The translations under genes were made by a program, and so were the position numbers. This document shows positions 1-64,000 of a stretch of 64,000 nt of DNA, piece by piece. Origin of the DNA: Candidatus Latescibacterota bacterium (GTDB lineage Bacteria; JAAXHH01); assembly GCA_022821085.1 (NCBI GenBank), contig JAJEEG010000006.1, positions 2,687,330 through 2,751,329 on the forward strand. Direction: 5' to 3'. The number at the start of each line of letters is the position of its first letter. Position 1 is the first letter of the stretch. The notes beneath the pieces are model-generated. The model saw only the letters and a program-made list of their open reading frames with translations. It was not told the origin of the DNA and ran no database searches.

Positions 1-378
1 GGTCTGGGCGCGGCGCTCGATTCGACGGTCCCCTTCGACCTCAAGCTGGGACGCATCGGCGCCTTCCCGGATATGAACCGCCCGCGCGTCTTCTGGATTT
101 CGGTCGTAGAAGGACGGGACGAACTGGTCGCCATGCAACAGCGCATCGAATCCGAACTGCACGCCCGCGGCTTCGTTCGCGAGGAAAGGCCCTTTTCGCC
201 GCACCTGACCATCGGCAGGGTGCGATCGCCGCGGGGCCTGGCCAAGCTTACGGATCTGGTCCGCGACATGACGTTCGAGACCGAACCGTTTACGGTGAAG
301 CGCGCGGCCGTGGTGAAGAGCGACCTGAAATCGGAAGGACCGTTGTACACGGTCATCGATCATGTCGAGCTGGAATGA
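1..378 (+). CDS. thpR: RNA 2',3'-cyclic phosphodiesterase (2H family), 5'-truncated
   Basis: This is the C-terminal part of a LigT/ThpR-type 2H phosphoesterase. The frame is open from base 1, so the gene starts outside the window; the first internal ATG at 73 is not the real start. The second of the two H-x-T signatures is visible as SPHLTIGR, followed by the usual hydrophobic strands. The first H-x-T lies upstream of the window. Family members hydrolyse 2',3'-cyclic phosphate on RNA ends. Nine bases separate it from recX, so the two are probably co-transcribed. The family assignment is fairly firm; the natural substrate is not. Confidence 0.8.
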   Translation, partial: GLGAALDSTVPFDLKLGRIGAFPDMNRPRVFWISVVEGRDELVAMQQRIESELHARGFVREERPFSPHLTIGRVRSPRGLAKLTDLVRDMTFETEPFTVKRAAVVKSDLKSEGPLYTVIDHVELE

Positions 379-387
379 CCAACTGGA

Positions 388-1044
388 ATGACCATGCCGA
401 CCATAACGGACATCACGCCGCGGGGGAGTGGAGGGCGACGGGAACGCACGGTCACGATTGACGGCGAGCGCACCCTGACGATCACGGAGGAGACCTTCAT
501 CCGGTTCGGACTTTTCGACGGCCAGGCGATGGACCCGGAACGGCTGCAGGAAGTGGAATTGGCCGACGGCGTCTCCCGGGCCATGGCAGAAGCCCACCGG
601 CTCATCGACCACCGCATGCGGACGCGCCGCGAGCTGGCGGTGAGACTCAGGTCCAAAGGCCGGCCGGATGAGGTGATCGACCAGGTGCTGGACCGGCTGG
701 AGCACGCGGGACTGATCGACGACGGGCGCTTCGCCCGGCTGTGGATCGACGAACGGCTTCGGAGAAGGCCGGCCGGCCTGTCCCTGCTGCGCCGCGAGCT
801 GCGCCAGAAGGGGATCGACGCCGAAGTCGTCGATGCCGCCCTCGAGGAAAGTGCATCCCGCGAAGGGGAATCCGAACGGGCCTACGAAGCGCTGCGCCGC
901 CAGTCCCATCGATATGCCTGCCTGGACCGCGACGCGGCGCACCGCCGCATGGTCGCCTTCCTGGGCAGGCGGGGGTTCGGGCAGGCCGTCATCTACCAGG
1001 TCGTCCATCGCGTGCTGGACGAGACAGAGGAGTACCGAAATTGA
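388..1044 (+). CDS. recX: Regulatory protein RecX
   Basis: RecX binds RecA filaments and limits recombinase activity. The protein is 218 residues. The C-terminal two thirds show the tandem three-helix repeats of the family: an RRELAVRLRSKG...LIDDGRFA block, then further RRELRQKGID and RRMVAFLGRRGF helices. The first ~70 residues form an extension with a beta-like pattern (TVTIDGERTLTI), seen in some long RecX proteins. Its TGA stop is shared with the TTG start of alaS (TTGA), so the two are translationally coupled. A recX-alaS order is common in bacteria. Confidence 0.88.
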   Translation: MTMPTITDITPRGSGGRRERTVTIDGERTLTITEETFIRFGLFDGQAMDPERLQEVELADGVSRAMAEAHRLIDHRMRTRRELAVRLRSKGRPDEVIDQVLDRLEHAGLIDDGRFARLWIDERLRRRPAGLSLLRRELRQKGIDAEVVDAALEESASREGESERAYEALRRQSHRYACLDRDAAHRRMVAFLGRRGFGQAVIYQVVHRVLDETEEYRN

Positions 1045-3662
1045 CCGGAGCCGAACTGCGAAGGTCCTTTACCGGCTTTTTCGCCGAGCGAGATCACACG
1101 GTCGTGCCAAGCGCAAGCGTGGTGCCCTGGGACGATCCCACGTTGCTCTTCACCAACGCGGGAATGAACCAGTTCAAGGACGTGTTCCTCGGGCGGAGCA
1201 CCCGCGAATACGTACGCGCGGTGGATTTCCAGAAGTGCATTCGCGCCGGCGGAAAGCACAACGACCTCGAGGACGTGGGCCGGTCGCCCATCCACCAGAC
1301 CTTCTTCGAAATGCTCGGCAACTGGTCCTTCGGCGACTACTACAAGGAAGAAGCCATAACCTGGGCCTGGGAACTGCTCACGGAAAAGTGGGAACTCCCC
1401 GCCGAACGGTTGTGGGCGACCGTGTTCCGGGAGGACGACGAGGCCGAGGCCTTCTGGCATCACCATACCGGCATCGCCGGCGACCGTGTCCTGCGGTTCG
1501 ACGAAAAAGACAACTTCTGGGAAATGGGCGAGACCGGGCCCTGCGGTCCGAACTCGGAAATCCACTACGACCTGGGGCCGGAGCGGTGCAACCGGAAAGA
1601 CGATCCCGGCCACGTCTGCGGGGTCAACGGAGACTGCACGCGATACGTGGAAATCTGGAACCTGGTCTTCATCCAGTACGATCGGGGCGCCGACGGCGCC
1701 TTGACGCCTCTGCCGTCGCGTCACGTGGACACGGGCATGGGATTCGAACGCATGCTCAGCATCCTGCAGGGTGTGGAATCGAACTACGAAATCGACGTGT
1801 TCCGCCCGCTGATGAACCACATCGGAGAACTGTCGCAACATCCCTACGCGGAAGGGGATACGGCCATGGCCTACCGCGTGGTCGCCGATCACGTCCGGGC
1901 CCTGGCGTTCGCCATCGCCGACGGCGCCCTGCCTTCCAACGAAGGCCGGGGCTACGTCCTGCGACGCATCCTCCGCCGCGCGGCGCGGTTCGGCCGCAAT
2001 CTCGGACTGGCCGATCCCTTCCTCTACCGGCTCGTGCCGACGCTCGCCGAAGAGATGGGCGCGGCCTACCCGGAACTCTCCACCGCGCAGCAAAAGGTGG
2101 AGCAGATAGTCAGGTCCGAAGAGGAGAACTTCGGACGCACGCTCGACCACGGACTCGAACTCTTCGAGGATATCGTCGACCGGGCGGGCGCCGAAGGACG
2201 AAATGAAATCCGGGGAGAAGAGGCCTTCAAACTGTACGATACCTACGGTTTCCCCGTGGATCTGACGCAGCTGATGGCCGAAGAGAAGGACATGATCGTG
2301 GATATGGCCGGCTTCGAGGCGGAGATGGCGCAGCAGCGGGAGAGGTCCATAAAAGCGAGAAGTACGAGCGGTACGCCTTCAGTCACGGCTGATGTACGGG
2401 TTGAAAATCCTACCGTATTCCACGGATACGATACGCTCACCGTCGAGGAAGCCGAGGTCGTAACAGTTGAGGGCGGCTCCGTATTCCTCACCCGTACCCC
2501 CTTCTACGGCGAATCGGGTGGACAGGTGGGCGACACCGGCTGGCTGGAGACCGAGTCGGGCGACCGGATTGCCGTGCTGGACACCACGAGAGACGGCGAC
2601 ACGATCATCCACCACTGCGATCCGGACAGCGCCTCTGGTCTCGAGTCCGGCATGACCGTCACCGCGCGGGTCGACGCGGCACGCAGGCGGTCCATCATGC
2701 GGAATCACACGGCGACCCACCTACTGCACGCCGTGCTTCGGGAGACCCTGGGCGCGCACGTGGAACAGCGGGGCTCCGTGGTCGCGCCCGACCGCCTGCG
2801 TTTCGATTTCTCGCATTTCAGCGCCGTCACGCCCGAAGAACGGAACGCGATAGAACGGCGGGTCAACGAACTCGTCTGGGAGAACATCGGCGTCGAACCG
2901 TTCGAAACCGACCTGGAAGACGCAAGGCGCCAGGGCGCCATGATGTTGTTTACGGAAAAGTACCCTGACCGGGTGCGCGTGGTGCGCATCGGCGAGGCAA
3001 GCCTGGAGTTGTGCGGCGGCACGCACCTCGCCGCCACGGGAGAGATCGGGCTGTTCAGGCTGGTCCGGGAATCGGGCATCGCCGCCGGCGTGCGGCGGGT
3101 GGAGGCCCTGACCGGCTCCGGGGCGTACGAAGCCGTCAAGCGGGACGAAGGACTCGTCGCGGGGGCCGCGGACGCCCTCAAAAGCGAGCCGGAGGACCTG
3201 GTGAAAAGGGCTGGTGACCTGACCGAGCGGGTCCGCGAACTGGAACGGCACGTCCGCGACCTGAGCAGCGATTCCGCCCGGAACTGGGTCGACGACATGA
3301 TCAACAGGGCCGTCGAAGTGGACGGCGTCGCCGTCGCCGCGGCCCGGGTGGATTCCCCGGACATGGACACCCTGCGCGCCATGGGTGACACGTTGCGCGA
3401 GCGTCTTGCCGGCGCGGCGGTCGGCGTGCTTTTCGCAAGCTTCGACGAACGGCCCGTCTGTATCGTCGTAGTCACCGATGAAGCGATTTCGGGGAACGGC
3501 CTCAACGCGGGCAGGCTGGCGCGGGACGTGGCCGCCTTCATCGGGGGCGGTGGCGGCGGCAAGGCGCACATGGCGCAGGCGGGCGGGAAGGACGCGTCCC
3601 GGATCGACGAAGCCGTGGAACAGGCGCCGGGGGTTGTGACGAAACATCTGCGGGACGCCTGA
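1041..3662 (+). CDS. alaS: Alanine--tRNA ligase
   Basis: Class II alanyl-tRNA synthetase, which charges tRNA-Ala and edits mischarged Ser/Gly. I chose the TTG at 1041 because the protein then begins LTGAELRRSFTGFF, the normal AlaRS start, and an AGAGGAG ribosome site lies just upstream. The open frame continues upstream only as a recX shadow. The result is 873 residues, the usual length. The catalytic core is at residues ~1-250. The editing-domain zinc ligands are in HTATH (~556) and CGGTH (~657). The DHHA1 C-domain with a GGGGGGKAHMAQAGG stretch closes the protein. All key motifs are intact. Confidence 0.96.
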   Translation: MTGAELRRSFTGFFAERDHTVVPSASVVPWDDPTLLFTNAGMNQFKDVFLGRSTREYVRAVDFQKCIRAGGKHNDLEDVGRSPIHQTFFEMLGNWSFGDYYKEEAITWAWELLTEKWELPAERLWATVFREDDEAEAFWHHHTGIAGDRVLRFDEKDNFWEMGETGPCGPNSEIHYDLGPERCNRKDDPGHVCGVNGDCTRYVEIWNLVFIQYDRGADGALTPLPSRHVDTGMGFERMLSILQGVESNYEIDVFRPLMNHIGELSQHPYAEGDTAMAYRVVADHVRALAFAIADGALPSNEGRGYVLRRILRRAARFGRNLGLADPFLYRLVPTLAEEMGAAYPELSTAQQKVEQIVRSEEENFGRTLDHGLELFEDIVDRAGAEGRNEIRGEEAFKLYDTYGFPVDLTQLMAEEKDMIVDMAGFEAEMAQQRERSIKARSTSGTPSVTADVRVENPTVFHGYDTLTVEEAEVVTVEGGSVFLTRTPFYGESGGQVGDTGWLETESGDRIAVLDTTRDGDTIIHHCDPDSASGLESGMTVTARVDAARRRSIMRNHTATHLLHAVLRETLGAHVEQRGSVVAPDRLRFDFSHFSAVTPEERNAIERRVNELVWENIGVEPFETDLEDARRQGAMMLFTEKYPDRVRVVRIGEASLELCGGTHLAATGEIGLFRLVRESGIAAGVRRVEALTGSGAYEAVKRDEGLVAGAADALKSEPEDLVKRAGDLTERVRELERHVRDLSSDSARNWVDDMINRAVEVDGVAVAAARVDSPDMDTLRAMGDTLRERLAGAAVGVLFASFDERPVCIVVVTDEAISGNGLNAGRLARDVAAFIGGGGGGKAHMAQAGGKDASRIDEAVEQAPGVVTKHLRDA

Positions 3663-3681
3663 CCATGATCGGCCTGATCCT

Positions 3682-4668
3682 ATGCGCATCCTCATAACCG
3701 GTGCCCGGGGACAACTGGGTACGGACCTGCAGCGTTCGCTGGCGGAACACGAACTTATTCCGTGTACGCACGACGAACTCGACGTTACCGAGAAACACCG
3801 CGTGTACGGCCTGCTGAAAGACCGCCGGCCCGATGCGGTGATCAATACCGCGGCGTACCACAGGGTCGACGAGTGCGAGTCTCATCCCGACAAGACCTTC
3901 GCCGTCAATGCCTTCGGCCCCTGGCACCTGGCCATGGCCTGCCGCATGTACGGGGCGAAGCTGGTGCACGTCAGCACGAATTTCGTCTTCGACGGCACGG
4001 CGGGTCGGCCTTACCGGGAGGATGACCTGCCCCTGCCCCTGAACGTCTACGGCACGGCCAAGCTTTCCGGCGAGCACCTGGTGCGTTCGACCTGGGACCG
4101 TCATTTCATCATCCGCACCACCGGCCTGTTCGGCCACTCCGGCGGGGGCGGGAAAGGATACAATTTCGTCGAGGCCATGATCCGTGCGGGTACGGAAAGA
4201 CGGGAAGTGTCCGTGGTCGGCGACCAGGTGATGTCGCCCACGGCGACGGCCGACCTGGCCCGCGCGCTTGCGGAACTGGTGACCACCGACGCCTTCGGCA
4301 CGTACCATGTGACCAGCGAAGGCGCGTGTTCCTACTATGACTTTGCACGGACCATCTTTCGGAAGACGGGCGTCGATGCGGCCTTGAAGCCCACGACCAC
4401 CGAAGCGTACGGCGCTCCCGCCGCCCGGCCCCTGTACACGGTGCTGGACAACGGCCGGATCCGGTCCCTGGGCATCGCGGAGATGCCCTCCTGGGAAGAC
4501 GCCCTGTACGGTTACCTGGCGAGTCGAGCAGGCACCGTGGACGCGCGGCGGGCCGGCCCCACCGACGCGGGGCGTTCGGACCCAACCGACGCACCGAAGG
4601 CCGACCCCGGCGACGAGCGCAGGGCGCACACGGACCCCACCGACGAAACAACCAGCGGGCATCCATGA
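3682..4668 (+). CDS. RmlD-like NAD(P)-dependent sugar nucleotide reductase
   Basis: Short-chain dehydrogenase of the dTDP-4-dehydrorhamnose reductase (RmlD/RfbD) superfamily. The Rossmann motif GARGQLG is at the N-terminus and the Y-x-x-x-K catalytic pair is in YGTAKLSGE near residue 123. The last ~45 residues, after the domain ends at SWEDALYGYL, are a low-complexity Asp/Thr/Pro/Arg tail of degenerate DPTDA-like units, unlike a folded domain. Its TGA overlaps the ATG of hddA (ATGA). Next to hddA and gmhA it probably acts on a surface sugar nucleotide, but the exact substrate cannot be read. No other rml genes are present, so rhamnose synthesis is not assured. Confidence 0.75.
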   Translation: MRILITGARGQLGTDLQRSLAEHELIPCTHDELDVTEKHRVYGLLKDRRPDAVINTAAYHRVDECESHPDKTFAVNAFGPWHLAMACRMYGAKLVHVSTNFVFDGTAGRPYREDDLPLPLNVYGTAKLSGEHLVRSTWDRHFIIRTTGLFGHSGGGGKGYNFVEAMIRAGTERREVSVVGDQVMSPTATADLARALAELVTTDAFGTYHVTSEGACSYYDFARTIFRKTGVDAALKPTTTEAYGAPAARPLYTVLDNGRIRSLGIAEMPSWEDALYGYLASRAGTVDARRAGPTDAGRSDPTDAPKADPGDERRAHTDPTDETTSGHP

Positions 4669-5651
4669 TCATCACCCAGACGCCCCTGCGCATCAGCTTC
4701 GCCGGCGGCCTCACGGATTTCGCCGATTTCTACGAGCGGGAGGACGGCCTGGTCGTCAGCGCGGCCATCGACAAGTACATCTTCGTCATCATCAACGAAC
4801 GGTTCGACGACCGCATCTACGTCAACTACTCGAAGCGGGAGGCCGTCGATCATCCGGATGAGATCGAACACGACCTGATCCGGGAGGCGCTGCGCCTCAC
4901 CGGCGTGAACCGGGGCGTGGAGATCACGACGCTGACGGACATCCCCTCCGAAGGATCGGGCCTGGGATCCTCGAGCAGCATCACAGTGGGCCTGCTGAAT
5001 GCCCTGTATACCTATTGTGGCAACCCGCAGCCTACCGAGAAACTGGCGCGGGACGCCTGTGAGATCGAGATCGAACGGTGCGGCCAGCCCATCGGCAAGC
5101 AGGACCAGTACATCGCGGCCTACGGCGGACTGTGCGGGTTCACGTTCCGGCCCGGCGGCGTGGAGGTGGAACGCCTCGGCCTCGCCGACGGCCACGCGGA
5201 ACGGTTGAGCGACAGCCTGTTACTGTTCTACACCAACAAGACCCGCAAGGCGGAGACCATCCTGCGCGAACAGAAGGCGAACATGGCCGGCAAGTTCGAC
5301 CTGGTGAAGGAGATCAAGTCCGTGGCCCAAAGCGCGCGGGCGGCCCTCTCGGCGGGGGAGATCGACCGCATGGGCGAACTGCTGGACCGGGGATGGACCT
5401 GGAAGTACAAAATGTCCGGACTCGTGAGCAACGACGAGATCGACACCATGTACCTGAAGGCCAGGGACGCCGGCGCCACGGGCGGCAAGGTGTGCGGCGC
5501 GGGCGGCGGCGGCTTCCTGCTCCTGTGCTGCCCGGAGTCATCCCGGCGCCGGGTGCGCGACGCGCTGTCCGACTACCGGGAACTGCCCTTCAACCTGGAA
5601 CGCGACGGCACCAAGGTGATCTTCAACATGCGAAGGCAGGTATCGAAATGA
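4665..5651 (+). CDS. hddA: GHMP kinase, D-glycero-alpha-D-manno-heptose 7-phosphate kinase type
   Basis: Sugar kinase of the GHMP superfamily, 328 residues. It starts MIITQTPLRISFAGGLTDF, typical of HddA and related heptose/fucose kinases. The ATP-binding glycine/serine loop GSGLGSSSSITVG lies near residues 98-110, and the C-terminal motif GGKVCGAGGGGFLL is intact. HddA phosphorylates C1 of heptose 7-phosphate on the way to GDP- or ADP-heptose. It overlaps genes on both sides by ATGA, and gmhA, which makes its substrate, follows directly. Assignment to heptose rather than another sugar relies on gmhA. Confidence 0.82.
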   Translation: MIITQTPLRISFAGGLTDFADFYEREDGLVVSAAIDKYIFVIINERFDDRIYVNYSKREAVDHPDEIEHDLIREALRLTGVNRGVEITTLTDIPSEGSGLGSSSSITVGLLNALYTYCGNPQPTEKLARDACEIEIERCGQPIGKQDQYIAAYGGLCGFTFRPGGVEVERLGLADGHAERLSDSLLLFYTNKTRKAETILREQKANMAGKFDLVKEIKSVAQSARAALSAGEIDRMGELLDRGWTWKYKMSGLVSNDEIDTMYLKARDAGATGGKVCGAGGGGFLLLCCPESSRRRVRDALSDYRELPFNLERDGTKVIFNMRRQVSK

Positions 5652-6214
5652 TCCGCGAATACCTCGAATGGACGAAGGAGGTCCTCGGCCGGATCGAACC
5701 CGGCGAAGTGCAGGCGCTCATCGATCTCCTGATGGACGCACGGAAGAACGGGCGGGGGATCTTCGTCATCGGCAACGGCGGCAGCGCGGCCACGGCTTCC
5801 CATTTCGCCGTGGACCTGGGCAAGGGCACGCTCCGCGGCACGGAGGACGAGCCCCGCTTCCGGGTCAACAGCCTCACCGACAACCTGCCCTACGTCACGG
5901 CCTGGGCCAACGATTTCGACTACGACCTGGTCTTCGAGCAGCAGCTGCGCAATCTCGGCGAGGCGGGCGACATGGTCATCGGCATCAGCGCGTCGGGAAA
6001 CAGCCCCAACGTGGTCCGCGCCATGGAGTTCGCCCGTTCCGCCGGGATGGTAACGGTCGCGTTGACGGGATTCTCCGGCGGAAAGCTTAAGGACATGGCC
6101 GATCATTCGGTCCACGTCCCCGTGGACGACTACGGCATGGCGGAGAACATGCACATGATCATCGTCCACATCATCATCACGCAGACCACGGCCCGTGTCG
6201 CGGACGGCGAATGA
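5648..6214 (+). CDS. gmhA: Sedoheptulose 7-phosphate isomerase (SIS domain)
   Basis: SIS-domain isomerase converting sedoheptulose 7-phosphate to heptose 7-phosphate, the first step of LPS/S-layer heptose synthesis. The start is the ATG at 5648, overlapping the hddA stop; the longer open frame upstream is a shadow of hddA. Length is 188 residues, normal for GmhA. The phosphosugar-binding loop IGNGGSAATASHFA is near residues 39-52 and GISASGNSPNV near 115. It ends in a second ATGA overlap with ispE. The heptose phosphatase and nucleotidyltransferase (gmhB, hddC/hldE) are not in the window. Confidence 0.88.
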   Translation: MIREYLEWTKEVLGRIEPGEVQALIDLLMDARKNGRGIFVIGNGGSAATASHFAVDLGKGTLRGTEDEPRFRVNSLTDNLPYVTAWANDFDYDLVFEQQLRNLGEAGDMVIGISASGNSPNVVRAMEFARSAGMVTVALTGFSGGKLKDMADHSVHVPVDDYGMAENMHMIIVHIIITQTTARVADGE

Positions 6215-7086
6215 CCCTTCGTTCCTTTGCAAAGATCAACCTGAGCATCCACCTGCTCGGCAAGCGGGCCGACGGCTACCACGAGATCGTCACGCTGATG
6301 GAGACCGTGGACCTGGCCGATGAACTGGTAGTGTCCGGTCAGGAGAAGGGAACGGCCATCACCTGCTCCGACCCGGCCGTGCCGACGGACGGGCGCAACC
6401 TGGCGCACCGGGCGGCCGGACTCGTGCGGGAGCGCTGCGGACTCGGCGACCGGGGCGTGCGCATCCACATCGAAAAGCGCATCCCCGTGGCCGCGGGACT
6501 CGCCGGCGGAAGCGGCAACGCGGCCATGACGCTGCACGGGCTCAACGCGCTCTGGTCGCTGGGGCTGCGGGAAGAAGACCTGATGGGACTCGCCGCGGAG
6601 CTGGGGTCCGACGTGCCCTTCTGCCTTCATGGCGGCGTGGCGATGGCTTCGGGACGGGGGGAAAAGGTCGCCTGGCTGGATGCGCCCGGGCCGCGCCACT
6701 ACGTCCTGGTCTGTCCGCCCCTCGAGGTCGCGAGCGGATGGGCCTACAGTCAATGGAAAATGGAATTGACAAAAGACGTGACCAGTATTAATTTAATCTC
6801 TTCTGTCATGCAGGCCGGGGATGCCGGTAGACTGGCGTCCTGCCTGCATAACGATCTGGAACCGGCGGTCCGGGCGGCCCACCCCGAAATCGACGGGGCG
6901 AGGGGCCTGCTTGCGGACGCCGGGCTGGAAGGCGTACTGATGTCCGGCAGCGGCCCGTCGGTCTTCGGACTGGCGCCCGGCCGGGCGGAGGCGGAACGGA
7001 TAGCACATGTCCTGCGGGGACGGGTCGAACCGTCCTGGCGGATCTTCGCGGTCTCCTCGTCGTCCCGGCGGGATGCCGCGGTTTAA
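6211..7086 (+). CDS. ispE: 4-diphosphocytidyl-2-C-methyl-D-erythritol kinase
   Basis: GHMP kinase of the non-mevalonate (MEP) isoprenoid pathway; it phosphorylates CDP-methylerythritol. It is 291 residues with the IspE N-terminus (FAKINLSIHLLGKRADGYHE), the ATP loop PVAAGLAGGSGNAA near residue 91, and the C-terminal LMSGSGPSVFGL glycine motif. It overlaps gmhA by ATGA and is followed by prs after a 26-base gap, matching the common ispE-prs order. No unusual feature was seen. Confidence 0.94.
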   Translation: MTLRSFAKINLSIHLLGKRADGYHEIVTLMETVDLADELVVSGQEKGTAITCSDPAVPTDGRNLAHRAAGLVRERCGLGDRGVRIHIEKRIPVAAGLAGGSGNAAMTLHGLNALWSLGLREEDLMGLAAELGSDVPFCLHGGVAMASGRGEKVAWLDAPGPRHYVLVCPPLEVASGWAYSQWKMELTKDVTSINLISSVMQAGDAGRLASCLHNDLEPAVRAAHPEIDGARGLLADAGLEGVLMSGSGPSVFGLAPGRAEAERIAHVLRGRVEPSWRIFAVSSSSRRDAAV

Positions 7087-7112
7087 TCGAGGTACCTGAA
7101 GGAGGGCGGCAC

Positions 7113-8066
7113 GTGGCGGTCGGTTTGAAGATTCTGAGTGGGAATTCAAACGCACCGCTTGCACAAGACATCTGCGAATATCTCGGCGTATCCCTGGGCA
7201 AAGCCGCCGTTTCCCGTTTCAGCGATGACGAGATCCGGATACACATCAACGAGGACATCCGCGGGACCGACGTGTTCGTGGTCCAGTCGACCAACTCGCC
7301 GGCGGAGAACCTCGTCGAACTGCTGTTGCTGCTGGATGCGGCCAAACGGGCGTCGGCGCGCAGGGCCACCGCGGTGATCCCCTATTACGGCTATGCCCGC
7401 CAGGACCGAAAGGCGGGACCCCGGGTACCCATTTCGGCCAAGGTCATGGCGAACCTGATCGCCGCGGCCGGAGCCGACCGCGTGCTGACCATGGACCTGC
7501 ACGCACCCCAGATCCAGGGGTTCTTCGACATCCCCCTGGACCACCTGTATTCGGCGCCCGTGTTTACGCGCCGGCTCAGGGAACTGGGGACGTCGGAGGA
7601 CCTGGTGATCGCGTCCCCGGACGCCGGGGGCATGGCCATGGCCCGGTCCTACGGCAGGCGGCTGAACTGCCCGCTGGCCCTGGTGGACAAGCGGCGGCCG
7701 AGACCCAACGTGTCCGAGGTCGTCAACGTGATCGGCGAAGTGGAAGGTAAGAACGTGATCATTCGCGACGACATGATCGACACCGGGGGGAGCCTGACCG
7801 GCGCGGCCGAGGCGCTGAAGAAGAACGGCGCGGAGACGATCTACGCGGCATGTACCCACGCGTTGCTCTCCGGAAACGCCCTGCAGAAGGTGGAGGATTC
7901 CGTACTGGACTGCCTGATCGTTTCGGACACGATTCGCCTGAACGAGGACATGTGCGGCGGCAAGGTGGAACAGTTGTCCGTGGCCTCCCTGTTCGGCGAG
8001 GCGATCAAGCGCATACACGAAGAAAAATCCGTCAGTTCGCTCTTCGAATCGTCGGATCAGACCTGA
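7113..8066 (+). CDS. prs: Ribose-phosphate pyrophosphokinase (PRPP synthetase)
   Basis: Makes PRPP from ribose 5-phosphate and ATP; PRPP feeds purine, pyrimidine, His, Trp and NAD synthesis, including the pyr genes at 29.6-32.4 kb. The start is GTG at 7113 with a GAAGGAGGG ribosome site 6-7 bases upstream. Length is 317 residues. Visible are the flexible-loop YARQDRK, the MDLHAPQIQGFFDIP segment, and the PRPP loop DDMIDTGGSL near residue 220. It is a class I enzyme by length and motifs. Confidence 0.96.
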   Translation: MAVGLKILSGNSNAPLAQDICEYLGVSLGKAAVSRFSDDEIRIHINEDIRGTDVFVVQSTNSPAENLVELLLLLDAAKRASARRATAVIPYYGYARQDRKAGPRVPISAKVMANLIAAAGADRVLTMDLHAPQIQGFFDIPLDHLYSAPVFTRRLRELGTSEDLVIASPDAGGMAMARSYGRRLNCPLALVDKRRPRPNVSEVVNVIGEVEGKNVIIRDDMIDTGGSLTGAAEALKKNGAETIYAACTHALLSGNALQKVEDSVLDCLIVSDTIRLNEDMCGGKVEQLSVASLFGEAIKRIHEEKSVSSLFESSDQT

Positions 8067-8112
8067 GACGGACGTCCCTGACAGGACACCGGGAATCGCA
8101 CAGGAGAAGGAA

Positions 8113-8784
8113 ATGAACCAGGTATCGTTAAAGGCCCGTCAGCGGACGGACACCGGCAAGCAGGTCGCCAAGTCGCTTCGGCGGGACGGCGCGCTGCCCG
8201 CGGTGGTCTACGGCAGCGGGGAGTCCTCCACGCCGCTGACCCTCGACTATCGGGAGTTCGAGGGCTTCCTCAGAAAGACCCGGGGCGAAAGCGTCGTCAT
8301 CAACCTGGAAATCGAAGGCATGGAGGACAAGAAAGCCCTGCTGCGGGATATACAGCGGGACTACCTGAGAAACCAGTTGCTCCACGCCGATTTCCAGCAG
8401 ATCAGGATGAGCGACCGGATCACCACGGAAGTCTCGCTCGTGATGATCGGCGAGCCCATCGGCGTAACGAGAGACGGCGGCGTGCTCGACCAGTCCCTGC
8501 GGGTGGTCGAAATCAGCTGCGTCGCTTCCGAGATTCCCGAGCACCTGGAAGTGGATATCAGCGAACTGGCCATGGGCGATACGATCCACATCAGTGATCT
8601 TTCCTTCGATAACGTCGAAATCGAGACCGACGGAGAGGTCGCCGTGGTATCCGTACTGACGCCGATGGCCGAGGAGCCGGAGGAAGAGGAAGTCGACCTG
8701 GAGCAGGAAGAGCCGGAAATCATCGGCCAGGCCCGGGAAGACGGCGAGGAAGAAGACGGGACCGAGGACGAGCAAGAAGACTAA
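8113..8784 (+). CDS. rplY: 50S ribosomal protein L25/general stress protein Ctc
   Basis: Long (TL5/CTC) form of bL25, which binds 5S rRNA. The N-terminal L25 domain spans roughly residues 1-95 and includes LPAVVYG. It is followed by the TL5 C-domain (RITTEVSLVMIGEPIGV...). The last ~40 residues are a run of Glu/Asp, typical of this form. An AGGAGAAGGAA ribosome site precedes the ATG. The order prs-rplY-pth is widespread. Confidence 0.94.
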   Translation: MNQVSLKARQRTDTGKQVAKSLRRDGALPAVVYGSGESSTPLTLDYREFEGFLRKTRGESVVINLEIEGMEDKKALLRDIQRDYLRNQLLHADFQQIRMSDRITTEVSLVMIGEPIGVTRDGGVLDQSLRVVEISCVASEIPEHLEVDISELAMGDTIHISDLSFDNVEIETDGEVAVVSVLTPMAEEPEEEEVDLEQEEPEIIGQAREDGEEEDGTEDEQED

Positions 8785-8856
8785 GGCAGCCCGGATATGT
8801 GTCAGCATGCCGATTCCGGTTCCTTGCGGCCCGCAGAGCGGCCTGACGATCCGTCC

Positions 8857-9432
8857 ATGCATGCCTTCATCGGCCTCGGCAATCCCGGCGTCCGGTATGC
8901 GGACACGCGCCACAACGCCGGTTTCGATGTGATCGACACCTGGCTTCGGCGCCTCGGCCATGAGCTCTCCCCGGTAAGCGAGCGGTTTCACGGCGCCGTC
9001 GCGAAGATCGGCGAACTACACGTGGCGCTGGTCAAGCCGGTGACCTTCATGAACCGCAGCGGTTACGCGGTCCGGGAAGCGATGGGACATTACGAACTCG
9101 ACGTCAATCGCATCGTGGTCGTCTGCGACGACGTCAACCTGCCCTTCGGTACGCTGCGCCTCAGGGCCAGGGGCAGTCACGGCGGCCACCGGGGCCTGGA
9201 ATCCATTATCGATGCGCTGGGCACGGAAGCATTCGCCCGCCAGCGCATCGGCGTAGATTCTCCCCGGGATGCCGATACGCTGGTCGATTACGTGCTGGAG
9301 GAGTTTACCAAAGAGGAAGCAACGGATCTGCCCATCGTCCTCGACCGGGCCTGTGACCAGTTGGAGGTGTTCATAGGCGAAGGTTGCGGCGAGGCCGCGA
9401 ACCGGTACAACGGTCCATCGTTCACGGACTGA
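8857..9432 (+). CDS. pth: Peptidyl-tRNA hydrolase
   Basis: Releases peptides from prematurely dissociated peptidyl-tRNA. The family start (FIGLGNPG) is matched by the ATG at 8857. An in-frame ATG at 8797 would add 20 residues with no family counterpart, but it has a weak AAGG site while 8857 has none, so either could be used. Motifs present are GNPGVRYADTRHNAGF with the catalytic His, FMNRSG, and DDVNLPFG...GSHGGHRGL. From 8857 the protein is 191 residues, normal for Pth. Confidence 0.92.
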   Translation: MHAFIGLGNPGVRYADTRHNAGFDVIDTWLRRLGHELSPVSERFHGAVAKIGELHVALVKPVTFMNRSGYAVREAMGHYELDVNRIVVVCDDVNLPFGTLRLRARGSHGGHRGLESIIDALGTEAFARQRIGVDSPRDADTLVDYVLEEFTKEEATDLPIVLDRACDQLEVFIGEGCGEAANRYNGPSFTD

Positions 9433-9480
9433 AGGCGTCCGGGTCCGAGCGAACCCGAAAACAACCCAAGGAGCATGCAC

Positions 9481-9864
9481 GTGCGGTCTTACGAAACAGT
9501 GGTGATTATCGATTCCAAGCTCGAAGAAGAGCCGCTCGAGGAAGAAATCACGGCCATCGAGGGGCTCATCGCGTCGAACCAGGGGGAAGTCGTCGACACG
9601 GAACGCTGGGGAAGCCGGAAGCTCAGCTACGAGATCAACGACGCCCACCAGGGCAATTTCACGCTGATCCGTTTCGACGGTGAGCCCGCCCTGGTGGACG
9701 TGCTCGACCGGTCGTTCAAGCTGAACGATCGCGTGCTCAGGCACATGACGAAACGGGTCAAGAAGCATCCGGCCCATGTGTACGAGAAGGCCGAACAGGC
9801 CGAAAAGACCGAGCAGGCCGAGAAGGCGGAACAGGCCGATAAGAAAACGGGAGCGGAAGCATGA
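9481..9864 (+). CDS. rpsF: 30S ribosomal protein S6
   Basis: S6 binds S18 and the central domain of 16S rRNA. I prefer the GTG at 9481 (protein MRSYETVVI, matching family N-termini). The AAGGAG ribosome site is then about 7 bases away, whereas for the ATG at 9475 it would be only one base away. The ferredoxin-like core ends near residue 100 (YEKAEQ). It is followed by a charged tail of near-repeats (EQAEK units) rich in Glu, Ala and Lys. The stop overlaps the rpsR start by ATGA. Confidence 0.93.
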
Positions 9865-10094
9865 ATCAATCCAGGATGACCAGGGGGAGAAAGCAGAAGC
9901 GCATTCCGGGCCGCATCAAGAACATCGATTACAAGGACCCGAAGGCACTCCGGCGCTTCGTCACCGAACGGGGCAAGATCGTACCGAGCCGGATTTCCGG
10001 CGCGAGCGCGTTGTGCCAGCGCCGCCTGGCAAAGGCCGTCAAGCGGGCCCGGGCCATCGGCCTGCTCCCCTTTATCGAAGAAACCTACAAGTAA
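9861..10094 (+). CDS. rpsR: 30S ribosomal protein S18
   Basis: Small basic ribosomal protein of 77 residues. The signature [17 protein letters not shown] and the [19 protein letters not shown] helix are intact. It is coupled to rpsF by ATGA and followed 14 bases later by rplI, the classic rpsF-rpsR-rplI set but without the ssb gene that often lies between rpsF and rpsR. Confidence 0.96.
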
Positions 10095-10108
10095 CCGAGG
10101 AGTCGGAC

Positions 10109-10552
10109 GTGAAGCTCATTTTGACCGAGTCGGTGCGGAACGTGGGTAGCGTCGGTGAAATCGTGGACGTTTCCAACGGGTACGGCAGAAACTACCTGAT
10201 GCTGACGAAGAAGGCCATTCCGGCAACGCCCGGAAACCTGAAGATGGCTCAGGGCAAACTGAAGCGGCAACTGGCCCTGGAAGCCAGGACGCGGGAACAG
10301 GCCGAAGAACTCGCCGCCGTCCTCGAAGAGGTCTCCCTCACGGCCGTCGTCCAGGTCGGCGAAGAAGACCGCATGTTCGGATCCGTCACCCATCAGCACG
10401 TCGCCGATCTGCTGAAGGAAAAGGGCTACGATATCGACCGGCGGAAGATCCATCTCGACGAGCCCATCAAGGCGCTGGGGATTTACACCATTCCCATCGC
10501 GCTGCACGCCCAGGTGGAGGCCGGCGTGAAGCTCTGGGTGGTCAAGGAATAG
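10109..10552 (+). CDS. rplI: 50S ribosomal protein L9
   Basis: bL9, 147 residues, starting at GTG 10109 with a CCGAGGAGT site upstream. The N-domain MKLILTESVRNVGSVGEIVDVSNGYGRNYL-type sequence, the long connecting helix (residues ~42-75) and the C-domain are present. It ends the housekeeping run. The open frame upstream of the GTG is only a shadow of rpsR. Confidence 0.95.
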   Translation: MKLILTESVRNVGSVGEIVDVSNGYGRNYLMLTKKAIPATPGNLKMAQGKLKRQLALEARTREQAEELAAVLEEVSLTAVVQVGEEDRMFGSVTHQHVADLLKEKGYDIDRRKIHLDEPIKALGIYTIPIALHAQVEAGVKLWVVKE

Positions 10553-10574
10553 GGCCTGCCCGCCCTGGCCTTTT
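10551..10574 (+). terminator. Weak possible terminator after rplI
   Basis: A 5-bp stem AGGGC/GCCCT with a 6-base loop starts inside the rplI stop codon and is followed by GGCC and four T residues. The stem is short, so this is only a plausible intrinsic terminator. It fits the strong new promoter starting at 10602. Confidence 0.3.
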
Positions 10575-10601
10575 GTCCTGGCCTGCCGCCTTGTTTTGGG
10601 C

Positions 10602-10630
10602 TTGACGCGAAGCGCCTTTTAACCTATATT
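10602..10630 (+). promoter_or_regulatory. Sigma-70-type promoter for the 10657 gene and possibly the tRNAs
   Basis: TTGACG at 10602-10607 and TATATT at 10625-10630 are separated by exactly 17 bases. A transcription start near 10637 would give a ~20-base leader with a GAGGAG ribosome site before the ATG at 10657. The tRNA genes downstream could be on the same transcript. Confidence 0.7.
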
Positions 10631-10656
10631 GGCCGGTCGTGGAGGCTTGAGGAGAA

Positions 10657-10947
10657 ATGGGGAGAAGATCGCAGTCAGCGTCCGGTTCAAACCGGTCTTC
10701 CGGACGGCGGCGCGCCACGGCAACGCAGGCCTATGTCCCACCGTTCCGCGGTGCTCACCTTCGTCTCCTCGCCATCGCGCTCGGCGTCATACTGGCGGGT
10801 TTCATCGCGCTGGCCTACGAATTGATTACGCTGGCGCCGTTGCTTATGGTATCCGGTTATTGCGTGGGCATCCCCGTGATCCTGATCTGGAGAGGAAAGT
10901 TCCCGGGGACCGGTTCGGCCAACGACCGGGGATCGCGTCGACCGTAG
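10657..10947 (+). CDS. Small two-helix membrane protein
   Basis: I do not recognise a named family. The 96-residue protein has a basic, Ser/Arg-rich N-terminus of ~33 residues, two hydrophobic segments (~35-56 and ~59-78, joined by a short polar turn) and a basic tail, so an inner-membrane hairpin with the N-terminus inside is likely. Its size and topology resemble small conserved membrane proteins such as the DUF3098 group, but that is only a comparison. It has a good promoter and ribosome site and is the last gene before the tRNA cluster. Confidence 0.6.
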   Translation: MGRRSQSASGSNRSSGRRRATATQAYVPPFRGAHLRLLAIALGVILAGFIALAYELITLAPLLMVSGYCVGIPVILIWRGKFPGTGSANDRGSRRP

Positions 10948-10962
10948 CGTGGTTACACCTGC

Positions 10963-11037
10963 GGGCGATTAGCTCAGTTGGTTCAGAGCGCATGCCTTAC
11001 AAGCATGAGGTCACTGGTTCGAATCCAGTATCGCCCA
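10963..11037 (+). tRNA. tRNA-Val (anticodon TAC)
   Basis: A 75-base cloverleaf. The acceptor arms GGGCGAT/ATCGCCC pair over 7 bp, the D stem is GCTC/GAGC, the anticodon stem is CATGC/GCATG with loop CTTACAA (anticodon TAC), the T arm is ACTGG-TTCGAAT-CCAGT, and the discriminator is A. The CCA end is not encoded directly after the discriminator. Confidence 0.97.
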
Positions 11038-11048
11038 TGCACCAAATC

Positions 11049-11123
11049 GGGGGCGTAGTTCAATCTGGTTAGAGCACTGCCCTGTCACGGCAGAAGTTGC
11101 GGGTTCGAGTCCCGTCGTCCCCG
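11049..11123 (+). tRNA. tRNA-Asp (anticodon GTC)
   Basis: A 75-base cloverleaf. Acceptor GGGGGCG pairs with CGTCCCC (one G-U), the D stem is GTTC/GAGC, the anticodon stem is CTGCC/GGCAG with loop CTGTCAC (anticodon GTC), the T arm is GCGGG-TTCGAGT-CCCGT, and the discriminator is G. It lies 11 bases after tRNA-Val and is probably processed from the same transcript. Confidence 0.97.
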
Positions 11124-11136
11124 TTTTATATTGACC

Positions 11137-11174
11137 GATAGCCCGCCGAACGAGCATGCCTCCGGCGGGCTATC
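11137..11174 (+). terminator. 12-bp perfect hairpin between tRNA-Asp and tRNA-Leu
   Basis: GATAGCCCGCCG (11137-11148) and its exact complement (11163-11174) flank a 14-base loop. There is no long T-run after it, only TTGATT, so it may be a weak terminator or a processing/stability hairpin separating tRNA-Asp from tRNA-Leu. Confidence 0.5.
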
Positions 11175-11196
11175 TTGATTGTGCTATCCTGATTGT

Positions 11197-11280
11197 GCCG
11201 GAGTGGTGGAATTGGTAGACGCGAGGGACTCAAAATCCCTTGACCGCAAGGTCGTGTCGGTTCGAGTCCGACCTCCGGCA
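11197..11280 (+). tRNA. tRNA-Leu (anticodon CAA)
   Basis: An 84-base type II tRNA with a long variable arm. Acceptor GCCGGAG pairs with CTCCGGC. The anticodon stem AGGGA/TCCCT carries loop CTCAAAA (anticodon CAA). The T arm contains TTCGAGT. The discriminator is A and CCA is not encoded. Confidence 0.97.
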
Positions 11281-11325
11281 TCCTCCCATTGGCATCCTCC
11301 CACAACAGAAAGCAGGCTTTAAGCG

Positions 11326-12441
11326 ATGTTCGATCCAGTCCAGGTCACGAAGGAACTGATCGCGTTTAATTCGATCAGCGCCAACAGCAACGCCGCCGTG
11401 TCCGATTACCTCCAGGAACAACTCGGCCGGCTGGGTTTCGAGGTCGAGCGCATCACGTACCAGGACGACAACGGCGTTGAAAAAGTCAATCTCGTCGGCC
11501 GCAAGGGCGAGGGGAAAGGCGGCCTCGCGTTGCTGGGCCATTCCGACACCGTCCCGGTGGACGGTTGGGAAACGGACCCTTTCACGGCGGAGATCCGGGA
11601 CAACCGGATATACGGCCGCGGGAGCTGCGACATGAAGGGCGCCCTGTCCACCATGCTGGCGGCGGGAGCGGCCTTCAAGGCGTCGGAACTCTCCGCGCCC
11701 ATCTATCTCGTCTTCACCGCCGACGAGGAAGTCGGGTGCTGGGGCGCGGCCGAAGTCAGCGAGCGGTCCGAACTCCTTGCCGGCGGCGGCCTGCGCTACG
11801 GGATCATCTGCGAGCCGACGCGCATGGAGGTCGTACGGGCGCATAAGGGTGCGGTTTTCATGCGGGGCGAGACCGAGGGCCGGGCCGCCCACAGCAGCAC
11901 CGGCAAAGGCGTCAACGCCCATCACGCCATGATCCCCTTTCTCGTGGAGATGAAGGCCATTCACGACGAACTGCGATCGGACCCCAGGCATCTGAACGAC
12001 GAGTTCGATCCGCCCTTCTCCGATTGGAACATCGGCGTCAACGACGGCGGCATCGCCCTGAACATGACGGCGCCCCGCAGCATATGCACGGTCTACTACC
12101 GGCCCATGCCCGGGCAGGACGAGGAAGCCCTCCTGGACCGGACCCGAAAAGCGGCCGAACGCAGCGGCGTGGAATTGACGATCCAGAAGATTGGGGACCC
12201 CTTCAGCACGCCCGAGGACTCGGAACTGGTCCGGACGGCGCTGCGGATCACCGGTACGGAGAAGGCCCACACGGTTCCTTACGGCACCGACGGACTGGTC
12301 TTTGGAAAGACGATGGAGCTGATCCTGCTCGGTCCCGGAGACATCCGGCAGGCCCACACGGTGGATGAATGGATGGATCTGGACCAGTTCGGCCTGGCGA
12401 TCGACGCGTACAAGGAGATGATCCGCGCGTTTTGTGTGTGA
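11326..12441 (+). CDS. M20 family metallopeptidase, acetylornithine deacetylase-like
   Basis: Zinc-dependent hydrolase of the ArgE/DapE/CPG2 group, 371 residues, probably cytoplasmic since no signal peptide is seen. The co-catalytic metal motifs are present: GHSDTVP (~70-76), GRGSCDMKG (~98-106) with the bridging Asp, DEEVG with the catalytic Glu and its neighbour, and a C-terminal AHTVDEW His. The dimerisation domain lies between. Substrate could be acetylornithine, a carboxy-amide or a small peptide; no arg genes are nearby to decide. It follows the tRNAs by 45 bases. Confidence 0.85.
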   Translation: MFDPVQVTKELIAFNSISANSNAAVSDYLQEQLGRLGFEVERITYQDDNGVEKVNLVGRKGEGKGGLALLGHSDTVPVDGWETDPFTAEIRDNRIYGRGSCDMKGALSTMLAAGAAFKASELSAPIYLVFTADEEVGCWGAAEVSERSELLAGGGLRYGIICEPTRMEVVRAHKGAVFMRGETEGRAAHSSTGKGVNAHHAMIPFLVEMKAIHDELRSDPRHLNDEFDPPFSDWNIGVNDGGIALNMTAPRSICTVYYRPMPGQDEEALLDRTRKAAERSGVELTIQKIGDPFSTPEDSELVRTALRITGTEKAHTVPYGTDGLVFGKTMELILLGPGDIRQAHTVDEWMDLDQFGLAIDAYKEMIRAFCV

Positions 12442-12451
12442 TGGTCTGATT

Positions 12452-12494
12452 TTGAGATATGGCTTGACCATATTCTACAATATGGCTAATATGG
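12452..12494 (+). promoter_or_regulatory. VapBC promoter with ATATGG/CCATAT operator repeats
   Basis: Two overlapping promoter readings exist: TTGAGA (12452) N18 TACAAT (12476-12481), and TTGACC (12464) N17 TAATAT (12487-12492). ATATGG occurs at 12457, 12480 and 12489 and its complement CCATAT at 12468, giving inverted repeats with 5- and 6-base centres across the promoter. This is a typical place for autorepression by the RHH antitoxin. The second promoter would start transcription at or next to the vapB ATG. Confidence 0.6.
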
Positions 12495-12498
12495 CAAT

Positions 12499-12747
12499 AT
12501 GAAGACAACGCTCAACATCCAGGACGAATTACTGGTTCGTGCGAAGCGACACGCGCGACGGACCGGACGACCGCTACGCGCAGTAGTTGAAGAGGGTCTG
12601 CGGCAAGTACTTTCAACTGAATCCCCACGTGACCGATACGTTCTGCCCGACCTCAGCGTGGGTAAAGTCGGAGATCGAGACCCCCTGGAGGCGTACTCCT
12701 GGCAGGACCTCCGGGAAGTTATTTACGGAAAGCCTGACCTCCCGTGA
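12499..12747 (+). CDS. vapB: Type II antitoxin, VapB-like ribbon-helix-helix
   Basis: An 82-residue antitoxin. The N-terminal MKTTLNIQDELLVRAKRHA pattern is a ribbon-helix-helix DNA-binding unit; the C-terminal half (YVLPDLSVGKVGD...YSWQDLREVIYG) is the usual toxin-wrapping region with DRDPLE and WQDLRE motifs seen in VapB proteins. No ribosome site precedes the ATG, and the predicted transcript start lies 0-11 bases upstream, so translation may be leaderless. The gene overlaps vapC by GTGA. A+T content is higher than in the neighbours, which fits a mobile toxin-antitoxin module. Confidence 0.85.
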   Translation: MKTTLNIQDELLVRAKRHARRTGRPLRAVVEEGLRQVLSTESPRDRYVLPDLSVGKVGDRDPLEAYSWQDLREVIYGKPDLP

Positions 12748-13181
12748 TCGCCGTAGATACAAATCTGCTGGTTTATGCGCACCGGCGCGAATCGAGGCAC
12801 CATGAGTTGGCTGCTTCGCTGATGCGCGAATTGGCAGAAGGCAACGATGCATGGGCTATTCCCTGGCCCTGCTGCTACGAGTTCCTCAGCGTGGTCTCCA
12901 ATCCCCGTATATGGCGAGACAGCGCCACGAGTCCAGAACAGTCGTGGCGGCAACTCGCCGCCTGGACAGCCTCCCCTTCGGTACGATTGTTAGGCGAGAC
13001 CGATGACTTTCCGGATATATTGGAAAGCTTCGTTCGGCGTCCGCGCGTAATTGGCGGCGTGGTTCACGACGCCAGGATCGCTGCAATTTGTGTAGCACAC
13101 GGGGCAGAGGTGCTCCTGACACGGGATCGGGACTTTTTACTCTTTCCCGAACTAAACACGCGGGATCCTATCGCCGGATGA
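12744..13181 (+). CDS. vapC: Type II toxin, VapC-like PIN-domain ribonuclease
   Basis: A 145-residue PIN-domain nuclease starting at GTG 12744. Conserved acidic residues are visible: the Asp in AVDTNLLVYA near the N-terminus, the Glu in CYEFLSV (~47), the Asp in VHDARIAA (~108) and the Asp pair in TRDRDFLLF (~127). VapC toxins cut tRNA or rRNA and are held inactive by VapB. All four acidic positions are intact, so the toxin should be active. The adjacent cognate antitoxin supports the call. Confidence 0.88.
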   Translation: MIAVDTNLLVYAHRRESRHHELAASLMRELAEGNDAWAIPWPCCYEFLSVVSNPRIWRDSATSPEQSWRQLAAWTASPSVRLLGETDDFPDILESFVRRPRVIGGVVHDARIAAICVAHGAEVLLTRDRDFLLFPELNTRDPIAG

Positions 13182-13316
13182 CGCTTCACCACTTCTCAAT
13201 GAGATACTAATGCGTTTCTCGGAATCACTGGTTCACCGGGAAGCCTGCATATGACGTCTCGGATGGTCGTGCACAATCCGTTCGCTTCGTTCTGCTGATC
13301 AACGGAGGAAATCAAT

Positions 13317-14390
13317 TTGCAGATCGGCCTCGTCGGGCTGCCCGGTTGCGGTAAGACCACGTTGTTCAACGCACTGGTCAGGGCCAACGCGGAAACCGGC
13401 GGTTACGCGGCGCAAAACGCGGCAAACCGGGGTACGATCCGGGTCCCGGACCCGCGTTTGGAGCGCCTTTCCAGTCTTTTCAATCCTCGCAAGACCACTT
13501 TCGCCACCGTTGAATACCTCGATATTGGCGGCATTACGGCCGGATCGGGACGGCAGGAGGAACAGCAGGGCGCGGGCGGACTCGCCGACCTGCGCACGAT
13601 GGACGTCCTCGTGCATGTCCTGAGCAGTTTCCCGGATCTGGCCGGTGCGCCCGTTACCCCAGGCACGGATTTCGAGTCGGTGGAACTGGAGCTCGCCATC
13701 GCCGATCTCGAGGTCATCGAGCGCCGGTTGACCCGCCTCTCCAAGGAGGCCCGGTCCACGAAGCAACCCGACCTGGTGCGGGAATGGGAACTGCTCGAAC
13801 GGTGCAGGGATGAGATTGAGGGCGGCGGGGTCATCCGGAATCTCGAGTTTACGCCGGAGGACGAGAAGAGACTCCGCGGCTATCGGTTCCTCTCGCAGAA
13901 GCCGGTGCTTCTCGTGCTGAATATCCCCGAGGAGGACCTGGGCTCGGAGACGAGCGGACTGGAAGCGCTGGGTGAATTCGCCGAAGGGCTGGACACCCTG
14001 GCGCTTTGCGCGAAGGTCGAAATGGAGATCGCCCAGCTCGACGAGGATGACGCCGGCGCCTTCCTGGGCGAACTGGGCATCGAGGAATCCGCCCTGAACC
14101 GCATGATCACCGCCTCGTATCGGCTCCTGAACCTGATCTCTTTCTTTACCGTGGGCGAAAATGAAGTCAGGGCCTGGACCGTCACAAAGGGCGTCACGGC
14201 GCCCGAAGCGGCCGGGACGGTACACTCCGACATGGAACGGGGCTTCATCCGGGCGGAGACGCTGGGCTGGCAGGTGATGCTCGAACTCGGTGGATGGCAG
14301 GCCGCGAAGGAAAATGGCGCGTTGCGCGTGGAAGGCAAGCAATACGTCGTCCAGGACGGAGACGTGATCAACGTGCGCTTCAGCGTGTGA
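13317..14390 (+). CDS. ychF: YchF/OLA1-type P-loop ATPase (DUF933 C-domain)
   Basis: Obg-related translation-associated ATPase, 357 residues, starting at TTG 13317 with CGGAGGAAA 7-8 bases upstream. The P-loop reads GLPGCGKTTLFNAL, where the usual YchF loop is GLPNVGKSTLFNAL. The G4-like site is LVLNIPEED, matching the NxxE form that favours ATP over GTP. The coiled-coil insert is at ~125-165. The C-terminus (ALRVEGKQYVVQDGDVINVRF) is the TGS-like DUF933 domain. It belongs to a diverged YchF branch; canonical ychF could exist elsewhere in the genome. Confidence 0.85.
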   Translation: MQIGLVGLPGCGKTTLFNALVRANAETGGYAAQNAANRGTIRVPDPRLERLSSLFNPRKTTFATVEYLDIGGITAGSGRQEEQQGAGGLADLRTMDVLVHVLSSFPDLAGAPVTPGTDFESVELELAIADLEVIERRLTRLSKEARSTKQPDLVREWELLERCRDEIEGGGVIRNLEFTPEDEKRLRGYRFLSQKPVLLVLNIPEEDLGSETSGLEALGEFAEGLDTLALCAKVEMEIAQLDEDDAGAFLGELGIEESALNRMITASYRLLNLISFFTVGENEVRAWTVTKGVTAPEAAGTVHSDMERGFIRAETLGWQVMLELGGWQAAKENGALRVEGKQYVVQDGDVINVRFSV

Positions 14391-14496
14391 CTCTGCTCTC
14401 CTCGGCTGACAGCGCGGACATGATCTGATCGCACCGGCCCGGTCTATTCGCGTCGTCCCAGTCTAGTCGATCCGTCCTAAAGGCCAACGATTTCAC

Positions 14497-14526
14497 TTGT
14501 CAACCGGTACGCAAAGTCGGTATCAT
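14497..14526 (+). promoter_or_regulatory. Promoter of the candidate selenoprotein gene
   Basis: TTGTCA (14497-14502) and TATCAT (14521-14526) with an 18-base spacer, each 5 of 6 to consensus. The start near 14533 gives a ~53-base leader. Together with the terminator at 15231 this makes the gene monocistronic. Confidence 0.6.
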
Positions 14527-14585
14527 AGTTAACCCGACCGGCCCGGGACGACCGGGGTTTTAGTCCACCACCTGAAAATGGATCG

Positions 14586-15167
14586 ATGCAAATGACAAAC
14601 CGTATCCGCTTGATCACCGCGCTGATCCTGGCCGGAACCCTGTCGTGGGCTTCGCAGGCCGGCGCCCAACTCAGTACCAACACCGGCTTCAATCCGGAAC
14701 CGCTCAGCCTCGTGGATTTCAAGAAGGCTTTCAACGGCGATACGGGCAAGGTCCGCCTCGTCGTGATGTTCTCTCCTACCTGAGGCCACTGCATAAGCGG
14801 CGCCGGGGCGGTGCAGCAAGAGATATTGAAGAAGTTTCCCTCCGATGACCTTCGGGTCTACGTGGTCTGGCAGCGTATACTCAGGAACGATGCGGCCAAT
14901 ACGGCTCGGATCGCGGCGGAGCAGGTGTTCACCGACAAACGGGTCAGCCAGATGTGGGACCCCGCGAACGCGCTGGGATTCTGGTACAAGAAGTCGGGGG
15001 AACTGGAACACAAGGACCCCATGGTCTGGGACGCCTATTTCCTCTACGGCGCAGATGCTGAGTGGAAGGATGCGCCTACCGGGCTGATCGACGCCGGTTA
15101 CACGGTGTGGAATATGAAAGACAGGCTCTTGAAATCGGTGGCAACGACGATGGAGACTGTGGACTGA
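14586..15167 (+). CDS. Candidate selenoprotein: exported thioredoxin-like protein with U-x-x-C
   Basis: Read with TGA at 14781-14783 as selenocysteine, this is a 193-residue protein with Sec at position 66. A secretion signal covers residues ~1-28 (hydrophobic ITALILAGTL, cleavage near AGAQ); the start could also be the ATG at 14592. Before the TGA the frame reads VRLVVMFSPT and after it GHCISGAGAVQQEIL, giving U-G-H-C at the place of a thioredoxin CxxC, at the end of a beta-strand and start of a helix. The frame stays open for 384 more bases with normal coding character. A hairpin follows the TGA. The alternative is a nonsense mutation in a CGHC-type protein, but the intact promoter, frame and terminator argue against decay. 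Downstream sequence contains LRVYVVWQRIL and YFLYGADAEW, resembling thioredoxin-fold transport-linked proteins. No sel genes are in the window. Confidence 0.75.
14784..14813 (+). promoter_or_regulatory. Candidate bacterial SECIS hairpin
   Basis: CACTGC (14787-14792) pairs with GCGGTG (14808-14813) over 6 bp with one U-G. An inner CG/CG pair leaves an apical GCGC loop starting ~17 bases after the TGA, with G as its first base. Spacing and the loop G agree with the loose bacterial SECIS consensus. It was folded by eye only, and the region is GC-rich, so alternative folds exist. Confidence 0.45.
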
Positions 15168-15230
15168 TCTCCCTGTAGCGGGGAGTCCAAGTATCAGGAT
15201 TCATCCACAGCACGACGATAATCAATTGGA

Positions 15231-15264
15231 CGGGGCGGTTCGGCAAGGACCGCCTCGTTTTTTT
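15231..15264 (+). terminator. Rho-independent terminator of the selenoprotein gene
   Basis: An 11-bp stem (15231-15241 with 15247-15257, two G-U pairs), a 5-base GGCAA loop and seven T residues at 15258-15264. This is a strong intrinsic terminator on the plus strand, 63 bases after the stop. Confidence 0.9.
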
Positions 15265-15379
15265 ATGGGGGTGGGGGATGGGTCAGATGACGTCCGGCCA
15301 GGTACGGTGCGGACCGGCAAGGTGAGATCCGGACTGCGCGTGCAAATTTAGTCCGGCAGATACGTTCAGGTGGGTTCGG

Positions 15380-16813
15380 TCAACCTTCCAAACTGAGCAG
15401 GAAGGGTTCCTCGAAGGCCTGGACCAGCCACTGCATGAAGCGGGCGCCGTCCGCGCCGTCTATGAGCCGGTGGTCGTAGGAAATCATCAGCGGAAGCATG
15501 AGTCGCGGCTGGAACGCGCCATCCACGTAGACCTGTTCCATGCGGCTCCGCGCCAGCCCCAGGATGGCCACGTCGGGCGCGTTGATGATCGGCGCGAAGA
15601 AGGTCCCGCCGAACCCGCCCAGGTTCGAGATCGTGAAGGTGTTTCCCTGCATATCGTCCGGCGAAAGCTTCCGGTCCCGCGCCCGGGCGGCGACTTCGGA
15701 AAGTTCGACAGACAGCTCGACCATGTTCTTCCGGTCCACGTCCCGGATGACCGGCACGACCAGGCCGCGGTCCGTATCGACCGCCACGCCCACGTGGTAG
15801 TACTTCTTGTGGATGATCTCCTGCCCGGCCATGTCGACGCTGGCGTTGAAGAGGGGAAAACGCTTGAGCGCCGCGGCCACGATCTTCAGGGCGATGGCCG
15901 TCATGGTCAGCTTGCCGCCTGCGGCTTCGGCCGCGGGACCGAACTGCTTGCGCAGGGCTTCCATGTCGGTGACGTCCGCCTTGTCGGCATAGGTGACGTG
16001 GGGGATGTTCGTCCACGCGGCGGACAGGTGCTCCGCGGCGGCCCGGCGCAGGTTGCTCATGGGCTCGATTTCCACCGGGCCCCATTTCGCGAAGTCCGGC
16101 AGCGGTACCGGAGCGGACGTGCTGGGACCGGCAGCCGCTCGGCCGACACTCAACTGCCTGGAATGTGATTTGACGTCTTCGACGGATATGCGGCCGTCGG
16201 GACCTGTTCCCGGTACCTGGCCGATGTCGAGCCCGATCTCCCGGGCGAAGCGGCGTACGGAGGGCGCCGCGGGTACCGGCGCGCCTGAGGTGGGCGTGGC
16301 CGCGGGAACGACCGGGGCCGGCGGTGGTGGCGTTGCAGCTTTTTGTACCGCTGGTCCAGCGTCCGTGGCAGAAGGCGCGCTGTCGCCGGACTCCGCAGCA
16401 TCGGCAGTTGACCCTTCCTCGCCAGGAGCTTCGGCCTCCGCCTGGTCCATTTCCGCGGAGGCGGCATCGTCCGCGGCGGCGGCATCGTCCAAGGCGGCGG
16501 CATCGCCGGCTTCCTGAACGTCGGCCTCGCCGACTTCCGGAGCAGCGGCCTCGCCATGAGCCACGCCCTCCCCCGCCCCTTCATCGTACATGAGCACGGG
16601 TGCGCCTACCTCGGCCGTCGCGCCGTTCTCCACGAGGATTTCCGTCACCACTCCGCTGAATCCCGACGGCACTTCGAGATTGGCCTTGTCGGTCTCGATC
16701 TCCAGGACGGGCTGGTTTTCTTCGACTTTATCCCCGACGGCGACCAGGATACCCACGACGGTTCCCGCGTCGACGTTCTCACCCAGTGCCGGAAGATTGA
16801 ATGGCGTCGCCAT
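15380..16813 (-). CDS. aceF: Pyruvate dehydrogenase E2, dihydrolipoamide acetyltransferase
   Basis: E2 core of the pyruvate dehydrogenase complex, 477 residues from the ATG at 16813 (MATPFNLPALGENV). The frame extends upstream only as a shadow of aceE. There is a single lipoyl domain (~1-76) with the modified Lys in ETDKANLEVPSG. A long Ala/Glu/Pro linker (~80-170) has repeated EAGDAAALDDAAAADDA-like segments. The peripheral subunit-binding domain (VRRFAREIGLDIGQVPGTG, ~178-210) follows, and the catalytic domain ends with the active-site SYDHRLIDGADG near residue 446. It lies 17 bases after aceE. No E3 (lpd) gene is in the window. Confidence 0.94.
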   Translation of the reverse strand: MATPFNLPALGENVDAGTVVGILVAVGDKVEENQPVLEIETDKANLEVPSGFSGVVTEILVENGATAEVGAPVLMYDEGAGEGVAHGEAAAPEVGEADVQEAGDAAALDDAAAADDAASAEMDQAEAEAPGEEGSTADAAESGDSAPSATDAGPAVQKAATPPPPAPVVPAATPTSGAPVPAAPSVRRFAREIGLDIGQVPGTGPDGRISVEDVKSHSRQLSVGRAAAGPSTSAPVPLPDFAKWGPVEIEPMSNLRRAAAEHLSAAWTNIPHVTYADKADVTDMEALRKQFGPAAEAAGGKLTMTAIALKIVAAALKRFPLFNASVDMAGQEIIHKKYYHVGVAVDTDRGLVVPVIRDVDRKNMVELSVELSEVAARARDRKLSPDDMQGNTFTISNLGGFGGTFFAPIINAPDVAILGLARSRMEQVYVDGAFQPRLMLPLMISYDHRLIDGADGARFMQWLVQAFEEPFLLSLEG

Positions 16814-16830
16814 AGGTCTTAAATCCCCTG

Positions 16831-19503
16831 TCACAGCATGAGCGGATTCGGCTTGTCGGCGTCGATCTCCAGGTCGGCCATCGCCTGTTTCAACTCGGAG
16901 GCCGGCAGTTTGCCGTCGCGCATCAGGCCGTAGAGCGCGGACAGCGCGATATAGCGGGCGTCCACCTCGAAGAAATCCCGCAGGGCGGCGCGGCTGTCGC
17001 TGCGTCCGAAACCATCGGCCCCGAGCGTGATCAGGTGGCCCGGGAACCAGGCGGAAACCGTGTCCGGCAGCGCTTTCACGTAGTCGCAGGCCGCCACGTA
17101 GGGGCCCGGTACGTCCGCCACGCAGGAAGTCACGTAGGGCACGCGCGGCGTTTCCTCGGGATGCATGATGTTCCACCGCTCCACGTCCACCGCCTCGTTG
17201 TGCAGGGCCTTGTAGCTGGTGATGCTCCAGACGTCCGCGGCCACGCCGTACTGTTCTTCCAGGATCCGGCCGGCCTTGAGCACCTCGTTCAGGATAGCGC
17301 CGCTGCCGAAGAGCTGGACGCGCAGGCCGCCGTCCTCCTTCTCCGACTTGCGGAACAGGTACATCCCTTTGAGGATGCCCTCCCGGGTCGCCTCGGGATC
17401 GCCGGGCATGGGCGGCATGGCGTAGTTCTCGTTGTGCACGGTCAGGTAGTAGAACACGTCCTCCTGCTCCTCGTACATTCGCCGGATGCCTTCTTCGATG
17501 ATCACCGCCAGTTCGTAGCCGTAGGCCGGATCGTAGGCCAGCAGGTTCGGCACAGGATAGGCCAGCAGGTGGCTGTTGCCGTCCTGGTGCTGGAGCCCTT
17601 CGCCTGCCAGCGTGGTCCGTCCCGACGTGGCGCCGACCAGGAAGCCCTTGCAGCGCATGTCGCCCGCGGACCAGACCAGGTCGCCGACGCGCTGCAGGCC
17701 GAACATGGAATAGTAGATGAAGAAGGGGATGGTATTGATGTCGTAGGTGGCGTAGGCCGTGCCGGCGGCGATGAAGGACGACATGGCGCCCGCTTCCGAT
17801 ATGCCCTCTTCCAGCAACTGGCCGTCCTTGGACTCGCGGTAGTACAGGAGCGTTTCACTGTCCACCGGGTCGTAGAGCTGCCCCACCGGGGAATAGATGC
17901 CGGACTGCCGGAACAGGGCCTCCATGCCGAAGGTGCGCGCCTCGTCGGGGACGATGGGCACGATCAGGTTGCCGATTTCCTTGTCGCGCATCAGGTCCGA
18001 CAGGATGTTGACGAAGGCCATGGTCGTCGACACCTGCCGGTCGGTCCCCACGTAGTACTTGCGGTACTTGTCCTGCTTCGGCGCGTGCAGCGCCGTGAAG
18101 GTCGTCCGCCGGGAAGGCACGTAGCCGCCGAGGGCCCTGCGCCGCTCGTGCAGATACTGGATCTCCTCGCTGTCCTCGGGCGGCTTGTAGAAGGGCACTT
18201 CGGCCACGTCTTCGTCGGAAATCGGGATCCGGAACCGGTCCCGGAAGGCCAGCAGGTCGCTGTCCTCCATCTTCTTGATCTGGTGGGTGCTGTTGGCCCC
18301 CTGCCCGCTGTCGCCCAGTCCGTATCCCTTGATCGTCTTCATCAGGATGACGGTCGGCGCCCCCTCGGTTTCCACGGCCGCCTTGTACGCGTGGTAGACC
18401 TTGAGCGGATCGTGGCCGCCCCGCCGCAGGTGCTGCAGCTGGGAGTCGGACAGGTGTTCCACCATCTTCTTCAGGTCCGGATGGACGCCGAAGAACTTGT
18501 TCCGGATGTATTCGCCGGAGGCCATGCTGTACTTCTGGTACTGGCCGTCCACCGTCTCGTGCATGCGGTTCACGAGGAGACCATCTCCGTCCTTTTCCAG
18601 AAGGGGGTCCCAGTCGCTGCCCCAGATGCACTTGATGACGTTCCATCCCGCGCCCCGGAAGATGGCCTCGAGTTCCTGGATGATCTTGTGGTTGCCCCGG
18701 ACGGGACCGTCGAGCCGCTGCAGGTTGCAATTGATCGCGAAGATGAGGTTGTCGAGGTTTTCGACGACCGGCACGGTGATGGCGCCGAGGGACTCGGGTT
18801 CGTCCATCTCTCCGTCGCCCATCATGACCCACACCTTGGAATCGCTCGGTTTCTTGATCCCCCGGTTTTCGAGGTACTTCATGAAACGGGCCTGGTAGAT
18901 GCCCGTGATTGCGCCGAGGCCCATGGACACCGTGGGGAATTCCCAGAAGTCCGGCATCAGCCAGGGGTGGGGATAGGACGACAGGCCGGGCGTATTCACT
19001 TCGTGGCGGAAGTTCTTGAGTTGATCTTCGGAGATGCGGCCTTCGAGGTAGGCCCGCGCGTAGATGCCGGGCGCTGCGTGGCCCTGGACGAAGAGAAGGT
19101 CGCCTTCGTGGCTGCCGTTCCGGTTGCGGAAGAAGTGGTTGAACCCCACCTCGTAGAGCGTCGCGGACGACGCGTAGGTGGAGATGTGCCCGCCTATGGA
19201 GGCGTCGGCCCGGTTGGCCCGGACCACCATGGCGAGCGCGTTCCAGCGCACGATGTTCTTGATGCGCCGTTCCAGGTCGCGGTCGCCGGGATAGGGTTCC
19301 TGCAGTTCGACGGGGAACGTGTTGACGTAAGGCGTGTTGGCGGAGAAAGGCAGGCGTACGCCGGACTCGGCGGCCCGGGACTCCAGCGCCGCGAGGATGC
19401 GGCGGGTCCGCTCCGGGTCGCCCTGCGAAATGACGTACTCAATCGATTCGAGCCATTCGTGAAGTTCCAGCGATGCTACATCGGGTTCCACGTCCGTCGT
19501 CAT
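16831..19503 (-). CDS. aceE: Pyruvate dehydrogenase E1 component (homodimeric)
   Basis: Thiamine-diphosphate enzyme that decarboxylates pyruvate and passes acetyl to E2. The ATG at 19503 (MTTDVEPDVASLELHEW) is chosen over the longer frame because GGGGAAG precedes it. The protein is then 890 residues, close to the 887 of E. coli AceE. The TPP/Mg motif is in GDGEMDEPESLGAI...NLQRLDGPV near residue 225-265; SHLLAYPVPNL-type and GRTTLAGEGLQHQDG segments are intact. It is first gene of an aceE-aceF operon with its own promoter at 19569-19598. Confidence 0.95.
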   Translation of the reverse strand: MTTDVEPDVASLELHEWLESIEYVISQGDPERTRRILAALESRAAESGVRLPFSANTPYVNTFPVELQEPYPGDRDLERRIKNIVRWNALAMVVRANRADASIGGHISTYASSATLYEVGFNHFFRNRNGSHEGDLLFVQGHAAPGIYARAYLEGRISEDQLKNFRHEVNTPGLSSYPHPWLMPDFWEFPTVSMGLGAITGIYQARFMKYLENRGIKKPSDSKVWVMMGDGEMDEPESLGAITVPVVENLDNLIFAINCNLQRLDGPVRGNHKIIQELEAIFRGAGWNVIKCIWGSDWDPLLEKDGDGLLVNRMHETVDGQYQKYSMASGEYIRNKFFGVHPDLKKMVEHLSDSQLQHLRRGGHDPLKVYHAYKAAVETEGAPTVILMKTIKGYGLGDSGQGANSTHQIKKMEDSDLLAFRDRFRIPISDEDVAEVPFYKPPEDSEEIQYLHERRRALGGYVPSRRTTFTALHAPKQDKYRKYYVGTDRQVSTTMAFVNILSDLMRDKEIGNLIVPIVPDEARTFGMEALFRQSGIYSPVGQLYDPVDSETLLYYRESKDGQLLEEGISEAGAMSSFIAAGTAYATYDINTIPFFIYYSMFGLQRVGDLVWSAGDMRCKGFLVGATSGRTTLAGEGLQHQDGNSHLLAYPVPNLLAYDPAYGYELAVIIEEGIRRMYEEQEDVFYYLTVHNENYAMPPMPGDPEATREGILKGMYLFRKSEKEDGGLRVQLFGSGAILNEVLKAGRILEEQYGVAADVWSITSYKALHNEAVDVERWNIMHPEETPRVPYVTSCVADVPGPYVAACDYVKALPDTVSAWFPGHLITLGADGFGRSDSRAALRDFFEVDARYIALSALYGLMRDGKLPASELKQAMADLEIDADKPNPLML

Positions 19504-19568
19504 CAAGCTTCCCCGGGGTATTCTGCGCGTCGGCTGCGAGCCTTTTATCCATTCAAAAACATCGACAC

Positions 19569-19598
19569 AAAATAGGGGCGTGGCACCCCTTCTGTCAA
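19569..19598 (-). promoter_or_regulatory. aceE promoter
   Basis: On the minus strand TTGACA (19598-19593) is 18 bases from TATTTT (19574-19569). The spacer itself holds a near-palindrome, GGGGTG-CCA-CGCCCC. The start near 19562 leaves a ~58-base leader before the aceE ATG. Confidence 0.6.
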
Positions 19599-19608
19599 TC
19601 ATTATCTA

Positions 19609-19620
19609 TGTTTGCAAACA
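19609..19620. promoter_or_regulatory. 12-bp perfect palindrome upstream of the aceE promoter
   Basis: TGTTTGCAAACA is a perfect 12-bp palindrome about 10 bases upstream of the aceE -35 element, in an AT-rich pocket. The position suits an activator or repressor site, and with the spacer palindrome it suggests regulated pyruvate dehydrogenase expression. The binding protein is unknown. Confidence 0.4.
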
Positions 19621-19703
19621 AGGGATTGACCTGGTTTTGCGGACATGTTACAGAATCTGCGATCTGAACCATTTCTCCTTACGCCGGCATCCACGCCAAT
19701 AGC

Positions 19704-19728
19704 AAAAAGGCCAGCGATATCGCTGGCC
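19704..19728 (-). terminator. Rho-independent terminator of the small minus-strand operon
   Basis: The self-complementary GGCCAGCGATATCGCTGGCC (19709-19728) folds into an 8-bp stem with an ATAT loop, followed on the minus strand by five T residues. It ends the 20354-19795 operon and isolates it from aceE. The remaining stretch 19504-19794 holds no gene that I can support. Confidence 0.85.
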
Positions 19729-19794
19729 GTCGTGTACCTGTTCCAGTACGCAGTCTAGCTCTAAACCCGGTGCTCCTGTTCTTCGCGGAAAGTG

Positions 19795-20022
19795 CTAGCT
19801 TTCTGCCCGGCCATCCGCGTGATTTTCCTGATTGGGAACGGTGGCGACCAAATTGGGGTTTTTCCATCCCCACCAAGCGCTGTCATGGAATCCCTCGCGT
19901 AACTTGATCGTCACTTCAATTCCCAGTATCTCAATGTCCTCGTTACGGAGATGAGACATAACGGTTTCTTTCAGGCGGTCACCCAACTGGCCTTTTCGAA
20001 TGATGTCATTATTGTGCGCCAT
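19795..20022 (-). CDS. Short hypothetical protein
   Basis: A 75-residue protein I do not recognise. It begins MAHNNDIIRKGQLGDRLKETV and includes IEILGIEVTIKLREGFHDSAWWGWKNP, with no membrane segment or signal. An AAGGGG ribosome site precedes the ATG, the gene lies 12 bases after the upstream one, and a strong terminator follows, so it is likely expressed. Base composition is less GC-rich than the neighbours, suggesting an acquired operon. Confidence 0.55.
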   Translation of the reverse strand: MAHNNDIIRKGQLGDRLKETVMSHLRNEDIEILGIEVTIKLREGFHDSAWWGWKNPNLVATVPNQENHADGRAES

Positions 20023-20034
20023 GGCTACGCCCCT

Positions 20035-20295
20035 TCAATCTGTTAACCAAATCTGGAGAGATACAGCGACGAATATCCCGATAATCAGGATATACATCCT
20101 AAATATCCAATTTGAAAGATTCGTGAAGCGAGTCTCTGACGTTATCATCATCTGTCGCAGGTTTGCATCTGATGTTTCGAGACCTCGCAGTCTGTCCCTT
20201 ATGCTTTGTTCTTTATAGTAGGTTTCTTCGAAGAGTAAATCGTCTTCCTTGCCATGAGTCTCACTTGCATCTCCAGCTTTATCATCCAAAATCAT
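20035..20295 (-). CDS. Small coiled-coil protein with one C-terminal membrane helix
   Basis: An 86-residue protein with an acidic N-terminus, a polar helical stretch (SIRDRLRGLETSDANLRQMM) and a single C-terminal transmembrane helix (WIFRMYILIIGIFVAVSLQIW), i.e. a tail-anchored layout. A perfect GGAGG site is 5-6 bases before the ATG. The ATG overlaps the stop of a short upstream frame (ATGA). It resembles in architecture, not clearly in sequence, the 75-residue protein at 56767. Holin-accessory or XhlA-like proteins have this layout too; no function is assigned. Confidence 0.6.
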   Translation of the reverse strand: MILDDKAGDASETHGKEDDLLFEETYYKEQSIRDRLRGLETSDANLRQMMITSETRFTNLSNWIFRMYILIIGIFVAVSLQIWLTD

Positions 20296-20354
20296 ATCCT
20301 CCGTATTTCCTGCATTGCTTCCAAGGATTTGTTCATCTTGCGTTCTCCAGTCAT
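20292..20354 (-). CDS. Very short upstream frame, possible gene remnant
   Basis: A 20-residue frame (MTGERKMNKSLEAMQEIRRI) ends in an ATGA overlap with the next gene. The same frame stays open upstream without a start for ~19 further codons, reading GVIAVEGDFDHRFYQALVLRN, until a TGA near 20413. The overlap suggests this is the 3' end of a formerly longer first gene of the operon, or a translated leader peptide. Confidence 0.3.
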   Translation of the reverse strand: MTGERKMNKSLEAMQEIRRI

Positions 20355-20533
20355 ATTACGTAGTACTAATGCCTGATAGAAACGATGATCGAAATCTCCT
20401 TCAACTGCAATAACTCCTCATTTGTCTACTTAATCGCTGTGTGTCGGATTCGTTTATTTTGAGATTGGTTTTAGGTCAACTCCTCTACACATGTTCATAA
20501 AGAAATCTAACCCCGAAAACTCTTATTGGTCAA

Positions 20534-20562
20534 TTGAAATCAGCCTGTTTGTCGATTCCAAT
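20534..20562 (+). promoter_or_regulatory. Possible promoter of the DapA-family gene
   Basis: TTGAAA (20534-20539) and TCCAAT (20557-20562) are 17 bases apart, in an AT-rich intergenic stretch. A start near 20569 would leave a short leader with CGGGAGGA before the ATG. The -10 is only 4 of 6. The rest of 20355-20533 shows nothing I can support. Confidence 0.4.
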
Positions 20563-20582
20563 TAGAACAACGGGAGGACGGC

Positions 20583-21500
20583 ATGGGATCCGATACTCGG
20601 CAGGAACAACATGGCTGGCACGGCATATTCACCATACCGCAGACGCCCTTTTCCGACGACGGCGCGTTGGACGAGGAGGGACTGCGGAGGCAGATCGACT
20701 TCTGCGTGGATACAGGCACCCACGGCATCGTCTATCCCGTCATGGTGAGCGAGTTCTGGCTGCTCTCGGACGACGAGCGGAAGCGGGTCGTGGACGTGGC
20801 CGTGGAACAGGTGGACGGGCGCATCCCCATGATCGCGGGCGTGGCCGGGGTGAGTACGGAGGTCGCCGTGATGTTCACCCGCCACGCGCGCGAGGCCGGC
20901 GCCGACGGCGCCATCGCCCTGCCGCCCTACGTGCTCAAGCCCGGGCTGGACGGCCTGGTCGACTACTACCGGCAGGTCGCGGAAGCCATGGGGAAGCCCG
21001 TTTTCATCCAGAACTTCGATCCACCACTGGGCTCCAGCCTCTCACCGGCGTTCATCCGCGAGTTGCTGCTGGACATTCCGCACGTCAAGTACATCAAGGA
21101 AGAGATGATGCCCCCCGGCCATTCGGTGACGGCGCTATTGGAGACCTGCGGAAACGAGCTGCACGGCGTCTTCACGGGCTACGGCGGACGCTGGTTCATC
21201 GACGAGCTGAACCGCGGCGCGAGCGGCACCATGCCGGCCTGCGAGTTCACCGACGTGCTGGTCCGTCTCTACGAGCGCTACCGGTCCGGCGACGTGGAAG
21301 ATGCACGGGAGATCCACAGCCGGCTATTGCCGCTCATCAACATCGAGAGCCTGCACGGCGTGATCTTCTGCAAGGAGATTTTGAAACGGCGGGGCCTGAT
21401 CGCGTCGACCTGCACGCGGGCGCCGGGGAGGCTGGACCGGCACGACCTCGCCGAGATCGACCGGCTCATGCGGGACGTAGAGCCATTGTATATACAGTAG
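20583..21500 (+). CDS. Dihydrodipicolinate synthase/N-acetylneuraminate lyase family protein
   Basis: TIM-barrel Schiff-base lyase/synthase of the DapA superfamily, 305 residues. The Schiff-base Lys is in HVKYIKEE near residue 170. GIFTIPQTPFSDDGALDEEGL is the family start, with GTHGIVYPV where DapA has a GTTGE-like motif. The usual YNxP near residue 135 is replaced by QNFDPP, so the proton-relay Tyr of DapA is not obvious and lysine biosynthesis is unlikely. Aldolase or dehydratase action on a keto acid is more probable. CGGGAGGA is the ribosome site. It converges on the DUF6785-type gene. Confidence 0.8.
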   Translation: MGSDTRQEQHGWHGIFTIPQTPFSDDGALDEEGLRRQIDFCVDTGTHGIVYPVMVSEFWLLSDDERKRVVDVAVEQVDGRIPMIAGVAGVSTEVAVMFTRHAREAGADGAIALPPYVLKPGLDGLVDYYRQVAEAMGKPVFIQNFDPPLGSSLSPAFIRELLLDIPHVKYIKEEMMPPGHSVTALLETCGNELHGVFTGYGGRWFIDELNRGASGTMPACEFTDVLVRLYERYRSGDVEDAREIHSRLLPLINIESLHGVIFCKEILKRRGLIASTCTRAPGRLDRHDLAEIDRLMRDVEPLYIQ

Positions 21501-21502
21501 GC

Positions 21503-21520
21503 GCCCCTGCGCCCAGGGGC
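21503..21520. terminator. Hairpin in the convergent gap
   Basis: GCCCCTG/CAGGGGC, 7 bp with a 4-base loop, sits directly after the DapA-family stop and before the end of the converging DUF6785-type gene. There is no T-run on either side, so termination is only possible. Confidence 0.3.
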
Positions 21521-21561
21521 CTCGTGAGCCCGCCTTGCGCGCCCGCGACCGCGCCCGAGCG

Positions 21562-23616
21562 CTACGTCCATTCGTGCAGGGCGTGCCCCTGGCCGGGGAA
21601 CCAGATCCAGTCCACGAGGAACCCGAGGAACACCCCCACACTGTATCCTACCAGCACACCCCAGGCAAAGGGCTGGGCCTGGCGGTAGATGGTCACTCCG
21701 CCGATGCGCATCAACAGCATCTTGATCAGCCAGGCCAGGAACAGCGAGAACATGAGCAGGCGGATCACGTCGGCGAAGGCCACGGTGAAACCCACTGGGG
21801 CCAGGGGCCAGCCGGGAAAACGGTAGGTCAGCGCCGTCATGACCAGCATGGCGACGCCGCCGAGGGCCATGAACAGGAACTCCGGCGGCTGCAACTGGTC
21901 GGCGTTGCGTATCCACCGCACGATATCGTCAAAGTAGGACTCGTTGATGCCCCCGAAGGCGTCGCGCGTGCCGAAGTTGTACGCGCCGATGGTCGTGTTC
22001 CCAATGTAGATCGTATACAGGACGGACGTCAACAGGCTGACGATGAAGGTGACGGACATGAGGACGAGGATGCCCCGCTTGTCCTGTAGCAGATCGGACA
22101 TCACCTTGTCGGACTGGGCGATAGTGCCGATCCCCATGCCCCGCCAGTTCCGGGCGTAGACGGACCCCAGGCCCAGGGTGGTCAGGCTCTGGGGGTCGAT
22201 GTTCCCCGAGCCCACGGTCAGTATGGTGAAATGGTGGGCGTTGACCGGAAGGTCCATGAAGGCCAGGCCCGTCTGGGCGATGATCCGCGCCGTGCCCAGG
22301 TACAGAATGAAGAGGAACAGCAGGTAAACGGGCAGCACCTGCCAGGAGAGGCCCGACCCCACGAGCCAGGCCACCAGGTAGACCAGGCAGCCGGCCAGTC
22401 CGAATACGGCCACCCGGTAGGACATCAGCTCCGAGGGCGGCCGCTCACCGCTGCGCAGGGCCCGCCGGAAGACGTCGGCGATCTGCGCGCGCGCCGTCCA
22501 CAGGTGCCAGAAGACGAAGACGATGAACCCGCCGAAGAACTGAGCCTTCACCACGGCGTTCACCCCCACCGGGCTGCCGGAATACTGGAGACCGACGCGG
22601 TCCAGCAGTCCGCCTTCCAGCACGCCGCACAGGGCGAAGAACCACAGGCTGAAGGTGATCTCAAGCGGCGCCAGGAAAGCGAAGCACAGGGCATAGATGT
22701 TGACGCTGATCCGTATGGCCGGAATGCCTTCCAGCAAGGTCAGGTTTGTGTGGTAGAGTGCGCCGATGGGAATGTGCGGGATGGCGCCCCAGAACGAGAA
22801 GATGTTCCAAATCATCAGGGCAAGGGATGCGCCGAAGCCCACCTGGAACATGCGGTCGTAGACGAATCGCGGGAAGGTCCGTTCCGTCCGTTCGTCGTGG
22901 CGGATCAGGTCGATGGCCATCCGGACCAGCGGAAAGGTCAGCCGCTCGTGGGCCACCCACGTCCTCCGCATGATGGTGGACATGCAGGCGCCCATGAAGA
23001 ACAGCATGACGAAGAAGGTCAGCCACCAGAAGAGGGGCGAAAGCCAGGGCCCCCAGATGACGTCGCCGGCCCCTTCCGGGATCCCCTCGTAGAACCACAC
23101 CAGCGTGTTGCCCTGGCCGCTGACCAGCAGCCATTCCGGGAGATACTCGAAGAACGTCGCCTCCCACTGGTTCTCCGGACGCGCGAAATAGTAGGGCGTG
23201 GCGATGACCCCCATGAGATAGGCGACCAGGACCTTGCCCGGCACCAGGGAAGAAACGAACATCATTACGAAGACCAGGGCCAGTTCGCTTCCGTTCAGCA
23301 CCCAGGCCGGCCGCCATGTGCGCAGGGCCGGGTTGACGATGAGCAGGAGGAAGAAGAAGGGGATCAGGACCGCGATGGGCAGGTGGGACACCGTCATGCG
23401 GGAGGAATGCACGAGGAAGGATCCGAAGGGGACCCAGATGTTGATCAGGACGGCGAGCGCCAGGCCCAGGACGACGGCGCGGCGGGATATACCGGCCGAT
23501 CGCAGTATGCCGGGTCGCGGTATACCAATACGCGGTTTGGTTGCCATGGTTCGGTGCGCCGGTGAATCGCGAACGAAGGATTTTGTGTGGGGATGAGACG
23601 CCGGGTTGCTTGTCAT
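21562..23616 (-). CDS. Polytopic membrane protein, DUF6785/DUF6784 type
   Basis: A 684-residue integral membrane protein with about 12-14 hydrophobic segments from residue ~45 to ~670 and no soluble domain. It has the look of the DUF6785/6784 family, related in layout to OPT-type transporters, with segments such as WVPFGSFL, GNIDPQSLTTLGLGSVYARNW and GGINESYFDDIVRWIRN. The substrate is unknown. An alternative start at 23547 (MATKPRIGI) would remove 23 residues; neither start has a good ribosome site. It converges on a DapA-family gene, a pairing that suggests uptake of a small acid or peptide. Confidence 0.7.
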   Translation of the reverse strand: MTSNPASHPHTKSFVRDSPAHRTMATKPRIGIPRPGILRSAGISRRAVVLGLALAVLINIWVPFGSFLVHSSRMTVSHLPIAVLIPFFFLLLIVNPALRTWRPAWVLNGSELALVFVMMFVSSLVPGKVLVAYLMGVIATPYYFARPENQWEATFFEYLPEWLLVSGQGNTLVWFYEGIPEGAGDVIWGPWLSPLFWWLTFFVMLFFMGACMSTIMRRTWVAHERLTFPLVRMAIDLIRHDERTERTFPRFVYDRMFQVGFGASLALMIWNIFSFWGAIPHIPIGALYHTNLTLLEGIPAIRISVNIYALCFAFLAPLEITFSLWFFALCGVLEGGLLDRVGLQYSGSPVGVNAVVKAQFFGGFIVFVFWHLWTARAQIADVFRRALRSGERPPSELMSYRVAVFGLAGCLVYLVAWLVGSGLSWQVLPVYLLFLFILYLGTARIIAQTGLAFMDLPVNAHHFTILTVGSGNIDPQSLTTLGLGSVYARNWRGMGIGTIAQSDKVMSDLLQDKRGILVLMSVTFIVSLLTSVLYTIYIGNTTIGAYNFGTRDAFGGINESYFDDIVRWIRNADQLQPPEFLFMALGGVAMLVMTALTYRFPGWPLAPVGFTVAFADVIRLLMFSLFLAWLIKMLLMRIGGVTIYRQAQPFAWGVLVGYSVGVFLGFLVDWIWFPGQGHALHEWT

Positions 23617-23775
23617 TCAATATATCCGATCACGGAAAGTCGGCACAACCCTAGTTTTATCCGGCGTGTAACCATCGTGTAACCTGGAGTTGCAGGATCG
23701 TGCGCATTTCGTGCGCGCGCCGTACGCGCGTCGTGCGACCGTTGCCCGTACCCCCGGGGAGCGTCAGGTTTTTTC

Positions 23776-23804
23776 TTGAACCGGCGTTTCATCTTTTTTA
23801 TATT
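23776..23804 (+). promoter_or_regulatory. Promoter of the M28/FtsX-pyr transcription unit
   Basis: TTGAAC (23776-23781) and TATATT (23799-23804) with a 17-base spacer. The start near 23811 gives a ~250-base leader. The gap 23617-24061 otherwise holds only this promoter and the repeat at 23977; short frames in it do not look coding. Confidence 0.6.
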
Positions 23805-23976
23805 GCTTTGTTCAAGTATGCTACAACTCACTACGCTCGGGATGAATGCGACAAGTTGGGCCTCTCGGCAGTCCCGGGCATACCCATGTTCCCCGGCAAT
23901 GACTGACGCGGAGGCGGCGGTTCTGCGCGGCTTCCGGCTTACGAAACCACCGGTTACGCGTTCGGACTGCGGCAGC

Positions 23977-24036
23977 GGCACCAGGTCTGCAGCGCCAGGA
24001 CTGCGCGGCACCAGGTCTGCGGCGCCAGGACCGCGC
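23977..24036 (+). repeat. Two tandem copies of a 30-bp repeat
   Basis: Copies at 23977-24006 and 24007-24036 match at 28 of 30 bases (core GGCACCAGGTCTGC). They lie in the untranslated leader 25 bases before the start of the next gene and could influence translation or simply reflect slippage. Confidence 0.85.
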
Positions 24037-24061
24037 GGCCACTAATCAGGGATAAACGCAC

Positions 24062-27000
24062 ATGTGGTCGAAAATAAAAACGGGCATAGGCATCACCATC
24101 GCGGTGCTGATGCTGTCCTCGGTCACCATCTTCCATCCCGAGGATATTACCGAAAACATCCTGATGAAGCTGATCTCCCTGCCGGAACCTCAGGAAGTTC
24201 AGCCTTTCCTGGGCCACGATCGCGACCTCGAGGAGGCCCTGGAGTCGGTCAGTGCGGAGTCGGTCGAAAACACGGTGCGTACCCTTTCCTCCTTTCCTTC
24301 CCGGGTGGTGGGCTACGCCGGCGCCGATTCGGCCTACCAGTACCTCAGGACCCAGTTCGAAGAAATCGGACTGGAGGACATCCGGACCGAAACGTTCCCG
24401 GTCACGGTGCCCATCGACAAGGGTTCGAAACTGACGGTGCTGGAGACCGGCGAGGAGATTCCCCTCCATGCCCTCTGGCCCAATCACGTGCGCACGCCCA
24501 CCACGCCCGGCGAGGGTCTTTCCGGTCCGATCGTCTATGGCGGCAAGGGGGAATTCGCCGACTTCAACGGGTACGAGATGCAGGGCAGCGTCGTGCTCAT
24601 GGACTTCGATTCCCAGGATCGTTTCATCAATGCCCGGATGCTCGGCGCCAGCGCGGTCATCTTCTTCGACAACGGGCGGGTGACCCGCAGCGAAGCGGAA
24701 CTCAAGTTCATGGGACTTCCGCTCAACGTGCCCCGTTACTGGGTCGATGAGGCGCACGTGCCCGGCCTGCTGGCCCTGGCCGAATCGGGTACGAACCAGG
24801 TGAACGTCCAGGCCCGCATGGACTGGGAGGTGGTGGAAGGGAAGAACGTCTTCGGGTGGATTCCCGGCCTCGACGAGGAAATGCCGAATGCCAGGGACGA
24901 GACCCGCACGAAGTGGAAGGACTACACGATCGTCATCTCGTCCTTCTACGACGCCATGTCGGTGGTCCCGGGCGTCGCGCCCGGCGCCGAAAGCGCCACG
25001 GGCGTCGCCGCGCTGCTCGAGGTCGCCCGGGCGGTAAAGCGCTACAACCCGAAGTACTCCGTGGTCATCCTGGCCACTTCCGCCCACTTCATCGGCCTGG
25101 AAGGTGCGCACAACTGGCTGTACCGGCACGGCAGGGCACGCAGTTACTTCATGTCGAGGATCCCCGAGGCGGACAAGATCGATTTCGACATGTTCTTCGG
25201 CATCGACCTTTCCAGCCACGATTCCCGCGTCGGCAGCTTCGCCTTCGGCACCTTCGACAACGGCGCCTGGGCGACCAACCACTACATCAAGAACATCTTC
25301 GCGCCCTATTCGCGTAAATTCGCGAGCTATATCCAGGAAGCCTTCGGCGCCGGCGCCGATTCGGTCCGATACGTCAACGCCATCGTGCCGCCGCAGCGGA
25401 CCTGGAAGGACTTCATGCCCGTCAAGATCGGGCTGGACAGCGAGGCCGTCACCTACATGGGCAAGAAGGGCATGTCCTTCGTCACCCCGAACGGCACGCG
25501 GGGCCTGGTGGACACGCCCCACGACCGCTTCGAGTCGGTCAACATCGCCAATGTCACCGAACAGGCGCGGTCGCTCGCGGTCATGCTCGCCCGGGCCACC
25601 ACCGACGGCGAACTCTTCGAAGAGACCAAGCTCAAGATCCAGGACACGGCCCGCGACATGTCGGGCACGGTCTACGAGTTCGACCGTGACGTCAACTTCT
25701 TCGTGCCCAAGAAGCCCATCCCCGGCGCGCTGGTCACCTATTTCAAGGGGCTGACCAATACGGGCGTGCGCGGCATCCTCATCACCAAGGCTGATTCCCT
25801 GGGACGCTTCGAATTCCGTCCGCTGAAGCAGCAGAAGGGGCCGATCCGGCTACGGTCGTACGCGCTGGACGAGGACGGCGAGATCATCTACGCGCCCGAC
25901 CTGGGCCAGGAGGGCGACAAGACGTTTCCGCTGAACGCCGCGATCAGCGCGAATGAAAACACCACCCTGCAGATCGTGTTCCGGGCCCGGGCCCTGGACG
26001 TGTACGAGATCATCGACTCCCGCTACCTCACGGCGCTGGACCAGTTGACCGTCCTGGCGCAGAACGACGCCGAACCCCAGTGGTACGGCCACAGCTATAT
26101 CGAAAAGCAAAGCGGCTCGGAAGGCCGAACCATACCCGCGGCCGTCGTCTTCGCCAAGCCGGGCCAGCACGTCAAGCTGCTCATGAGCACCAGCCTTTTC
26201 GGCGTCAAGTACCTGCTGACCAATGCGCCGGATTCCTTCCTGAAGGACCCCGTCGAACCGAACGAGGTGACCCTGGATCTTCTGGAACAGGCCCAGGGCC
26301 AGGGCTACCCGGTCGATATGGGCCTCATCGTCAATCCATCCTACCAGGGCACGCGGGACATGTGGGTCGTGGATGACGTAAGGCTCAAGCAACTCGCGCG
26401 CTTCGGCGTGGAGAACCAGCGCATCGAGCAACTGCACGAACAGGCGCGCGTCAAGCTGCTCGAGGCGGAGGAGCACCTGGCGAACCGGGAATACGACGCC
26501 TTCATTTCCATGTCGAGAGAGGCCTGGGGCCTCGAAGCCCGGGGTTATCCGGAAGTCAAGTCCACGGCGGACGACACGGTCAAGGGCGTAATCTTCTATT
26601 TCATCCTGCTCATCCCCTTCTCCTTCTTCATGGAGCGCCTGGTCTTCGGGTTTCCGACCATCAACAAGCGGATCTTCGGTTTCTCCGCCTTCTTCATCGC
26701 GGTCTTCCTCGTGCTGCAGCAGGTGCATCCCGCCTTCAAGCTCAGCACGTCCCCCTATGTGATCTTCCTGGCTTTCGTCATCTTCGCGCTGGGGACGACC
26801 GTGCTCATCATCGTCATGTCCAAGTTCAACCAGGAAGTCCAGAAGATCAAGCGGGCGCAGACCGGCATGCACGAGGCCGACATCGGCCGGTTGAGCGCCA
26901 CGGCCGTCGCCCTGTCGCTGGGGGTTTCCAACCTGCGCAAGCGCAAGATCCGCACGGCCCTCACGGCGGCGACCATCACGCTCCTGACCTTCACCGTGCT

Positions 27001-28690
27001 GTCCTTCACGTCCATCACCACGTCCCTCAGGTACTACAAGCTGGAGCGGTACAACGAACCGACTTACGAGGGCACGCTGGTCCGGGACCGCAACTGGAAA
27101 GGACTGCAGCCTTCCGTCTACGACTATCTCAAGAGCACCTTCGAGGACAAGGCCACGCTGATTCCACGGGCCTGGTACATGTCCCAGGTCAAGGGCGAAA
27201 AGGGGTTCTTCTCCTTCTCGTCGCCCCGGTCGTCCCATGAAAGTTACGTGAACAGCATACTGGGCCTGACCCCGGACGAGCCCAGGGCGACGCGCCTCGA
27301 CGATTACCTCCTCGGTGGGAGGTGGTTCGAGCCCGGGGAGCGGGACGCGGCCATCCTGCCCGACGACGTGGCCGCGGTGGTGGGCATCAGACCCGAAGAC
27401 GCCGGTTCCGCCTACATCGACATGTTCGGCATGCGGCTGCAGGTCGTCGGCGTGATCGATTCCCGGCGGTTCAACCAGCTCAAGGACCTGGACGACGAGA
27501 AGCTCACGCCCGTCGACCTGGTCCAGGAAAAGGGCAAGATCGCGCAGCGTATCGGCGAGGACCCCCGGCTGCAGGCCGAGTCGCCGCCGGAGGCCTTCAT
27601 CCATCTCGAATCCAACAACGTCATGATCCTGCCGTACGAGACGGTCATGGATCTCGACGGGAAGATGTATTCGGTCGCCATCACGGATTTCCTCGACGAG
27701 AGCGGACAGCCGAACCCCGACTTCGACCGGGATATCGAGGACTTCCTGTCCCGGGTCGCCATGACCATGTTCGTGGGGAAGGACGGCACGGTCAACGTCT
27801 ACAGTTCCATCGGTTCCACCTCCATCGGGGGCCTCGGCAACTTCCTGATTCCGATTCTCGTCGCCGCCATGATCGTCCTGAACACGATGATGGGCGCGGT
27901 CCACGAGCGCTTCCGTGAAATCGGCGTCTACAGTTCGGTCGGCCTGGCGCCGAGCCACATCGCGGCGCTGTTCCTGGCCGAATCCTCGGTCTTCGCCACG
28001 GTGGGCGCCGTGCTGGGCTACCTCGGGGGACAGACCATCACCCTCGTGCTGTCGAATTACGACATCCTCGCCGGCCTGTCGCTGAACTATTCCTCCCTGT
28101 CGGCCGTCTGGTCGGTAGTCGTGGTCATGGCCACGGTGTTCCTGTCGACGGCCTATCCCGCCAAGAAAGCGGCGGACATGGCCGTGCCCGACGTGGGCCG
28201 GGAGTGGAAGTTCCCCGAGCCCGACGGGGACGACTGGAGCTTCGATTTCCCCTTCACCATCGGCAGCGTCGAGGTGCTGGGCATGTACGCCTATCTCACG
28301 CGGGTCTTCGAATCCTACGAGGAGGGTTCCCTGGGCGCATTCGTCACGGAGAACGTCCAGCTGTCTGCCGTGGAAGGCGCTACGGACCAGCCCATGTACC
28401 ATATCTCCATGATGACCTGGCTCGCCCCCTACGACCTGGGCATCAGCCAGCGGGTCTCTCTCAGCGCCGCGCCGGCGGAGAATGAAAGAGATCTCTACGC
28501 CGTATGGGTGGACATCCACCGCGAGAGCGGCGACGTGGCGTCCTGGCAGCGCATCAACCGGCGCTTCCTGAGCGTGCTGCGCAAGCGCTTCCTGGTCTGG
28601 CGCACGCTCCCGCAGGATCTCAAGAACGATTACGCCGCGACCGGCCGGGAAATGACGGAAAGGATGGAAGAGGCGGGACAACCCGTATGA
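24062..28690 (+). CDS. Fusion of a degenerate M28-type peptidase domain to an FtsX-like permease
   Basis: A 1542-residue membrane protein. After an N-terminal anchor (~8-24) come a PA-inserted M28 aminopeptidase-like region (~60-520) and a carboxypeptidase-regulatory-like segment (~555-640). Membrane helices lie at ~840-925, then the FtsX/MacB core: a helix at ~975, an extracytoplasmic loop (~1000-1250) and the FtsX domain (~1260-1375). Typical M28 zinc ligands are not seen: the H-x-D site reads SSFYDAM, the GADD-x-A-S-G site reads GAESATG and the EE site reads HFIGLEG. The domain is probably binding or structural. No ABC ATPase gene is adjacent. The ribosome site is AGGGA. The stop overlaps the isomerase start (ATGA). 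Confidence 0.8.
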   Translation: MWSKIKTGIGITIAVLMLSSVTIFHPEDITENILMKLISLPEPQEVQPFLGHDRDLEEALESVSAESVENTVRTLSSFPSRVVGYAGADSAYQYLRTQFEEIGLEDIRTETFPVTVPIDKGSKLTVLETGEEIPLHALWPNHVRTPTTPGEGLSGPIVYGGKGEFADFNGYEMQGSVVLMDFDSQDRFINARMLGASAVIFFDNGRVTRSEAELKFMGLPLNVPRYWVDEAHVPGLLALAESGTNQVNVQARMDWEVVEGKNVFGWIPGLDEEMPNARDETRTKWKDYTIVISSFYDAMSVVPGVAPGAESATGVAALLEVARAVKRYNPKYSVVILATSAHFIGLEGAHNWLYRHGRARSYFMSRIPEADKIDFDMFFGIDLSSHDSRVGSFAFGTFDNGAWATNHYIKNIFAPYSRKFASYIQEAFGAGADSVRYVNAIVPPQRTWKDFMPVKIGLDSEAVTYMGKKGMSFVTPNGTRGLVDTPHDRFESVNIANVTEQARSLAVMLARATTDGELFEETKLKIQDTARDMSGTVYEFDRDVNFFVPKKPIPGALVTYFKGLTNTGVRGILITKADSLGRFEFRPLKQQKGPIRLRSYALDEDGEIIYAPDLGQEGDKTFPLNAAISANENTTLQIVFRARALDVYEIIDSRYLTALDQLTVLAQNDAEPQWYGHSYIEKQSGSEGRTIPAAVVFAKPGQHVKLLMSTSLFGVKYLLTNAPDSFLKDPVEPNEVTLDLLEQAQGQGYPVDMGLIVNPSYQGTRDMWVVDDVRLKQLARFGVENQRIEQLHEQARVKLLEAEEHLANREYDAFISMSREAWGLEARGYPEVKSTADDTVKGVIFYFILLIPFSFFMERLVFGFPTINKRIFGFSAFFIAVFLVLQQVHPAFKLSTSPYVIFLAFVIFALGTTVLIIVMSKFNQEVQKIKRAQTGMHEADIGRLSATAVALSLGVSNLRKRKIRTALTAATITLLTFTVLSFTSITTSLRYYKLERYNEPTYEGTLVRDRNWKGLQPSVYDYLKSTFEDKATLIPRAWYMSQVKGEKGFFSFSSPRSSHESYVNSILGLTPDEPRATRLDDYLLGGRWFEPGERDAAILPDDVAAVVGIRPEDAGSAYIDMFGMRLQVVGVIDSRRFNQLKDLDDEKLTPVDLVQEKGKIAQRIGEDPRLQAESPPEAFIHLESNNVMILPYETVMDLDGKMYSVAITDFLDESGQPNPDFDRDIEDFLSRVAMTMFVGKDGTVNVYSSIGSTSIGGLGNFLIPILVAAMIVLNTMMGAVHERFREIGVYSSVGLAPSHIAALFLAESSVFATVGAVLGYLGGQTITLVLSNYDILAGLSLNYSSLSAVWSVVVVMATVFLSTAYPAKKAADMAVPDVGREWKFPEPDGDDWSFDFPFTIGSVEVLGMYAYLTRVFESYEEGSLGAFVTENVQLSAVEGATDQPMYHISMMTWLAPYDLGISQRVSLSAAPAENERDLYAVWVDIHRESGDVASWQRINRRFLSVLRKRFLVWRTLPQDLKNDYAATGREMTERMEEAGQPV

Positions 28691-29616
28691 AGTTCGCCTT
28701 CTGCAACGAGATGTTCCAGGACGTCCCCCTCCGGCGGATCTTCCAAACCGCCGCGGAAATCGGATATGACGGCGTGGAGATCGCGCCCTTCTCGGTGGCG
28801 CGGTCGGTGAACGAGGTCGGCCCCGACGCCCGGAAGGCGATTCGCGACGACGCGGCGGAGTACGGCCTCGAAATTACCGGGCTGCACTGGCTCCTGCTCA
28901 GCCCGGAAGGCCTCTACCTGAACCACCCCGACGACGGCATCCGCTACTGCACCCTTCTGTACCTCTGCGACCTGATCCGGTTCTGCGGCGACATCGGCGG
29001 CCGGGTCATGGTGGCCGGTTCGCCGAAGCAACGCAACGTGCTGCCGGACCAGACCCGCGAGGCGACCTGGGACCGGACCCGCCAGGCGTACATGGAGTGC
29101 ATGCCCACGGCTGAGGAGAACGGGGTCACCATCTGCCTCGAGCCCCTGGACGGCGCCCAGACCAATTTCATCAACACCCCGGCCGAAGCCGCGCGGATGG
29201 TCCGTGAGATCGACCATCCCAATTTCCGCCTGATCATCGACGTCCGGGCGACCCTGTGCCAGGGGCTGGACGTCGCCGCGGCCATCCACGAACACCGGGA
29301 TTTAACGGCCTACATCCACTTCAACGACGCCAGCGGCAACGGGCCGGGGTTCGGAGATACCGATTTCGTCCCCATACTGCGTGCGCTCCGTGAAACCGGC
29401 TACGACGGATACGGTTCGGTGGAGGTGTTCGACTATTCGTACGGCGCGGAGCACATCGCCCGAAAGAGCCTGGAGACGCTGAAGGCGGCCTGGTCGGCAG
29501 CGAGCGCGCCGCGCGAGGGGGCGGCCGGACCGGCGCAGGACGCGGCAGGCGCAGCGGGCACGGAGGGCGCGGCACAGGACACGGCGGGTGCCACGCGCGA
29601 GGGGGCGGCCGGATGA
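28687..29616 (+). CDS. Sugar phosphate isomerase/epimerase (AP endonuclease 2-like TIM barrel)
   Basis: TIM-barrel protein of the xylose isomerase-like family, 309 residues. The start is the ATG at 28687 overlapping the previous stop; the N-terminus MKFAFCNEMFQDVPLRRIF is typical. Metal ligands fit the pattern: Glu in CLEPLD, Asp in LIIDVRA, His in AYIHFNDASG, Glu in GSVEVFDY. The last ~35 residues are a low-complexity Ala/Gly/Glu tail (AAGPAQDAAGAAGTEG...) built from a 19-bp repeat and absent from the family. Its stop overlaps pyrR (ATGA). Substrate unknown. Confidence 0.8.
   Translation: MKFAFCNEMFQDVPLRRIFQTAAEIGYDGVEIAPFSVARSVNEVGPDARKAIRDDAAEYGLEITGLHWLLLSPEGLYLNHPDDGIRYCTLLYLCDLIRFCGDIGGRVMVAGSPKQRNVLPDQTREATWDRTRQAYMECMPTAEENGVTICLEPLDGAQTNFINTPAEAARMVREIDHPNFRLIIDVRATLCQGLDVAAAIHEHRDLTAYIHFNDASGNGPGFGDTDFVPILRALRETGYDGYGSVEVFDYSYGAEHIARKSLETLKAAWSAASAPREGAAGPAQDAAGAAGTEGAAQDTAGATREGAAG
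29511..29613 (+). repeat. 19-bp direct repeat flanking the isomerase C-terminal tail
   Basis: GCGCGAGGGGGCGGCCGGA is present exactly at 29511-29529 and 29595-29613, 84 bases apart. The second copy ends at the A of the pyrR start codon and supplies its purine-rich ribosome site. The segment between encodes the low-complexity tail. Confidence 0.85.
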
Positions 29617-30146
29617 GTGAGCAAGTCCTCGACAGGGAAGGCATCGCCCGGGCACTGTCCCGTATCGCCCGCCAGATCCTGGAACGCAACCAGGGCGCTT
29701 CCGGCATCGCCATAGTGGGGATCCAGCGGCGCGGCGACTGGCTGGCGAGGCGGCTGGCCGAGTCCATTCGAGAGGCGGAAGATACGGCCGTACCCGTGGG
29801 CGTGCTGGACATCAACCTGTACCGCGACGACCTCCGGGTCCGCGCGGACTACCCCGTCGTCCGCACGTCCGACATCCCCTTCGATATCGAGGGGCGCACC
29901 GTCATCCTGGTGGACGACGTCCTTTACACGGGCCGTACGATCCGCGCCGCGCTGGACGAGCTTAAGGATTTCGGCCGGGCAAGGCGGATCGAACTCGCCG
30001 TCCTGATCGAACGGGAGGGACGGGAACTGCCCATCCAGGCTGATTACATCGGGGAAACCATCGAAGTGGGCCCCGGACGGACCGTTGTCGTCCACGTGCA
30101 TGAGCTGGACCGGGACGACAACGTCGCGGTGGAGGAGGTGGCCTGA
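29613..30146 (+). CDS. pyrR: Pyrimidine operon regulator/uracil phosphoribosyltransferase
   Basis: PyrR-type PRTase of 177 residues. The PRPP loop VILVDDVLYTGRTIRAALDEL is near residues 95-115 and intact, so UPRTase activity is plausible. The basic RNA-binding surface cannot be judged by eye. In Gram-positive bacteria PyrR attenuates pyr transcription; here it sits inside an operon immediately before pyrB, and I saw no clear attenuator between them because pyrR and pyrB overlap by one base. Upstream coupling by ATGA links it to the isomerase. Confidence 0.9.
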   Translation: MSEQVLDREGIARALSRIARQILERNQGASGIAIVGIQRRGDWLARRLAESIREAEDTAVPVGVLDINLYRDDLRVRADYPVVRTSDIPFDIEGRTVILVDDVLYTGRTIRAALDELKDFGRARRIELAVLIEREGRELPIQADYIGETIEVGPGRTVVVHVHELDRDDNVAVEEVA

Positions 30147-31102
30147 TGGCGAAGAACCGGCTTCGCGCGCTGCGCCACCGCCACCTGATCGGCCTCGAGG
30201 ACTACTCCCGTGAGGAGATCGGACTGATCCTGGATACGGCGGACTCCTTCAAGGAAGTGATCCGGCGGCCCATCCGCAAGGTCCCCGCCCTCCGCGGGAA
30301 GAACGTCGTAAACCTCTTCTTCGAATCGAGCACCCGCACGCGGCTGTCCTTCGAACTCGCCGAGAAGCAGCTTTCCGCCGACACCCTGAACTTCACGTCC
30401 ACCGGCAGCAGCGTGTCCAAGGGAGAATCCCTGAGCGACACGGCGCGGAACATCGAAGCCATGCAGGTGGACTGCGTGGTGGTGCGCCATGCCGCCGCCG
30501 GCGCGCCCCTCTTCCTGTCGCAGTGCCTGTCGAGCGCGGTCGTCATCAACGCGGGCGACGGCGCCCACGAACATCCCACGCAGGGACTGCTGGACCTCCT
30601 GACCATGCGGGACGCACTGGGCCGGTTGGAAGGACTGAAGGTGGCGCTCATCGGCGACATCGCCCACAGCCGGGTGGCGCGCTCCAATATCTGGGGACTC
30701 CGGGAAATGGGCGCCGACGTGGTCGTATGCGGCCCGCCCACGCTGATTCCCGTCGACATCGAAGAAATGGGTGTGGAGGTCTGCTACCGGCTCGCGGACG
30801 CCCTCCGCGGCGCCGACGTGGTCTATGCCCTGCGGATACAACTCGAACGGCAGCAGGAAGCCTTCTTCCCGTCCCAGCGCGAATACACGCGGCTGTTCGG
30901 CATCGATCCCGAACGGCTGGAACTCGCCAAACCCGACGCCATCGTCATGCATCCCGGCCCCATCAACCGCGGCGTGGAACTCGACAGCCGCGTGGCGGAC
31001 AGCGGGAGATCGGTCATCCTGGACCAGGTGACCAACGGCGTCGCGGTGCGCATGGCGGTCCTCTATCTCCTCAACGGCGGAGGCGAGCGCGATGCGGCCT
31101 GA
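30146..31102 (+). CDS. pyrB: Aspartate carbamoyltransferase catalytic subunit
   Basis: Condenses carbamoyl phosphate and aspartate, the committed step of pyrimidine synthesis. It is 318 residues with the carbamoyl phosphate loop ESSTRTRLSFE (~56-66), HPTQGLLDLLT (~143) and the C-terminal MHPGPINRGVE motif, all intact. It overlaps pyrR by one base and pyrC by 11 bases. No pyrI regulatory subunit is present, so it is likely a trimer or a complex with PyrC. Confidence 0.95.
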   Translation: MAKNRLRALRHRHLIGLEDYSREEIGLILDTADSFKEVIRRPIRKVPALRGKNVVNLFFESSTRTRLSFELAEKQLSADTLNFTSTGSSVSKGESLSDTARNIEAMQVDCVVVRHAAAGAPLFLSQCLSSAVVINAGDGAHEHPTQGLLDLLTMRDALGRLEGLKVALIGDIAHSRVARSNIWGLREMGADVVVCGPPTLIPVDIEEMGVEVCYRLADALRGADVVYALRIQLERQQEAFFPSQREYTRLFGIDPERLELAKPDAIVMHPGPINRGVELDSRVADSGRSVILDQVTNGVAVRMAVLYLLNGGGERDAA

Positions 31103-32429
31103 CGGACCTGATACATTGGGCGGCGCAGCCGGAGCCACCGGGCTTGCGGTGATCCGAAACGGACGGATCGTCGACCCCGCTTGCAGCCGCGACGAGCAGG
31201 GCGATCTCTGGATGCGCGGCGGCAGGATCGTCGACCGGCCGGCGGACGACGAGGCGAAAAGCGCCGCGGTCATCGATGCGGCCGGCCTGCTCGTCCTGCC
31301 GGGGCTGGTCGATCTGCACGCCCATCTCTGCGAACCCGGATTCGAGTACAGGGAGACCGTTGAAAGCGGCGCGCTCGCAGCCGCCGCGGGCGGTATCACC
31401 GCCGTGGCGTGCATGCCGGACACCGACCCGGTCATCGACGACGGGCCCACGGTGGAATTCATACGGGAAAGGGCGGAAGGCGCTGCGTCGAAGATCCATC
31501 CCATCGCCGCGATCACCGCGGGACGCCGGGGCGAACGCCTGACCGAAGCCGGCGAACTGGCCGAGGCCGGCGCCGTGGCGCTGTCCGATGCCGGCCGGTC
31601 CATCGGGAATCCGGCCATCCTGCGGCGGGCCCTCGAATACAGCCGGATGTTCGACCTGCCCATTTTCGTGCACTGCGAAGACCCGTCGCTTTCTGCCGGC
31701 GGGCACATGCACGAGGGAAGCCACGCCACCCGGTTGGGTCTGAAGGGCATACCCTCCATCGCGGAAGAAACCGTCGCCGCCCGGGACCTCATGCTGGCCG
31801 AGTGGACGGGCGGACGGATCCACGTCACCCACGCCAGCACGGCCGTGACGGTGGAACTCATCCGGTCGGCGAAGCAGCGGGGCGTGCGGGTGACCGCAGA
31901 TGCCAGTCCCCACCACCTGGTGTTGACCGACGAATCCCTTTCAACCTACGATACCCACCTGAAGATCAATCCACCCCTGCGGAGCAAAGCGGACGTGGAT
32001 GGGCTTCGCGCGGGCCTGGCGGACGGAACGATCGACGCCGTCGCTTCGGATCACACGCCGCGGTCCGTGGACGAGAAGAACACGGAATTCCAGGAAGCGC
32101 TGCCCGGCGCCACGGGTCTCGAAACCATGCTGGCCGTCGTGTTCACCGAGCTGGTCAGGCCCGGCCTGCTGAGCCTGGGCGACGCGGTAAAGGCCATGTC
32201 CACGTCCCCCGCGGGGATACTGGGAGTCGAAGGAGGCAGCCTGGCGTCCGGCGGTCCGGCCGACCTCCTGCTCTTCGATCCGGATGGAACCTGGACCGTG
32301 GATGCCGCGTCCTTCAAATCAAGATCCGCAAACTCGCCTTTCACCGGCCGCGCACTGGAAGGGCGCGTAATCATGACCATCGTCGGCGGCCGGGTCAGTT
32401 ACCGGCGCGACGCGCCCGAATCACCTTGA
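31092..32429 (+). CDS. pyrC: Dihydroorotase
   Basis: Amidohydrolase-superfamily dihydroorotase (type I), 445 residues. The metal-binding DLHAHLCEPGFEYRET is at ~74, IFVHCEDPSL at ~190, HVTHAST at ~245 and the catalytic Asp in ASDHTPRS at ~318. The first H-x-H reads HAH where many have HVH. It overlaps pyrB, ending the pyrR-pyrB-pyrC block. An ATG at 31092 gives a ~14-residue N-terminal extension before LAVIRNGRIVDPA, usual in length for this type. Confidence 0.93.
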   Translation: MRPDGPDTLGGAAGATGLAVIRNGRIVDPACSRDEQGDLWMRGGRIVDRPADDEAKSAAVIDAAGLLVLPGLVDLHAHLCEPGFEYRETVESGALAAAAGGITAVACMPDTDPVIDDGPTVEFIRERAEGAASKIHPIAAITAGRRGERLTEAGELAEAGAVALSDAGRSIGNPAILRRALEYSRMFDLPIFVHCEDPSLSAGGHMHEGSHATRLGLKGIPSIAEETVAARDLMLAEWTGGRIHVTHASTAVTVELIRSAKQRGVRVTADASPHHLVLTDESLSTYDTHLKINPPLRSKADVDGLRAGLADGTIDAVASDHTPRSVDEKNTEFQEALPGATGLETMLAVVFTELVRPGLLSLGDAVKAMSTSPAGILGVEGGSLASGGPADLLLFDPDGTWTVDAASFKSRSANSPFTGRALEGRVIMTIVGGRVSYRRDAPESP

Positions 32430-32455
32430 CGAACCGGTGCGAATCGCTTTATTTT
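32426..32455 (+). promoter_or_regulatory. Promoter of the TPR protein gene
   Basis: TTGACG (32426-32431) followed after 17-18 bases by TTATTT/TATTTT (32449-32455). It begins three bases before the end of pyrC and gives a ~97-base leader. Confidence 0.6.
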
Positions 32456-32558
32456 AGAAGACTGTCTACATCGGATCCACCGGACGCGATCTTTAAGATG
32501 CACAGCCATGGCAGGCCGCGAAAAGGTGCCATCGACGTACTGTCGAAAGGAGTCCGTA

Positions 32559-33758
32559 ATGTTTTTCAGAAAGGTTTCCATCTGCGTATTGTTTGCCCTC
32601 GGCTTCGCCCTGTTGATACCGGTCGCTGCCGACGCGCAGAAAATCGAGCTTCGTTCCGCGAAAATCTACATCCGCGAAATCCCGCCTCAGACTGAAAAGG
32701 CCCTGGAGCTGCTCGAAACCGCCCTGGAGAAGGACCCGGGCAACAACGACGCCCACTATCTCCTCGGGCTCATTCATTACCGCAAGGGCAACTTCGACCT
32801 GATGTTCCAGAACTGGGAAGCGGTTACCTTCAATGACCTGGACAAGAAGGACAAGGAACAGTTCAGAAACACCCTGGGCGCCATGATCCGCACGAACTAC
32901 CAGACGGGCCAGCAAAGCTATGAACAAGAGAAGTACGCGGACGCCGCCCAATACTACAGCCGCTCCGTCAACGCGACTTCGATGCTCCAGGACATATTGC
33001 GCTCCATCGGCAAGAAGAACGAGGCCGCGGAGGCAGACGAATTGGAACCCGCCAAGCAGCAGGGGTACCTGTACTGGGGTTACGCCGCCCTGAACTCGGA
33101 AGATTATGAAAATGCCAGGATGGCTCTCGAGCAGCTTATCGAAGTGGAACCGAACAGATTCGAAGCCTGGGACGGCCTGATCAACGTGTACTACTACACC
33201 CAGGCCTGGGACAAGGCGATCATGGCCAGCAACAGGGTCATCGAACTGTCGGAAGAGGTCGATCTCAACACCTACCTCATCATGCGCAACGCCTACTTCG
33301 AAGTCGCCGACACGGCCGGCGTGATCACCACGTACGAGCGGGCGATCGAAGCGTTTCCGGAAGATAAGTCGATGTACCGGGACCTCAGTTCCATCCATTC
33401 CTCCAGGAATAAACTGGCCGAGGCGATCGAAGTGTTGGAAAAGGGAACCGCCGCCCTTCCGGAGGACCAGGATTTGCTGAGGCGCCTGGGGACCAACTAC
33501 TACAACAAGGGATTGTCCGACCGGGATGGCGGAAACGTGGAAGCGGCCTCGGCGGCGTTCAATGGCGCTGTCGAAAGCATGAACAAGCTACTGGTGTTGG
33601 AGCCGAAGAGTATCGAAGCCCACGATATACTCGGCGATGCCTACGTCGGACTGGCCAGTGTCGAAACGGACGATGCCAGGAAGATGGAGTTGTTTACCAA
33701 GGGAGACGAACTCCAGAAGAAGAAGATGGAACTGATCACTTCGGGAGAAGGCATGTAG
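32559..33758 (+). CDS. Exported TPR-repeat protein
   Basis: A 399-residue protein from the ATG at 32559, chosen because GAAAGGAG lies 6 bases upstream and the protein then begins with a clear signal peptide (MFFRKVSICVLFALGFALL...ADAQ). The rest is helical TPR-like repeats: LETALEKDPGNNDAHYLLG, ALEQLIEVEPNRFEAWDGL, YERAIEAFPEDKSMYRDLSSI, LEKGTAALPEDQDLLRRLG. Probably a periplasmic scaffold. It is monocistronic between the 32426 promoter and the 33813 terminator. No specific partner can be named. Confidence 0.8.
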   Translation: MFFRKVSICVLFALGFALLIPVAADAQKIELRSAKIYIREIPPQTEKALELLETALEKDPGNNDAHYLLGLIHYRKGNFDLMFQNWEAVTFNDLDKKDKEQFRNTLGAMIRTNYQTGQQSYEQEKYADAAQYYSRSVNATSMLQDILRSIGKKNEAAEADELEPAKQQGYLYWGYAALNSEDYENARMALEQLIEVEPNRFEAWDGLINVYYYTQAWDKAIMASNRVIELSEEVDLNTYLIMRNAYFEVADTAGVITTYERAIEAFPEDKSMYRDLSSIHSSRNKLAEAIEVLEKGTAALPEDQDLLRRLGTNYYNKGLSDRDGGNVEAASAAFNGAVESMNKLLVLEPKSIEAHDILGDAYVGLASVETDDARKMELFTKGDELQKKKMELITSGEGM

Positions 33759-33812
33759 GTTCCGGGGATGGATCCCGGCGCTTGTTCGCCGATCGCAAAA
33801 CTTGAGGATTTC

Positions 33813-33848
33813 AAGAGGATTCCGGGATTTCCGGAATCCTCTTTTGTT
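33813..33848 (+). terminator. Rho-independent terminator of the TPR gene
   Basis: A perfect 13-bp stem (AAGAGGATTCCGG with CCGGAATCCTCTT) around a 5-base loop, followed by T residues. Strong, 54 bases after the stop. Confidence 0.9.
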
Positions 33849-33861
33849 ATGGCCAATTTGA

Positions 33862-33890
33862 TTGACACTCCTGTGGCCGGCTTCTATACT
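33862..33890 (+). promoter_or_regulatory. Near-consensus sigma-70 promoter
   Basis: TTGACA (33862-33867), a 17-base spacer and TATACT (33885-33890). The start near 33897 leads into the SPOR lipoprotein gene. Confidence 0.8.
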
Positions 33891-33949
33891 ACTCGTTGCC
33901 TTGACCCAAGCCTTCCCGCCCCGCGCCGTTGCCGATATGGATGCTTATC

Positions 33950-34462
33950 ATGCGGTATGACTTTCCGTTGAAAACGCCGTTTCAGGTGGTGTCGATGGTA
34001 GTGTGTCTCCTGTTCGGCATGTATCCGGCGGGCTGCACATGGCTGCTCGGGAAGCGGGAACCCGCCGCGGCGCCTCCAATGCCTCCACCCGAAGCCCAGG
34101 AACCCGAAGCACGGGTGCCCGATGACGACGCGTCAAGATCCGATGAGCCGTTGATCGGCGATCCGGCCGAAACGGCATCCGAAACATCCGTACCCGCCAC
34201 AGCAGCGGAATCCACCTGGGGATACAGAGTCCAGCTTTATTCGTTAACGACCCGCGAAGCGGCCGAAGCCGCGCTACAGCAGGTGGAGCGAACGCTGGCG
34301 GAATGGTCGTATGGCGTCTACATGGACGAGGAATCCGAAAGCTTCAAGGTGCGCGTGGGCGACTTCACGGAAAAGGCCGATGCCGATATCTTGCGCGATT
34401 GGTTGAGAACCAGGGGTTTCGTCGACGCCTGGACGGCCAGGACCCTCATTCAGACGCGCTGA
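33950..34462 (+). CDS. SPOR-domain lipoprotein
   Basis: About 170 residues. In-frame starts at 33929 (TTG), 33941 and 33950 (ATG) are possible; 33950 gives the simplest lipoprotein signal, with a hydrophobic VVSMVVCLLFGMY core and a YPAGC lipobox. A disordered Pro/Glu/Asp linker (~45-90) leads to a C-terminal SPOR-like domain (YRVQLYSLTTREAAEAALQQ ... YKVRVGDF-type, here FKVRVGDFTEKADADIL). SPOR domains bind denuded peptidoglycan at division sites. The aminotransferase follows 20 bases later. Confidence 0.75.
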   Translation: MRYDFPLKTPFQVVSMVVCLLFGMYPAGCTWLLGKREPAAAPPMPPPEAQEPEARVPDDDASRSDEPLIGDPAETASETSVPATAAESTWGYRVQLYSLTTREAAEAALQQVERTLAEWSYGVYMDEESESFKVRVGDFTEKADADILRDWLRTRGFVDAWTARTLIQTR

Positions 34463-34482
34463 CCGAAGGGAACACCACCTTT

Positions 34483-35673
34483 ATGCCCCCGCATCATGAT
34501 TCATTCGCACCGCTGGACCCCGGCCGGCGCGTCCTCATGGGGCCCGGACCGAGCGACATGCATCCCCGGGTCTACCAGGCCATGGGAGCTCCGCTGACCG
34601 GACACCTGGACCCGTATTTCATCGGGGTCATGGACGATACCAAAGCGCTGCTGCGGTACGTGTTCCAGACCGAAAACGCGATGACGCTCGCCATCTCCGC
34701 CACGGGTTCCGCCGGCATGGAGACATGCATCTGCAATCTCGTGGAGCCCGGTGACGAGGTACTCATCTGCGTGGGCGGGGTCTTCGGAGACCGCATGGCC
34801 CAGATGGCCGAACGCCACGGCGGGCGGCTGGTTCGCCTCGAATGCGAGCCGGGGCGGCCGTTTACGCCGGAACAGGTCCGGCAGGCGCTGGATGGATGCC
34901 GTCCCAAGGTCGTGGGTCTCGTACACGCGGAAACGTCCACGGGGGTGCTGCAACCTCTCGAGGAGATCATCCCCGTCATCCACGAGCACGGCGCCCTCGC
35001 CCTGGTCGACACCGTGGCCTCCCTGGGCGGAACGCCCGTCAAAGTCGACGCGTGGGGCATCGACGTCTGCTACACCGGAAGCCAGAAATGCCTGAGCGCC
35101 CCGCCGGGCCTGGCGCCCCTCACGATCAACGGCCGCGCGCTCGAGGCCATTGCCGCGCGCAAGACTCCTGTCGACAACTGGTACATGGACCTTTCCCTGA
35201 TCAACGCGTACTGGGACGGCGACCGGACCTATCACCATACCGCGCCGGTGAGCCTGTTCTACGCCCTGCGGGAAGCTCTCCTGCTCATCCACGAGGAGGG
35301 GCTGGAGAACGGCCACCGGAGGCACGCCGCGAACTACGAAGCGTTCCGGGCCGGAATCGACGCCATGGGCCTTGCGTTCTTCGTCGATCCGCGGCACCGC
35401 GCCCCGACCATCAACCCCGTCCTGGCCCCGGATGGGATCGACGAGGCCGCCGTGCGGAGCCGCCTGCTGAAGGATTACGGTCTCGAACTCGGGGGCGGCC
35501 TCGGCGCGTTGAAGGGCAAGGCCTGGCGCGTGGGGCTCATGGGCCAGTCCTCGCAGCGCGATCACGTCATCCTGTGCCTGGGCGCCCTCGAACAGGCCCT
35601 GCGCGCGGAAGGCCACGAAGTCGCCGGGAGCGGCGTGGCGGCGGCGAGCGCCGTATACACCGAGGAGGAATAA
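34483..35673 (+). CDS. Class V aminotransferase, alanine-glyoxylate/serine-glyoxylate type
   Basis: PLP enzyme of 396 residues; start MPPHHDSFAPLDPG at 34483. The family N-terminal MGPGPSDMHPRV, ATGSAGMETC near the cofactor, HAETSTGVLQPL, the VDTVASLGG Asp and the Schiff-base Lys in TGSQKCLSAPPGLAP (~200) are intact. Such enzymes transaminate alanine, serine or purine-derived ureidoglycine with glyoxylate. The neighbours (cupin, creatininase-family hydrolase) fit amino-compound breakdown, possibly ureide-like. The C-terminal ~15 residues are Ala/Gly-rich. Confidence 0.88.
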   Translation: MPPHHDSFAPLDPGRRVLMGPGPSDMHPRVYQAMGAPLTGHLDPYFIGVMDDTKALLRYVFQTENAMTLAISATGSAGMETCICNLVEPGDEVLICVGGVFGDRMAQMAERHGGRLVRLECEPGRPFTPEQVRQALDGCRPKVVGLVHAETSTGVLQPLEEIIPVIHEHGALALVDTVASLGGTPVKVDAWGIDVCYTGSQKCLSAPPGLAPLTINGRALEAIAARKTPVDNWYMDLSLINAYWDGDRTYHHTAPVSLFYALREALLLIHEEGLENGHRRHAANYEAFRAGIDAMGLAFFVDPRHRAPTINPVLAPDGIDEAAVRSRLLKDYGLELGGGLGALKGKAWRVGLMGQSSQRDHVILCLGALEQALRAEGHEVAGSGVAAASAVYTEEE

Positions 35674-35997
35674 ATGTATTTCGTCGAAGAGGAAAACATG
35701 TCCCAGAAGTCCATCGCCCCGGGCGTCAGCATCGCCGTGGCCGGCGGCGACCGGGCCCAGATGTCCTTCGTGACGCTCACGCCGGGATCGCAGGTGCCTA
35801 TACACGACCATCCCCACGAACAGCTGGGCGTGGTGCTGGAAGGTGAATTCGTCATGGTCATCGGCGGGGAAAGCCGGACCATCCGGACGGGCGACAAGTA
35901 CGTGATTCCCGGCGGGGTGCAGCACGGCGTGACCGAGGTTATGACCAGATCCGTCGCCCTGGACATATTCAGCCCGCCCCGGGAGGATTACGCTTAA
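35674..35997 (+). CDS. Cupin-domain protein
   Basis: A 107-residue single-domain cupin that starts directly after the aminotransferase stop, using the strong GAGGAGGAA within the end of that gene. The first cupin motif reads PIHDHPHEQLGVVLEGEF with H-x-H and a Gln/Glu ligand set, and the second is IPGGVQHGV. A metal site is therefore likely. It may be a small oxygenase, isomerase or sensor for the aminotransferase pathway. Confidence 0.8.
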   Translation: MYFVEEENMSQKSIAPGVSIAVAGGDRAQMSFVTLTPGSQVPIHDHPHEQLGVVLEGEFVMVIGGESRTIRTGDKYVIPGGVQHGVTEVMTRSVALDIFSPPREDYA

Positions 35998-36073
35998 TCG
36001 ATAATGACCGCGTCCGCGCCGATCGTCCAGCCGGACCCGACGCGGCCACCAGCCAACCAGTCAGGAGTAATTC

Positions 36074-36823
36074 ATGTCCGACGCCCTACCCCAAGACCGG
36101 CCCGTGCAACTCTGGAAAATGACCCGCAGGCAGTTCCGCGAGGGGATCTACGACGGCAACCTCAAGGGAGCGATCATCCCCACGGGCAGTACTGAACAGC
36201 ACAACGAGCACCTGGAGATGTCCCACGACACCGCCAGCGCCGTCCACGTGTCCGAACGCGCCGCGCAGGCGCTCTATCCCGAGGTCGTGGTCACCACGCC
36301 GCTGGCCATCGGCGTGTCGGAGCACTGGATGGACCACAAGGGTACGCTGACGACCCGGCCCGAGATCTTCACCGAACTCCTCTACGACGTGGCCGACAGT
36401 ATGAAACGGGGCGGGATCAACCATATCCTGGCCGTCAACGGCCACGCCGGGAACGCCGGTCCCGTCAATGCCGCGCTGGAGGACATTCAGACCCGCCTGG
36501 GCGTCAATTTCGCCTTCTGCAGCTACTGGGAAGCCTATACCCCGGAAATCGTCCGAAAGTACATGGACTCGAACAACTGTCCCGGCCACGCCAGCGAGTT
36601 CGAGACCTCCTTCGCCTACGCGGCCTTCCCGGGGCACGTCCACTGGGAGGGCGTCGACTATGATGCGGCCAGGCTGACCATCTCCCAGGCCGACCGGGCG
36701 GACCAGGATCGGGAATTCCACCACGAGGCCAAACTCGCCGACGCCGTGAAGGGACAGGGCATGATCGACGTGGCGGTCGACTGGGTCGCGGCCAGGATGA
36801 AAGCGATGATCGAGAGCACCTGA
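36074..36823 (+). CDS. Creatininase family hydrolase
   Basis: Creatinine amidohydrolase-fold metal hydrolase of 249 residues. Metal-site residues are visible in GSTEQHNEHLEMSHDT (Glu, His, Asp), AVNGHAGN (His) and ASEFETS (Glu). Relatives include creatininase, FAPy deformylase ArfB and mycofactocin peptidase MftE, so substrate is open. CAGGAG precedes the ATG. The gene ends 3 bases before the ABC ATPase, suggesting one operon with the transporter. Confidence 0.85.
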   Translation: MSDALPQDRPVQLWKMTRRQFREGIYDGNLKGAIIPTGSTEQHNEHLEMSHDTASAVHVSERAAQALYPEVVVTTPLAIGVSEHWMDHKGTLTTRPEIFTELLYDVADSMKRGGINHILAVNGHAGNAGPVNAALEDIQTRLGVNFAFCSYWEAYTPEIVRKYMDSNNCPGHASEFETSFAYAAFPGHVHWEGVDYDAARLTISQADRADQDREFHHEAKLADAVKGQGMIDVAVDWVAARMKAMIEST

Positions 36824-36826
36824 TCC

Positions 36827-37588
36827 GTGTCTGGCGAACCCAAACCCATTATCGCGTTTGAAGACGTAAGCAAGTGGTTCGGGACGTTCCAGGTGCTCCG
36901 GGACGTGGACCTGGGCATCGGCGAAGGGGAGTGCGTCGTCATCTGCGGTCCGTCCGGATCGGGCAAGTCCACGCTGATACGGTGCATCAACCGGCTGGAA
37001 ACCCACGATCAGGGCGCGGTCCGGGTCCACGGCGTCCCGCTGGGACCGGGCGAGCGGCTACCCCGCGAACTGCGCGGGAAGATCGGCATGGTGTTCCAGA
37101 GCTTCAATCTGTTCCCCCACATGACCGTCCTGCGGAACCTGGCCCTCGCCCCCATGCGCAACCTCGGGATGGATAAGGATAAGGCGGAGGAAACCGCCCT
37201 CGCCTACCTTGAGCGCGTGCATATCGGGGACCAGGCCGAAAAGTACCCCGACCAGCTTTCCGGCGGACAGCAGCAGCGCGTGGCGATCGCCAGGGCGCTG
37301 TGCATGCAGCCCGATATCCTGCTCTTCGACGAACCCACGTCGTCGCTCGATCCGGAGATGATCCGGGAGGTCCTCGACGTGATCTTCGAACTCACGGACA
37401 GCGGCATCACCATGGTCTGCGTGACCCACGAGATGGGATTCGCCCGCAAGGTCTCGGACCGGGTCGTCTTCATGGACCACGGCGAAATCGTCGAAAGCGC
37501 CGCGCCGGACGCGTTCTTCGACGCGCCCAGGGAAGAACGGACCCGGGCCTTCCTCAACCAGATCCTCCATTACGAGGCTTCGGCGTGA
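36827..37588 (+). CDS. Polar amino acid ABC transporter, ATP-binding subunit
   Basis: GlnQ/HisP-type ATPase of 253 residues from a GTG start at 36827. Walker A is GPSGSGKST, the signature is LSGGQQQRVAIARAL, Walker B is ILLFDEPTSSLDP, and the switch His is in CVTHEMGFA. It overlaps the first permease by GTGA. It powers the two permeases that follow; see the note on the missing binding protein. Confidence 0.95.
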   Translation: MSGEPKPIIAFEDVSKWFGTFQVLRDVDLGIGEGECVVICGPSGSGKSTLIRCINRLETHDQGAVRVHGVPLGPGERLPRELRGKIGMVFQSFNLFPHMTVLRNLALAPMRNLGMDKDKAEETALAYLERVHIGDQAEKYPDQLSGGQQQRVAIARALCMQPDILLFDEPTSSLDPEMIREVLDVIFELTDSGITMVCVTHEMGFARKVSDRVVFMDHGEIVESAAPDAFFDAPREERTRAFLNQILHYEASA

Positions 37589-38382
37589 TCGGGCCATTCC
37601 GCAGGCCGTGGGTCAGGCGAGCGCTGTCGAACTGGATCCAGCCGGCGGCCATCGCCGGCATCCTCGTCTTTGCGGTCATGCGCGGCGCCGAGAACATCAA
37701 CTACCGGTGGCAGTGGTACCGGGTGGACGACTTCCTGTTCACGTCCGAAAACGGATCCTGGGCCGCCGGCCCGCTGGTCCAGGGCCTGTTCGTCACCCTC
37801 GAGATTTCCGTTCTCAGCCTCGTCCTGACCCTCGTTATCGGGCTCGCGACCGCGCTGCTGCGGCTGTCTTCCTCCGTGGTCGGGCGCGGACTCGCCCGCG
37901 GGTACCTGGAACTGATCCGCAACACCCCCCTGTTGATCCAGCTTTACGTGATGTATTTCGTCCTCGGTCCGATCCTCGGCTGGGGACAGACCACGACGGC
38001 GATCGCGTGTCTCGCCGCGTTCCAGGGCGCCTATACGTCGGAGATCTTCCGGGCCGGCCTGCGGGCCATACCCCGGGGGCAGGTGGAGGCGGGGGACAGC
38101 CTGGGACTGACGCGCCTGGACAATTACCGGTACGTCATCCTGCCCCAGGTGCTCCGGAACATGCTGCCGCCGCTCACCAACGAGGCGGTATCGCTCGTGA
38201 AGAACTCCTCGATCGTCAGCGTCATCGCCATTTTCGACCTCACCACGCAGGGCCGGAACCTTATCGCGGATACCTTCCTGACTTTCGAGATCTGGCTGAC
38301 CGTGGCCGCGATCTACCTGGCCGTGACCCTGGCGCTGTCCACCGCGGCGGCCATGGCCGAACGCCGCAGGGCGGGCGCATGA
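37585..38382 (+). CDS. Polar amino acid ABC transporter, permease subunit 1
   Basis: HisM/GlnP-type permease of 265 residues starting at GTG 37585 (overlap with the ATPase stop); the longer open frame upstream is shadow. About five to six membrane helices. The EAA loop reads AIPRGQVEAGDSLGLTRLDNYRYVILPQVL and contacts the ATPase. An extra polar segment of ~50 residues lies between helix 1 and 2 (NYRWQWYRVDDFLF), as in the long permeases of YhdX/BztB-type systems. ATGA overlap with permease 2. Confidence 0.92.
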   Translation: MIGPFRRPWVRRALSNWIQPAAIAGILVFAVMRGAENINYRWQWYRVDDFLFTSENGSWAAGPLVQGLFVTLEISVLSLVLTLVIGLATALLRLSSSVVGRGLARGYLELIRNTPLLIQLYVMYFVLGPILGWGQTTTAIACLAAFQGAYTSEIFRAGLRAIPRGQVEAGDSLGLTRLDNYRYVILPQVLRNMLPPLTNEAVSLVKNSSIVSVIAIFDLTTQGRNLIADTFLTFEIWLTVAAIYLAVTLALSTAAAMAERRRAGA

Positions 38383-39281
38383 CGTCGACGATCGGTCAAA
38401 GGACGGGCCGGTTCCGGCCCACCCGGCTCGACGGGATACTGCTGGTCGGATTGGTCGCGGCGGCCGGCTGGATGTGGTACCGTTCGGCCGTCGGCGTGGC
38501 GTACCGCTGGGACTGGCCCCAGGCGCTTTCGACCGTTTTCGCAACCGGCGACGCCGGCGAAACGCCCTTCTTCCTGACGGGGATCTACGCGACCCTGCGG
38601 CTCAGCCTCTGGGGGGCGGTGCTGGCCAGTATACTGGGCGTTCTGATCGGCGTGGGCAGGTACGCCGGGGGGCGCACGCTGCGCATGTTCTGCGGGACCT
38701 ACATCCAGATCCTGCGCAACATCCCGCCCCTGGTGTTCATCTTCATCTTCTACTTCTTCATCAGCAGCCAGCTGATGCCCCTGCTGGGCCTGGACACCCT
38801 GTTCAACCGCCCCGCGGAGGAAGCCTCGGGATGGCAGCGCTTTCTCTTCGGCCCCCCGGCGCTCTGGGAGAACCTGGTCTCCGGCGTACTGTGCATCTCC
38901 TTCATCAGCGCCGCGTATATCGCCGAAGTCGTCCGCGCCGGCCTGGCCGCCATACCCCGCGGCCAGTGGGAGGCCGGGGAAAGCCTGGGCATACCGGCCC
39001 TGGACCGCTACCGGTTCGTCATCTTTCCCCAGGCACTGGCCCACATCGCGCCGCCGCTGACCGGCCAGTACATCTCCCTGGTGAAGGATTCGTCCATCGT
39101 CTCGCTCATCTCCGTCCAGGAACTGACCTTCGTCGGTTCGGAAATCGCCAATTCGAGCGGGCTGCTCTTCGAGGTGTGGCTGCTGGTGGCCTTCGTGTAC
39201 TTCCTGCTCTGCCTGTCTCTTTCCATCCTGCTCAGGCAGGTGGAACGGCGCATGACCCGGCACTTTCACCAGATCGCCTAG
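38379..39281 (+). CDS. Polar amino acid ABC transporter, permease subunit 2
   Basis: Second permease, 300 residues, starting at ATG 38379. It has the same architecture as subunit 1, including a long first periplasmic segment, and an EAA loop (AIPRGQWEAGESLGIPALDRYRF). Helices lie at ~20-40, ~75-100, ~110-130, ~175-195 and ~260-285. It forms a heterodimer with subunit 1. Its stop is 6 bases from the end of the convergent flavoprotein gene. No periplasmic binding protein gene follows or precedes the set. Confidence 0.92.
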   Translation: MTSTIGQRTGRFRPTRLDGILLVGLVAAAGWMWYRSAVGVAYRWDWPQALSTVFATGDAGETPFFLTGIYATLRLSLWGAVLASILGVLIGVGRYAGGRTLRMFCGTYIQILRNIPPLVFIFIFYFFISSQLMPLLGLDTLFNRPAEEASGWQRFLFGPPALWENLVSGVLCISFISAAYIAEVVRAGLAAIPRGQWEAGESLGIPALDRYRFVIFPQALAHIAPPLTGQYISLVKDSSIVSLISVQELTFVGSEIANSSGLLFEVWLLVAFVYFLLCLSLSILLRQVERRMTRHFHQIA

Positions 39282-39287
39282 GCAAGT

Positions 39288-40640
39288 CTACCGGCGCCGG
39301 TTTTCCGCGTCGATCCCTCCGCGTAATGGATCGAAAACCCGCTTCACCGTCTCGAACTGGCGTTCCAGGATCGCGGGCCTGCCCAGCAGCCGGTCGCTTA
39401 GCATGCGCGCCGCCACCGTGGCGTAGGCATTGCCCCGGCCCGTGAATCCGGCGACGATGTGGACGCCCGGCGTTTCCGTCTCGCCGACGAAGGGGCTGCT
39501 GTCGTAGGAGAAGCCCATGACACCGCCCCAGCGGTGGGAGCGGTCGAGGTTGGCCAGGTGGGGGAAGGCACCGTTGAACGCCCGGTCGTTCGTCCGCTGC
39601 ACCGCCCGCGTGGGACGCTCCTTGTACCCCCGGTACGTCCGGACCGGCTGGCCCGGCCGGCTTCGGCGCCGCAGGAAGTGGAATCCCCGCTCGGCGCGGA
39701 TGTGGTGATTCCGGCCCCCGCCGAATAGCAGTCGGCCGCCCTCCCCGGGCCCGTCGTGCAACTGACGCCAGAATTCCCAGCCATCGTTGGCGTAGAAGAC
39801 GCCGTTGAACAGCCGTTCGGAAACGGGTTCCGTCGTGAAGACCTGCCCCCGGTGGGGGATGATGCGCCGCTCGTACCGCGCATCGAGCTGCGGCGTGTAG
39901 GCGTTCATCCCGAGGAGCACGTGCTGTGTCCGGATCCTTCCACCCGGCGTATGCACGAGCAGTCCGCGGTCTTTCCGCTCGACCCCGGTGACCGGCGTGT
40001 CTTCGAAGAACCGGACGCCCAGTCCCCGCGCGGCGGCCGCGAGACCGCGCACGTATCTGACCGGGTGGAGTTCGCCGTCGAACTGGTTCCACAGAGCACC
40101 CGCCAGGAGCGGACTTCGCTTGATCTCGAAGAGTTCCTCCTCGTCCAGGTATGCGACCTCGAACCCGTCCTCCTGGAGCAGGCGGTACGACTGGACGATG
40201 CGTTCCAGCGGATTCTGGTGAGAACCGCGGTCCGGCCGCTTCATCGCCACCACGTAGCTGCCGTGCCGGTAGTAGTCGCATTGTATGGCGTACTTCTTCA
40301 TAAGACTGGCCATGAGGTCGTGGTTCTCGAGGGCGATCAACCACGCCTCCCGGGCCAGCCTCCTTCCGTCCTGGCCGTACAGGTCCGTCAGTTCCTCCAC
40401 GGCCTCGACGTAGTACTCGTGCGTCCCGGCCAGCATGAACCCGCCATTGCGGCCCGTCGCGCCCGAGGCGATCTCGCGCCGCTCGAGTACCGCCACGCTT
40501 GCGCCGCCCTCTGCCAGGAACAGGGCGCCGGTCACTCCCGTTACGCCGCCGCCGATCACGACGACGTCTACGTCCAGGTCCCCGGCCAGGGGATCGGAGG
40601 GTGTGTAAGGCCTGTCCAGCCAGTAGGAATCACGGATCAT
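39288..40640 (-). CDS. FAD-dependent amino acid oxidase-like oxidoreductase
   Basis: DAO-family flavoenzyme of 450 residues. The dinucleotide fold VDVVVIGGGVTGVTGALFLAEGG is at ~23-45, followed by the family GATGRNGGFMLAG motif. Late segments HRWGGVMGFSYDSSPFVGET and GFTGRGNAYATVAARML are the C-terminal FAD contacts. Relatives oxidise D-amino acids, sarcosine/glycine betaine-type N-methyl compounds or gamma-glutamylputrescine (PuuB). The location opposite an amino-acid transporter and a creatininase-family gene supports an N-methyl or amino substrate. Confidence 0.88.
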   Translation of the reverse strand: MIRDSYWLDRPYTPSDPLAGDLDVDVVVIGGGVTGVTGALFLAEGGASVAVLERREIASGATGRNGGFMLAGTHEYYVEAVEELTDLYGQDGRRLAREAWLIALENHDLMASLMKKYAIQCDYYRHGSYVVAMKRPDRGSHQNPLERIVQSYRLLQEDGFEVAYLDEEELFEIKRSPLLAGALWNQFDGELHPVRYVRGLAAAARGLGVRFFEDTPVTGVERKDRGLLVHTPGGRIRTQHVLLGMNAYTPQLDARYERRIIPHRGQVFTTEPVSERLFNGVFYANDGWEFWRQLHDGPGEGGRLLFGGGRNHHIRAERGFHFLRRRSRPGQPVRTYRGYKERPTRAVQRTNDRAFNGAFPHLANLDRSHRWGGVMGFSYDSSPFVGETETPGVHIVAGFTGRGNAYATVAARMLSDRLLGRPAILERQFETVKRVFDPLRGGIDAENRRR

Positions 40641-40875
40641 GGGGAGGTTTCCCGGGTCTAAATTGCGGTTTTCAACAAGAGACCATTGTGAAACAAACCA
40701 GATTATCGACGAGATTTTCAGCTGAATGTCGACGGTTAGGATATGGCCGTGACGCTCTTTGCGTCAAGTGCGACGTTGAGGTTGTACAACGTGATAAACG
40801 AAAACCGGGCCATATGGATTCAGTTGACATGGCCCAATAGCTTCCGGTAGTTTCTATCGGACATGATTCCGACCC

Positions 40876-41070
40876 ATGCCCAGGAAGATAAGAGAACTCA
40901 TAAGGGATCTGGTAAAAGCGGGATTCATAAATAGAGGTGGAAAGGGCAATCACAGAAACTTCGAACATCCAAGGGGAATGCGTGTTGTGGTTTCGGGCAA
41001 CTCCGGTGATGACGCCAAACACTATCAAGAACAAGAAGTATCGAGGAATATCGAGGAGTCGCTGAAATGA
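40876..41070 (+). CDS. hicA: HicA-like toxin
   Basis: A 64-residue double-stranded-RNA-binding-fold mRNA interferase candidate. IRELIRDLVKAGFINRGGKGNHRNFEHPRGMRVVVSG matches the HicA pattern, with the catalytic His in GNHRNF. The C-terminal helix (EVSRNIEESL) is where HicA has its IxKQ helix, though the usual leucine-rich ending is modified. It overlaps the antitoxin gene by ATGA. Upstream lies a 7-bp inverted repeat GGGCCAT/ATGGCCC (40807-40835), a possible operator. Base composition is AT-richer than the surroundings. Confidence 0.75.
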   Translation: MPRKIRELIRDLVKAGFINRGGKGNHRNFEHPRGMRVVVSGNSGDDAKHYQEQEVSRNIEESLK

Positions 41071-41303
41071 CCAGGAGCGCCAGGTACATTAAGATCGTAG
41101 AGTGGTCGGATGAGGATAAGTGTTTCATTGGCTACTGTCCCGGAATCATAGGGCCTTGTTGCCACGGCGATGATGAAATCGAAGTATACCGGGAACTGTG
41201 CCAGATCGTCGATGAATGGTTGGAGATCGCGAAGGAAGAAGACAGGGATTTACCACCCCCGACTATAGGCCGGAATCTTGCCGAATTGTTGGTGACCGTT
41301 TGA
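41067..41303 (+). CDS. hicB: HicB-like antitoxin
   Basis: A 78-residue protein starting in an ATGA overlap with hicA. It has the partial RNase H-like fold of HicB: IKIVEWSDEDKCFIGYCPGIIGPCCHGDDEIEVYRELCQIVDEWLE. The end (LPPPTIGRNLAELL) is the usual short tail, without an obvious C-terminal DNA-binding domain. It contains an unusual Cys trio (C near 24, CC near 31). Toxin-first order is normal for HicAB. Confidence 0.72.
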   Translation: MTRSARYIKIVEWSDEDKCFIGYCPGIIGPCCHGDDEIEVYRELCQIVDEWLEIAKEEDRDLPPPTIGRNLAELLVTV

Positions 41304-41343
41304 CTTGGCTGATTTGCGATAGAATGCGGAAGATCCGTCTCTA

Positions 41344-42243
41344 TCAGACCTCCAGCACTGCCGCGATCGTTTCGCCCTCGTGGACGCGGTTGAAGGTCCG
41401 CAGGACCAGCACGCGGCCGGACTGCGTGGATACGATCTCTTCCCGCCGATCGCCCAGCAGGTCGGTGACCACCCCGAATACATCACCGGGCTCGACGCGG
41501 TCCATCAGTTCGACCCAGGGTTCGAAGAAGCCTGGAAAGGGCGCGGGGTAGTTCAGCTGGATGTGTCCCGCGCCTTCCCGGTCGTCCTCCACCGTGTGCC
41601 GTATGATCGACGGCGGCTGGGTGCGTTCGATCATGCCCAGCACGCCCATGACGTTCAGGCACCCTTCGTAGTAGCCGTCGACACCCTCGGGATCGCAGTC
41701 CCCCGCACCCATCCATTCCGAATAGATCGCGGGAATGCCGGCGTCCCGGGCGATGGAGAGCGTGCGTCCGTCGTGCCCCGCGTACGTGCCCCAGACGACC
41801 GGCATGTTGAAAGCACGGGCCATCTCCCGCTGCCGCGCCAGGACATCGGGATCGGGATGCAGCATGTACCCCACCGTCGGGTAGAACCTCGAGATCAGCC
41901 CGCCGCTGTGCAGATCGATCAGGAAGTCGGCTTCGCGGATCAGCGCGCTCACCGCGAACGCAACGCGCTCCGTGATGGTGCCGTCTTCCCGGCCGGGGCA
42001 GGTCCGGGCCAGGTCCAGGCCGTCCTCCGCGGTTCGCTGGCCGCGCCAGTAGGCCGCCTCGTTGACGACCGGGATCAGGGTGACCGTGCCGCGGAGTTCA
42101 CCGGGATCCAGGGTCTCTTTCAGCCGCCGTATGGCCCACATGGATTCGAATTCGTCGCCGTGTATACCTCCGAGGATGAGCAGTTTCGGGCCGGACGCTT
42201 TCCCGGTAATGGCAACAGACTTCAACTTGACGGGGCCTGACAT
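41344..42243 (-). CDS. Succinylglutamate desuccinylase/aspartoacylase family hydrolase
   Basis: Zinc carboxypeptidase-fold deacylase (M14 relative), 299 residues. The zinc motif GGIHGDEFE (~25-33) and the DLHSGG His (~112) are intact, followed by a C-terminal beta-domain (GEG.. VLRTFNRVHEGETIA). AAGGAG lies before the ATG. Family members deacylate N-acyl amino acids. The position after the amino-acid transporter and oxidase suggests work on an acylated amino compound. Its stop is 40 bases from the end of hicB on the opposite strand. Confidence 0.85.
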   Translation of the reverse strand: MSGPVKLKSVAITGKASGPKLLILGGIHGDEFESMWAIRRLKETLDPGELRGTVTLIPVVNEAAYWRGQRTAEDGLDLARTCPGREDGTITERVAFAVSALIREADFLIDLHSGGLISRFYPTVGYMLHPDPDVLARQREMARAFNMPVVWGTYAGHDGRTLSIARDAGIPAIYSEWMGAGDCDPEGVDGYYEGCLNVMGVLGMIERTQPPSIIRHTVEDDREGAGHIQLNYPAPFPGFFEPWVELMDRVEPGDVFGVVTDLLGDRREEIVSTQSGRVLVLRTFNRVHEGETIAAVLEV

Positions 42244-42365
42244 GGCGTTCTCCTTGGATTATATTCGTGCGTAGCCCGGTTTCCCGACCGCGACGGCTTC
42301 TCAGTTCCGTGCGCCAGAATATAGGGATGAGAAAGGTCCCGATCAAGCGATGCCCACAGGTTGTA

Positions 42366-42423
42366 AACGGCCGAAACGCGGAAAACGGCTGAACACGGAT
42401 AACGGCTGAACACGGATAACGGC
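42366..42423 (+). repeat. 17-bp tandem repeat directly before the 42424 gene
   Basis: AACGGCTGAACACGGAT occurs exactly at 42384-42400 and 42401-42417, with a diverged copy before (42366) and the first six bases of another ending at the ATG. The repeat fills the place of a ribosome site, and none is visible. Confidence 0.85.
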
Positions 42424-45135
42424 ATGATATCGATTCCCCTTACGTATTCCCAAGATCCGGAGCGGAACCCGGCGCGCTGGCCGGTTACGCGGGGTGTGCC
42501 CATGCCCGTCGGCATGCTTCGCGAGACGGAAGTCCTGGCCGTCGTGGATCCGGATGGCGATCGCGTCCCGGCCCAGTTCCGGATTCTCGGCCGCTGGGCG
42601 GACGGATCGGTGAAGTGGGTGCTCGTTGATTTCCAGGCGAAGGCTGGCTCATCCGGGACCGCGGCCTACAACCTTACGGACGACACGGTCGATGAAGTGC
42701 CGGCGCCCCGTCAATCCGCCACCGACCATTCCACCACGTACACTTCCGTACGCGTCGAAGTAACCGAAAACGATCTCCACGTCGACACGGGCGTCCTGCG
42801 ATTCATGGTCGACCGCCATCGATACCGGTTCTTCCATTCCGTCTCGCTGGGCGATGCGCAGCGCGGCGAACCGGCCCACGCGGAATGCGGCCGGGACCGG
42901 GGCAGAGCCGGTGACGCCTGGGTCCGGATCAGGGAAAGCGCTTCAGACGGGCGGCTGGCACGCCGGCTATATGGACCGGGGGGCCTGTGCCGCGCCTCGC
43001 TGGCCGGCGACGCCTGCGGCGCGAACGTGGAAGAACGCGGTCCGCTGCGCACCGTGGTCCGGATTGAAAGCGCGCTGGAGGCCGACATCCCCATGCATCA
43101 CTACGGCGGTTACCGGCCGGTACGGTGTATTACCCGGATCCACGCCTATGCCGGACAGGCTTTTCTTCGGATTCTTCAGACCCACGTCTTCACCTGCAAT
43201 CCGCGGGAAGTGGAAATCGAAGACCTCGCCCTGGATGTCCCCACCCCGTTCACGGGATTCAGTCCGGACTATGCCTTCGGACTGAACGGCGTCCAGGCGG
43301 GTACGCTCGATCACGGGGAACGTCTTCGCGTCGTGCAGAAAAAGGATAACCAGGTGCAAGTGATGCACGGACGGCCGGGGATCGAGCGCATCCTCGTCGA
43401 AGATGAAGCGTGCGACGGTTGGGCGACCCTCAGTGACGGGACGTCCGGCGTGGGTGTCTCATGCTGGAACATGGCCGAGGAATACCCGCGCGCCATCGAG
43501 TTGACCGGTGACGGCCGGATGACCGTGTACGCGCGCCACGACCCGGACGGCAGCCGCCTTTCCCTGGCTCGGTACGCCGAGGAGGTCGCCTGGCACGAGG
43601 GAGAAGGGATGTACGCCGACGGGACCGGTATCGCGAAAACTACCGAGTTCTACGTCCTGTACTTCGAGGAAGACCGCCGCGAAGAGGCGGTCGAAATGCT
43701 TCGATGCGCCCTGTCACAGCCCCACGTATCGGTCTCACCCGAGTGGATGGCCCGATGCGGGGTCGCGGGAGGATTCGCGGGAAGCCTCGCGGCTTCAACT
43801 GCGGTTGACGACGGCAGGCAGCAGTTTCCGGCGAAGCCGAGTCTGGAGCGGCCGCGTCAACCGGCTTCAAGTCTGGAGCGGCCGCGTCGACCGGAATCCG
43901 ACCGGACGCCGCAAATCTCGACTGAGATGATCCGTGCCGCGGATCACATGTTGACGGGTTTCGCGGACTGGCTGGCACGCAACATCCGGCTCGGACGCTG
44001 GTACGGTTACCTGGACCACGGCGACGTCCGGGCCACGTGGGACGAAACCGAAGACGATTGGAAGCACCAGGGTCGATGGGGCTGGTGCAACAGCGAGTGG
44101 GACCCCCGCCACGCGATCTGGATCCAGTACCAGCGCACAGCGGATCCGCGGTACTTCGCGCTGGGCGAGGCCATGACCCGACATTCGATGGACGTGGACA
44201 CGTGCCACTGGCATCCTTTCCGGCCCTACATGGTCGGCGGCTGCTACCGCCACGGCGTCGATCATTTCAGCGACGAACCCTGCGCTTCCCACACCTTCAT
44301 CGACAACTGGATCGACCACTACTATCTGACCGGCGACGGCAGGACCCTGGAAGTCCTGCACGAAGCCGGCGCGTTCTTTCTGCGGTACCGGTGGACCGAA
44401 GACCCGGCCTTCAGCTTCAGCCTGCGGTCCATCGCCAATGTGTTGCGCGGGCTGCTGTATGTTTACGAGGCCACAGGCGAAGACCGCTACCTGCGTCGAG
44501 CCGAAGAGGTATACGCCATCGTCGCCCGGGGACAGAATGAAGACGGGAGCTGGCACAAGCGCTTCCAGGTCTCGACACCGGACCGACTTCCGAAACAACT
44601 ACCTTACGCCATGGCGACGGAAGGCACGACGCTGGCCGTTGAAACGGGAACGGCCGACCCGTTCACCGATGACGAGTTCAGGGCCCTCGGCGGCCCGTTC
44701 TCCCGCATGATTCGCGACCTGCCCTACGAGGAACAGAAGGGCTACCAGACCCATTACCTGATGATCGGCCTGGAGTTGATGCACCGGATGACCGGCAGGG
44801 AGGACGTTGCCGGGACTTACCGCCGGGGGGTGGACTGGTTCTGCGGCTTTCCGGATACTTTCGCGTCCGACCGGCCATTGAAGGAGCATTACGGCGGCAT
44901 CCTCTGCCGGCACCTGGGCTACGCCTTTCGCCTGACGGGCGATAACCGCTACCTGGAGACCGGTTTGCAGATCCTGGAACAGCTCATCGAAGCGCAGGAC
45001 TGGAGCGACGATCCACGCAAGCGTGGATCCATAGACATGAATCCTACCTACCTGAGCCTGTTGTTTTTTGGCGTGCCGAGCTTCTTGGCCGAGGTACGGC
45101 AAAAGGCCGAGGTTCGGCGAAACAGGGCTTGGTGA
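42424..45135 (+). CDS. PL26/YetA-like RIFT-barrel protein, putative rhamnogalacturonan lyase-type
   Basis: A 903-residue protein. The N-terminal ~100 residues (PARWPVTRGVPMPVGMLRETEVLAVVDPDGDRVPAQ) match the RIFT-barrel start of PcRGLX/YetA-like proteins, which include exo-rhamnogalacturonan lyases. The C-terminal ~400 residues carry repeated helical hairpins of an alpha/alpha toroid, with HW, HGVDHF and GHYEV-type aromatic/His patches and LRGLLYVYEATGEDRYL repeats. No signal peptide is seen, so a cytoplasmic role on oligosaccharides is likely. A repeat-built linker at ~470-500 joins the halves. Catalytic residues could not be confirmed by eye. Confidence 0.65.
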   Translation: MISIPLTYSQDPERNPARWPVTRGVPMPVGMLRETEVLAVVDPDGDRVPAQFRILGRWADGSVKWVLVDFQAKAGSSGTAAYNLTDDTVDEVPAPRQSATDHSTTYTSVRVEVTENDLHVDTGVLRFMVDRHRYRFFHSVSLGDAQRGEPAHAECGRDRGRAGDAWVRIRESASDGRLARRLYGPGGLCRASLAGDACGANVEERGPLRTVVRIESALEADIPMHHYGGYRPVRCITRIHAYAGQAFLRILQTHVFTCNPREVEIEDLALDVPTPFTGFSPDYAFGLNGVQAGTLDHGERLRVVQKKDNQVQVMHGRPGIERILVEDEACDGWATLSDGTSGVGVSCWNMAEEYPRAIELTGDGRMTVYARHDPDGSRLSLARYAEEVAWHEGEGMYADGTGIAKTTEFYVLYFEEDRREEAVEMLRCALSQPHVSVSPEWMARCGVAGGFAGSLAASTAVDDGRQQFPAKPSLERPRQPASSLERPRRPESDRTPQISTEMIRAADHMLTGFADWLARNIRLGRWYGYLDHGDVRATWDETEDDWKHQGRWGWCNSEWDPRHAIWIQYQRTADPRYFALGEAMTRHSMDVDTCHWHPFRPYMVGGCYRHGVDHFSDEPCASHTFIDNWIDHYYLTGDGRTLEVLHEAGAFFLRYRWTEDPAFSFSLRSIANVLRGLLYVYEATGEDRYLRRAEEVYAIVARGQNEDGSWHKRFQVSTPDRLPKQLPYAMATEGTTLAVETGTADPFTDDEFRALGGPFSRMIRDLPYEEQKGYQTHYLMIGLELMHRMTGREDVAGTYRRGVDWFCGFPDTFASDRPLKEHYGGILCRHLGYAFRLTGDNRYLETGLQILEQLIEAQDWSDDPRKRGSIDMNPTYLSLLFFGVPSFLAEVRQKAEVRRNRAW
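43840..43894 (+). repeat. In-frame direct repeat in the PL26-like gene
   Basis: A 25-bp unit starting AGTCTGGAGCGGCCGCGTC is present at 43840-43864 and 43870-43894 with one mismatch, encoding repeated SLERPR segments in the interdomain linker. Confidence 0.85.
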
Positions 45136-45231
45136 GCCGGCGTGGCGTGGTTAACTTGAGTATACGGACATGGGAGACCGGTTCGTAACCCTCTTCCCGG
45201 ACCAGCATTCCTTCTCAAGGCGGTACCGAGC

Positions 45232-47625
45232 ATGTGCGTTCGTATCCTGCTGATGATTGCCGCGTGTGCGATGACGCTGGAAGGTGTATCGCAGACCGAT
45301 GATGGCCAGCCGGTCGCTGTCGATCGTCCTTCAACCTTGCAATCACCCCTGGAATCCGGCAAATCCCTTTACCTACAGGGTCTATTCGACGAAGCCCTGC
45401 CCCTCCTCCAGCAGGCGGTGCGCGCCGAGGGAAGATCGGCGCCGGCCCGTTCCTGGCTCGGTATGGCCTGGTTGGCCCTCGGAAACGACGACGAAGCGTT
45501 GAAGGCGTTCAGGCGGGCCACACAGCTGGACAAGCACTGGGCGCCCGGCCACGTCGGCATGGCCATGGTATTCATGCGCTTGCCCAACAGGAGGCTCGAC
45601 GCCCGTAAGGCACTGCGGAATGCGATCAAAGCGGAACCAGATGAAGCGGATATTCACTACTACCTGGGCATGACCTACATGGACCAGGTCCGGACGAGCA
45701 GGCTGATCGGCAGCGAAAAGGACGGGAGAAGGTATTTTCAGAAAACCGTGGAACTCAATCCCTCTCATCCTGACGCCTACTTCCAACTCGGCCGTTGCTA
45801 CGACAGTCCGCCCGAACCGGAACACGAAAAAGCGATGGCAGCTTATCTGTTTCAATACCGCGTCAATCCGGACCATAGCGAATCACTCCTGCGTTTCGCC
45901 GACGTGAATCATCGGTCCGAACGTTACGATTACGGGGTAAAACAACTGAGAGGGTTGATATGGCAACTTGGTGAGGACGTGCCGGCCAGGGTCCGCACCA
46001 TGCTGGCACAATTCGAGGTGCTGTCCCTTGGAACCGAACAGCAGTACGGGCAGCTGCACGAAGCCCTGGAGGACTATGTCGCCCTGTTGGACGCCGATGA
46101 ACGGGCGATATATCTGGACCTGCGCCATGTCGCCCCACCGGAGGAACTGCAGGCCTGGGAATCAGCGGCCGGACCGGAACGCGAATCCTTGTGGCGCGAC
46201 TTCTGGAACGAGCGGGACTCGAATCCGGCTACGGTAGAAAACGAACGCCTGGTCGAGCACTACCGCCGTGTCATGTACGCGAGAGTTCATTTCTCCGGGG
46301 GGCAGCAACCCTACGACCGCCGCGGCGAGATTTACGTCCGCTACGGAGCGCCGGACGACCGGCGGCGTTTCGTGTTTCGCCACTTTGAAGACCCGGACAT
46401 CCCCCACATGCTTACCGGAAACCCGGCCGTGGACGCGATTCGTGAATGGAACCTGCTAACGGGCTACAGGTTGCAGCTTCATGGCGGCGAGTCGCCATTC
46501 CCTTTGATGGAAGCCGCCCCGGTGGTAACCGCGGTGGAAGGCGCCTGGATCAACGCGCGGAGCGAGATGGAGACCCAGCCCGGATACGTGGTGGAAAGCT
46601 GGGTATATGTCCCACACGACCTGGAACTGTTCTTCGTGGACACGTTGAAGGATGGAAAGTTCGACTATCCGCTCAAGACCGTCAACAACAACATCCGGGA
46701 TATGGTCCGCCAGGATCGGTTCCACCCCCGTCAACGCGCAATCGAATTGATCGCCCGCAGTCCCGAGGTCTACACCCATGACTTCGGCGGTGAACTCCTG
46801 GAGTTTGCCTTCGACGCGGTGTCCTTCCGGGGCGAAGGCGGATCGACCGAAGTGGATCTTACCTACAGCATACCGACATGGCAGTTCGACGACATCACCG
46901 ACGAAAACGGGGACCGGACCTGGCTGAACAACCTGGTCTCCCTGCGCGATTCGGTGCAGACCCCGGCCCTTTCCCGCGCCTACAGATTCGGACCTATAGA
47001 CCGGCCCGAACGGCAAGCGGGCAAGCGGGAGCTTCAGGGAGCGGCCTTTACGCTGGCCGCAAATCTGACTTCTCCTTCGGGCGTGTTCACGGCCGCAGTG
47101 GAAATGCGGGACGAAGCCACGAAACGTATCGGAGTGTACACGAAGTCCGTGTCTTTTTCGGACTACAGCGGCGGCGACCTGCTCATCAGCGACCTCAAGC
47201 TGTCCACAGCCATAACGCCGGCGCCAAGTCCCGGTCCCTTCGTGCGCGGGGGACTGAACGTCGTGCCCAATCCGGGGCGGCTGTACCCGCGTGGGCAGCT
47301 GGTATATGTGTATTACGAGGTGTACAACCTGAAAATTGACGAAGCTGGGGACGAAGCCGGGCGGACTTCCTACGAGACCCTGTACGAAATCACGCCGAAG
47401 GGCATGCCCGCCCTTAGAAACAGGAGGTCGAGAAGTCCCGGTGACATGCAGACGGTCATGTCGTTTTTTGAAGGAGCAGGGCACGCGGGAGAAGAGGCGG
47501 AGTATACTGCCCTGGACACCACGGATCTCGAAGCCGGGGAGTACGTGCTCACCGTGACGCTGACGGACCGGTACGGAGACGCTTCCGTCTCAAAATCCGT
47601 CAACTTCATGGTGGTAGAGCCGTAG
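45232..47625 (+). CDS. TPR and GWxTD-domain protein, exported
   Basis: A 797-residue protein. A short hydrophobic N-terminus (CVRILLMIAACAMTL) suggests export. Residues ~35-260 are TPR repeats (GKSLYLQGLFDEALPLLQQAVRA, ALKAFRRATQLDKHWAPGHV, YFQKTVELNPSHPDAYFQLG). Residues ~320-480 contain the GWxTD-type region (SLWRDFWNERDSNPAT.., ERLVEHYRRVMYARVHFS, DRRGEIYVRYGAPDDRR). The C-terminal half is beta-rich. GWxTD proteins occur in Acidobacteria, Gemmatimonadota, Bacteroidota and related phyla; their role is unknown. Confidence 0.8.
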   Translation: MCVRILLMIAACAMTLEGVSQTDDGQPVAVDRPSTLQSPLESGKSLYLQGLFDEALPLLQQAVRAEGRSAPARSWLGMAWLALGNDDEALKAFRRATQLDKHWAPGHVGMAMVFMRLPNRRLDARKALRNAIKAEPDEADIHYYLGMTYMDQVRTSRLIGSEKDGRRYFQKTVELNPSHPDAYFQLGRCYDSPPEPEHEKAMAAYLFQYRVNPDHSESLLRFADVNHRSERYDYGVKQLRGLIWQLGEDVPARVRTMLAQFEVLSLGTEQQYGQLHEALEDYVALLDADERAIYLDLRHVAPPEELQAWESAAGPERESLWRDFWNERDSNPATVENERLVEHYRRVMYARVHFSGGQQPYDRRGEIYVRYGAPDDRRRFVFRHFEDPDIPHMLTGNPAVDAIREWNLLTGYRLQLHGGESPFPLMEAAPVVTAVEGAWINARSEMETQPGYVVESWVYVPHDLELFFVDTLKDGKFDYPLKTVNNNIRDMVRQDRFHPRQRAIELIARSPEVYTHDFGGELLEFAFDAVSFRGEGGSTEVDLTYSIPTWQFDDITDENGDRTWLNNLVSLRDSVQTPALSRAYRFGPIDRPERQAGKRELQGAAFTLAANLTSPSGVFTAAVEMRDEATKRIGVYTKSVSFSDYSGGDLLISDLKLSTAITPAPSPGPFVRGGLNVVPNPGRLYPRGQLVYVYYEVYNLKIDEAGDEAGRTSYETLYEITPKGMPALRNRRSRSPGDMQTVMSFFEGAGHAGEEAEYTALDTTDLEAGEYVLTVTLTDRYGDASVSKSVNFMVVEP

Positions 47626-47752
47626 GCTGACCCGCGTCGATCCAGACGATACGGTATCGAAGGAAAGGTGGCGGCCCGAGGCGGCTCGGAAGCGGGGCGG
47701 CACGGCCGTAAATTCGGAGGCGCGGCGGTCCGGAAGCTTGGCGGTCCGGCCG

Positions 47753-50392
47753 CTAAGCCTGGATCAGGACGCTCTGCTCTTCACCCGCCGCCATTTCAAG
47801 CATCGGATCGAATACCGCCTCGCCCGAATCCCCCAGTCGCAGCCGCGACAGCCGGACTGCTCCGTGGAGGACGCTCAGTTCGGCCGTTAGGCCTTCACCG
47901 TTACGCGACACCACGCACATCCCCCACGCATACCCGGTCGACCAGAAATACCGGCCCGGCCGGTCGGTCAGGGCCATGGTCTGCGTAACTGCCGAATATT
48001 GAAAGCCGGTCAGGGCGAGGTGGGCGGCCCAGGCGGCCATGGCCCGGGCGTAGTGATGCCCGCACTCGGCCTCGTCGAAGGGATTGCGCCGCCGTCCGTC
48101 GTACCGGTTGCGGACGTCCCGCATGCAGGCCAGGCCCTCATCAACCATGCCTTCATAAATCATGCCGATGGCCGCGGTGTATTCGAAACCGGTCATGACC
48201 TCGGTGAAGTAGGAGAAGGGATTATCGGGGCGGTCCTTCGGATAGGACGCCATGAGCAGCGCGGACTCGTCGCCGAGGACGTAGGACCGCATGACGTTGG
48301 TGTGGCCCTGGAAGCCCTCCAGCCTGTTGTATTCCAGGATGCTTTCGTGCGACCTGCGGACCTTGCCGGCGTCCGCCAGGTATCCCAGGCCGCAGACATG
48401 GGCCATGTACTGGCCGACAAGCTGGTCCACCAGGCAGCCCGAGCCGAGCTGGTAGTCCGGGTTCGACAGGTCTTTCGGTCCCATGCCGACGGTCAGCCCT
48501 TCCGCGATCTCATCCGCGCTCCGCGGCGGCCGGATCTCGTGTTCGTAATAATCCCCGTTGAAGAGGTGCGCGTCGGTCCAGGTGCTTCCGCGCTCGTACA
48601 GGTCCCGGCATTCCCCGGCGAAGCCGTTGTCTCCCAGGTAGCGGGCCATCTCTTCCGCGGCGCGCAATGCGCCCAGGTACCAGAACTCCATCTGGGGATT
48701 GGGTCCGAAGTACTCCACGTCCATGGTATTGTGCTGGCAGCCTTCCATGACGCCGTCGCGGTCGGCGTCCCACCCGCCGGGTATCCAGCAGAAGGCCAGG
48801 GACTTCTTCACATCGGGCCACAACGCCCGAAGCCGTTCGTCGTCGCCCGAAAGCTGCCACTCGCGGTACATCTTCATGACGCAGCCCATCTGGCCGTCCG
48901 CCGCCGCGCGATTGAAACTGCGGGCCCGCGCCAGGGGCAGCCAGACGCGGAAGCTCATCAACCCGTTATCGTCGGTGGCGTGGGCGAATTCCACCTCGCG
49001 CATGGTCTGTGCCAGGTCGCCGAAGAGGAAGGCCGTGGACTGCTCGTAGTTCCAGACGTGGGTGCAGGAACCCAGGCAGCATCCCGCCGTGTCGTGACAT
49101 CCCTCCCAGCCGTAAAAGCGTCCGTCGGGCGTGCGAAAGCAGGTCTGGCTGCGCAGGGTGCTCAGATTGAACAGGGCCGCTTCCCTGACCACCTCCGGCA
49201 GGTCCGAGCCGCAGAACGCCTCGACGAACCGGAGCGTGTCCGCTTCCAGGCTGTCCAGGACGGGCACGACCTGCTCCACCACGTCCCAGGCATCCTCGAA
49301 CCGCGTCGTATAGTAGTTCCCGATCCGGTCGCCCGTGTCGCAGCAGACAACGCCCCCATCGCAGCAGTCGCCGTTGTCGCCGTTGTCGCCGTTGCTGGTG
49401 CCGCTGTCCTCGCAACATCCCTCGCCTTCCTCGCAGCAGGCGTCTTCGTCGGCGGTCTCCGTATCACCGCCCACCGTCAGGTCCTCCTTCGTCGCGGGCG
49501 TCCAGGTATAGCGGTTGGGGAAGTGCCAGGCCAGCAGGAAGGTCACACTGGACGTTTCCCCCGGCGCCAGGTCGATGCGGGCGGACAGTGAGGCCATGGG
49601 CCGGTCGTTATTGCCGGCTTCCCGGTCCGTAAGCACACCGCCGGCGCTGAACTCGTCCCAGAAGTCGAGAAGCGGAGTACCCCAGCCGGCCTCCCGCCAG
49701 GCGGTGCGGTAGCTGACCGTCTCCGCCGTAGTGGCCAGCGCCATCGTGCCCCACTGCGCGGCCTCCCGATCCACGCCCTTCGTGGCCATGAACAGGCCGC
49801 GATAACCGTCGCCCGCGCGGTACCGGTTCCGGTTTTCGCTGCAGGCCCCGTCCGTGCCGTCCATGCCGATGAAATTGGGGATCGAACCGCAGACCGCCGC
49901 CGAAACGGGAACGTCGGTCCGGTTGGCCAGCACGTACCGGAGCACCGCCACGGGCAGTCCGCTGCGGTCGGCGTCGCAGGGAATGAGGGGATTGAACGCC
50001 TCCAGGCGCACGTCGACGGGCACGTCGTCGTCGGACAGGTGGACCCGGCCGAAGGGGTAGGCCGCGTCGAAGGCGCACCGGGCGAAGCGGGGCAGGCCGT
50101 GATTGGCCGCGGGGCTCCCGCTTGCGCCTTCGTATTCGAAGTACTCGAGGGGGCCTTCGAGCAGGCGGGCCACTTCGGCCCCGCCGTCAGGCCGCGCATA
50201 CAGCGTGAACGAGGGGGGACACCGGTTGTCCCGGCCGGGTATGAATCCCTTGGCCGGGCGGTTCATCAGCTCCCAGTCCCGGAGGTCGCCCCTCCCGCCC
50301 AGGGAAACCGTACCTGTGCCGATGCCGCCCAGGGGCAGGGCGATGCGCGCGAGATGATCCTGGTCGTAGTGATGCAGAACGGGCCACGTCAT
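47753..50392 (-). CDS. GH116 family beta-glucosidase/glucosylceramidase-like protein
   Basis: An 879-residue glycoside hydrolase. The N-domain starts ARIALPLGGIGTGTVSLGGRGDLRDWELMNRP, characteristic of GH116/GBA2. The probable nucleophile Glu is in HVWNYEQSTAFLFG (~449) and the acid/base Asp in CQHNTMDVEYFGPNP (~557), both intact. No signal peptide is seen. An acidic Cys-rich insert sits at ~311-354 with four Cys-Cys pairs, absent from typical members. Its start lies 16 bases from the AGCS transporter stop, so they may be co-transcribed. Confidence 0.85.
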   Translation of the reverse strand: MTWPVLHHYDQDHLARIALPLGGIGTGTVSLGGRGDLRDWELMNRPAKGFIPGRDNRCPPSFTLYARPDGGAEVARLLEGPLEYFEYEGASGSPAANHGLPRFARCAFDAAYPFGRVHLSDDDVPVDVRLEAFNPLIPCDADRSGLPVAVLRYVLANRTDVPVSAAVCGSIPNFIGMDGTDGACSENRNRYRAGDGYRGLFMATKGVDREAAQWGTMALATTAETVSYRTAWREAGWGTPLLDFWDEFSAGGVLTDREAGNNDRPMASLSARIDLAPGETSSVTFLLAWHFPNRYTWTPATKEDLTVGGDTETADEDACCEEGEGCCEDSGTSNGDNGDNGDCCDGGVVCCDTGDRIGNYYTTRFEDAWDVVEQVVPVLDSLEADTLRFVEAFCGSDLPEVVREAALFNLSTLRSQTCFRTPDGRFYGWEGCHDTAGCCLGSCTHVWNYEQSTAFLFGDLAQTMREVEFAHATDDNGLMSFRVWLPLARARSFNRAAADGQMGCVMKMYREWQLSGDDERLRALWPDVKKSLAFCWIPGGWDADRDGVMEGCQHNTMDVEYFGPNPQMEFWYLGALRAAEEMARYLGDNGFAGECRDLYERGSTWTDAHLFNGDYYEHEIRPPRSADEIAEGLTVGMGPKDLSNPDYQLGSGCLVDQLVGQYMAHVCGLGYLADAGKVRRSHESILEYNRLEGFQGHTNVMRSYVLGDESALLMASYPKDRPDNPFSYFTEVMTGFEYTAAIGMIYEGMVDEGLACMRDVRNRYDGRRRNPFDEAECGHHYARAMAAWAAHLALTGFQYSAVTQTMALTDRPGRYFWSTGYAWGMCVVSRNGEGLTAELSVLHGAVRLSRLRLGDSGEAVFDPMLEMAAGEEQSVLIQA

Positions 50393-50408
50393 GGGTTTCT
50401 ATCCCTTC

Positions 50409-51770
50409 TTATCCCGGTTGAAAGCGTTTCCGGTAGTCCCGCATCGCCGCCATCACCCTGGGCGACAGGAGCAGGGCCGAGAGCATAGTGGGGATGGCCA
50501 TCAGGGCGAACGTGCCGTCGATCATGCTGATGGCGGTATCCAGCGAAGCCACCGAGGCGGCGATGATGCAGCCTACGTAGAAGTAGTTGTACAGGAACTG
50601 CCACCGGGCCCCGACCAGGAAACCCAGGCACTTCGTTCCATAATAGGAATAGGTGAATATGGTGCTGGTGCTGAAGAAGAGCACGCACACGATCAGCATG
50701 TAGGAACCGAATCCCGGCATGGCGGATTCGAAGGCATTCGCCGTCAGCGTCACGCCGTTGTCGGAAGTCGTCTGCCACACCCCGGTCATCATGATCACGA
50801 GGGCCGTGCAGGTACATACGATCATCGTGTCGATGACGGGCTCCAGCATGGCCACCAGGCCCTCGCGCGTCGGTTCCCGGGTCTTCGTCGCCCCGTGGAC
50901 GAGGGATTCGGTGCCGATGCCCGCTTCGTTCGAGAAGGCCGCGCGGCGCACGCCGGTCATGATGACCGCGCCCACGGCGCCGCCCGCCGCTGCTTCTCCG
51001 GAGAAGGCGTCGGTGACGATCAGCATGAGGTACCGCGGGACGTCCGAGAAGTTCGCCGCGATGATCCACAGGGCGCAGAACATGTACAGGATCACCATGG
51101 CCGGTACGACGCGGGAGGCGACGTCGGCGATCCGGGTGATGCCGCCGAAGATGACGGTGCCCACGAGCAGTACCAGCACGACGCCGGCCGTGAGATCGAA
51201 CCAGAAATGATCTTCGCCGACCACCCCCAAGGGTGTGAAGATCACGTCGCGCATGATCTGCACCAGCTGGTTGACCTGGAACAACGGAAGGCATCCGATC
51301 ACCGCGACGACGGCGAAGAAAACGGCCAGGGGCTTCCACTTGCGTCCCAGTCCCTCCTGGACAACGTACATCGGCCCGCCCTGTGTCTTGCCGGCGCTGT
51401 CCTTGCCCCGGTACATGATAGCCAGAGAGCAGGTGAAGAACTTCGTCGCGATGCCCACGAGGGCGCTGACCCACATCCAGAACATGGCGCCCGGCCCGCC
51501 TACCGCGATGGCGACGGCCACGCCGGAGATGTTGCCCATGCCGATGGTGGCCGCGAGGGCGCTGACCAGCGCCTGGAAATGCGTGATGTCGCCGGGTTCG
51601 TTCGGGTCGTCGTATTTCCCGCGGATGATTTCAATGGAATGCCTGAAATGCCTGAGCGGCATGAAACGGGAATACAGCAGGAGAAACAGGCCGCCGCCGA
51701 TCAGCAGGTACAGCAGGTACGACCAGGCGGTATCGGCGAAGAAGACGATACCACGTTCCACCATTTCCAT
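50409..51770 (-). CDS. Sodium:alanine/glycine symporter (AGCS family)
   Basis: Inner-membrane symporter of 453 residues with about 10-11 helices. Family motifs are present: LAATIGMGNISGVAVAIAVGGPGAMFWMW, the GGPMYVVQEGLG signature, and AAFSNEAGIGTESLVHGATKTREPTREGLV. It imports small amino acids with sodium. It precedes the GH116 gene on the minus strand. An upstream start at 51764 is possible (MVERGIV). Confidence 0.92.
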   Translation of the reverse strand: MEMVERGIVFFADTAWSYLLYLLIGGGLFLLLYSRFMPLRHFRHSIEIIRGKYDDPNEPGDITHFQALVSALAATIGMGNISGVAVAIAVGGPGAMFWMWVSALVGIATKFFTCSLAIMYRGKDSAGKTQGGPMYVVQEGLGRKWKPLAVFFAVVAVIGCLPLFQVNQLVQIMRDVIFTPLGVVGEDHFWFDLTAGVVLVLLVGTVIFGGITRIADVASRVVPAMVILYMFCALWIIAANFSDVPRYLMLIVTDAFSGEAAAGGAVGAVIMTGVRRAAFSNEAGIGTESLVHGATKTREPTREGLVAMLEPVIDTMIVCTCTALVIMMTGVWQTTSDNGVTLTANAFESAMPGFGSYMLIVCVLFFSTSTIFTYSYYGTKCLGFLVGARWQFLYNYFYVGCIIAASVASLDTAISMIDGTFALMAIPTMLSALLLSPRVMAAMRDYRKRFQPG

Positions 51771-51839
51771 GAATCTCCTCCTCTGTGGCGCGGCGCGATG
51801 AACTGCGGCAGTCTGATGAATCGCGGCGGTCTGTCGAAC

Positions 51840-53258
51840 CTATTTCCTGGTGAAGACCAGGGTGCCGCCCGCAAGCCGGGAGGCATCCGGCACGCTGGCG
51901 GCGACCAGTACTTCGCTGCGGGGTACCAGGAAAACGGTATCGTCCCGTCGTACGGCCTGGCGACCGGCGCTGTTCAACGCGACCGGCGCATTGTATCGGA
52001 CGAGCACCCGCGTCCCCGGCGGTATGCGGTTCCAATGGCGGACCTGCCTGCCGCTTTTAATCGTGCCCGTTGGAAAGATGTAGTAGGTGTCTGAGCGCCG
52101 GTAGGCGGTACCGGCGATGTCGAAGGCCGTGGTTCCCTGGATGATGACGGGTACGGCGGCGGTGACCGCCTGGACATCCTCGGTGCGATCGCGGTTGAGA
52201 TAGACTTTCGTTCCGACCGGGATCCGGTCCCAGTTCCTGATCTGGTTCCCCCGCATGACCGTCCCGTTGGGGAAGCGGTACACCGTCATGGGATCGTCGT
52301 ATTCGCCCCGGGCGATGCGCCAGGCCGTGTTGCGCCGGGTAATGACGTTTTCAGATAACTGGGCGACTTCTATGTCGTACCTCCCGCGGTCCACGAGACG
52401 GACCCTGGCGATATCGATATCGGGATCCGGAATGAGCCGACCCGCCCTTACGTCCGGGTCATAGAGTATGCTGTTGCGCGGGTCCTCCGAGGTCAGGCCG
52501 GCCCGGGCCCGGCTGAAATTGAACACGCCGGGGTCCTTCTTGCGTCCGCGGTGAAGCCGTTTCACCCACCTGTTCGGCCTGCCGTAGGCGACGCGGTAAT
52601 GTTCCAGCACATGCCGATCGGGGATCTTGTACACCCGCTGCAATACTTCGATCAACCACTTCAGGGACTCGTACTGGGATGCGGTGAAGGGGTCGTTGTG
52701 GTATCCCACCAGTTCGATGCCGATGGAATGGCTGCTGATGTCCCGGAGCCCGTTCCACATGCTCAGCCCCGCGTGATGCGAACGGTACTTCTTGTCCAGG
52801 ATACGGTAAATGGTCCCGTTCCGGGCGACGAGGTAGTTGGAGTGCCCCCTGCGGGAAAGGGTCCTCAACGCGCTTCTCAATCCGGATTCCGTACTGTGCA
52901 GCACGATGTAACGATTGGATTTACGGAGGCGTTTCTTGAAGGACCGGGGCAGGTGTTGCTGGTAGTCGACGATTTTCGGGGACGCCGGGGCCATCGGAGA
53001 CGCCGGAGCCATCGGAGACGCCGGGGCCATCGGAGACGCCGGGGCCATCGGAGACGCCGGAGCTGCCCAAGACGCCGGTGCCGGTGAGGTCGCCGGATCC
53101 GGGCGGTCCGCCGGGGTCGCCAGGGCCGCCGGGGCTCCCGAAGCCGCCTCGAGGGTTTTCGGCTCGAGAGAAACGGCCCAAAGCAGGGCCAGGCAGATGA
53201 GCCGGACCGGAATACGGACCAGCAACAGGGATCTGTATTTCCTTGGGATCAGAGCCAT
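51840..53258 (-). CDS. N-acetylmuramoyl-L-alanine amidase with LysM-like repeats
   Basis: A 472-residue exported amidase. Signal segment ~13-40 (VRLICLALLWAVSL). A Pro/Ala linker of MAPASP repeats (~57-92) leads to an amidase_2/PGRP domain (~105-250), with zinc ligands likely in IVLHSTES, HHAGLSMW and the HYRVAYGRPNRWVKRLHRGRKKDPGVF region. Two LysM-like repeats follow (NTAWRIARGEYDDP...NWDRIPVGTKVYL and TTAFDIAGTAYRRS...HWNRIPPGTRVLV). It probably trims or recycles peptidoglycan. No good ribosome site is seen before the ATG. Confidence 0.82.
   Translation of the reverse strand: MALIPRKYRSLLLVRIPVRLICLALLWAVSLEPKTLEAASGAPAALATPADRPDPATSPAPASWAAPASPMAPASPMAPASPMAPASPMAPASPKIVDYQQHLPRSFKKRLRKSNRYIVLHSTESGLRSALRTLSRRGHSNYLVARNGTIYRILDKKYRSHHAGLSMWNGLRDISSHSIGIELVGYHNDPFTASQYESLKWLIEVLQRVYKIPDRHVLEHYRVAYGRPNRWVKRLHRGRKKDPGVFNFSRARAGLTSEDPRNSILYDPDVRAGRLIPDPDIDIARVRLVDRGRYDIEVAQLSENVITRRNTAWRIARGEYDDPMTVYRFPNGTVMRGNQIRNWDRIPVGTKVYLNRDRTEDVQAVTAAVPVIIQGTTAFDIAGTAYRRSDTYYIFPTGTIKSGRQVRHWNRIPPGTRVLVRYNAPVALNSAGRQAVRRDDTVFLVPRSEVLVAASVPDASRLAGGTLVFTRK
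52981..53088. repeat. 18-bp minisatellite in the amidase linker
   Basis: Units GACGCCGGGGCCATCGGA at 52981, 52999, 53017 and 53035 are nearly identical (one A/G difference). Two decayed units follow at 53053 and 53071. On the minus strand each encodes six residues (MAPASP). Confidence 0.9.
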
Positions 53259-53413
53259 GTGGAGGCAAGATAATAAACATATGTTTTGTTTAGTACAGCT
53301 TTTTCATATGTACCTGCCATCCGTTTTAGGGCCGCGTGCGGTTACGCCAAGGACCGGACGCGGTCTCGCCACGCGATTTCGCGCGCGATCCAGCCACGCA
53401 GTCGGTAAACCCG

Positions 53414-54547
53414 CTACCAGTTCGTGAAAGATCCGTCTTCGCGCTGCAACAGGTGACCCCGGGACGGGCGGTACGGATGTCGTTTGGCGGCCTCCTCGTC
53501 GAATTCCACCCCCAGGCCGGGACGGCCGGGCGGCAGCAGGTAGCCTTCTTTCCATTCGACCTGGACGGGGAAGACCTCCGGGATCATGCCCGGCAGAATG
53601 GGCAGTTCCTGCACGGCGAAGTTTGAAGACGCCAGGCTCAGGTGCAGGCAGGCGGCCGTGGACACGGGCCCGAGCGGATTGTGCGGCGCCAGGTCGATGT
53701 AGTGGGTCTCGCACCAGCCCGCGACTTTGCGCGCCTCGGTCAGCCCGCCTACGAGGCAGAGGTCTGTGCGGGCGTAGTTGATCAGGTCTTCCTCGATCAG
53801 TTCCCGGAATTCCCATTTGCTGGTGAAGTGTTCGCCGACGCCGAGGGGCACGGCGACGTGCTGCCGGAGCATCCGGTAGGAGGACTTGTTTTCGGATCGC
53901 AGGGGATCTTCGATGAAAAAGGGACGGTAAGGTTCGGCGGCGCGGCAGAAGGCGATCGCATCGGGCGGGTCGAGACGGGTATGCACGTCACAAATCAATT
54001 CGACGTCGTCGCCCAGGGCTTCCCTGAGGGCCTGGAACTGTTCAATTCCCCGCCGCACCGCCCGCGTGGGCTCCAGAACATCGCCTTCGTGGGGCAACCC
54101 CCAGCGGATGAACTTCCAGCCGTCTTCGACTCTGCTTCGCGCCTGGTCGACCAGCGCCTCGGAAGGACCGTCGCCGCCGCAATGCGTATAGCAGACGGCC
54201 TTGTCCCTGCACAGGCCGCCGAGCAGTTCGTAGACGGGAACGCCGAGCGATTTGCCGTGGATATCCCAGAGGGCGATGTCGATGGCGCTGACCGCGGCGG
54301 AAAGGGCGTGGGCGCCGGGGAAGAAACTGCCGCGGAACATAACCTGCCAGAGGTGTTCCCTGCGTACCGGATCCTGGCCGACGAGCCGGTCCCGGAGGGC
54401 GTGGACGATCTCCTTGACGGCCAGTTCGCACCAGGTCAGGCCGCTTTCGCCGATCCCGTAGATACCCTCGTCCGTCTCTACCTTGACGAAGAGATAGTTC
54501 CGGCTGCCGCCCCAGACCGGGAAGACTTTGACGTCGGAAATGCGCAT
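53414..54547 (-). CDS. Enolase-superfamily acid-sugar dehydratase (galactonate/gluconate dehydratase-like)
   Basis: Mandelate racemase/muconate lactonizing family member of 377 residues. Metal ligands are CDVHTRLDPPDA (Asp ~195), FFIEDPLR (Glu ~220) and GVGEHFTS (Glu ~245); the catalytic His positions DVHT and APHNPLGP match D-galactonate/mannonate-type dehydratases. The N-terminal capping domain (SRNYLFVKVETDEGIYGIGESG) is complete. Probable role: dehydration of an aldonic acid to a 2-keto-3-deoxy sugar acid. msrB ends 13 bases upstream. Confidence 0.88.
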   Translation of the reverse strand: MRISDVKVFPVWGGSRNYLFVKVETDEGIYGIGESGLTWCELAVKEIVHALRDRLVGQDPVRREHLWQVMFRGSFFPGAHALSAAVSAIDIALWDIHGKSLGVPVYELLGGLCRDKAVCYTHCGGDGPSEALVDQARSRVEDGWKFIRWGLPHEGDVLEPTRAVRRGIEQFQALREALGDDVELICDVHTRLDPPDAIAFCRAAEPYRPFFIEDPLRSENKSSYRMLRQHVAVPLGVGEHFTSKWEFRELIEEDLINYARTDLCLVGGLTEARKVAGWCETHYIDLAPHNPLGPVSTAACLHLSLASSNFAVQELPILPGMIPEVFPVQVEWKEGYLLPPGRPGLGVEFDEEAAKRHPYRPSRGHLLQREDGSFTNW

Positions 54548-54560
54548 GGGTGTCGCGGAC

Positions 54561-55121
54561 TTACTCCTCGGGCTCGAAATCCAGGGAAGCCGAGTTCATG
54601 CAGTACCGGAGACCCGTGGGTCTCGGCCCGTCGGTGAACACGTGGCCCAGGTGGGAATCGCATCGCTTGCACAGCACCTCGGTGCGGACCATGCCGAAGC
54701 TGCGGTCCGTTTCCTCGGCGATGTTCTCTTCGGCGACCGGCTCGTAGAAACTGGGCCAGCCCGTGCCCGAATCGTACTTGGTTTTCGACGAGAAAAGCGC
54801 CGTTCCGCAACCAATGCATTTGTATACGCCATCTTCGTAGTGCTTGTCGTACTTGCCCGTGAAGGCCCGTTCCGTGCCCTTCTCCCTGGCGACGTAGTAC
54901 TGCTCGTCGGTGAGTCGCTCTTTCCATTCTTCCTTGGTCCTGACCACTTTATCCACCGTAACGGCTCCTTTCTTCGTTCCGTCGGAAGCGACCTCGACAA
55001 TGGTCACCTTCTCAAACTCGCCGGACTTGTCCTGGGCCACTGCTTCGTCCTGTTTCGGCATGCCCGAATCGCATGCGACGACGAAGGCAAACGCGGCTAC
55101 GGCTAAGATCATTCGGTACAT
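54561..55121 (-). CDS. msrB: Peptide methionine-(R)-S-oxide reductase, lipoprotein form
   Basis: MsrB of 186 residues with a lipoprotein signal ([11 protein letters not shown], Cys 17), so the enzyme is anchored outside the cytoplasm. The MsrB domain (~65-180) has zinc CxxC pairs CIGC and CKRC, the WPSF motif in [10 protein letters not shown], and the catalytic Cys in RYCMNSASL. It repairs oxidised methionine in exported proteins and needs a periplasmic electron donor. The ~45-residue linker between lipobox and domain is charged. Confidence 0.9.
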
Positions 55122-55177
55122 GACGCCACCTCCCCGTCATTGAACGACTCACAACCTGCATCGGCCGGCCGGTGAGG

Positions 55178-55214
55178 GCCGGCGCTCGCCGGCGCTAATC
55201 CGCGTTAACTGGCG
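55178..55214. repeat. GC-rich GCCGGCGCT repeats at the glyA end
   Basis: Several copies of GCCGGCGCT-like units and their inverted versions lie directly after the glyA stop. They can form hairpins but no T-run follows on the minus strand. This is one of several short repeats at gene ends in this window. Confidence 0.5.
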
Positions 55215-56504
55215 CTAGCCGGCGCCGGTCTCCTGAATGAGCGCCGCCCCGGCCGTGGAGATCCCGGGGACGGGAAAACCTGCACAGAGTTCCCGGACCT
55301 CGTCATGGATCGACGCCAGTTTCTCGTCGTTTCCGTGGTTTTCGATCGCCGTGTCGATCCATCCGGCGATCTGTTTCATTTCGGGTTCCTTCATTCCGCG
55401 CGTCGTGGCCGCCGGCGTGCCGATGCGGATCCCGCTGGGGCTGAAGGGCGATCTCGTGTCGAAGGGCACCGTGTTCTTGTTCACGGTCAGCCCGGCCTTG
55501 TCGAGGGCGGTCTCGGCGTCCTTGCCGATGATGCCCTTGTTGGTCAGGTCCACCAATACGAGGTGGTTGTCGGTGCCGCCGGAAACGAGATCGAATCCGT
55601 GCCCGAGCAGCGCCTCGGCCAGGGCCTTCGCATTGTCCACGATCTGGCGGGCGTAGTCCTTGAACTCCGGCCTCATGGCCTCCTTGAAGGTCAGCGCCTT
55701 GGCCGCCGTGATGTGATCGTGGGGGCCGCCTTGCAGCCCCGGGAACACGGCCCGGTCGATGTCCTTCGCGTATTTCTTGTGGCACATGATGATCGCGCTG
55801 CGCGGACCCCGCAGCGTCTTGTGGGTAGTCGTGGTGACGACGTCCGTGAAGGGCAGCGGACTCGGATGGACGTCCCCCACGATGAGGCCCGAGATATGGG
55901 AGATGTCGGCCATGGGCACGGCACCGACCTCGTCGGATATGGCCTTGAACGCCTCGAAGTCGAACTGCCGCGGGTAGGCCGTGGCCCCGGAGATGATCAG
56001 CTTCGGCCGGTGCGCGAGAGCCAGGTCGCGGACCTCGTCCATGTCGATGCGGCCCGTTTCTCTTTGCACCCCGTAGGAAACCACGTTATAGGACTTGCCG
56101 GAGTAATTGACATGCAGCCCGTGGGTCAGGTGACCGCCCTGGTCGAGCTTCATGCCCATGATCGTGTCGCCGTAGTCCAGCAGGCCGAACATGACCGCGG
56201 TATTGGCCGGGCTGCCCGAGTAGCACTGCACGTTGACGTGCTCGGCGCCGAAGAGCTCCTTCGCCCGCCTGCGGGCCAGATTCTCGATCTTGTCGATGTA
56301 CTGCTGTCCGCCGTAGTATCGCTTGCCCGGGTATCCTTCCGAGTACTTGTTGGTCAGCACAGACCCCATGGCTTCCAGGATGGCCGGCGAGACGTAGTTC
56401 TCCGACGGGATGAGTTCGATCCCCTCCCGCTGGCGTTCGCGCTCGGCCACCAGCAGGCCGTACAGTTCCTCGTCCCGTTGCCGGACCGCGATAAAATCCT
56501 GCAT
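55215..56504 (-). CDS. glyA: Serine hydroxymethyltransferase
   Basis: PLP enzyme interconverting serine and glycine with tetrahydrofolate. The ATG at 56504 ([18 protein letters not shown]) is chosen because GGGGAGT precedes it; the open frame upstream is noncoding. Length is 429 residues. [13 protein letters not shown], the [12 protein letters not shown] segment and the Schiff-base Lys in [12 protein letters not shown] (~226) are intact. It supplies one-carbon units and glycine, and could cooperate with glyoxylate/serine transamination at 34.5 kb. Confidence 0.96.
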
Positions 56505-56553
56505 GTCCACTCCCCGTCCCGAGCCTTCGAAAATACCCACGACTAACGGGTTC

Positions 56554-56582
56554 ATACTAAGCAAATCGGCCGTGAGTCGCAA
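56554..56582 (-). promoter_or_regulatory. Possible glyA promoter
   Basis: On the minus strand TTGCGA (56582-56577) and TAGTAT (56559-56554) are 17 bases apart, each 4 of 6 to consensus, giving a leader of ~43 bases. Confidence 0.4.
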
Positions 56583-56766
56583 GCGAAAAGGGACGTGGCC
56601 GACCCCGTGCGGCACGGCTGTCGGAACGCGATACCGCAGTACATGGAGGCATGGAATTCAGACAGTATTCCAACGTTTTTTACGAGGAGTCTACGGAAGA
56701 TCCGCACTAAAACCTTTACATGATGTCTTTCGGCGATCACCAGACGCAGTCCAAAAAGGAGCTGAA

Positions 56767-56994
56767 ATGTCAGGAGATGATCAGTTGGAAGTTCCGGCAA
56801 CCCGTTGGGATTTTCTCGTCGAACGCCTGAACAAAGTCGACAACCGCCTGAACAAGATCGACAATCGCCTGTCCGCCCTCGAAGATGCCCAGAAACACGT
56901 CGCCACGAAGATGTGGGTTGTCGGCACGGGACTGACGACCATCGTCGTGCTGACGGGATTGATCATCAATCTACTGAACTACCTCAAACCCTGA
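56767..56994 (+). CDS. Small coiled-coil, tail-anchored membrane protein
   Basis: A 75-residue protein from the ATG at 56767 with AAGGAG ~7 bases upstream. A heptad-like coiled coil (FLVERLNKVDNRLNKIDNRLSALED, ~16-40) precedes one membrane helix (MWVVGTGLTTIVVLTGLIINLL, ~48-70). The layout matches XhlA/hemolysin-type or BhlA-like accessory proteins but no phage genes are nearby. It stands alone between glyA and the convergent Nramp-related gene. No function is assigned. Confidence 0.6.
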   Translation: MSGDDQLEVPATRWDFLVERLNKVDNRLNKIDNRLSALEDAQKHVATKMWVVGTGLTTIVVLTGLIINLLNYLKP

Positions 56995-57025
56995 TGATCC
57001 GAAAGGCCGGGCGTATTGCGGTTCG

Positions 57026-58510
57026 TCACTTCTGCAGCATGCCCGCGGCGCTGACGACGAAGGCCGAAAGGAGCACCACGGTGGAGAGTACGCCCAGAAC
57101 GAGCATGGCGGGGCGGGTGCGGTATGCGGGGGGCAGTTTGAAATTCAGATAGACGGCCGCGCAGCAGACGATGCCCACGCCCAGGTTGGTCGCCAGGAGC
57201 GCCACGATCTGCGTGATCAGGTCGAAGGTGATGTCGCTCCAGATCGCCGCGGCAGAGGAGATGAAGAACCAGATCACGATCCAGGTCTGCAGCCTGCGGT
57301 AGGAATAGGACTTGAACCTCGGCCAGACGGCCGTCAGGAACTCATGGGCGAACCGGGTCAGGGCCTCCGGTATGGTGGCCAGGGTTCCCCAGAGGGCCGC
57401 GAGGATAGCTACGTAGTACACGGGGATGAGGGCGGCGTGGATCTGCGCCCAGATGGAGGATTGCCGCGTGAGCAGGTCCCACGCGTTGCCGGGAAGGACC
57501 GTCTGCCGCGGGTAGAGCACGACCGCACCGGCAATCATGAAGGCGGCGGTGACGATAAAGAGCACGAGCGCGCCCATGGACACGTCCCATTTAATTGGTG
57601 AGAGCAGCACGCGCATGCGCCGCACCTCCAACGGGTCCTCCTTCAGGTAGTTGATCTTCAGCGTATCGTCGATCCGCCCGCCGAACCGTTCCATCCCGGC
57701 ATGATTCGTCAGGCCCCAGCCCCTTTGTGCCACCCAGCCGGAATAGGCCAGGTAGGTACTCAACGTGCCTCCCACGTAGCCGAAAACGGTGACCAGGTTC
57801 AGGAAGTAGTCGTTCCTGGCCGCGATGGGCGCCCAATCGGGGGCAGCGGGCAGGTTTCCGATCGACAGCGTCCCGAAGAGGATGCCGCCCAGACTGGGCC
57901 AGACGATCACCGTGGCCAGGATGGTGCCGGAAACCAGGACGCCGCAGATGATGATCTGCTGCTTTTCCAGGAACTCGTAGGACGTCAGCAGGCTCAACCC
58001 GATGGCCAGGCCCAGGAATGCGGTCGTGACCAGGTTCGCCCAGAACGTATCCGTCGGGCCGACTGGCAGCGAATCCGAGAAAATGTGTACGACGAGATTG
58101 CCGCAGGGTTTGGCTACCGCCGTCAGGGCGATACTGAGGGCGAGCAATTCAATGGTCAGCAGCGTCAGGATGAACCAGCCGCGGGGACCCGGCAGCCTGG
58201 CCAGCATCCGGCCGAAGGGCTGGCCGCTCACCGCCGTGAAGCGGCCCAGCAAGTACGTCACCGCTACGCCCTTGACCAGCACGCTCAGCAGGATGAGCCA
58301 GAGGAGGCCGTATTCCGCCCAGGCGCCTACACCCGTAACCAGGATGGTCTCTCCCGCGCCGACGGCCATGGACGCCACCAGCGCGGCTGGACCGAAGAAG
58401 CCGAGCATGCGCTTGAACTTCCTCCAGGACCACGGTTCCGTGTAGAAGCCGGCAGGTTCGGGAATGGACAGGAATTCGGAGGAATCGGGACCTTTCGGGG
58501 CATCGTTCAT
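57026..58510 (-). CDS. Nramp-related membrane transporter with non-canonical substrate motif
   Basis: A 494-residue LeuT-fold protein with about 11-12 helices, from FFGPAALVASMAVGAGETIL (helix 1) to a C-terminal LVLGVLSTVVLLSAFVV. Overall sequence and the GPAALVA...GAG start place it with Nramp homologues. The metal-binding DPGN of helix 1 reads SMAVGAGE (~47-54), and the helix 6 MPH motif is not seen (STYLAYSGWVAQRGWG, ~248-263). So proton-coupled manganese/iron transport cannot be assumed; the substrate is open. The promoter at 58520 puts the transcript start ~3 bases before the ATG, with no ribosome site. Confidence 0.75.
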   Translation of the reverse strand: MNDAPKGPDSSEFLSIPEPAGFYTEPWSWRKFKRMLGFFGPAALVASMAVGAGETILVTGVGAWAEYGLLWLILLSVLVKGVAVTYLLGRFTAVSGQPFGRMLARLPGPRGWFILTLLTIELLALSIALTAVAKPCGNLVVHIFSDSLPVGPTDTFWANLVTTAFLGLAIGLSLLTSYEFLEKQQIIICGVLVSGTILATVIVWPSLGGILFGTLSIGNLPAAPDWAPIAARNDYFLNLVTVFGYVGGTLSTYLAYSGWVAQRGWGLTNHAGMERFGGRIDDTLKINYLKEDPLEVRRMRVLLSPIKWDVSMGALVLFIVTAAFMIAGAVVLYPRQTVLPGNAWDLLTRQSSIWAQIHAALIPVYYVAILAALWGTLATIPEALTRFAHEFLTAVWPRFKSYSYRRLQTWIVIWFFISSAAAIWSDITFDLITQIVALLATNLGVGIVCCAAVYLNFKLPPAYRTRPAMLVLGVLSTVVLLSAFVVSAAGMLQK

Positions 58511-58519
58511 GGAAAAGAA

Positions 58520-58548
58520 ATGATATGATCACGCAGCCGTCACATCAA
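58520..58548 (-). promoter_or_regulatory. Promoter of the Nramp-related gene
   Basis: On the minus strand TTGATG (58548-58543), a 17-base spacer and TATCAT (58525-58520). The expected start near 58513 is about 3 bases before the ATG at 58510, implying a leaderless message. Confidence 0.55.
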
Positions 58549-58573
58549 GCATTTATACTATCCACAAAATCCT

Positions 58574-58601
58574 GTTACAACAGGTGTCGACTTTGTATAA
58601 T
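58574..58601 (+). promoter_or_regulatory. Possible promoter of the metallophosphoesterase gene
   Basis: A perfect TATAAT at 58596-58601 with GTTACA (4 of 6) 16 bases upstream. It is divergent from the Nramp-related promoter, with ~25 bases between the two -35 boxes. Confidence 0.5.
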
Positions 58602-58696
58602 CAACCCAAACCCATTCATGTCTCGATGTGGATGGTCCAGAGGCCATTCGCACGTTTTCCGGATTCTTATCCGGTGGCCAGAAAGGAAGCCATCCG

Positions 58697-60277
58697 ATGG
58701 ACCCCAGCCTTAAGACGACTGCGGATGAAGCAGAAAGGTCATCGTCCCGTTCCAAAGACCGGGAAGCCCTGACCCGGCGCGCCTTCCTCAAGCAGGCGGC
58801 CTTCGCGGCCGCGGCGGTGGCGGCGCCCTTTCCCGTGCTGGCGGACCCCTACGCGCCGCAAACCGGTAGCAACACGGCAGCCGGCGTGAACCCGGTCCGC
58901 CCGGTCCGCCCGGTGCGTGTCTCCGGACGCGTCACGGCCGGCCGCGCGAGTCTGGCCGGGGTCGCGGTCACGGACGGGTTGGCGGTCACGGTAACAGACG
59001 CGGACGGACGCTTCGAACTCGTTTCCAATACGCTGCAGTCCTTCGTTTCGATCTCCACGCCCAACGGATATGCCATTGCGCAGAATCCAAGCGGCACGGC
59101 CTCCTTTTACCAGCCGATCATGGCGGACGAGTCGGGGGAGATGGCCGCGCGCTTCGATCTCGCGGCCCTGGACGAATCGGATGAACGCCACGGATTCCTG
59201 GTCCTCTCCGACCCCCAGACCCAGGATGCATACGAAATGGGCCTCTTCCACGCGGAGACGGTCCCCGACGTGCAGGAGACCGCCGCCGCGCTTTCCGGCC
59301 GCCGGTTGTTCGGCGTGGGCTGCGGGGACATCATGTTCGACGACCTGACCCTGTACCCCGAGTACGAACGGGGCGTGCGCCAGATGGACATGCCGTTCTT
59401 CCAGGTCGTCGGCAACCACGACCTGGACTTCGGCCCGACCGACGACGGATCCGTCCGCACGTTCAGCCGCCATTTCGGCCCCAACTACTACTCCTTCGAC
59501 CGCGGGGAAGTCCACTATATCGTGCTGGACAACGTGTTCTGGCACGGCCAGGGCTACATCGGTTACGTGACCGACGATCAGCTCAACTGGCTCGCCCAGG
59601 ACCTTGCCCTGGTGGAAGCCGGCAGGACCGTGGCGGTGTTCAACCACATCCCCCAGTACACCACGCGTCATATCCGAACCGGCGACGGCAGTCCGTCCAT
59701 TTCGTCCACGACCGTGAACCGCGAGCGCATGTACCAGTTGCTCGAGCCCTACCGGGCCCATGTGTTTTCCGGGCACGTGCACGAACACGAGCATATCTTC
59801 GAAGGCGGAGTGCACGAAATCGTCCAGGGCACGGTCTGCGGCGCCTGGTGGAGCGGCCCCATCTGCTGGGACGGGACGCCTAACGGGTACGGTGTCTACG
59901 AGGTCGACGGTTCGGATATCCGGTGGCGCTACAAGTCCACGGGACTGGACGAAAACCACCAGATGCGGGTCTATCTCCGCGGCGCCGATCCGGGGGCGCC
60001 GGACGAGATCGTGGCGAACGTCTGGGACTGGGAACCCGAGTGGCAGGTCGTCTGGTATGAAGACGGCATGCGGAGAGGCGCCATGGCCCGCCGGCCGGGC
60101 ACCGATCCGCTGTCGGAGTCCATCCACCGGGGATCCGACCTGCCGGAACGCCGTCCCTGGGTGGATCCGGTCCCCACGAATCACCTGTTCTACGCGCCGG
60201 TGTCACCCAACGCCCGGCAGGTGGTGGTCGAGGCGACGGACCGTTTCGGCAGGACGTACACCGCAGCATTGGGCTGA
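58697..60277 (+). CDS. Tat-exported calcineurin-like metallophosphoesterase
   Basis: A 526-residue protein from the ATG at 58697 (GAAAGGAAG upstream). The twin-arginine signal TRRAFLKQAAFAAAAVAAPF is at ~33-55, so the protein is exported folded, with metals loaded. A beta-domain (~75-140, VSGRVTAGRASLAGVAVTDG) precedes the phosphoesterase core: LSDPQTQD, GCGDIMFDDL, VVGNHDLDF, FNHIPQ and FSGHVHEHEH supply the full metal-ligand set. A C-terminal Ig-like domain follows. Phosphodiesterase or phosphatase activity on an exported substrate is likely. Confidence 0.9.
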   Translation: MDPSLKTTADEAERSSSRSKDREALTRRAFLKQAAFAAAAVAAPFPVLADPYAPQTGSNTAAGVNPVRPVRPVRVSGRVTAGRASLAGVAVTDGLAVTVTDADGRFELVSNTLQSFVSISTPNGYAIAQNPSGTASFYQPIMADESGEMAARFDLAALDESDERHGFLVLSDPQTQDAYEMGLFHAETVPDVQETAAALSGRRLFGVGCGDIMFDDLTLYPEYERGVRQMDMPFFQVVGNHDLDFGPTDDGSVRTFSRHFGPNYYSFDRGEVHYIVLDNVFWHGQGYIGYVTDDQLNWLAQDLALVEAGRTVAVFNHIPQYTTRHIRTGDGSPSISSTTVNRERMYQLLEPYRAHVFSGHVHEHEHIFEGGVHEIVQGTVCGAWWSGPICWDGTPNGYGVYEVDGSDIRWRYKSTGLDENHQMRVYLRGADPGAPDEIVANVWDWEPEWQVVWYEDGMRRGAMARRPGTDPLSESIHRGSDLPERRPWVDPVPTNHLFYAPVSPNARQVVVEATDRFGRTYTAALG

Positions 60278-60396
60278 GGCCGGTCTGGCGCGCGTGGCCA
60301 GCCTGAACAGGCAGGCTAAAAAGTAGGCAGTCGCATGCAGCATATCCATTCAAGACGACACGACACCATATCACCGCCAGACCACGGGAGAGCACC

Positions 60397-61350
60397 ATGG
60401 CGAGCGACGGGCTGATCAGCCCCTTCGACATCGATGACGACGAATACTTCTGGCTTAAGGGCAACCTGCATTCCCACACGACCAATTCCGACGGAAAGCC
60501 GTCCCCCCAGGAGCGCCTGGACGGTTACGTCAACCAGGGCTATGATTTCCTGTGTATTTCCGACCACTACAAGATTACCCGGATCGATACGGTAAGCGCG
60601 CCGGACGATTTCGTGCTGGTGCAGGGCGCGGAGATCCACCCGGAAAACCCCTTCGGGGGCCTGACCCACCATTTCCTGGCGTACAACATCGACGAGGACA
60701 TGGACTCGAAAAGCATGCCGCCGCAGCACGTGATCAATGAAGTCAAGCGGCAGGGCGGCTCGATCTGGCTCGCCCATCCCCACTGGAGTTCGATCAACAT
60801 CCTCCGGGATACCCTGCCCCTGCACGGCCTGGCCGGCATAGAGGTTTTCAACACCACCTGCCGCTGCGCCGGACGGGGTGAGTCCTCCGTACACTGGGAC
60901 GACTGGATGGACCTCCTGGGCCGCACGATACCGGCCCTGTCCAACGACGATTCCCACGCCCTCGAATCAGACAACAAGGACACCTACGGGGGCTGGAACA
61001 TGGTGAAGGTCAAAGAACGCTCGGCAGAAGCAATCATCGAGGCATTAGAACGGGGTTGCGCCTACGTGAGCTCGGGACCCGATATCCGGGATATCAAGCT
61101 TCGCCGGGTCGACGACCGGGGAGACGGAAACCGTATCGTGGAGGCAAGCATCCGGTGCTCCGAGGCACAGAGCATCATTGCCGTGTTCGATTCCCACGGA
61201 ACGGAGTACCGGCCAAAGGGCGGCGGTACCTTCGAAGAGGCCACGTTCACGCTGCGGGCCAATGTACGGTGGGTCCGGTTTGAAATCATCGCACCGGACG
61301 GCACGAAAGCGTGGTCGAACCCGATGGACCTGACGGATGTCGGCCGATAG
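60397..61350 (+). CDS. PHP-domain metal hydrolase
   Basis: A 317-residue PHP-type phosphoesterase. Metal motifs are GNLHSHTTNSDG (~22-33), ISDHYK (~55), GAEIHPE (~75), AHPHW (~128) and a late NDDSHAL (~188), the usual trinuclear set. The last ~90 residues form a beta-domain (VEASIRCSEAQSIIAVFDSHG). GGGAGAG is the ribosome site. It follows the metallophosphoesterase by 119 bases and may share its transcript; both would hydrolyse phosphoesters but this one has no signal peptide. Confidence 0.85.
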   Translation: MASDGLISPFDIDDDEYFWLKGNLHSHTTNSDGKPSPQERLDGYVNQGYDFLCISDHYKITRIDTVSAPDDFVLVQGAEIHPENPFGGLTHHFLAYNIDEDMDSKSMPPQHVINEVKRQGGSIWLAHPHWSSINILRDTLPLHGLAGIEVFNTTCRCAGRGESSVHWDDWMDLLGRTIPALSNDDSHALESDNKDTYGGWNMVKVKERSAEAIIEALERGCAYVSSGPDIRDIKLRRVDDRGDGNRIVEASIRCSEAQSIIAVFDSHGTEYRPKGGGTFEEATFTLRANVRWVRFEIIAPDGTKAWSNPMDLTDVGR

Positions 61351-61353
61351 ATG

Positions 61354-61421
61354 TTACGGCAGGTCCTGGCGGTGGATGGCCTCCGAGGAAGCTACGGCAG
61401 GGCCTGGCGGCGGATGGCCTC
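61354..61421. repeat. Decayed tandem copy of the last codons of the pentaheme cytochrome gene
   Basis: The true 3' end of the cytochrome gene with its stop (61392-61421) is repeated 38 bases away at 61354-61383 with 27 of 30 matches, encoding EAIHRQDLP-stop against EAIRRQALP-stop. The spacing is not a multiple of three, so it is a duplication scar, not readthrough. Confidence 0.85.
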
Positions 61422-63098
61422 GGCGAGCACGACGGCCGAGGTGGAGGCGTTTTCGTTGTAGTAGGAGACGAAGCGCTTTGTTTCATGGGCATCGTAGGGG
61501 GCCAGGTTCTGTGCCCAACGGAAGCCGATGGTCTGGAACATGAGCCGCGCCCGGACTTCGACGTGCTGCACGCCGGCTGGGACCTCGACCCGGTACCGGA
61601 TCCTGTCGCTTCCGGCCTGGAAATCCCCGTCTTCTCCCGCCATGCCGTGCACCTTGATGGCGGCCTCGGCCGTCTCCCGGTCAAAACCCTCGGGAAGCAG
61701 CCGGTTGTCCTTGGCGTAGGTGACGGCCGTCAGCAGGCCCGTGGTGACCCTTCCCGACCCGTCCGCGATGATCGGTTCATAGATCTGCACCTGGCCCGGA
61801 TCGTCGATCACCTCGTAATGCGGCTCGTATAGGGACGCGTCCGCGTCGTTGTCGTTGCCTTCGATGCTCCCATCGTGGCGCATGGCACCGGACTCGAACA
61901 GCAGGTTGCCACCAGGGTCGCGCACGGCAAGGTGGATCCAGGCCCTTCGCGACGGATAGGCCGTCGGCAACTTGTGGCCCGCCAGGTTCGTCACCTCGAT
62001 ATCGATAGAAACGTGGTCCTCATCGCGGGAGACGGCCAGCACCTCCAGCCGGGCGGTGGCCGTCTCCAGATTTTCCAAGGTCGCCTCGGCGGCGCGCTGC
62101 AGATCGCCAAGCGGCGCGGACACGAGCAGTTCATCGCGATACTTGTCCATCAGGCGCAGCATGAACGCGTTACCGCCGCGGAATACATGCTGTGAGACAT
62201 CCTCCCGGTACTCTCCGAGCACCGAGGAGATCGGGGCCGATGCGGACTCCGGCATATGGCAGGACTGGCAGCTTTCCGACTCGGCGAAGGCGCTGTGCTT
62301 CCACTCCAGGTAGGGGGTCTGTTCCGGGAAACGGGCCAATTCCCGGCCCTCGGCGTCCAGGCTCGTCGTGAACAGGGTGTGGCACGTGGCGCAGAATTCG
62401 GACTGCTGGACGTGGGTGGAACTGTCCGGAAGGAAACCCGTGGCCGACTGCATGACCCGGGTCAATCCGTCGTCCACCTCAAACGGCCCGAATATCTGCG
62501 GGTCGACGCCGGGTTCCGTCCGAATCACGAAGTTTCCGTCGAAGCTCGATTCCTCGCCAAGATTATCGGGCCGTATCTGGTGGCAGGTCGTGCAGGACAC
62601 CCCGTCCATGGCGAGCAGCGCGCTTTCCTCGCCCCGCCTGGCTGCTTCGAGATGCGCGAACACCTCGCCGAGTCCACCGTTCTCCCGCGCCACCACACGC
62701 GCCATGGGCATGTGGCAGGTCGAGCAGGTGTCCTCGATCTCGGCCCGCGCGCCCGGATGGTCGGTGACCTCCCGCCGCACGGACGCCTGCCAGTAGGGGT
62801 CGCGTGCCGAATGCGCCATCATGGATCCCCGCCATACATGGCCGATGGACACGTTCTGCCCGTTCGCGTCGACGATATTGCTGTGGCAGGCGATGCATTG
62901 ATCCGAAGTGGCGAAGGTGCTGTGGTCCACCGATTGCGCGTCAACGGATGCGCACGCCAGCCCGACGAACGCCAGTCCGACGAACGCCAGCCATGCAAAG
63001 GCCGGCCAGGCGCAGGCCAGGCAGGTGAGACCGAGCCGCGCCTGCGGGCTGCACGCCCACAGCCGCATCCACAACCTGCCTACGTAGCTACCAGCCAT
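61392..63098 (-). CDS. Exported pentaheme c-type cytochrome
   Basis: A 568-residue multiheme protein starting at ATG 63098 (GGAGG ~9 bases upstream). A long signal peptide contains repeated LAFVG units (~28-48). Five CxxCH motifs are visible: CIACH, CSTCH, CTTCH, CATCH and CQSCH, all in residues ~60-300, with extra His residues that could be axial ligands. The C-terminal ~260 residues are heme-free and beta-rich (VSIDIEVTNLAGHKLPTAYPSRRAWIHLAV). The architecture resembles cytochrome c554/NapC-like or extracellular electron-transfer cytochromes. The start overlaps the end of the upstream cytochrome-barrel gene by 11 bases. Confidence 0.9.
   Translation of the reverse strand: MAGSYVGRLWMRLWACSPQARLGLTCLACAWPAFAWLAFVGLAFVGLACASVDAQSVDHSTFATSDQCIACHSNIVDANGQNVSIGHVWRGSMMAHSARDPYWQASVRREVTDHPGARAEIEDTCSTCHMPMARVVARENGGLGEVFAHLEAARRGEESALLAMDGVSCTTCHQIRPDNLGEESSFDGNFVIRTEPGVDPQIFGPFEVDDGLTRVMQSATGFLPDSSTHVQQSEFCATCHTLFTTSLDAEGRELARFPEQTPYLEWKHSAFAESESCQSCHMPESASAPISSVLGEYREDVSQHVFRGGNAFMLRLMDKYRDELLVSAPLGDLQRAAEATLENLETATARLEVLAVSRDEDHVSIDIEVTNLAGHKLPTAYPSRRAWIHLAVRDPGGNLLFESGAMRHDGSIEGNDNDADASLYEPHYEVIDDPGQVQIYEPIIADGSGRVTTGLLTAVTYAKDNRLLPEGFDRETAEAAIKVHGMAGEDGDFQAGSDRIRYRVEVPAGVQHVEVRARLMFQTIGFRWAQNLAPYDAHETKRFVSYYNENASTSAVVLAEAIRRQALP
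62957..62990. repeat. 15-bp tandem repeat in the cytochrome signal peptide
   Basis: CCAGCCCGACGAACG (62957-62971) and CCAGTCCGACGAACG (62972-62986) repeat in tandem with a third partial unit, encoding LAFVG repeats that lengthen the hydrophobic core of the signal peptide. Confidence 0.85.
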
Positions 63099-64000
63099 CG
63101 CGAAAGCCTCCGTCGAACCAGTCCCATAGCAGGTACATGACGATCTGCGGCTTGCGGCCCTGACTGTTGGCGGCCGGGACCCGTACGCCCACGTTGAGCA
63201 GGATGTGCTGGCGCGTATTCAGTGCGACCTGCATCTGAGGTACCAGATCGAGCGTGACATCGGACCCGGATGCCAGTTCGCGCGAGGCCAGCACCTCGAC
63301 CATGGGACTCCACGCCCGGCCGAATTCGCCTTCCGTGAAGGTCCTGCCGATCGCGGTCCGGACGATACCCTTGTCCGGTGCGGACCCGGTTACGGCAAAG
63401 TCCATCTGCACCTGGGACTGGAAATAGGCGTCGCCGGGCAATAACTGGACGAAGGAAACATGGGGCTCCAGCTTGGTCGAGCCGGTACCGAAACCGTCAT
63501 CCTCATCGCCGGTGGGCAGGACGACCTCGCCGCCGATGCTGAAGGCATTCCCGCGTTCCAGATTGTGGTAGAGCGCATACCGGTAGCCCACGGTAAGATC
63601 GCCGAAGCCGATCTCTGCCCCGTCGTCTCCCTGGGTCTGGCGCCGACCGAAAGGCACTTTCGCTTCGACCATGCCCCGGGGACCGAAACGCTTCTCGTAC
63701 AACGGCTCGATGATCACGGCTTTGCTTTCGTCCGTATCCACCCTGAGGTTGAAAACGGTCTCGTCCTCGGGGAACGCCTTCTCGGTAAACAGGGCCTTGG
63801 GCACGTTGAATTCGCCGCGGGGCCAGTTATCGTTGGTGCAGAAGGTGCGGACGTGCCCGAGGATGGCGTAGATCTCCTCGTCCGTCAGGGCATCCCCGAA
63901 GGCGGGCATCATGCGGTCGAAGGCCCGTACCGGACCGCCTTCATGGATCACGGCGTGCCAGTCGGGGTCGGGTTCGCGAGATGCGAATTCGCAGTCCGTA
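63088..64000 (-). CDS. Cytochrome c domain fused to an outer-membrane beta-barrel, 5'-truncated
   Basis: The frame is open to the window end, so the N-terminus, and any heme CxxCH, lies outside. The visible start (DWHAVIHEGGPVRAFDRMMPAFGDALTDEEIYAILGHVRTFC) is the C-terminal half of a class I cytochrome c with the axial Met in MPAFG. About 220 residues of amphipathic beta-strands follow, in the style of MetA-pathway/porin-like barrels (IGFGDLTVGYRYALYHN, GGEVVLPTGDE, SFVQLLPGDAYFQSQVQMDF), ending in an aromatic-rich segment with terminal DGW. It overlaps the pentaheme cytochrome gene, so the two act together. The first in-frame start, GTG 63951, is internal. Confidence 0.75.
   Translation of the reverse strand, partial: TDCEFASREPDPDWHAVIHEGGPVRAFDRMMPAFGDALTDEEIYAILGHVRTFCTNDNWPRGEFNVPKALFTEKAFPEDETVFNLRVDTDESKAVIIEPLYEKRFGPRGMVEAKVPFGRRQTQGDDGAEIGFGDLTVGYRYALYHNLERGNAFSIGGEVVLPTGDEDDGFGTGSTKLEPHVSFVQLLPGDAYFQSQVQMDFAVTGSAPDKGIVRTAIGRTFTEGEFGRAWSPMVEVLASRELASGSDVTLDLVPQMQVALNTRQHILLNVGVRVPAANSQGRKPQIVMYLLWDWFDGGFRDGW

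Follow-up and report, generated by a model that had tools for sequence, protein, structure and literature searches.

A family of predicted exported thioredoxin-like selenoproteins, linked to mercury-transport genes in some bacteria

The 64,000-nucleotide stretch of DNA analyzed here (the window) contains a gene whose in-frame stop codon is almost certainly read as selenocysteine, judging from comparison of the codon and its surroundings across relatives. The gene belongs to a family that is overwhelmingly in the Sec form, occurs in at least 12 bacterial families, and is without a Pfam or NCBIfam model. Our explanation as a whole, a bona fide selenoprotein acting as an exported thioredoxin-like oxidoreductase with a soft-metal role in relatives, is likely to be correct. 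The Sec codon, the decoding machinery, the SECIS element, the active-site motif, the export signal, and the mer linkage in relatives are all read from sequence; from these we infer the fold, the redox direction, and the metal role of the family. Annotation would cut such a gene at the UGA. An earlier note on the same DNA had proposed a selenocysteine-containing, thioredoxin-like exported protein, but did not foresee that the family is widespread or that it is tied elsewhere to mercury-transport genes. Fusion to mercury transporters offers a testable idea as to why a cell pays for selenium outside the cytoplasm.

Results

The open reading frame at 14586–15167 on the forward strand is interrupted by a single in-frame TGA at 14781–14783 (codon 66) and ends at its own TGA stop at 15165–15167. 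With the internal TGA recoded, the product reads ...RLVVMFSPT-U-GHCISGAGAVQQEIL..., giving the motif PT-U-GHCISGA. Sec66 would occupy the first position of U-G-H-C, and Cys69 (codon at 14790–14792, +), invariant in the family alignment, would be the resolving residue at the second UxxC position. Several genus members that lack the ATG at 14586 keep a second ATG, for which reason translation more likely starts at 14592. The selenoprotein gene is accordingly placed at 14592–15167 (+), encoding a precursor of ~191 aa with one Sec; the frame and stop given in the earlier note hold, while its start at 14586 gives way to the better conserved ATG. Past the TGA the frame stays open for 127 sense codons up to the stop at 15165–15167, in line with the 128 codons first counted.

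Conservation of the TGA extends well beyond the genus. All 12 sampled genomes of the genus, at 78–97% identity, are interrupted by exactly one TGA at the same site and in the same frame, and the TGA falls in the same column in other phyla, which rules out a chance frame. A member of another genus in the window's family (G012) carries SPTUGRC, and two genomes from another phylum (G088 and G358) carry SPTUGVC. Profile searches of three further phylum-level groups returned APTUPGC, SPTUPAC, SPTUPFC, SPSUPGC, SPTUGAC, and others; in almost all of them the TGA keeps its column. The U is always followed by two codons and then Cys, this second motif Cys is invariant in a 17-member alignment, and the protein is conserved on both sides of the TGA across 12 families.

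Across 44 loci, the homologous codon is Sec in 38 and Cys in 4 (the second copy in G187, G384, G592, and G593), and the motif is lost in 2 (G587, which has SPTSASS, and G455); the homologue comparison proposed in the earlier note thus returns Sec or Cys at 42 of 44 loci. The Sec loci span 12 family-level groups in five phylum-level groups (G000–G012; G088, G358; G187, G389; G172, G468, G469, G491, G492 twice, G493, G494, G495, G533, G535; G340, G603, G616, G621, G623 twice, G624, G628, G631, G636), with the reservation that 12 of the 38 come from one genus and are hence non-independent. Neither sequencing error nor a nonsense mutation could produce such a pattern. The tally leaves out matches in G104, G244, and G372, where SATCGHC occurs in a long lipoprotein-like protein that has the look of an ordinary TlpA-type thioredoxin. 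Searches for the family among viral contigs and on plasmids found none.

Two genomes illustrate loss. G587, 100% complete, has Ser at both active-site positions and carries neither tRNA-Sec nor a SelB above the cut-off. In G013, from a sister genus, all that is left of the gene is a C-terminal piece downstream of ychF (contig 102, L051/L023); this genome retains tRNA-Sec and SelB, a decay of the gene without loss of the Sec trait.

The earlier note had suggested looking for selA, selB, selC, and selD in the same genome, and all four are present: SelB (671 aa, 347 bits), tRNA-Sec 26 bases downstream of selB (70.6 bits), SelA (446 bits), and an oxidoreductase-SelD fusion (250 bits). The fusion is a single protein of 773 aa in which SelD follows an oxidoreductase-like domain (L032 1393–3714). 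Adjacent selA-like and selD-like genes on contig 6 of the same genome (55784–58723; L033, L027) were considered as a second Sec system and rejected; the selD-like gene scores below the selD cut-off, and the two are probably a PLP enzyme/AIR-synthase-like pair of another pathway. Among genomes with a Sec gene, tRNA-Sec exceeds 60 bits in 24 of 28, and SelB is above the cut-off in three of the remaining four; neither was found in G009 (87% complete), which has the Sec gene. Of the comparison genomes that lack a Sec copy, 31 of 51 likewise have a tRNA-Sec above 60 bits, so its co-occurrence is a requirement that is in place rather than strong evidence.

Immediately after the UGA, the window reads GGCCACUGCAUAAGCG-GCGCC-GGGGC-GGUGC, where the last three blocks form a candidate bSECIS upper hairpin (14800–14814, +) of 5 bp with a 5-nt loop that has G first. 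Bacterial SECIS elements are described as having a loop of 3–9 nt, a stem of 4–16 bp, a G in the first two loop positions, a distance of 16–37 nt from the UGA, and an MFE of −7.5 or lower (PMC13188914). The hairpin agrees with this description throughout, its spacing being 21 nt and its energy ranging from −7.8 to −10.5 kcal/mol. A hairpin after the TGA had been anticipated with a loop beginning ~17 bases downstream; the loop of the best candidate starts 22 nt after the TGA instead. Its folding energy is unremarkable, with z 0.4 for the 66-nt post-UGA stretch alone, which is not unusually stable, and z −0.9 for the short hairpin, so support for a SECIS comes from conservation and from relatives and not from energy.

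Within the genus, codons +1 to +12 after the TGA form the most constrained stretch of the gene, 1 of 12 being synonymously variable versus 75 of 135 elsewhere (p = 0.0015). In 12 distinct sequences drawn from four phylum-level groups, with loop codons that encode different residues, the 5-bp stem pairs completely (100%) in one common register, and shifted registers in these sequences are at most 60% paired. Changes to this stem in the window's group are one-sided only, with no double compensatory change. The hairpin of the other large group, GACGGGG-GUU-CUCCGUC, has 7 bp, is 100% paired, and has two pairs changed on both sides; the covariation of these 7-bp hairpins was equalled by 4 of 500 shuffles. 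An Rfam search of the region gave no match. Given the agreement with the bSECIS description, the synonymous constraint, the conserved pairing, and the covariation in relatives, SECIS function is well supported for the family and reasonably supported for the window.

These observations bear on two other accounts of the TGA. One is a pseudogene disabled by a nonsense mutation, or a pair of separate ORFs, an account that draws on the mechanical splitting of the frame by the TGA and on the lone C-terminal fragment downstream of ychF in G013, which belongs to the same family; yet the TGA and the downstream frame are kept over 12 genus members, 12 families, and five phylum-level groups, the promoter is conserved, and the Sec machinery is present, leaving this account a negligible probability. 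A code change, in which the TGA is read as another residue such as Trp, deserves a hearing since a read-through TGA alone cannot separate Sec from recoding. Here, however, the gene's own stop is a TGA at the same place throughout the genus, non-Sec members carry Cys and not Trp at the homologous site, and tRNA-Sec, SelA, SelB, and SelD are found together with a SECIS-type hairpin after the UGA; we regard such a change as extremely improbable. Decoding as selenocysteine is the reading we carry forward.

The N-terminus resembles a classical signal peptide, MTNRIRLITALILAGTLSWASQAGA followed by Q (14592–14666, +), in which a hydrophobic core precedes AGA before the Q; hydropathy peaks at 2.1 over LITALILAGTLS. 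The layout is alike in the genus members and in G012. A signal peptide ending in AxA supports export of the product, which the earlier note had proposed. Members in G088 and G358 have no evident signal peptide.

An AlphaFold model of the mature part, built with only eight close sequences, has a pLDDT of 55.5 and a pTM of 0.58. Its strand and helix order is that of thioredoxin, and position 66 falls where the first core strand gives way to the active-site helix. The best PDB matches of the model are thioredoxin-like/ResA/TlpA/DsbE-type proteins (E 1e-4 and up), and peroxiredoxin-like proteins match alike. Matches to thioredoxin profiles are weak, the best being PF13462 at E 0.002, below the cut-off. 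Invariant residues of the family are P, U/C, C, W, D, R, W, D, Y, and W. The UxxC motif, the weak profile matches, and the moderate-confidence model with thioredoxin topology all point the way the earlier note did, and the protein is probably a thioredoxin-fold selenol/thiol oxidoreductase.

The gene lies ~200 bases downstream of ychF and is convergent with aceF/aceE, the latter named by eye from translations. A VapB-like antitoxin (weak) and a PIN-domain toxin form a pair at 12499–13181 of the window, between a tRNA cluster and ychF. A putative promoter, TTGTCA-18-TATCAT (14497–14526, +), matches 10 of 12 consensus positions and is conserved in 12 of 12 genus members although the spacer drifts. 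The single 10/12 match is by itself not rare (0.5 expected), so the near-consensus promoter of the earlier note is upheld as a conserved site, and the match alone is unexceptional. A leader stem-loop, CCCGG-GACGA-CCGGG (14542–14556, +; CCCGGGACGACCGGG), is kept through the genus while its flanks change and could be an attenuator or stability element. The strong terminator that had been noted is an intrinsic one at 15228–15260 (+), with 14 pairs followed by a T run.

Relatives elsewhere connect the family to mercury transport. In three genera of two phyla (G389, G621, and G623), MerT, HMA, and the Sec-thioredoxin domain are joined in one polypeptide, with Pfam E-values of 3e-8, 2e-7 (just below the cut-off), and 3e-18 for MerT and 3e-12, 2e-12, and 1e-14 for HMA, respectively. 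The three fusions are encoded on the minus strand (L085 5343–6932, L103 1435–2901, and L105 1423–2553), and two of them have an extra domain of ~100 aa, lacking a Pfam match, between HMA and the Sec-thioredoxin. MerT has three membrane spans and an outward C-terminus, which would put the fused Sec-thioredoxin domain on the same side of the membrane as the free exported protein.

Linkage without fusion is seen in G088 and G358, where the Sec gene comes after a weakly matching MerT-like gene and an HMA gene with two TGA codons in its metal site, GMVUGAU; this HMA gene scores 87 bits to NF041115 (cut-off 95). G088 also has a glutaredoxin-like gene with PTUSSC. On the minus strand of its contig 46 (L082, ~6300–8100), apparently three selenoprotein genes (SSPTUSSC, GMVUGAU, and SPTUGVC) accompany the MerT-like gene; in L022, the neighbor of the family gene is a glutaredoxin-like UxxC ORF. 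In G493, the cluster around the Sec gene includes a regulator of the MerR type, a MerT-HMA protein, and, above the cut-off, a homologue of the DF-family (seleno)protein. MerT matches lie on the same strand 2.4 kb away in G494 and 1.4 kb away in G495. Eight family loci are mer-linked or fused in all (three fusions and five mer-type neighborhoods). Outside the window's family, Pfam MerT occurs in 7 of 15 Sec genomes versus 2 of 31 without a Sec copy (Fisher p = 0.003, only indicative because the genomes are related). None of the genomes in the window's family (G000–G013) has MerT, and the metal role may therefore not apply in that family; beside the window's gene there are no mer genes, its neighbors being ychF and aceF/aceE.

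Discussion

In the mechanism we propose, SelB with Sec-tRNA would read the UGA, aided by the SECIS hairpin just 3′ of it, and the product would be exported and adopt a thioredoxin-like fold. The selenolate of Sec66, placed at the N-terminus of the first active-site helix, would attack an oxidized or metal-bound thiol, Cys69 would resolve the resulting selenenyl-sulfide, and an electron donor would then recycle the protein. Attack by Sec66 and resolution by Cys69 would make the protein a thiol/selenol oxidoreductase that works outside the cytoplasm and most likely reduces oxidized or metal-blocked thiols. A selenolate binds and exchanges soft metals better than a thiolate. For the mer-linked relatives, the target would probably be either Hg(II) or the paired cysteines in HMA/MerT. 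Soft-metal-thiol handling is probable because the partners of these relatives are MerT and a MerP-like HMA domain, and the common job of the family would probably concern soft-metal-thiol sites such as Hg(II), which it may strip or re-reduce at the cell surface. We advance more tentatively, as a possibility on the doubtful side, that extracytoplasmic Sec-thioredoxins use their selenol to exchange metal with MerT/MerP-type importers, in a selenium-for-mercury device at the cell surface. Some bacteria would build it as a single MerT-HMA-SecTrx polypeptide; the window's lineage would keep the exported protein free, and there it may act on a different soft metal or on a thiol.

The selenoprotein may instead be a general exported disulfide reductase or isomerase, or a peroxide-linked redox protein, for which the mer linkage was a secondary recruitment. 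We give this somewhat under an even chance: the window's family lacks MerT, most Sec loci have no mer neighbor in the stretches read, the model matches ResA/TlpA/DsbE and peroxiredoxin-like proteins alike, and a Bcp-type peroxiredoxin ORF was seen by eye near the G469 copy, but MerT-HMA fusions in three genera and two phyla together with five co-located loci, set against MerT in 2 of 31 comparison genomes, favor a metal role. It is unlikely that the family is a diverged member of one already listed, whether DsbG-like/Rcas_1661 (NF041057) or GOS Prx-like 2 / Trx-like 3. NF041057 matches the Cys paralogue of G187 at E 1e-4, and this paralogue also brushes SelP_N (E 0.23), a domain to which GOS Prx-like 2 is weakly likened (PMC2398784). 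Even so, the NF041057 score is 22 bits versus a cut-off of 190 and belongs to the Cys paralogue only, no member reaches an NCBIfam or Pfam cut-off, and the GOS sets were weighed by description only.

A separate family of exported Sec-thioredoxins remains our preferred reading, and its relation to known systems can be set out as follows. No member reaches any Pfam or NCBIfam cut-off, single-sequence scans of the product gave nothing, and these searches equate no entry with it in a 2026 review's table of prokaryotic selenoprotein families (PMC13188914). The family is therefore uncatalogued in the reference libraries and reviews consulted, and no account of it turned up in literature searches covering its motif, its lineage, and selenoproteins linked to mer genes. 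The GOS Prx-like 2 and Trx-like 3 families, compared by description only (PMC2398784), share UxxC and a weak likeness to known Trx-fold domains. The Rcas_1661/DsbG-like protein is likewise a thioredoxin-like (seleno)lipoprotein with UxxC, and NF041057 is the nearest profile to one member (best 21.9 bits, in the G187 Cys paralogue only); Sec members of the present family, however, have no significant match, making it at most a distant cousin.

SaoT (NF040730) is a thioredoxin-like UxxC protein of the SAO system, a metal-related selenoprotein cluster (PMC13188914). The thioredoxin-like character and UxxC are common to both, whereas the neighboring genes differ, and NF040730 gave no match at E 0.1 against 17 family members. 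Mer-type metal handling with Sec is likewise represented by NF045683 (MerT/CopZ fusion-like heavy metal transport selenoprotein) and NF041115 (UxxU metal-binding selenoprotein), which match the MerT and HMA parts of the related loci below cut-off, but the thioredoxin-like Sec domain of the present family lies outside both models. TlpA, ResA, and DsbE share the predicted fold, the extracytoplasmic site, and the position of the active site after the first strand; they differ in showing ~10–20% identity in structural alignment, with no Pfam match above cut-off, and the family's own invariant P, W, D, R, W, D, Y, W pattern sets it apart from them.
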